Shown piece by piece: positions 1-20,942 of a stretch of DNA of 20,942 nucleotides (its first letter is position 1; each line of letters opens with the position of its first letter). A program made the translations under genes and the position numbers. Under the pieces are notes generated by a model. That model saw only the letters and a list, made by a program, of their open reading frames with translations. It searched no databases and was not told where the DNA came from. The DNA is from a virus. The stretch spans positions 1 to 20,942 of the IMG/VR virus record IMGVR_UViG_3300007539_000283. One strand, 5' to 3'.

Positions 1-1304
1 CATACTATACTGCTCAAGAGCTAGAAAATAAAGTTATAACAGAAGGTTGGAATGAAGACTTTGTTTCTTATGTAATCGAAAGATACAGAGGTGTAAACAT
101 TGACAGTATTGAGCGTGAGCAAGAAGGCAGACGAAGCATTTCACTTACAGACAATGCCTATGAAGCAAACGAACTTATAGAAATAGTTTATGCTTACCAA
201 AGACTAATAGATTCAGAAGATGGTTCTGAAGGTATTTATTGTACAGTATTTCACAAAGAGTTCGAGGGCAATGATCTAGCCCCTGGATTCGCCAAATTTG
301 AATTGTTAAATGGATACGAAGACTATCCTGTTGTAGTTACTAAGCTATCTGAGGATAGTAAGCGTTTGTATGATACACAAACAATACCTGATATTCTTCG
401 TGGCATTCAAAACCAAGTAAAAGTAGAGCGTGACTCAAGGATAGACAGAAACTCACTATCTACTTTACCTCCGATACTGCACCCTGTAGGTCAAGCACCA
501 ACTGATTGGGGGCCTGGCAGAATGATTCCATATCGCAGAAAAGGAGACTTGGACTTTGCACCTACGCCACCTAGCCCTGTTGGTTCTATTGAAATAGAAA
601 AAACAATGGAAGACCAGGCAGATAGGCTTTGTGGATTGGATGAAACAAGTCAAATATCTCAGATTCGCAAGCAGTTCTTAGTTGATAAGTTTTTACAACA
701 CGCTGCAGAAGTATTGCGTATGTCATACAAGTGCTTCCAAAGATTCGGACCTGATAGTGTTTTCTTCAAGGTAACTGGAGTGCCTGATCCTCAAATGTTC
801 AGCAAGGGCGATCCAAATGAAAATTTTGATATTTTAATTAATTACGATGTTTTGAATACAGACCAAGAAACAATGGCAAGTAAGCTACAACAGTTAGTTT
901 CGCTTACATCATTGGATCGAAGTGGCAGAATAAATATGGATAGTTTATTAGATGTAGTAGCAGGTGCAATTGATCCTGTACTAGCTGATAGTATCCTACA
1001 ACCTGCAGAACAAGCACAACAACAAATGGTAAAAGATGTTACTGATGACTTGACAAAAATCTTTGCTGGTATTGAAATGCCTGCAAGACCAAATGGTGCA
1101 CAAATTGCATTACAAGTTATTCAACAGTATACATCTCAAGAAGATATTGCAGCTCGTTTACAACAGGATGAAAGCTTTGCACAGCGTATTGAGAAGTATG
1201 CTGGTCAATATACATTTATGATGCAACAATCACAAAATGCACAAATTGGTCGTATAGGTACTGCACCTGCACAGATGGGTGGAATACAAACACAACAAAT
1301 GTAA
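1..1304 (+). CDS. Portal protein, C-terminal part (5' end outside window)
   Basis: The reading frame is open from the first bases (codons in frame from position 3) to TAA at 1302-1304, giving about 433 residues with no convincing start, so the N-terminus lies upstream of the window. The visible part fits a podovirus-type portal, the dodecameric head vertex through which DNA is packaged and ejected. It has a Tyr/Phe-rich acidic region, then a segment with RGIQNQVKVERDSRIDRNSL followed by PPILHPVG and WGPGRMIPYRRKGDLDF, a pattern typical of the portal stem and clip region. A long helical region and a Gln/Met-rich tail follow, as expected for a barrel domain. It sits immediately before the scaffold-like and capsid genes, the usual portal place. 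A TTG at 303 could be read as a start, but the frame is open far upstream and the coding sequence clearly continues. Assignment rests on motif memory and synteny. Confidence 0.75.
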   Translation, partial: YYTAQELENKVITEGWNEDFVSYVIERYRGVNIDSIEREQEGRRSISLTDNAYEANELIEIVYAYQRLIDSEDGSEGIYCTVFHKEFEGNDLAPGFAKFELLNGYEDYPVVVTKLSEDSKRLYDTQTIPDILRGIQNQVKVERDSRIDRNSLSTLPPILHPVGQAPTDWGPGRMIPYRRKGDLDFAPTPPSPVGSIEIEKTMEDQADRLCGLDETSQISQIRKQFLVDKFLQHAAEVLRMSYKCFQRFGPDSVFFKVTGVPDPQMFSKGDPNENFDILINYDVLNTDQETMASKLQQLVSLTSLDRSGRINMDSLLDVVAGAIDPVLADSILQPAEQAQQQMVKDVTDDLTKIFAGIEMPARPNGAQIALQVIQQYTSQEDIAARLQQDESFAQRIEKYAGQYTFMMQQSQNAQIGRIGTAPAQMGGIQTQQM

Positions 1305-1543
1305 TGAGTTTACCAAGTTTAGAAGAAGATATAAAAACACTAAATCAACACGAAGCATTTGCTCGTTTTGTTGAAACAATTTATTCTCTACGAGAAGAAT
1401 CTATTTCTTCATTGTTTGAATCGGAAAAAGATCAGGTTCAACAAATATCAGGAATGATTTTAGCATACGATCAGATACTAAAAATAGTTGATTGGAATGC
1501 CTTACAACTAAAACACATAGGTAGGCTAAATAAAGACTTGTAG
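1304..1543 (+). CDS. Small helical protein between portal and scaffold
   Basis: This 79-residue protein is of unknown function. Its ATG overlaps the portal stop codon as TAATG, so it is probably translated by termination-reinitiation from the portal gene. The sequence is acidic and predicted largely helical, with many Leu, Ile, Glu and Gln residues and no Cys or membrane segment. Small helical genes at this position in short-tailed phages can be head-assembly accessories, but nothing in the sequence proves that. The 60-base gap after it is the largest non-coding gap in the window. Confidence 0.6.
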   Translation: MSLPSLEEDIKTLNQHEAFARFVETIYSLREESISSLFESEKDQVQQISGMILAYDQILKIVDWNALQLKHIGRLNKDL

Positions 1544-1603
1544 TATCCTATATAATATTTTTATCGCTAACGCTTCAGCGTCAAGAAGTGGAAACAATTA
1601 GTT
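1544..1603 (+). promoter_or_regulatory. 60-base gap with TATAAT and short hairpin before scaffold gene
   Basis: This is the longest gap in the window. It contains a perfect TATAAT at 1551-1556, without a recognisable -35 box 16-18 bases upstream, and a small self-complementary element ACGCTTCAGCGT at 1570-1581 (4-5 base-pair stem, 2-4 base loop). It could hold a promoter or RNA-processing site for the scaffold and capsid genes. In A+T-rich DNA a TATAAT alone is weak evidence. Confidence 0.25.
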
Positions 1604-2686
1604 ATGCAACAAGAAGTCACATCGGAAGCCGCCCAATCCGAACAATCAGAGGCGAATACATTGTCAAATATATCAGCGTCAGAGTATGTACAAAGACGCT
1701 TGGGTGCAATACAGAATCAAGAGCAACCTCAAGAGGAAGTTCAAGAAACTGAAGAAGCACCAGTTGTTGAAGAAGAAGTCGAAGAAGTAGTAGAACCTGT
1801 TGATGAGAGTACAATAGAGGAAACTATGGAAGAGGAGTCTTCTGAAGATGTTCTTTCACAGTTAAGTTTAGACGAAATGTCTGATGAGGAACTCAGAGAG
1901 TTATCTGATAAACTTGGAAGCCGTGCAGTCGCAAGGTTTGGTGAACTTACTGCAAAGCGTAAAGCTGCAGAAGAAAAAGTGCAAGCACTTGAAGCCGAAC
2001 TTAATAAACAAAACCCATTAGATAGAGAACCAGAGGTTGCCGATAATCCTTATTCTGATTTAAATTCATTAGAAGATTTACAGGAAAAGGCACAAGAAGT
2101 AAACAAGGTTATTGAATGGGCAGAAGAAGTATTGTTTAATGCAGATGAGTACGGTGCAAATGATGAGATAACTGTCATTGAAGGCAAAGGACTTACAAAA
2201 TCAGAGGTAAGGAAAAGCTTATTAAATGCTCGCAAGTCGAGAGATAAGTATTTACCTGCACAACTAAAGTCAGTTCAAAAAGTAGAACAGGCTAAGGTTA
2301 TGAAGTCTGGTTTTGAAGAACAAGCCAAAAAAGAGTTAGCCTGGATGCAAGGAGAGGATAACGATACTCGCAAGCGTTATGAAGCAATGATCAACGATCC
2401 TCGTTTTGTAAAGCTAGAAGAAACAGTAGACCCTGAAATAGGTGCTCAGTTAAATTATATTATTGCTCATGCAGCTAATAGTATATACGGCAGAAGACCT
2501 ATTAAAGAAACTGCTACATCTCCTGCGATTAATCCACCTAAAACAGGAACTCCATCAGCATCACAATCTGAAAAAACTGTAAACAAATCTTCCAAAGCCG
2601 TAAAGGATCTTTCTCAACGATTTAAAACATCTGGCAAAAAAAGTGATTTCATATCTCTCAGAACCCTTCAATTATCAAATCGTTAA
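1604..2686 (+). CDS. Putative capsid scaffolding protein
   Basis: This 360-residue protein lies directly upstream of the major capsid gene, where scaffolding proteins of short-tailed phages are encoded. Residues about 1-90 are strongly acidic and low in complexity, with runs of Glu, Gln and Val (for example EEVEEVVEPVDE). Residues about 90-150 and 160-260 are charged and helical with coiled-coil character. The C-terminal 60 residues are Ser/Thr/Lys-rich and basic (KSSKAVKDLSQRFKTSGKKS), matching the basic helix-rich C-terminus by which scaffolds contact capsid protein. There is no protease motif that I can see. The ATG at 1604 has no Shine-Dalgarno sequence. The role is inferred from composition and position; no family-specific motif was recognised. 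Confidence 0.7.
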   Translation: MQQEVTSEAAQSEQSEANTLSNISASEYVQRRLGAIQNQEQPQEEVQETEEAPVVEEEVEEVVEPVDESTIEETMEEESSEDVLSQLSLDEMSDEELRELSDKLGSRAVARFGELTAKRKAAEEKVQALEAELNKQNPLDREPEVADNPYSDLNSLEDLQEKAQEVNKVIEWAEEVLFNADEYGANDEITVIEGKGLTKSEVRKSLLNARKSRDKYLPAQLKSVQKVEQAKVMKSGFEEQAKKELAWMQGEDNDTRKRYEAMINDPRFVKLEETVDPEIGAQLNYIIAHAANSIYGRRPIKETATSPAINPPKTGTPSASQSEKTVNKSSKAVKDLSQRFKTSGKKSDFISLRTLQLSNR

Positions 2687-2698
2687 ATAATATAAGTT

Positions 2699-3703
2699 AT
2701 GTCATTTTCAGACACATATGATCCAACAAAGTCCGTACTAAGCGGACCCGGTTCTGCTGTTTCCAATCGTGAAGACTTGACAGATGTCTTGTCAATTCTT
2801 GCACCTGAAGAAACGCCAGTTCTTTCTTCTGCTTCAAAGCAGAAAGCGTCATCCACTTTCGTAGAGTGGACAGTAGATTCATTAGCCGATGTAAGCACAG
2901 CAGGTGTTTCAGAAGGTGCTGATGTAACATCATTCACAGATAAATTCTCAGGTCGTGCTCGTCTTGGTAACTACACTCAGAAGTTCCGTAGAGACTACAT
3001 GGTTTCTGACCTACAAGAAGCAGTTGATTCTGTTGGGCCTGCAAAGATTGCTCAAGCAGAAGCAAAAGCTATCCGTGAGTTAAAGCGTGATGTCGAAGCT
3101 ACATTATTATCAGACAATGAAATGTCTGCAGAAAATGGAGTAGGCACACCTTATAAACTTCGTGGATTAGGTAAATGGATTCAGAATGGTGCACAAGCAA
3201 CTAACCCTGTTCCAGAATCATTCCGTACTCCTTTGAGTTCTATTAAAGATGATTCTTCTACATTGTTAGAATCAGAGTTCAATGACTTGATTACATCAAT
3301 CTACCGTGAAACAGGAACAACTAACAGCCTTACATTAATAGCTGACACCGGATTACGCAGAGTTATTTCTGACTATGCTCGTATTGGTGCTGGTTCTAAT
3401 GATGTTCGTGAGTTCAATGTAAGTGGAGATTCAGGTAACATTCGTTTATCTGTTGAGCTTTACCAATCAGATCACGGAGTTGTTTCAATCATCAACATGA
3501 ATCCTGATTGTGCTCCTGATACAACTAACAAGGACACAGGTTACTTAATCAACCCTGAGTACTACGGTATTCATGAATTGATTCCAATGGGCTCTACTCG
3601 TCTACCAAATCTTGGTGGTGGTGAGCGTGGTTATGTAGATTGCTCACTTACATTAGGTGTGTATCATCCACAAGCACATGGTAAAATCACAACAATTGCT
3701 TAA
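2699..3703 (+). CDS. Major capsid protein, SU10/DUF5309-like
   Basis: This 334-residue protein should form the icosahedral head shell. It matches what I know of the SU10-type major head protein family (formerly DUF5309): an N-terminal segment REDLTDVLSILAPEETPV at residues 24-41, EWTVDSLAD at 56-64, and the GRARLGNYTQKFRRDY region at about 85-100, followed by a mixed alpha/beta body of the HK97-fold type with a loop around RGLGKWIQNGAQATNPVP. Length is normal for the family. Codons here are relatively G+C-richer and more regular (CGT, GGT) than in neighbouring genes, consistent with high expression. The ATG at 2699 follows the scaffold stop by 12 bases and lacks a Shine-Dalgarno sequence. Next come the decoration-like gene and a strong terminator. 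Confidence 0.85.
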   Translation: MSFSDTYDPTKSVLSGPGSAVSNREDLTDVLSILAPEETPVLSSASKQKASSTFVEWTVDSLADVSTAGVSEGADVTSFTDKFSGRARLGNYTQKFRRDYMVSDLQEAVDSVGPAKIAQAEAKAIRELKRDVEATLLSDNEMSAENGVGTPYKLRGLGKWIQNGAQATNPVPESFRTPLSSIKDDSSTLLESEFNDLITSIYRETGTTNSLTLIADTGLRRVISDYARIGAGSNDVREFNVSGDSGNIRLSVELYQSDHGVVSIINMNPDCAPDTTNKDTGYLINPEYYGIHELIPMGSTRLPNLGGGERGYVDCSLTLGVYHPQAHGKITTIA

Positions 3704-3708
3704 TAAAT

Positions 3709-3714
3709 AGGAGG
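3709..3714 (+). promoter_or_regulatory. Canonical ribosome binding site AGGAGG
   Basis: A perfect AGGAGG (continuing as GGAGGT) ends 9 bases before the ATG at 3724. It is the only textbook Shine-Dalgarno sequence in an intergenic position in the window; most other starts have only A/T bases between the previous stop and the ATG. It suggests particularly strong translation of the protein that follows the capsid protein. Confidence 0.8.
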
Positions 3715-3723
3715 TAAATTACT

Positions 3724-4233
3724 ATGGCTAATCCAAGCACAATCGCAAAAAAATCAGAAGGCGGCAAAACCATACAGGAAAAAGCCGGTTTCACTCATCA
3801 GTATAAGATCACATCTGCTGATCTTCAAGATAGCACAGATAATACTGCACAAGTTATTAATCTATTCACATTAAAAGCTGGACAAAGAATCACAGATATT
3901 TTGTTTAAGGTTGTAACACCTTTTACAGAAATTGATGCTTCTACAAATCCAGTTGCTTCTCTTACTCTTGCAGTAGGAGAAACAGGAGATGCTGATGGAT
4001 TCTTCGCAGCAGTATCAGTTCTTGATGATCAATCACCTGTAACTTACGGTCCAGCAGCTTATCAAGCTTCAGCTGGAGACTTAAATACAGTTAATGATGC
4101 CGACACAACTATTATCGCTACTGTTACACCGGACTCTGGTGGTGCAGTTGATGAAGTTAAAGACGGAGAAATTATTGTATTATTCCGTGTAGATACAATT
4201 GATGACGCAATCGAATCTGCTCTTAAACTATAA
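3724..4233 (+). CDS. Putative head decoration/accessory protein
   Basis: This 169-residue protein is encoded directly after the major capsid gene and just before a strong terminator, so it is probably made in amounts comparable to capsid protein. It has no Cys or membrane segment and is rich in Thr, Ala, Asp and Val, with alternating beta-type segments (for example AGQRITDILFKVVTPF and NPVASLTLAVG) that suggest a beta-sandwich. Proteins of this sort following the capsid gene in marine podoviruses are often head decoration or fibre proteins. Translation has the best Shine-Dalgarno signal in the window. Function is inferred from position, composition and expected expression, without a family motif. 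Confidence 0.6.
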   Translation: MANPSTIAKKSEGGKTIQEKAGFTHQYKITSADLQDSTDNTAQVINLFTLKAGQRITDILFKVVTPFTEIDASTNPVASLTLAVGETGDADGFFAAVSVLDDQSPVTYGPAAYQASAGDLNTVNDADTTIIATVTPDSGGAVDEVKDGEIIVLFRVDTIDDAIESALKL

Positions 4234-4241
4234 ATAATTCT

Positions 4242-4276
4242 AGGTATGGGGGCGAAAGCCCCCTACCTTTTATTTT
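4242..4276 (+). terminator. Rho-independent terminator with GAAA loop
   Basis: The hairpin has left arm AGGTATGGGGGC (4242-4253), tetraloop GAAA (4254-4257) and right arm GCCCCCTACCT (4258-4268). It pairs fully except for one bulged T on the left, with a 6 base-pair all-G:C core closed by a GNRA loop. The T-rich tract TTTTATTTT follows to 4276. It lies right after the capsid and decoration-like genes and ends exactly at the ATG of the next gene, so it probably lowers transcription of everything downstream relative to the head genes. Confidence 0.9.
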
Positions 4277-4588
4277 ATGACTGATATTATTACAGACTTA
4301 CCTAGAAGTTTTACAGATGGTGAACTTGACCAGGCATTTATGAAAGAGCTCGTTAATGGCTTTGAAATCGAAAAGCGAACAGAGAACGAAAGAGTAGCTA
4401 TTGCTAGAAAGGAAGCACAACTAACAAAGGGCAAAACACATCCTACATTGGGTAGATGCGTAGCAACAATGCCTGCTCGTGAGTTTTTTAGACTTACAAA
4501 CAAATATGGACACGATCATGTGCATTCCAAAGAATTTTTAAAATACTATCAGAAAAAGTTTTCTGACCTATCCCCAAATAAAATATAA
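4277..4588 (+). CDS. Hypothetical helical protein
   Basis: This 103-residue protein of unknown function starts at the first base after the terminator T-tract, with no room for its own Shine-Dalgarno sequence. It is charged and mainly helical (ELDQAFMKELVNGFEIEKRT, then a Lys/Arg-rich middle), with a single Cys in LGRCVATMPAREFFRLTNKYG and a His-rich GHDHVHSKEF stretch. Its stop overlaps the next start as TAATG, so it is coupled to the adaptor-like gene. It may be a head-completion or assembly factor, judged only from its place between the capsid and adaptor genes. Confidence 0.6.
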   Translation: MTDIITDLPRSFTDGELDQAFMKELVNGFEIEKRTENERVAIARKEAQLTKGKTHPTLGRCVATMPAREFFRLTNKYGHDHVHSKEFLKYYQKKFSDLSPNKI

Positions 4589-5202
4589 TGCAGATAAGAT
4601 CATATACAGAATTAGAAAACTTAATAAAAGCTTTAGCAGGTATATTTTCTTTTACAGATGAAGAAAAAACACAAATAGAAAGTTTTGTAAATAGAAGAGC
4701 TTTTGAGGCTTATAATACAAGTCCTGTTTGGCCCCGATATTTGGTTTCTTCTGAAGAAAGGGCAATTACTACGGCAAATCTTATACCTTACGAACAAACA
4801 GATCCAGCAAAAGATCCTATTGGAGAATTTATTAGGATTCACAGAAAACAAGCTTTTTTAAATAATTCTACTTTAGAATTTGATTTTTATGTAGATGCAA
4901 ACGGAGCTAATATATTAAACATATCTAGTGCAACTCCTGAAAAGGCTTTTGTTACTTACAAAAAAAGATTAGATAATTTTAATACAAACTCTACAAATAT
5001 ACCTGAAGAATTTTTTTACTTTATAGCCCATGCAGTTTATGCAGATTTTTTAAGAATGGATGGTCAGCATGGCAAAGCTTTAGCAGAAGAAAAAATTGCT
5101 AAAAATTACTTAGATATTGAGTTAGAAAAAATAGACATGAGGTCTAACAATAATTCAATAAATCAAAAATTTTCAACCTATGTCAACCACCAAAGCCGTT
5201 GA
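4588..5202 (+). CDS. Putative head-tail adaptor (connector) protein
   Basis: This 204-residue helical protein resembles head-tail adaptors that sit below the portal in short-tailed phages. The N-terminal half has the FVNRRAFEAYNTSPVWPRY segment (about residues 33-51), a pattern common in these adaptors. The C-terminal half is a helical block with FIAHAVYADFLRMDGQHGKA followed by EEKIAKNYLDIELEKIDMR, in the usual form of an acidic/basic helix pair near the C-terminus. Its start overlaps the previous stop. It is encoded between the capsid block and the tail genes, as expected. Functional call is from pattern recognition and synteny. Confidence 0.65.
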   Translation: MQIRSYTELENLIKALAGIFSFTDEEKTQIESFVNRRAFEAYNTSPVWPRYLVSSEERAITTANLIPYEQTDPAKDPIGEFIRIHRKQAFLNNSTLEFDFYVDANGANILNISSATPEKAFVTYKKRLDNFNTNSTNIPEEFFYFIAHAVYADFLRMDGQHGKALAEEKIAKNYLDIELEKIDMRSNNNSINQKFSTYVNHQSR

Positions 5203-5205
5203 CAT
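5180..5205 (+). repeat. Perfect 8-base inverted repeat at gene end
   Basis: ATGTCAAC (5180-5187) and GTTGACAT (5198-5205) are perfect reverse complements separated by 10 bases. The right arm contains the TGA stop of the adaptor-like gene. No U-tract follows, so it is not a standard terminator. It might be an operator, an RNA-processing hairpin, or chance. Confidence 0.4.
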
Positions 5206-5223
5206 TTAACATAGAATACTAAT

Positions 5224-5547
5224 ATGCCTAATTCATTTGTAACCAACCTATATCCAAAGCCTACGCAGGGTACAACTATGGAGAAAATTGTTCTTGATAG
5301 TAGCTCAACAGCAGAGGGTAAGACAACTACATATAATTCTTTAACTAAGTACATTGCTCTTGATGTTCAGGATGCAGATGCTTTTGTTCGCTTTGACGGC
5401 ACAAATGCTAGTCAATCAGGAACAACAGGTCACAGATTATATGCAGGTCGCTCTTATACTTTCAGTAAAACGGCTATGGAAGTGGCTAGTTTTATCAGAG
5501 CAGGTTCAACTACATCTAATTTGTACTTAACTGAGTTTACTGACTAA
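5224..5547 (+). CDS. Small beta-rich structural protein
   Basis: This 107-residue protein has no membrane segment or Cys. It is Thr/Ser-rich with alternating beta-type segments (KYIALDVQDADAFVRFDGT, then GHRLYAGRSYTFSK and a C-terminal NLYLTEF). The layout resembles small virion beta-sandwich proteins in which a 'GHxLxAGxxYTF' turn is followed by a final strand. It is separated from the large fibre gene by two bases, so the two are probably translated together. It may be a head or tail decoration or fibre-attachment protein, but no specific role can be fixed. Confidence 0.55.
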   Translation: MPNSFVTNLYPKPTQGTTMEKIVLDSSSTAEGKTTTYNSLTKYIALDVQDADAFVRFDGTNASQSGTTGHRLYAGRSYTFSKTAMEVASFIRAGSTTSNLYLTEFTD

Positions 5548-5549
5548 TT

Positions 5550-8216
5550 ATGTCTTCAGAACATCTAGCATCTGCCCAAACGGAGTTAAAGGGCGATCTT
5601 GGTGCGTCCTGGAATATCTTGGACGGTGCTTCTGCTAACTATACTGATCTAGGAGTAGCTCGTAGATTTGGTGATTCTGCAGCCGCCTACTCATTGCGAG
5701 ATATTGGTGCAATGAATGGCTCTGTTGTCAGAGTTCGTAGAGAACCAAATGATACTACAGCTGGAATAGATGATGAAGAAAGATTTTCGGCTAATCAAGT
5801 ACAAAGTGGTGTATTAGAAGATTGGGTAAACGGCAAACTAGAGACTACGCTACCAGCAGATGTAGACACAGCCGCAGCTGCTTATAGTCTTCGTAAGGTA
5901 AAAGCTAGTTATGCAAATAATGCAGTTCGTATTCGTAGAAGCTCAGATGATATTGAGGTAAATGTAGCTTTTGATTCAGATGATAAGGTAAGTGCAAGCT
6001 CTCCTATTACAGATGGTGGAACAGAGTTGACACCAGACCCAGATGCAGATTTAGGAAGCACAACTGCTACTACCCTTGGAGATTTTTTAACTGAAGATAT
6101 TAATATATTTACTGATTCAAGCAGTCAATCTTGGGCAAACATTCGCTCAACAGATAGTTTTGAAACAAGTACAGCTCTAGGTGGCGAAGTAAATTACAGA
6201 AAATTTACACCTAATAGTGGAACTGGAACTTCTGCTTTATTTGGTATAACTTCATTCTTTGATGTTTCTGCATCAAGCACATATACAATAAGTGGTCAAG
6301 TATATGTTCCTAGTGGACAGACTACTGTCAATGCATTTAAAATTGTAAATGGCACTTCTGGTTCTTCACCTTCCTTGAGTGGTGCAACTAACACAGTACC
6401 AGCTACCGACCAATGGGTAGATTTTTCTTTCACTAGTGCAATACCGACTGCTACACAACTTTATATCAATGCTGCAAAAGACCAAAATGCTTTCTTTTCA
6501 CCCAATGGAAGTGACTTCATTGCATTCAAGGACATAACGGTAACTGCAACAGATAGTGGAGCTACTGTCCACACTTGGTACGACCAAGCTGGGTCAAACG
6601 ATGCAGTTCAAGCGACTGCTGGTAGTCAACCAAAAATTGCAGAGAATGGGGCATTACTTGATGGCATTAAATTTAATGCAGATGTAAGTGGAAGTAGTCC
6701 AGACTTTTTAGAAACAGACTCTAAGCTAGGAGATTCTACAGATTTTTTTGTAACTATAGTTATTGGTGAAGCTCAAGGACAAGATGCATTTGGTGGCATT
6801 ATAACATCAAGGAGTGCGGCTGATGAAGGTTTTGCTTTTGGGTTAAATGCCTCTGAAAAAGCACAAGCATTTATTTATTCCTCTGGAGGTAATACAAATG
6901 ATACTTCAGATGAAGTTGTTGGTACTCCTAAAAGATTACTTACTTTAGATAAAGATAGTACAACCATAAATGCAAGTGTTAATTCTTCCCCTGCATTTAA
7001 TTTTACTAGCAATACTATGGGTTCTGTTACTCAAGATAAGAGTTTCATAGGAGTTGGTGGCAGAACCGATACCACACCAACTACATTAGGATTAAGGGCT
7101 AATTTAAATGAGTTAATATTTTACAACTCAGACCAAGCTAATAATAGATTTTTAATTGAGTCTAATATTAATAATCATTATAATCTATATAATGATGAAA
7201 ACGAGTGGGACGATGCTACAAATACTGAATGGCAAAATAATGTACAAGATGGTACAACAACATTTACGGCAAATGGTAAAGATGGATTTACTATAACTGC
7301 CGATGGAGATAATATATGTAGCTTTAAATATAGATTTACATCTCCATCAACTGCTACTAATGACTACTACAAAGTTAGTTTTTTTGTAGATGATCCAAAT
7401 GGATTATTTGATGATGCTCAACTAAGGTCTACTGCAACTGGTTCTGGTGCTACTGCACAAACGATAACAAATGGATTTAATTCATTATCATTAAGAACTG
7501 GAGCTAGTTTTGAATTTATGACTATTAATTTAGATGGTAATGGTTCTACTAAAACAGCTACATTATCTAATTTTAAAATATCTCGCATAGCTCGTGATGG
7601 TTTCATAGAAACTTGGTACGACCAAAGTAGTAGTGGTAATAATGCTACACAGACAACAGCTAGTCAACAACCAAAAATTGTAGACAATGGAGGTATTGTT
7701 AAAAATGTTAAAGGCTTTCCATCAGTAAAATTTGAATCAGCTAACTTAACAGAATTAGATATTGGTTTATTAATTAGCAACCTTAATTCAGTAAGTGCAT
7801 ATGTAGTAACTCAAAAAGATTCTGGAGATACCAATAGAGTAGCTGGATTTACACAAGGTGTATCTAGCGATAACTCAAGATTTTATTTTCCTTTTTATAG
7901 TGGAGGCACTACTCCAAATCTTGGGTATAACGATAGTGCAGCAAAAGTAAGTTTTGGAATTACATTAACTGGAACTTGCAATTTGTATTCAGCATTCTCT
8001 GGAGACACAAACATAGAAGCATTTAAGAATGGTTCTAGTGTAGGAACAACAGCTTTGGTAGATCAAGCAGTTACTGCTACAGATAGTAAAATAGGTCAAT
8101 TATCTAATGGATTTAGGTTTGATGGAGTTATATCTGAAATATTTTTAACAACCCAAAAACTGCAAAGTGATGCAGATACAATAAATACAGAGGTAAAAAG
8201 TTATTACAATTTATAA
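5550..8216 (+). CDS. Large tail fibre with duplicated arabinofuranosidase-B-like motifs
   Basis: This 888-residue protein is the longest complete gene here and is probably a fibre or tailspike. Two N-terminal copies of an AAAYSLR motif followed by VRVRR or VRIRRSSDD occur at about residues 44-67 and 108-134. Two copies of a TWYDQ motif followed by Asn/Gln-rich stretches and QPKI (W343-YDQ-346 and W689-YDQ-692) each precede a segment resembling a concanavalin/LamG-type beta-sandwich. AYSLR...VRR...WYDQSG...QPKI is the signature I associate with the catalytic domain family of fungal alpha-L-arabinofuranosidase B, which also occurs in phage fibres. Between the copies are Ser/Thr/Asn-rich regions like carbohydrate-binding modules. 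It may bind or cleave surface glycans; whether catalytic residues survive cannot be judged by eye. Confidence 0.75.
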   Translation: MSSEHLASAQTELKGDLGASWNILDGASANYTDLGVARRFGDSAAAYSLRDIGAMNGSVVRVRREPNDTTAGIDDEERFSANQVQSGVLEDWVNGKLETTLPADVDTAAAAYSLRKVKASYANNAVRIRRSSDDIEVNVAFDSDDKVSASSPITDGGTELTPDPDADLGSTTATTLGDFLTEDINIFTDSSSQSWANIRSTDSFETSTALGGEVNYRKFTPNSGTGTSALFGITSFFDVSASSTYTISGQVYVPSGQTTVNAFKIVNGTSGSSPSLSGATNTVPATDQWVDFSFTSAIPTATQLYINAAKDQNAFFSPNGSDFIAFKDITVTATDSGATVHTWYDQAGSNDAVQATAGSQPKIAENGALLDGIKFNADVSGSSPDFLETDSKLGDSTDFFVTIVIGEAQGQDAFGGIITSRSAADEGFAFGLNASEKAQAFIYSSGGNTNDTSDEVVGTPKRLLTLDKDSTTINASVNSSPAFNFTSNTMGSVTQDKSFIGVGGRTDTTPTTLGLRANLNELIFYNSDQANNRFLIESNINNHYNLYNDENEWDDATNTEWQNNVQDGTTTFTANGKDGFTITADGDNICSFKYRFTSPSTATNDYYKVSFFVDDPNGLFDDAQLRSTATGSGATAQTITNGFNSLSLRTGASFEFMTINLDGNGSTKTATLSNFKISRIARDGFIETWYDQSSSGNNATQTTASQQPKIVDNGGIVKNVKGFPSVKFESANLTELDIGLLISNLNSVSAYVVTQKDSGDTNRVAGFTQGVSSDNSRFYFPFYSGGTTPNLGYNDSAAKVSFGITLTGTCNLYSAFSGDTNIEAFKNGSSVGTTALVDQAVTATDSKIGQLSNGFRFDGVISEIFLTTQKLQSDADTINTEVKSYYNL
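6573..6587 (+). repeat. Direct repeat copy 1 (WYDQ-coding, in fibre gene)
   Basis: A 15-base stretch coding for TWYDQ is identical to 7611-7625 in the same gene. Flanking DNA is diverged, so either the motif is under strong constraint or the repeat marks an old internal duplication. Confidence 0.75.
7611..7625 (+). repeat. Direct repeat copy 2 (WYDQ-coding, in fibre gene)
   Basis: This is the second copy of the 15-base TWYDQ-coding stretch at 6573-6587, identical base for base and in the same reading frame, 1038 bases downstream. Confidence 0.75.
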
Positions 8217-8218
8217 TT

Positions 8219-8476
8219 ATGAGCGAAGAAACAGAGGAAATTACAATTAATTACTTAGTATACGAAACACTAGATGATGCTATTGAAAAAGCAGACGCAG
8301 AAGGTGCTAGACGAGGTTATGCTTATCATAGGATAGGCACTGGTACTCGTTATGCTACTTACCCACAATTAACTGCCAATGGAAAGTATGCACTTATGGT
8401 AAATGGATACGAACTAACAGAGGATGAGGAGTCAGCAATCACAACAACTGTTACATTCCCTACAGAAGAAGAATAA
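8219..8476 (+). CDS. Small protein downstream of fibre gene
   Basis: This 85-residue acidic protein starts two bases after the fibre stop (TAATTATG context). It has acidic ends (MSEETEEI and FPTEEE), an N-terminal helix-like region (LDDAIEKADAEGARRG) and a central YHRIGTGTRYATYPQLT stretch followed by KYALMVNGYELTEDEE. Small proteins with this look lie next to tail-fibre genes in marine phages, where they may act as fibre chaperones or accessory proteins; that link is from memory and weak. No membrane segment or Cys. Confidence 0.55.
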   Translation: MSEETEEITINYLVYETLDDAIEKADAEGARRGYAYHRIGTGTRYATYPQLTANGKYALMVNGYELTEDEESAITTTVTFPTEEE

Positions 8477-8477
8477 C

Positions 8478-8648
8478 ATGGAAGCACTTATTAGTCACCT
8501 TAAAATTTGGGGCATAGTAGGAGTAACTCAGTTTACTGTAGCTATGGATGATTTTGGAACAGAAGCACAAATTATAATGCATTTGTCAGCAGCAGTAGCA
8601 TCATTGTCTATTGCCTGGTGGCATATATTTAGAAGGGGAGACAAATGA
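8478..8648 (+). CDS. Small membrane protein, holin-like
   Basis: This is a 56-residue protein starting at ATG 8478, one base after the previous stop. An upstream in-frame ATG at 8424 would overlap the preceding gene by over 50 bases and is less likely. It has a moderately hydrophobic stretch at about residues 8-22 and a clear membrane segment at about 34-50 (HLSAAVASLSIAWWHI), ending in the basic FRRGDK. The size, topology and position before a second holin-like gene suggest a holin, antiholin or other lysis-timing protein. Its stop overlaps the next start as ATGA. Confidence 0.6.
   Translation: MEALISHLKIWGIVGVTQFTVAMDDFGTEAQIIMHLSAAVASLSIAWWHIFRRGDK
8634..8640 (+). promoter_or_regulatory. 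Purine-rich ribosome binding site before holin-like gene
   Basis: AGGGGAG lies 4 bases before the ATG at 8645, within the last codons of the preceding gene. It is one of the few Shine-Dalgarno-like sequences in the window and supports the 8645 start. Confidence 0.5.
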
Positions 8649-9052
8649 CAACAGAACTATTAGCAATGCTCGGAGGAGGATTTTCCGGGTTTGTATTTAA
8701 GCTTATTGGTACAATGGTGCAAAATCAAGCAGCTATTACCGAAGGACTTATCAAAAAACAAAAAGCATCAGACGAAAGTGCAGATGCTGCAGCAGCTAGG
8801 GTAGATGCCTTTGGTGCTTGGACAAGACGAATTATTGTACTTACTGTACTGTTTGGAGTAATTATTGCACCATTTATCTTAGCTCATAGCGAAGAAGGTG
8901 TAACAGTAGCAAGTGAATACAGTAAGTGGTGGGGATTAGCTTCAGGAACAACTTATCAAACATTGCACGGATATATTATTCTTCCTGAGATCAAAACTGC
9001 AGTAATTAGTATAATTAGTTTTTACTTTGGATCAGCCGCAGTAAGTAAATAA
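8645..9052 (+). CDS. Holin-like membrane protein
   Basis: This 135-residue protein has an N-terminal glycine-rich hydrophobic or amphipathic stretch (about 4-26), a charged Ala/Asp-rich linker (about 37-56), a strong membrane segment at about 62-80 (RRIIVLTVLFGVIIAPFILA) and a second at about 108-131 ending in FYFGSAAVSK. The layout (amphipathic N-terminus, charged coil, two hairpin-like membrane segments, C-terminal Phe-Gly) resembles the 3-TM phage/GTA holin family. It overlaps the upstream small membrane gene by 4 bases. No endolysin is encoded next to it, so the holin call rests on topology alone. Confidence 0.6.
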   Translation: MTTELLAMLGGGFSGFVFKLIGTMVQNQAAITEGLIKKQKASDESADAAAARVDAFGAWTRRIIVLTVLFGVIIAPFILAHSEEGVTVASEYSKWWGLASGTTYQTLHGYIILPEIKTAVISIISFYFGSAAVSK

Positions 9053-9053
9053 T

Positions 9054-9248
9054 ATGAATTGCAAAAATTGTAAATGGATAAAAAGACTGCCAAAATTAAA
9101 CTCAAAGAACTGCGTGATTCTTTGTCCGAAGTCTTGGACGGAAAGAGTTATGAAAGTGCTGATGAGATTAAAGAACAGTCTCAAGAAGCTATACAACAGG
9201 CTAGGTCGGCTAGTAAGCAACTTAAAAAGTCGCTTATTGAAAAAATAA
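9054..9248 (+). other. Possible overlapping small Cys-rich ORF
   Basis: A 64-codon frame starts one base after the holin-like stop (TAATATG, the start context used by many genes here) and overlaps the 280-residue gene in another frame. The product begins MNCKNCKW and has Cys at residues 3, 6, 20 and 24, spaced like a small zinc-binding site, then a basic helical C-terminus. It may be a real overprinted gene, a leader feeding reinitiation at 9074, or chance. Confidence 0.25.
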
Positions 9249-9916
9249 AAGACTTACCTGTTATACAAAAAGTAAGCGAACTAGGTACTGCTGGAAGTGT
9301 TGCTGTAAGTACAGCCGCAGTTGCTCAGACAACGGTTGCGATAGATCAAACAGAAGTCTTCGTGGCAAATATCGCAAACGATGTTGTGGAAGAGCGTTTT
9401 GAAGTTCCAGGGTTCATCGACACTTTTATTGATTTCCACGAGCTTAATGATTGGGGTCAAGTTGTACTTATAGAAAAGGTTTCCGAGGCACAGGCTTTTG
9501 TTGAGTCGGCTTCCGAACAACTACAGACCTCCACTCAATCCTCTGATCCACAGGATTCCAAACCTGTACCTTCTGCTTCTTCACATAATTCTTCCTCCGA
9601 AAAATCTTCTCAAAGCGATCAGCCTTCCAATACTGATAAATCACAAGAGTCACAAAAAACAGAGCAAGAATCAAAAGGAGAAAATTCATCTAAAAATAAC
9701 GGTTCACAAGAAGATAACAAAGGTAAGCAAGAGCAAGCCCAAGAACAAAAAACTGAAGGTAAGACAGAATCTCAAGAAGGCGAATCATCATCGCAGTCTG
9801 ACACAAATTCAGAACCTGTCAAGTCTAGTATTCCCAAAGTTGAAACACCTTTTATGCCAATGAATGATGACATTAAACCACATTCAAGCATAAGACAAGT
9901 ATCCCCTGTATCATGA
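9074..9916 (+). CDS. Ser/Gln/Glu-rich protein of unknown function
   Basis: This 280-residue protein has two parts. Residues about 1-150 are helical: a charged coiled-coil-like N-terminus (KKTAKIKLKELRDSLSEVLD), an Ala/Val-rich segment (about 70-95) and an acidic region with PGFIDTFIDFHELNDWG. Residues about 155-255 are low-complexity and hydrophilic, rich in Ser, Gln, Glu and Lys, probably disordered. The last 30 residues have Pro and Met. The start at 9074 is fixed by an in-frame stop at 9071-9073; it has no Shine-Dalgarno sequence. The low-complexity part uses TCC/TCT-rich codons and differs in base composition from its neighbours. Its stop overlaps the next start (ATGA). It sits among membrane genes, but no membrane segment is clear and I do not recognise a family. 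Confidence 0.65.
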   Translation: MDKKTAKIKLKELRDSLSEVLDGKSYESADEIKEQSQEAIQQARSASKQLKKSLIEKIKDLPVIQKVSELGTAGSVAVSTAAVAQTTVAIDQTEVFVANIANDVVEERFEVPGFIDTFIDFHELNDWGQVVLIEKVSEAQAFVESASEQLQTSTQSSDPQDSKPVPSASSHNSSSEKSSQSDQPSNTDKSQESQKTEQESKGENSSKNNGSQEDNKGKQEQAQEQKTEGKTESQEGESSSQSDTNSEPVKSSIPKVETPFMPMNDDIKPHSSIRQVSPVS

Positions 9917-10077
9917 TAGAATATATATTCACAAACTACAAAGACGATTTATTAGCAATGTCATTTGCTTATATTGGTATAATATCAATTATTATGATGT
10001 TTTTGCCTAAAGACAATTTCATCAAAAAAATATTTAAAGAATTTGCATCAATATTTACATCCTTTTTCAAAAAATGA
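9913..10077 (+). CDS. Tiny membrane protein (54 residues)
   Basis: This short frame overlaps the preceding gene (ATGA at 9913-9916) and the next one (ATGA at 10074-10077), a compact arrangement that strongly supports translation. The product has a membrane segment at about residues 12-31 (with AYIGIISIIMMFLP) and a basic, Phe-rich, amphipathic C-terminus (FIKKIFKEF and ending SFFKK). The size and topology fit a small holin, antiholin or lysis-modulating protein, but the sequence does not show which. Confidence 0.6.
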   Translation: MIEYIFTNYKDDLLAMSFAYIGIISIIMMFLPKDNFIKKIFKEFASIFTSFFKK

Positions 10078-10361
10078 GTCACGAAGCACAAACACGCCCT
10101 TTACTGATAACAGAGCCTGAATACGATTGGGACGACAGTATAACATCAACAGTAACAAACTTAAACTATTTCTTTGTTCCATCTTTACCTGAATGGGCAT
10201 ATAGTGAATACGATGGATTAATATATGAAGGAGTCACATATGAGTGGGCTGAAGTAGATTATAGACTTTCGGTAGATTATAGTGGAGTTCCTGAACCTTC
10301 ATTTGTTGGTTTATTTATGGGATTTTGCTTATTAGCTTTAACATTAATTAAAAGAAAATAA
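10074..10361 (+). CDS. Small protein with PEP-CTERM-type C-terminal sorting signal
   Basis: This 95-residue protein ends with VPEPS (residues 72-76), a hydrophobic stretch (about 77-91) and KRK at 93-95. That is the three-part PEP-CTERM tail recognised by exosortase in many Gram-negative bacteria: Pro-Glu-Pro motif, membrane helix, basic end. The rest (1-71) is acidic and Tyr/Trp-rich (for example EYDWDDS, WAYSEYDGLIYEGVTYEW). No N-terminal signal peptide is seen, and an in-frame stop at 10035-10037 leaves no room for one, unlike normal PEP-CTERM proteins. The start overlaps the preceding stop. It may be a tail-anchored membrane protein in the lysis region, or a host-derived surface protein fragment. 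Confidence 0.6.
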   Translation: MSHEAQTRPLLITEPEYDWDDSITSTVTNLNYFFVPSLPEWAYSEYDGLIYEGVTYEWAEVDYRLSVDYSGVPEPSFVGLFMGFCLLALTLIKRK

Positions 10362-10362
10362 T

Positions 10363-10584
10363 ATGCCAGAAACAAGTAAACCAAGTATATCAGCATCTTT
10401 AGTTCCGGTTGGAAGATTAGTTAAAGTAGCTAAACCTTTTGTGCGTAAATTAATTAAAGGATACAAAAGTGAAAAACATTTTATAGATACTGTAGCTAAA
10501 TCTACTGCAGGAGCAGGAGGAGTAGCTACTGTTACTAATAAGCTAACAAAACAACCAAACGATAAAAAACGAAAGGATAAATAA
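10363..10584 (+). CDS. Small basic protein
   Basis: This 73-residue, strongly basic protein starts one base after the preceding stop. It is Lys/Arg-rich with helical segments (VGRLVKVAKPFVRKLIKGYK), an Ala/Gly-rich middle (STAGAGGVATVT) and a basic tail (KQPNDKKRKDK). It has no Cys. It is the first of a run of tiny basic proteins (10363-11398); a DNA-binding or virion-packaged role is possible but inferred from charge only. Confidence 0.55.
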   Translation: MPETSKPSISASLVPVGRLVKVAKPFVRKLIKGYKSEKHFIDTVAKSTAGAGGVATVTNKLTKQPNDKKRKDK

Positions 10585-10586
10585 TT

Positions 10587-10676
10587 ATGGCACACGCAGG
10601 TAAAGGAAGTTGTGGGGAAAAAAAAGGTGGCAAGAAAACAAGTCGTACAGTAATGCGAGGTAAAATAAAATACTAA
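10587..10676 (+). CDS. Micro-protein, Lys/Gly-rich (29 residues)
   Basis: A 29-residue frame starts two bases after the preceding stop (TAATTATG context) and its stop overlaps the next start (TAATG). The product begins MAHAGKGSCGEKKGGKK, with one Cys, and has 9 lysines and 2 arginines. Support comes from the tight packing and the resemblance of the composition to its neighbours. Function unknown. Confidence 0.45.
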   Translation: MAHAGKGSCGEKKGGKKTSRTVMRGKIKY

Positions 10677-10804
10677 TGTCTAGGTTAATGTCAGTTGTAG
10701 TATTTGGTAAGCCAAAAGGGGCCTGTTGCCCTGCTTGTGCTGCTGAACAAGAAGCAAAGCAAATAGCAAGAAAAACAAGTTATGGCAAAAGGAAAAAAGT
10801 CTAA
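10676..10804 (+). CDS. Micro-protein with CCPAC motif (42 residues)
   Basis: The start overlaps the preceding stop as TAATG, and the 3' end overlaps the next gene by 23 bases. The product has a hydrophobic start (MSRLMSVVVFG), a Cys cluster at residues 17, 18 and 21 (CCPAC), then a basic tail (SYGKRKKV). The cysteine cluster could bind a metal or form disulfides. Not recognised as a known family. Confidence 0.45.
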   Translation: MSRLMSVVVFGKPKGACCPACAAEQEAKQIARKTSYGKRKKV

Positions 10805-10949
10805 CAAAATATGTCCTGCAGGTATAGCATGGGCTAGAAGAACTTTTGATAAGTATCCATCAGCATACGCTAATATGGCTGCTTCAAAATACTGTAAAGA
10901 CCCTAATTACGCAAAGGGTGCAAAGGGTAAACGCAAAAAGAAAAAATAA
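10782..10949 (+). CDS. Small basic protein, ICPxGxAWA type (55 residues)
   Basis: This 55-residue basic protein contains CPAGIAWARRTFDKYPSAYA (residues 11-30) then NMAASKYCKDPNYAKG, ending in a Lys/Arg-only tail. It resembles, from memory, small proteins with the same Cys-Pro...Ala-Trp-Ala...Tyr-Pro-Ser-Ala-Tyr-Ala pattern that recur in marine phages near structural genes. The two Cys (11 and 38) could pair or bind metal. It overlaps the upstream gene by 23 bases in another frame, which is unusual but consistent with the compact layout. Role unknown; a virion component that contacts DNA is possible. Confidence 0.6.
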   Translation: MAKGKKSNKICPAGIAWARRTFDKYPSAYANMAASKYCKDPNYAKGAKGKRKKKK

Positions 10950-10955
10950 TTTATT

Positions 10956-11153
10956 ATGGCATTTTTAGAAAAAAGTAGAAGAGAACAAATTCAAGATGCA
11001 ATCAAAGGCAACCAAGAGTTGACTCGAAAAGCAAATGATATGATTAAGCATAATTCTGTTGATAAGGAGTTTCAGAGATTTCTAATTAAGGATCAAAAAA
11101 GACTTGATGAAGAAATTAGAACACTTAGAAAAATGCTTAAAGAAACTGAGTAA
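10956..11153 (+). CDS. Small coiled-coil protein
   Basis: This 65-residue protein is almost entirely charged and helical (EKSRREQIQDAIKGNQEL, then EFQRFLIKDQKRLDEEIRTL), with a heptad-like Leu/Ile pattern consistent with a coiled coil. It has no Cys or membrane segment. Its stop overlaps the next start as TAATG. Function unknown; it sits inside the run of small basic proteins. Confidence 0.55.
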   Translation: MAFLEKSRREQIQDAIKGNQELTRKANDMIKHNSVDKEFQRFLIKDQKRLDEEIRTLRKMLKETE

Positions 11154-11398
11154 TGGGCGAGTTAGCAAAATGGAGAAGGCAAAATTGGGTAAGGATTGGT
11201 ACAGATGGATCAATTAAAGGACCTTGTGGCACATCTAAAAACAAGAAGAATCCGGACAGATGCCTTCCATTGGCTAAAGCTAGAAGTCTATCCAAGGCTG
11301 AAAGAGCGTCAACTGCTAAGAAAAAGAAAAGAGCAGGATCAAAAGGAAAACAATTTGTATCAAATACGCCAAAAGCAAAAGTAAGAACTAAAAAGTAA
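11153..11398 (+). CDS. Small basic protein, DUF6321-like
   Basis: This 81-residue basic protein has the pattern WVRIGTDGSIKGPCGTSK, then KKNPDRCLPLAKARSLSKAE, then a run of Lys and Arg (ASTAKKKKRAGSKGK). This arrangement (GxIKGPCGTSKxKKNPDRCLP, Cys at residues 25 and 37) matches what I recall of the DUF6321 family found in marine and cyanobacterial phages. The two cysteines may form a disulfide or metal site, and the Lys-rich C-terminus suggests nucleic-acid contact. The start overlaps the previous stop as TAATG. Biological role is not established to my knowledge. Confidence 0.65.
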   Translation: MGELAKWRRQNWVRIGTDGSIKGPCGTSKNKKNPDRCLPLAKARSLSKAERASTAKKKKRAGSKGKQFVSNTPKAKVRTKK

Positions 11399-11399
11399 A

Positions 11400-12248
11400 A
11401 TGCCCTCAAAAGCAAATGTTCCTAATTTAATTGATGGAAAAACGCTTACAAATGATAAGGGTGTTCTTAAATTAAAATCAGACTCTATTCAAATAAATGG
11501 AGTTAGATGTAAAGTTGGTGCAGGAGTAACTATTGCTGATGGTATTACTAGTCCAATATCAAATAATGATTTACAAAATAATTCTTTTAGTATTAATGGC
11601 GAAACTAAGGAATTAGGATCAGATGTTGGAACTTTTGGTGATCACTTAAAAGCATTTTGTTTTACATCTGATGCTCGTGATGGTCGACTTAATGTTGGTG
11701 GTCAATATTGGATGAATTGGGAAATAATAAGTGATCCACATAATCTTATAGAAATTGAAAATTCAGCATGGTCTCTTCAGGCTATAAATCCAATTAACAA
11801 CAGAATAAAAATTAAACAAACTGGTTTGTATTTATTAGAAATAAATTTTATACATCACGAACCATTAACATCAACAGCTTATATACCACTTAATTATGCA
11901 GTAACTATAGGTCCAGCTGACGGAACTCCTTCCAATAATTTGAGTTTTATAAATATACCAGCTCAATATGTAAATCATCAACAAGCGTTTTTAACTCAAA
12001 GTGAAGGAATTGATCAGGGACAATTAAGAGGTATTAATGGTAATCACGCATACTCGGATTCTTTTAGAAAAGTTAGGCTATATATAGATGTTCAATATAC
12101 AAATAATGCATATAATATTGATATAGCTAATGGTCTAGCATCAAATAAAGGAAATGTTTTTTCTTTATCTGCATCGCCACAGGCAAATTCATTTTATCGA
12201 TGGGAAGGTGTAGGATTAATAGAACTAACAAGATTAGGAGATACATAA
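11400..12248 (+). CDS. Fibre-like protein, first of two tandem paralogues
   Basis: This 282-residue protein pairs with the next gene. The N-terminal ~75 residues align with that paralogue: NDKGVLKL (about 18-25), then an IxING-type turn, PISNNDL (52-58) and a strand-turn-strand SFSINGETKELG. This repeated short beta motif is common in phage fibre shafts. The C-terminal half is beta-rich and jelly-roll-like, with W...ISDPHNLIEIE, NNRIKIKQTGLYLLEINF and RLYIDVQ segments as in trimeric C1q/TNF-like fibre heads. It ends in ELTRLGDT, as its paralogue does. It is probably a trimeric fibre or receptor-binding protein. No Shine-Dalgarno sequence before its start. Confidence 0.65.
   Translation: MPSKANVPNLIDGKTLTNDKGVLKLKSDSIQINGVRCKVGAGVTIADGITSPISNNDLQNNSFSINGETKELGSDVGTFGDHLKAFCFTSDARDGRLNVGGQYWMNWEIISDPHNLIEIENSAWSLQAINPINNRIKIKQTGLYLLEINFIHHEPLTSTAYIPLNYAVTIGPADGTPSNNLSFINIPAQYVNHQQAFLTQSEGIDQGQLRGINGNHAYSDSFRKVRLYIDVQYTNNAYNIDIANGLASNKGNVFSLSASPQANSFYRWEGVGLIELTRLGDT
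11450..11476 (+). repeat. Near-identical repeat copy 1 (NDKGVLKL-coding)
   Basis: This 27-base stretch differs by a single base from 12303-12329 in the next gene, while surrounding DNA is diverged. It codes for NDKGVLKL near the start of both fibre paralogues. Confidence 0.7.
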
Positions 12249-12252
12249 TATG
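12228..12252 (+). repeat. Near-identical repeat copy 1 at gene junction
   Basis: This 25-base stretch covers the last codons, the stop and the following ATG, and differs by one base from 12955-12979. It includes TTAGGAGAT, whose AGGAGA acts as a Shine-Dalgarno sequence for the next gene. Confidence 0.75.
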
Positions 12253-12975
12253 AGTAAAAAAATTCAACAAATACCAAAGGTAACGGATGGAGTATCAATT
12301 AAAAATGATAAAGGTGTTCTTAAATTAAATAAAAACTTTGTTAAAATTAATGATACTCATGTAAAGTTAGGAGATTCCATTACTGTAGGAAATGGTTTAT
12401 CTTTGCCTATATCTAATAGCGATTTAGCAAATAGCTCTATAACAGTTAACGGAAGTGCCCTTAATTTAGGTGACAGCATTACTGTAGCATCTGCTTTACC
12501 AAAATGCCATTTATGGACTGCTAGTCAAGGAAGTGGTTTAAAGATGGATGGATGGCAAAAAATATCAGATCCTGATAATTTAGTTACTATTAGTAGTCAA
12601 ACTAATAGAACAAACAATAAAATAACTATAAATAATACAGGGCTGTATACTATAGATTTAAATTTTACTATATCTCCTCCTAATGTAAATGGAATATATG
12701 ATACTTTTGTATGTAGTGCAGTTGGCAGTACAAACACAGTTACCTCGTTAACATATAATGGTATACCACTAAATATACCTGGTAATGATTTTTTATTAAG
12801 TCCGGATACTGCCTTGGATACCTTTACAAGAGGTGTAAAATTATACATAGATGTTACCGATGTAACCGGCACAAAGCACATAGGTGAAAATGGCAATAAT
12901 TTTTCTATGTATTTTAACGAAACTGGAAGTAAATACATGGGTCACATAGAAATTACAAGATTAGGAGACACATAA
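12250..12975 (+). CDS. Fibre-like protein, second of two tandem paralogues
   Basis: This 241-residue protein is homologous to the preceding one: the same N-terminal order (NDKGVLKL, KINDTHVKLGD, PISNSDL, ITVNGSALNLGD) and a matching beta-rich C-terminal domain (KMDGWQKISDPDNLVTIS, GLYTIDLNF, KLYIDVTD), ending in EITRLGDT. It is about 40 residues shorter, mainly in the middle of the head domain. It starts after AGGAGA in the end of the first paralogue. The pair looks like a tandem duplication followed by divergence of the head domains, suggesting two receptor specificities or a heteromeric fibre. Confidence 0.65.
   Translation: MSKKIQQIPKVTDGVSIKNDKGVLKLNKNFVKINDTHVKLGDSITVGNGLSLPISNSDLANSSITVNGSALNLGDSITVASALPKCHLWTASQGSGLKMDGWQKISDPDNLVTISSQTNRTNNKITINNTGLYTIDLNFTISPPNVNGIYDTFVCSAVGSTNTVTSLTYNGIPLNIPGNDFLLSPDTALDTFTRGVKLYIDVTDVTGTKHIGENGNNFSMYFNETGSKYMGHIEITRLGDT
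12303..12329 (+). repeat. Near-identical repeat copy 2 (NDKGVLKL-coding)
   Basis: This is the second copy of the 27-base stretch at 11450-11476, with one base difference. Confidence 0.7.
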
Positions 12976-12979
12976 TATG
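12955..12979 (+). repeat. Near-identical repeat copy 2 at gene junction
   Basis: This is the second copy of the 25-base stretch at 12228-12252, covering the end of the second paralogue and the ATG of the next gene, again carrying AGGAGA upstream of the start. Its presence at both downstream junctions marks the edge of the duplicated unit. Confidence 0.75.
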
Positions 12980-13222
12980 GCAGATAAGAAAAAAATGAAA
13001 TGCAATGTACCTCGCAGAGAAGTCAAGGGAGGTAAGAAATTTGTTGTAAAAGCTTGCCAGGGAGGTAAGGAAAAAATTGTTAGATTTGGTGATGCCAATA
13101 TGACAATTAAGAAAAACAGACCTGCTCGCAAAAAAAGCTACTGTGCAAGAAGTGGTGGAATAAAAGGCAAATCTAATAAATTATCTGCAAACTATTGGTC
13201 AAGAAGAGCTTGGAATTGCTAA
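12977..13222 (+). CDS. Small basic Cys-containing protein
   Basis: This 81-residue protein is very basic, with four Cys at residues 9, 27, 56 and 81 (the last residue). It runs KKMKCNVPRREVKGGKKFVV, then KACQGGKEKIVRFGDANM, a Lys/Arg-rich linker, and LSANYWSRRAWNC. The KKMKCNxPRR...KACxGGKEKIVRFG order matches small proteins I recall from marine phages, where they are encoded among tail or structural genes. It has a Shine-Dalgarno-like AGGAGA in the preceding gene end. Separated from the other small basic genes by the fibre pair. Function unknown; metal or nucleic-acid binding is possible. Confidence 0.65.
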   Translation: MADKKKMKCNVPRREVKGGKKFVVKACQGGKEKIVRFGDANMTIKKNRPARKKSYCARSGGIKGKSNKLSANYWSRRAWNC

Positions 13223-15523
13223 ATGGCAAGGTATAATACATATACTAAATTCGATGATAAAATCGTAGATGAACTAGATATTGGATTTGTAGGATTCAAC
13301 AATAGGTTGCGTCCTGATCAATTACCTTCAGGTATACTGTCAGATAGCCAAAATGGTCGTATGGCTAGAAATGGCGAGTGGCAAACAAGAAAAGGTATTG
13401 ATAATATCAAAGCTCCGTTTACCACAAATGAAACTGCATTTCAGTTGCCGTTTTTTTTAGTTAATGACAGTACAGGATACACAAGCCAAACATTAAGTGG
13501 CAGCAGTATTGTTAGTCAAAAATTAAGAATTACATTAGCTCAAGATTTAACATCTACATTAAGCTTAGATATGCTAGGTGTACTTTTTGTTGATTCTGCA
13601 AATATAACAGGAATTTCATTAGCATCTGGTAATCATAAAGTTAAGGTAGTAGCTATTAGTGCAAGTGCAATTACTTTTGAGTTGTATGAATTAACATACA
13701 CAAGTGGTACACCTGGTGGAACAGTAGATTTAGATAGTGCAAAAACAACAGATGATTTAGTTAACGAAATATATGGTTCTTGTCTTTTTGCCGATCCAAA
13801 TTCTGATACAGATAGTTATATAATGCTAGTGGCAAACTCTAAGGTTATTGCAGTTAAGGTTGATGACCCAAGTGTTACTTATACTTTAGCTTTTCCTGCT
13901 ACCGAAAGAGTGTCAGAGCCATGCCATGTTATGCAGGCTTTTAATAAATTGTTTATATTTAGAGATGGTGATACACCACTAGAAAGAGACTTGTCTGCAA
14001 CTAATATAAATACAAGTCCGGCAATGCAAAATGTAGCAAGTGGTACTTATGCACAACCTGTATTAATTCAAGCTCCGGCTTCAGGATTTTCTATAGCAAA
14101 TAATAAGGCAACTGTTGATTTAGGTAGCAATCAACACGGATATAAAATTGGTGATACAATTCAAGTTATTGATCCAATACATAGTGGTTTAATTGAAGGA
14201 GATGAATACATTGTTAGCCGTGTTATTGATGTTAATGAATTTGAGTTCTTTGTAAACTCACCGGATGTAACTGCATCAAGTAGTGTTAGACCTATTTTTT
14301 CTAAACTAGTTTCAGAAGGTTTAGGATATTCGCATATGCCTGCTGCTAAATATGGTGTTTACCATCAAAAAAGAATTGCCGTTCCATATAGATATAAAGT
14401 AGAAGCATCTAATGACACATATAGTGATAGAAAAATATTTGATGAAATTCTTATTTCTGATATTTTAGATACAGATACATTTGATCAAATATATGCCAAC
14501 TTTAGATTTAATGCAGGTACATCTGATTTTAATGTTGGTATGCATTCTTTCTCTGATGATAAGTTAATTGTATTTAACAGAAATAGTATACATTTAGTAT
14601 CTGGATCACAAAATATTGGTGTAGCTTCTGTTCAACTTTTAACAAATGAAGTTGGATTAGTCGCTAGAGATTCAGTTATTCAGGTGGGAAATCAAATTTT
14701 ATTTTTATCAGATAATGGTATATATGGAGCAAACTTTTTAGATTTGTATAATCTTAGAGGTAATACAACTCCTTTATCCGAAAGCATTCAAAAAACTATA
14801 GATAACATTAACAAAGATGCTATGGAAAATGCCAAAGCAGTTTACTTTGATAATAAATATTATTTGGCAGTTCCTTTAAATAAAAGAGATGCCAATGGAA
14901 ACTTAAAGGTAGCTACAACCAATAATGCTTTATTAATATATAACTTCCTAAACAAAAGTTGGGAATCAGTAGATACAGTTCACGATATAGATTTATCTAA
15001 AAATCCAATTACTGACTTTGAGTTTTCTAATATATTAATAGCTGGTAAAGGTAGTGATAGGGGCATATATGTAGTTAATAGTCAGGGTGGTATACACAAG
15101 CTAGAAGTGTTTGAAGATGGTATAGATAGAGTTATTACAGATATTGGAGAAACATCTGAAAGTGAAACAAGAGTTCAGGGATCGGCTACAACTAGAATGT
15201 TTACTATGAAAAGCATAGATAGGAAAAAGTTTAATAACTTTGAGCTTCATTTACAGTCAGGAGTTGATAATTCATCAGATGTAGCTATATCAGCAACATC
15301 TGAAAATATCGATTCAGAACCTGCTCTTGACTTAAAAACTGCAGAATTTCATCTTGGCAATGTAATAGAACCTGACGAAGATGTATCAGTTAGAGGTCGT
15401 ATAGGAAACAAAAGAGCCTATGGATTACAGGTTACTTTAGATAGTATTTTAGGTAGACCTAGATTTAGGTCATTAAAAATCGGAGCAACTCAAACAAACA
15501 ACTCGACAAGCTCTGTAGAATAG
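13223..15523 (+). CDS. Putative tail nozzle / propeller-containing tail protein
   Basis: This 766-residue protein starts immediately after the previous stop. Residues about 23-60 (FVGFNNRLRPDQLPSGILSD and NGRMARNGEWQTRKGI) resemble the N-terminus of short-tail nozzle proteins, which begin with a Gln/Leu/Pro segment followed by an 'N...W..R.G' turn. The middle is beta-rich; about residues 446-500 have the pattern LIVFNRNSIHLVSG...GLVARDSV...ILFLSDNGIYG, and about 537-590 have YFDNKYYLAVPL and LLIYNFLNKSWESVD, both typical of beta-propeller blades in tail tubular/nozzle proteins. It is large enough for the lower tail tube of a podovirus. Position after fibre genes and before the ejection proteins also fits. 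Assignment is by pattern. Confidence 0.6.
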   Translation: MARYNTYTKFDDKIVDELDIGFVGFNNRLRPDQLPSGILSDSQNGRMARNGEWQTRKGIDNIKAPFTTNETAFQLPFFLVNDSTGYTSQTLSGSSIVSQKLRITLAQDLTSTLSLDMLGVLFVDSANITGISLASGNHKVKVVAISASAITFELYELTYTSGTPGGTVDLDSAKTTDDLVNEIYGSCLFADPNSDTDSYIMLVANSKVIAVKVDDPSVTYTLAFPATERVSEPCHVMQAFNKLFIFRDGDTPLERDLSATNINTSPAMQNVASGTYAQPVLIQAPASGFSIANNKATVDLGSNQHGYKIGDTIQVIDPIHSGLIEGDEYIVSRVIDVNEFEFFVNSPDVTASSSVRPIFSKLVSEGLGYSHMPAAKYGVYHQKRIAVPYRYKVEASNDTYSDRKIFDEILISDILDTDTFDQIYANFRFNAGTSDFNVGMHSFSDDKLIVFNRNSIHLVSGSQNIGVASVQLLTNEVGLVARDSVIQVGNQILFLSDNGIYGANFLDLYNLRGNTTPLSESIQKTIDNINKDAMENAKAVYFDNKYYLAVPLNKRDANGNLKVATTNNALLIYNFLNKSWESVDTVHDIDLSKNPITDFEFSNILIAGKGSDRGIYVVNSQGGIHKLEVFEDGIDRVITDIGETSESETRVQGSATTRMFTMKSIDRKKFNNFELHLQSGVDNSSDVAISATSENIDSEPALDLKTAEFHLGNVIEPDEDVSVRGRIGNKRAYGLQVTLDSILGRPRFRSLKIGATQTNNSTSSVE

Positions 15524-15545
15524 TATAAATAAATAATGTATTAAT

Positions 15546-16214
15546 ATGGCTATATTAAGTAAAGGACAAACATTTGGTGCAAATGAACAAATTACATCAG
15601 GAAAGCTGCACGCTTTAGTGGATAGCTCTACATTTGTATCTGGATCAACCGGAACCTGCGAAACAGGTGGTGGATTAAGCATAGCAAGTAGTGGAAGACT
15701 GCAGATAGAAGATGGTCAAATTGACTTCGTAAAACTATCTACAGATATACAACTTAATTCAGGGTTATACGGAATAATGAACAAGGTATATCCTGTTGGT
15801 TCTGTTTATATATCAACAGTTAATACAAATCCTGATACTTTATTTTTTGGAGGGAATAATGACACTACTTGGGTTGAATATGCTTCAGGTAGAATGCTAT
15901 TAGGTTTCGGACAAACAACAGATAGCAGAGGTGTTACTAAAAACTTTGCATCTGCAGGTCATGAAGATGGTGCATATGATCACTTGTTAACAGTTAATGA
16001 AATGCCTGTTCACGATCACAATATTTTAACTAACACTAATCCTGAAGTTGAATATTTTGGTGGTGCAGAAACAAATATTCGTGAAATAAGAGATGGCAGT
16101 AGAGGTTCAGGTGGTGTAAATACAACAGACTCAACAGAAAACAAAGGTGGAGGTCAAATACACAATAATATGCCTCCATTTATAGTAACATTTATGTTTA
16201 AAAGAACAGCTTAG
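15546..16214 (+). CDS. Tail-collar-type fibre protein
   Basis: This 222-residue protein carries a typical phage tail-collar C-terminal domain. Residues 82-90 are YPVGSVYIS, followed by TNPDTLFFGG, TTWVEYASGRMLLGFG, and the histidine pair EMPVHDHN (153-159). The protein ends with GGGQIHNNMPPFIVTFMFKR. This matches the short-tail-fibre and baseplate-collar domain, in which the HxH residues from three chains bind metal and lock the trimer. The N-terminal ~75 residues are a short stalk-like region (ITSGKLHALVDS, then FVKLST). It probably helps attach the phage to the cell or forms a tail-tip fibre. It starts 22 bases after the previous gene without a clear Shine-Dalgarno sequence. Confidence 0.85.
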   Translation: MAILSKGQTFGANEQITSGKLHALVDSSTFVSGSTGTCETGGGLSIASSGRLQIEDGQIDFVKLSTDIQLNSGLYGIMNKVYPVGSVYISTVNTNPDTLFFGGNNDTTWVEYASGRMLLGFGQTTDSRGVTKNFASAGHEDGAYDHLLTVNEMPVHDHNILTNTNPEVEYFGGAETNIREIRDGSRGSGGVNTTDSTENKGGGQIHNNMPPFIVTFMFKRTA

Positions 16215-16215
16215 T

Positions 16216-17340
16216 ATGAAGAAATTATTGTTAGAATTTTTTAGACCATTAGATACCTTTATATTTTCATGCCTAGTTAAGCTAGGATTTATTAAATGCA
16301 TTGATCCAGCGACTGCATTTGCAGTAGGTGGCAATATTTTAGGTGGAATCTTTGGATCAAGATCTGCTCGTAAAGCAGCTAGACAAAGACAAAGATCAAT
16401 ACAAGAAGCATTTGGTGCTTTTAGAGATCCAACTGAAATACTAGGGGAAGCCTATGGTCAAAGTGGCATATACGGTGATGATACTATGTTTGGCATACTT
16501 GGTGCTGAAAGTAAGTTTATACCTGAATTTCAAAAATTACAAGAACTCAGGGGTTTCGGTGCAGCTGACATTGTTTCTACAATAAGAGATCAAACTAAGT
16601 TAGATCAACTAGGTTTCTTAGGTCAAAACAGTCAACAAATTAGAGATGTTTTGGAAGACCCAAGATTAAGAAATATAGCTGACAAAAAAATGGAACTAGC
16701 CGAATCTGCATATGATACTGCTATGAGTCCATTAAGTCCTGATGCAGCAAGAGATGCAACTCAAGCCGCTTTAGCAGGATCAGGTGGTAGAGCTGGTGAT
16801 GCGGCAAGTTTAGCCAATGCAGCAATGAATAGATCGGCTCAAAAGCAAAAACAAAAAAGTTTTGCTTTAGATGCATTTACAAGTGCAGGACAATCAGCAC
16901 AAGCCGCTGCAGTTGATCCATATCAGTTTCAGTATGGTATGCCTAGTGTAGAGCAACAAATGATGCAAAGTTTCTTAGGTGGTACTTTAGGACCTCAAGT
17001 AACTGATCCAGGCTATGCATATAATTTAGGTTCAGCAGCAGACCAAAGAAAAGCAGATATGATTCTCGCTAAAGGTATGGCAGGAGCACAAGGAACTGCG
17101 GCAAGTGGACAAATTATAGGAAATGCAATTGCAGGTGCAGCACAAAGTTTTGGAAATATGTTCAAACCAAATACACCTTCATTTGGCAATTTTGGTAGCT
17201 TTGGTAATACTAATGTATTAGGTTCATTATCTAATAATAATAATTATGGATTCAGTATAGGAGCTATGAGACAAGGAGGATTTAATGCAGGAGGCTTCGG
17301 TGGACAAGGAGGCTTTGGAATGGGAGGATATACTAATTAA
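16216..17340 (+). CDS. Internal virion (ejection) protein A, gp14-like
   Basis: This 374-residue protein begins one base after the collar stop. The first ~50 residues are hydrophobic (KLLLEFFRPLDTFIFSCLVK, then ATAFAVGGNILGGIFG), followed by SRSARKAARQRQRSIQEAFG, the Gly/Ala then Arg/Gln pattern common at the N-terminus of T7 gp14-type internal proteins. The middle is Ala/Gln-rich and helical, and the C-terminal 80 residues are low-complexity Gly/Phe/Asn-rich (GGFGGQGGFGMGGYTN). As the first of three consecutive large genes it fits the ejection proteins that form the channel across the cell envelope. Role inferred from composition and synteny with T7-like phages. Confidence 0.65.
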   Translation: MKKLLLEFFRPLDTFIFSCLVKLGFIKCIDPATAFAVGGNILGGIFGSRSARKAARQRQRSIQEAFGAFRDPTEILGEAYGQSGIYGDDTMFGILGAESKFIPEFQKLQELRGFGAADIVSTIRDQTKLDQLGFLGQNSQQIRDVLEDPRLRNIADKKMELAESAYDTAMSPLSPDAARDATQAALAGSGGRAGDAASLANAAMNRSAQKQKQKSFALDAFTSAGQSAQAAAVDPYQFQYGMPSVEQQMMQSFLGGTLGPQVTDPGYAYNLGSAADQRKADMILAKGMAGAQGTAASGQIIGNAIAGAAQSFGNMFKPNTPSFGNFGSFGNTNVLGSLSNNNNYGFSIGAMRQGGFNAGGFGGQGGFGMGGYTN

Positions 17341-17342
17341 TT

Positions 17343-18557
17343 ATGCTTAAAGGATCAACACCATTACAACCTGCTTTTCAAAGCTTAGATTTTAGCCCTG
17401 CTGAAAGAGCAGGTGCTTTAGAGCAACAAGCTATTGTAGATATGAGCAATAGTATTAATAAAGCAGTAAATACTGTTTTAACTAAAAAACAAGAAAAGGA
17501 TGATCAGGAAATGCGTATGCAAGCACTTGCTCCAATGTTAGCACAAAGTGGCATGGCAGGAGAGCCTGGTTCTTCTACATTTAATTCAACGCTAAAAGCT
17601 TTGTCTAAGGATGCTGATTTAATGGGTCAGTTTAAAAACTTTCAAGCATTCCAAACCAACAGAATAACGGCACAAGCAAATCAAGCGAAAGCAAATGCTG
17701 ATTTAATTGAAGCTGAAGCAAAGGCTAATGAAGGAGTTGCACCTGTTATAGGCGAAGGATTTGAAAACTCAAAAGAATACTTTATTCCTTTTGATAGATT
17801 GTCTGAAGAAGACAAAAAGAATCCTTTGTACGAAAAACAAGGTGGTAGAGTTGTTATAGGAGGTCAGATACAAACATCAGGTGGAGCTTTAAAAGTAAAT
17901 GGAAAATTAGTTCCTGAAGGATCAGCAGGTTATTATGATGATCAGGGTAACTTTAATGTATTACCTAATGATTCTCAAGTATTTATGCCTGGTAGCGTTA
18001 GTGTAAGACAAACAAAAGCACTTGAAGCTGAAGGGGAAATCAAAGAAAACCAAAATTCAATTCGATCTCTTGAAAAATATTTAGATGTTCGTGAAGAAGG
18101 TCCTTCAGGACTAGATTTATTGTATAATCAAATAACAGGTAACATTGCAAATTTATTAGGTATGACATTAACTCCTGATCAAATAAATGTAAAAACTGCA
18201 AAGGCTTTATTTGAACAACTAAAAGGTCAGAACAGAAAAGCTGTTCTCGGTCCAGGGGTTATGACAGAACAAGATGCAATAAGACTTGAAAAAGCTTTAG
18301 GTGACTTTGGAGCAACAAGTAACATAGAAGTTGTTAGAGACGCTATTAAAGAAATACTTCAAGGAAAGTACGCAGCAGAAAAAAGTGCAATTACTAGATA
18401 TAATTCTTTAAGAAGGTATCCAGGGGTACACGATATATTTAGTATAGATTATATTCCATTGAAAGAATCTACACCTTCATCAACGGACTCTTCAAAAAAC
18501 GAAAAGGTTGATTATAAATATGATCCAACCACAAAAAGTCTTATTCCAGTAAAATAA
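17343..18557 (+). CDS. Internal virion (ejection) protein B
   Basis: This 404-residue protein follows two bases after the previous stop. Residues about 1-140 are helical with coiled-coil segments (SINKAVNTVLTKKQEKDDQE, then AQANQAKANADLIEAEAKAN). The middle has a mixed region (EYFIPFDRLSEEDKKNPLYE, GGRVVIGGQ) and the C-terminal third is helical again (EQDAIRLEKALGDFGATS). No catalytic or membrane motif is visible. It is the middle of three large genes in the position of internal core proteins; its stop overlaps the next start as TAATG. Not matched to a named family by eye. Confidence 0.55.
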   Translation: MLKGSTPLQPAFQSLDFSPAERAGALEQQAIVDMSNSINKAVNTVLTKKQEKDDQEMRMQALAPMLAQSGMAGEPGSSTFNSTLKALSKDADLMGQFKNFQAFQTNRITAQANQAKANADLIEAEAKANEGVAPVIGEGFENSKEYFIPFDRLSEEDKKNPLYEKQGGRVVIGGQIQTSGGALKVNGKLVPEGSAGYYDDQGNFNVLPNDSQVFMPGSVSVRQTKALEAEGEIKENQNSIRSLEKYLDVREEGPSGLDLLYNQITGNIANLLGMTLTPDQINVKTAKALFEQLKGQNRKAVLGPGVMTEQDAIRLEKALGDFGATSNIEVVRDAIKEILQGKYAAEKSAITRYNSLRRYPGVHDIFSIDYIPLKESTPSSTDSSKNEKVDYKYDPTTKSLIPVK

Positions 18558-20942
18558 TGAGTATAGTTATTCAGCTGCCTAATGGAAAAAATGTATCTTT
18601 TCCTGATGGTACATCACAGGAACAAATTGAAGATGCCTTATCTAAATCAGGCATTAATTCAATGTATTCTAATGAACAAAAGATTGATGCAATGCAAAGA
18701 ATTGCAACTGCAGATTTTTCAGGTATTCAGGTAGATGAAAGTATTCCTGAATTTTTGGAAAATGTAAGACCATCTGATATAGGACCTTATCCTACATATG
18801 GGGCGACTCCACCTTCATTGAGAAAAAATCCTGAATATTCATTAGAAAAAACAAGGCTTCAGGAGGAACAAGTTCTCAATGATTTCAGTATTGTTACAGG
18901 GTTACCCAAAAAAGACATTGATTTAACTTCAGGGTTAGGTCCCGGCATAAGATCAAGGCTATCTTTAGATAAAGACCCTGATGATAAATTAGCTATACTA
19001 AAAGCAAAATACGGAGATAAAAATGCTATTCAGTTTCCTTATGAAAATAAAATTGGATACGCAGTTAGAGAAAATGGAAAATTTATATTAGTTGATGAAA
19101 GAGGTGCTAGTTTTAATGATATATTTGATGGAACTAGAGATATAGCAGTTACATCACTTGAATTAATAGCACCATTTTTAGGTTTAAAGAGAAAAGCTAA
19201 AATAATAGAAAAAACTGTAGAAGCAGGTGTAGATGCAGTAAAAGCAGCAAAAACTGCAAAGACAGTAGATGAAGCAGTTGATGCTGGAACTGTATTACAG
19301 TTTGTTATGCCAAAGACTGTTTTTAGTGCATCTGCTAAAGCAGGTGGTGCTAGGGCAACAGGAGAGTTTGGTGCAGAGATTGTAGAGGATTTAATGAATC
19401 TAGGCGTAGAAGGCACTACTGAAGATATACAGGTATTAAAACCAATAATAGATGGTGCAGTTACATTTGGTACTGATATGGCACTTGGTAAGGGTTTTGA
19501 GTTATTTGCTAAAGTTAGCAGAGATCCGTCAAGAACAGGTGCTGATGTTGAGTTTGACGAGTTAGGAAGATCAATCAGAGAGCTATCTGAAAAATATGGA
19601 ATAGACATACCTCAAACATTTGGTATGACTAAAACAAGAGCCTTCTCAGAGGCAGAGGTAAAGCTTGCTAATAAGGGAGATAAATACTTCCAAGAAAAAA
19701 GAGAGTTAACAAGAAATGCACTTTATCAAATAGAAGAAGCTATTAAAACCGGAAATGTTAAACAATTTAAGGAAATTGCTGATGAATGGAGATCAGGCTA
19801 TGAAGCAATGCTTAAAAAAGCTTCAAAAGATGTTTCGGAACAAAATACATTTTTACAACGATCATTTGATGAATACACGGAAAATGTATTAGATAATCTT
19901 TCTTTCTATAATCAAACATTAGAAACATCATCTAATAACATTAGAAATATATTCCAAGATATTACTACTTCAGTTGATTCAAATGTAGATTTATTGTACG
20001 ATACTGCTAAACAATTCAACGCAAGTGTTCCTGAAGCTACATATCTTGAGTTAGCTGAAACATTACTTGCATCAATGCCTAATGTTCCCAAGTCACAACA
20101 AGGGAAAATATTAGCTTCATTTTTGCCTCCTAACGCTAGAAAAATTTTAAACCAATCAGGGCAACTAAAAGGTCAAATACCTACAATGGAACAAGTTGGG
20201 TTAATTGATTTTGACGGAAACCAAATACAATATCTTTTAGACTTTGACGACAAGCTAGGTCAAGCAATGCCTACATTGGATTGGAATCAACTTATTGAAA
20301 TGCGTAAAACGCTAGGCTCTATGTATTCAACTGCAAGTAAAAATAACATAGATAAGAAAACAATAGCTGATGCTATCAAGGGTATAGATGACTTAATGCT
20401 AACAAAGTCAGAGCAAGCAGGTGGTGGAGCATTTGAAGCATTACAAGCTGCCAATAGTTTCTTTAGATCGAATAAAGTTCCATTGTTGGAAAACAAACAA
20501 TTAAATACAATATTGAAGTTAACTCCTGATGGAGAGCATTATGCAAATGATGTAATCCCTGTAATTGATGCCGTGTTTAAAAAGAGCAACACATCAAGGT
20601 TTACGGACTTAGATAAACTTGCAAAACTATCAGGTGACCCTGAATTATTCAACCAAAGAGTAAAAGAATATATATCTTCTAGGATAAGAGGTAACTTTAC
20701 TAGACAGGGTGGAGGCATAAGCTTCCAGGGGTTATCAAATGTAATGAATGATACTGCATTAATGCAAAAGTATTTTAGCAAAGAGGTAGTAAAGGATTTA
20801 GATTACCTAAATAAAAATTACAATAAAATGGTGAACTCTTTAGGTAAAACAAATCCTGATGCACTTGTAATAGACGAAGCCCTATTTGACGATTTCTTAT
20901 CTGTAACAGATCCTAAGGTTAGGTTAGAGCTTAGAAATAAAA
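18557..20942 (+). CDS. Large internal virion protein, 3' end outside window
   Basis: The frame is open from ATG 18557 (overlapping the previous stop) to the window end, at least 795 residues. The N-terminus MSIVIQLPNGKNVSFPDGTS followed by QEQIEDALSK is a short domain I have seen at the start of very large phage internal virion proteins and virion-associated lysozymes. A short helical hydrophobic patch (LELIAPFLGLKRKAK, about residue 200) and an Ala-rich helix follow. The rest is mostly helical and charged, with IPQTFGMTKTRAFSEAEVKL and WNQLIEMRKTLGSMYSTASK segments like those in large ejection proteins. No transglycosylase or lysozyme catalytic motif is visible in the part seen. Probably the third ejection protein (gp16-like role). 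Confidence 0.65.
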   Translation, partial: MSIVIQLPNGKNVSFPDGTSQEQIEDALSKSGINSMYSNEQKIDAMQRIATADFSGIQVDESIPEFLENVRPSDIGPYPTYGATPPSLRKNPEYSLEKTRLQEEQVLNDFSIVTGLPKKDIDLTSGLGPGIRSRLSLDKDPDDKLAILKAKYGDKNAIQFPYENKIGYAVRENGKFILVDERGASFNDIFDGTRDIAVTSLELIAPFLGLKRKAKIIEKTVEAGVDAVKAAKTAKTVDEAVDAGTVLQFVMPKTVFSASAKAGGARATGEFGAEIVEDLMNLGVEGTTEDIQVLKPIIDGAVTFGTDMALGKGFELFAKVSRDPSRTGADVEFDELGRSIRELSEKYGIDIPQTFGMTKTRAFSEAEVKLANKGDKYFQEKRELTRNALYQIEEAIKTGNVKQFKEIADEWRSGYEAMLKKASKDVSEQNTFLQRSFDEYTENVLDNLSFYNQTLETSSNNIRNIFQDITTSVDSNVDLLYDTAKQFNASVPEATYLELAETLLASMPNVPKSQQGKILASFLPPNARKILNQSGQLKGQIPTMEQVGLIDFDGNQIQYLLDFDDKLGQAMPTLDWNQLIEMRKTLGSMYSTASKNNIDKKTIADAIKGIDDLMLTKSEQAGGGAFEALQAANSFFRSNKVPLLENKQLNTILKLTPDGEHYANDVIPVIDAVFKKSNTSRFTDLDKLAKLSGDPELFNQRVKEYISSRIRGNFTRQGGGISFQGLSNVMNDTALMQKYFSKEVVKDLDYLNKNYNKMVNSLGKTNPDALVIDEALFDDFLSVTDPKVRLELRNK

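Follow-up and report, generated by a model that had tools for sequence, protein, structure and literature searches.

The 95-residue protein encoded at positions 10074–10361 of the window (the whole stretch of viral DNA analysed, a complete IMG/VR virus record of 20,942 bases) is best interpreted as a cargo protein of the phage that exploits the PEP-CTERM signal of the host or at least imitates it. The fuller form of this reading, to which a probability of roughly 0.52 was assigned, is that a mobile three-gene cassette carries the protein as its cargo and that the protein lies in the membrane with its N-terminus out and its C-terminus in, where its Pro-Glu-Pro (PEP) motif would be periplasmic, be recognised by a host exosortase and send the protein towards the surface. 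Retention of a PEP-CTERM-like tag, together with its exchange as a unit, suggests that phages use host protein-sorting machinery. On a wider proposal, it is judged about as likely as not that several tailed-phage lineages took over the exosortase/PEP-CTERM pathway by means of a mobile cassette, surface delivery, tails exchanged perhaps to match host exosortases and an N-out version free of a signal peptide. To our knowledge, exosortase sorting is known solely as a host pathway for surface proteins that are associated with exopolysaccharide, and a literature search found no description of PEP-CTERM proteins in phages.

The window protein and its three-gene cassette

The window carries the half of a podovirus-like genome that is devoted to structural genes; its nearest named relative was Phage C75C1 (capsid 64% identical). 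The gene of interest was absent from the cultured or named phages C75C1 and C48C1, neither record of which states a host. Features of the window were as follows.

2699–3703: major head protein (phrog_1328, E=1.4e-61)
8645–9052, + strand: 135-aa membrane protein (phrog_38283, no assigned function), upstream flank of the cassette, present also in related phages without the cassette
9074–9916, + strand: cassette gene 1, P280, 280 aa; charged N part, hydrophobic/Ala-Val segment at about 70–90, long low-complexity C part rich in Ser, Gln, Glu and Lys
9913–10077, + strand: cassette gene 2, TM54, 54 aa; one membrane helix, basic amphipathic C part ending in KK
10074–10361, + strand: cassette gene 3, PEP-tailed protein, 95 aa, ATG start
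10074–10286, + strand: acidic N part of the tailed protein, residues 1–71, net charge -12, with a conserved DGL.YEG..Y.W.E.DYRL segment
10287–10298, + strand: VPEP motif, residues 72–75; P73 and E74 invariant across the family
10299–10349, + strand: hydrophobic segment, residues 76–92
10350–10358, + strand: basic end KRK, residues 93–95
from 13223: head-closure-like protein
from 15546: tail protein

Downstream of the cassette, at 10363–11398 and again at 12977–13222, a series of tiny Lys-rich, Cys-containing proteins was noted (e.g., MAKGKKSNKICPAGIAWARRTFDKYPSAYANMAASKYCKDPNYAKG...), which are kept in most related phages including C75C1. The adjacent proteins at 11400–12248 and 12250–12975 have an N-terminal repeat in common (DG..L/I.NDKGVLKL....IN...VK.G), resemble each other at the C-terminal end, and are possibly a duplicated receptor-binding protein.

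The tripartite tail that the earlier note had described on this protein was confirmed. Thus, the C-terminus, which reads ...SGVPEPSFVGLFMGFCLLALTLIKRK before the stop codon (terminal residues also given as VPEPSFVGLFMGFCLLALTLIKRK), comprises VPEPS, approximately 17 hydrophobic residues and KRK. The Pro-Glu-Pro and the C-terminal basic cluster of a PEP-CTERM tail were therefore both present (VPEPS and KRK), and the membrane helix expected after PEP, of at least about 14 residues, was represented by the 17 hydrophobic residues and by one confident AlphaFold2 helix (75–94) directly after the motif. In the same prediction, made with 37 homologues, residues 1–28 were disordered and residues 40–65 formed a small hairpin-helix unit. 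By inspection, a signal peptide was not visible, the N-terminus being not hydrophobic. An upstream start that might supply one was ruled out because the frame, which opens at 10038, is closed by the in-frame stop at 10035–10037 that the earlier note had reported, and no ATG, GTG or TTG was found in the 12 codons between that stop and the ATG.

The TM54 reading frame overlaps the P280 gene and, through ATGA, the tail-protein gene. A programmed -1 frameshift at AAAAAATGA, fusing TM54 to the tail protein, was considered and rejected; several relatives read AAGAAA, AAGAAG or AAACGA there, so that a mere overlap of start and stop codons is the more economical interpretation. A search of IMG/VR viral contigs with a TM54 profile built from four copies returned 134 relatives, 80 of which were fetched. 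A protein with a PE-type tail directly followed TM54 in every sufficiently long, readable locus, with the ATGA overlap in those of the short form described below. P280 homologues were found with its own profile in 55 loci, and genes 2 and 3 came next wherever the contig was long enough; in L240, two additional membrane genes lay inside the trio. The cassette occurred at well over 100 loci of IMG/VR. As a unit the trio is accessory; capsid-related phages without it exist (C75C1, L056, L059, L067 and L077), it occurs also in phages with a capsid protein only about 45% identical (G055 and G056) and in records of 35–42 kb with an unrecognisable capsid protein (G004, G010 and G011), and bearers were interleaved with non-bearers in a capsid tree.

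One record of the last group carried, on cassette contig L247 (G004; 6965–7963), a tyrosine integrase with TTTGCTTTGG-type repeats upstream of it and what we take by eye to be a T7-like RNA polymerase. This phage is probably temperate; examination of the integrase flank and a tRNA scan revealed no attachment site. Plasmid and phage records contained no homologue, and in PHROGs the cassette proteins had no family, the sole match being a low-complexity one to P280 at chance level (E=0.051).

Conservation and exchange of the C-terminal tail

Conservation of the motif was evident from a comparison of 76 distinct complete tail proteins, related sequences rather than independent events, all of which (76/76) contained [VI]-P-E. 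The third motif position was P in 53, giving full PEP, and otherwise L (10), M (6), S (4), Q (1), V (1) or F (1). Codons for the invariant Pro (CCA 56, CCT 10, CCG 7, CCC 3) and Glu (GAA 43, GAG 33) varied, and such synonymous change without replacement indicates that both residues are under selection. The conservation in related phages for which the earlier note had asked was thus found, and the homologues that it had thought would speak against the tail, those keeping the body but losing PEP and the basic end, did not appear. In a tail-blind search, the query pattern of which lay solely within the body (YxWxE[VLF][DS]YR[LF]), [VI]PE and a basic end were retained by 64 of 64 distinct short homologues and full PEP by 57. 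Similarly, among open reading frames of the fetched loci with a C-terminal membrane tail, [VI]PE preceded the helix in 82/82 cassette proteins and in none of approximately 91 others, which is to be read as a contrast and not as a p-value since these frames are mechanical and related.

The 76 proteins were of two architectures, 47 short (about 80–110 aa) and 29 long (about 195–207 aa). By inspection, the long forms have a signal-peptide-like N-terminus (e.g., MNRILIAFLFVSSILAS or MYIYLQKIKFLLTPLFVASVAWG), and their ectodomain is a predicted beta-sandwich. The solved folds nearest to it were PPC-like or carbohydrate-binding domains (ColH collagen-binding domain, 3JQW; Tk-SP, 3AFG), with a weak Foldseek match only (best E 2.6e-3, TM-score 0.32 on query and 0.50 on target), and Pfam, NCBIfam and PHROGs gave no sequence match to the long-form ectodomain. 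Short forms carry a different, smaller ectodomain, which is itself conserved. Since relatives at the same locus have a signal-peptide-like N-terminus, the absence of a signal peptide, which the earlier note had emphasised, holds for the window protein but not for the system, and is a derived or alternative architecture.

Despite these unrelated ectodomains, nearly the same tail was noted across architectures, the long protein of L118 ending GLLMGLCLLTLTLIKRK and the short protein of L115 ending GLFMGLCLLTLTLIKRK. Conversely, L097 and L110 shared 99.0% identity across the 204 nt of the N part and diverged completely right after GTACCAGAGCCA (VPEP); their tails were thus exchanged at PEP while TM54 stayed alike. 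Tail classes combined freely with N-part classes. The tail thus behaves as a module.

Profile scores, distant relatives and possible hosts

With regard to the PEP-CTERM models that the earlier note had suggested as a check, the result depended on the protein examined. Thus, the window protein scored 12.4 bits against PF07589 (E about 0.2), or 13.9 in a genome-wide search, below the curated cut-off of 20.7 bits, and no match to TIGR02595 (cut-off 16) was reported at E<=1, whereas relatives passed one or both cut-offs. L102 was above both (21.8 for PF07589 and 21.4 for TIGR02595), L101 (16.8) and L219 (17.5) exceeded that of TIGR02595, and G011 (21.6, genome-wide search) exceeded that of PF07589. 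Among 37 short relatives, 22 matched PF07589 and 16 matched TIGR02595 at E<=1, while in the main group the long forms (IPEMSDTG..., IPELKDTG...) mostly had near-zero scores or no match to these models. Across 21 phage records there was at most one PEP-CTERM match per record, always cassette gene 3, and two of these were above the Pfam cut-off.

Canonical tails were evident in more distant relatives. Scanning IMG/VR for codons of the VPEP[ST] type with TYA after them yielded 31 stretches, four of which (L373, L387, L390 and L391) encoded homologues of the long form (32–33% identity, E=2e-23 and 6e-21). These have a clear signal peptide (MYKWLGLSLLLATPAFA; by inspection in L373, L387 and L390) and textbook VPEPSTYAL tails of the VPEPSTYALILGWLLFLYVATKRR or VPEPSTYALILGWLLFLYVATKRRTD type, and in L387, L390 and L391 a TM54 homologue was retained before the long form (38%, E=5e-13). 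A gene of L390 matched T4-like phages and a gene of L373 resembles, by eye, T4 gp32; L373, L387, L390 and L391 thus represent another phage lineage. Through homology of the cassettes, these relatives link the window protein, which lacks a signal peptide, to a bona fide PEP-CTERM architecture.

An exported beta-barrel-like protein was found after the distant cassettes where sequence remains; on the T4-like contigs L390 (2080–5847), L387 and L373 (minus strand), the cassette is followed by such a protein of 384 aa ending in Phe. L390 also contains a family 11 glycosyltransferase near the cassette (PF01531, E=3e-23), and the region may be a larger surface-modifying island. Separately, unrelated small proteins of viral contigs L367, L368, L377 and L394 (30–73 kb) and L366 (78 kb) combine a signal peptide with an Asp-rich stretch and end in a canonical VPEPSTYA tail (23.8 bits against TIGR02595 for that of L366); they are possibly a second set of phage PEP-CTERM proteins.

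No exosortase (PF09721) was encoded in the 21 phage records, so that a phage-borne enzyme was discarded for these. A capsid-protein search of genome contigs identified a single host-labelled contig, L164 (8 kb), from the Rickettsiales-titled MAG MED657, which falls by its capsid gene within a cassette-bearing clade. Its GC content was 0.44 as opposed to 0.28–0.39 in other pieces of the MAG, and binning is therefore doubtful and mis-binning probable. No EpsH was found in the order of this MAG (Rickettsiales), a TIGR02595 search of the same order found no PEP-CTERM protein with the controls silent too, and the long form was not found in 385 sampled genomes of its class, in a search that had no positive control. 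Were the binning right, the exosortase reading would lose ground, as the order shows no exosortase, and for this reason confidence was kept near one half.

Alternative readings and relation to known systems

The strongest competing reading, although somewhat doubtful, is that the protein forms an envelope or lysis complex of the phage together with P280 and TM54 and is its plain single-span anchor, in which Pro-Glu caps the helix or contacts TM54 and exosortase has no part. Constant adjacency to TM54, the stop of which overlaps the tail-gene start in short forms, is consistent with such an anchor, as are the location among late membrane genes, the travel of the cassette as a unit, the mostly sub-threshold profile scores, the unfixed third Pro and the absence of exosortase from the order of the doubtful MAG. 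However, the residue before PE was always V or I and not the S, T or D of a helix N-cap, [VI]PE was confined to the cassette proteins among tailed frames, tails were exchanged at PEP with TM54 unaltered, and distant cassettes carried textbook tails. It is unlikely that the short protein instead acts as a decoy, occupying host exosortase and blocking the sorting of host surface proteins during infection. A small acidic ectodomain without a signal peptide would suit this role, and variants without the third Pro could bind yet resist cutting, but the long forms at the same locus, with their predicted folded domain and signal-peptide-like N-terminus, fit cargo better, and conservation of the short ectodomain also argues against a decoy. 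Chance resemblance, in which PEP stands in a hydrophobic tail by accident, or a lone motif, draws on the weak score of the window protein (E about 0.2) and was rejected in view of the family-wide motif with synonymous codons, the contrast with other tailed frames, the outcome of the tail-blind search and the relatives above cut-offs.

In the preferred reading, several tailed-phage groups would carry a mobile membrane cassette of three genes with cassette gene 3 as its cargo, and the product of gene 3 would span the inner membrane once, its acidic N part lying outside and its KRK end inside. In all 47 short forms the net charge was -8 to -16 before PEP and +1 to +4 after the helix, and this pattern, with the positive-inside rule, predicts an external N part and a cytoplasmic end. 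The PEP motif would thereby lie at the periplasmic face, as in host PEP-CTERM proteins, for which the model before exosortase acts also has the N part outside and the C-terminal end in the cytoplasm (PMC1569441). Long forms would reach this state via the signal peptide. Translocation of a short acidic N-tail needs no signal peptide in some single-span proteins (YidC/Sec N-out proteins), and short forms would probably be inserted by such direct translocation. Host exosortase may then recognise the PEP tail and cut or transfer the ectodomain towards the cell surface. Given the interchangeable ectodomains, such cargo would most naturally serve at the infected cell's surface, where the ectodomain would most likely alter the envelope, for example to keep further phages from adsorbing or to loosen the exopolysaccharide on release.

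If substrates are phage-borne, exosortase sorting becomes a virus-host interface. The tails, in which PE is fixed, the third Pro varies and the tail type is swapped, would then offer small natural substrates for testing exosortase recognition, and they would hint at the hosts of an abundant environmental phage group.

Compared with known proteins, the short form resembles Pf3 coat, a single-span, YidC-inserted N-out phage protein with an acidic N-tail, in its short acidic N-tail, one helix, basic C-end and lack of a cleavable signal. Unlike Pf3 coat, it is not known as a virion coat, and the outer end of its helix carries a conserved PEP motif. Compared with the PEP-CTERM domain (TIGR02595/PF07589), the phage tail likewise comprises PEP, a membrane helix and a basic end at the extreme C-terminus. 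Host PEP-CTERM proteins have little in common outside the tail (PMC1569441), and the module-like occurrence of the phage tail on unrelated ectodomains, acidic and of exported type with no homology beyond the tail, follows the same pattern. In contrast with PEP-CTERM proteins, approximately 97% of which have a signal peptide (PMC1569441), the phage protein is phage-borne, occurs once per genome in a fixed three-gene cassette, has a short form without a signal peptide and varies at the third Pro. Because it lacks a signal peptide and its score is below the curated cut-off, the window protein is not classed as a PEP-CTERM protein; anatomically it nevertheless works like one, and other members of its family reach the curated score.
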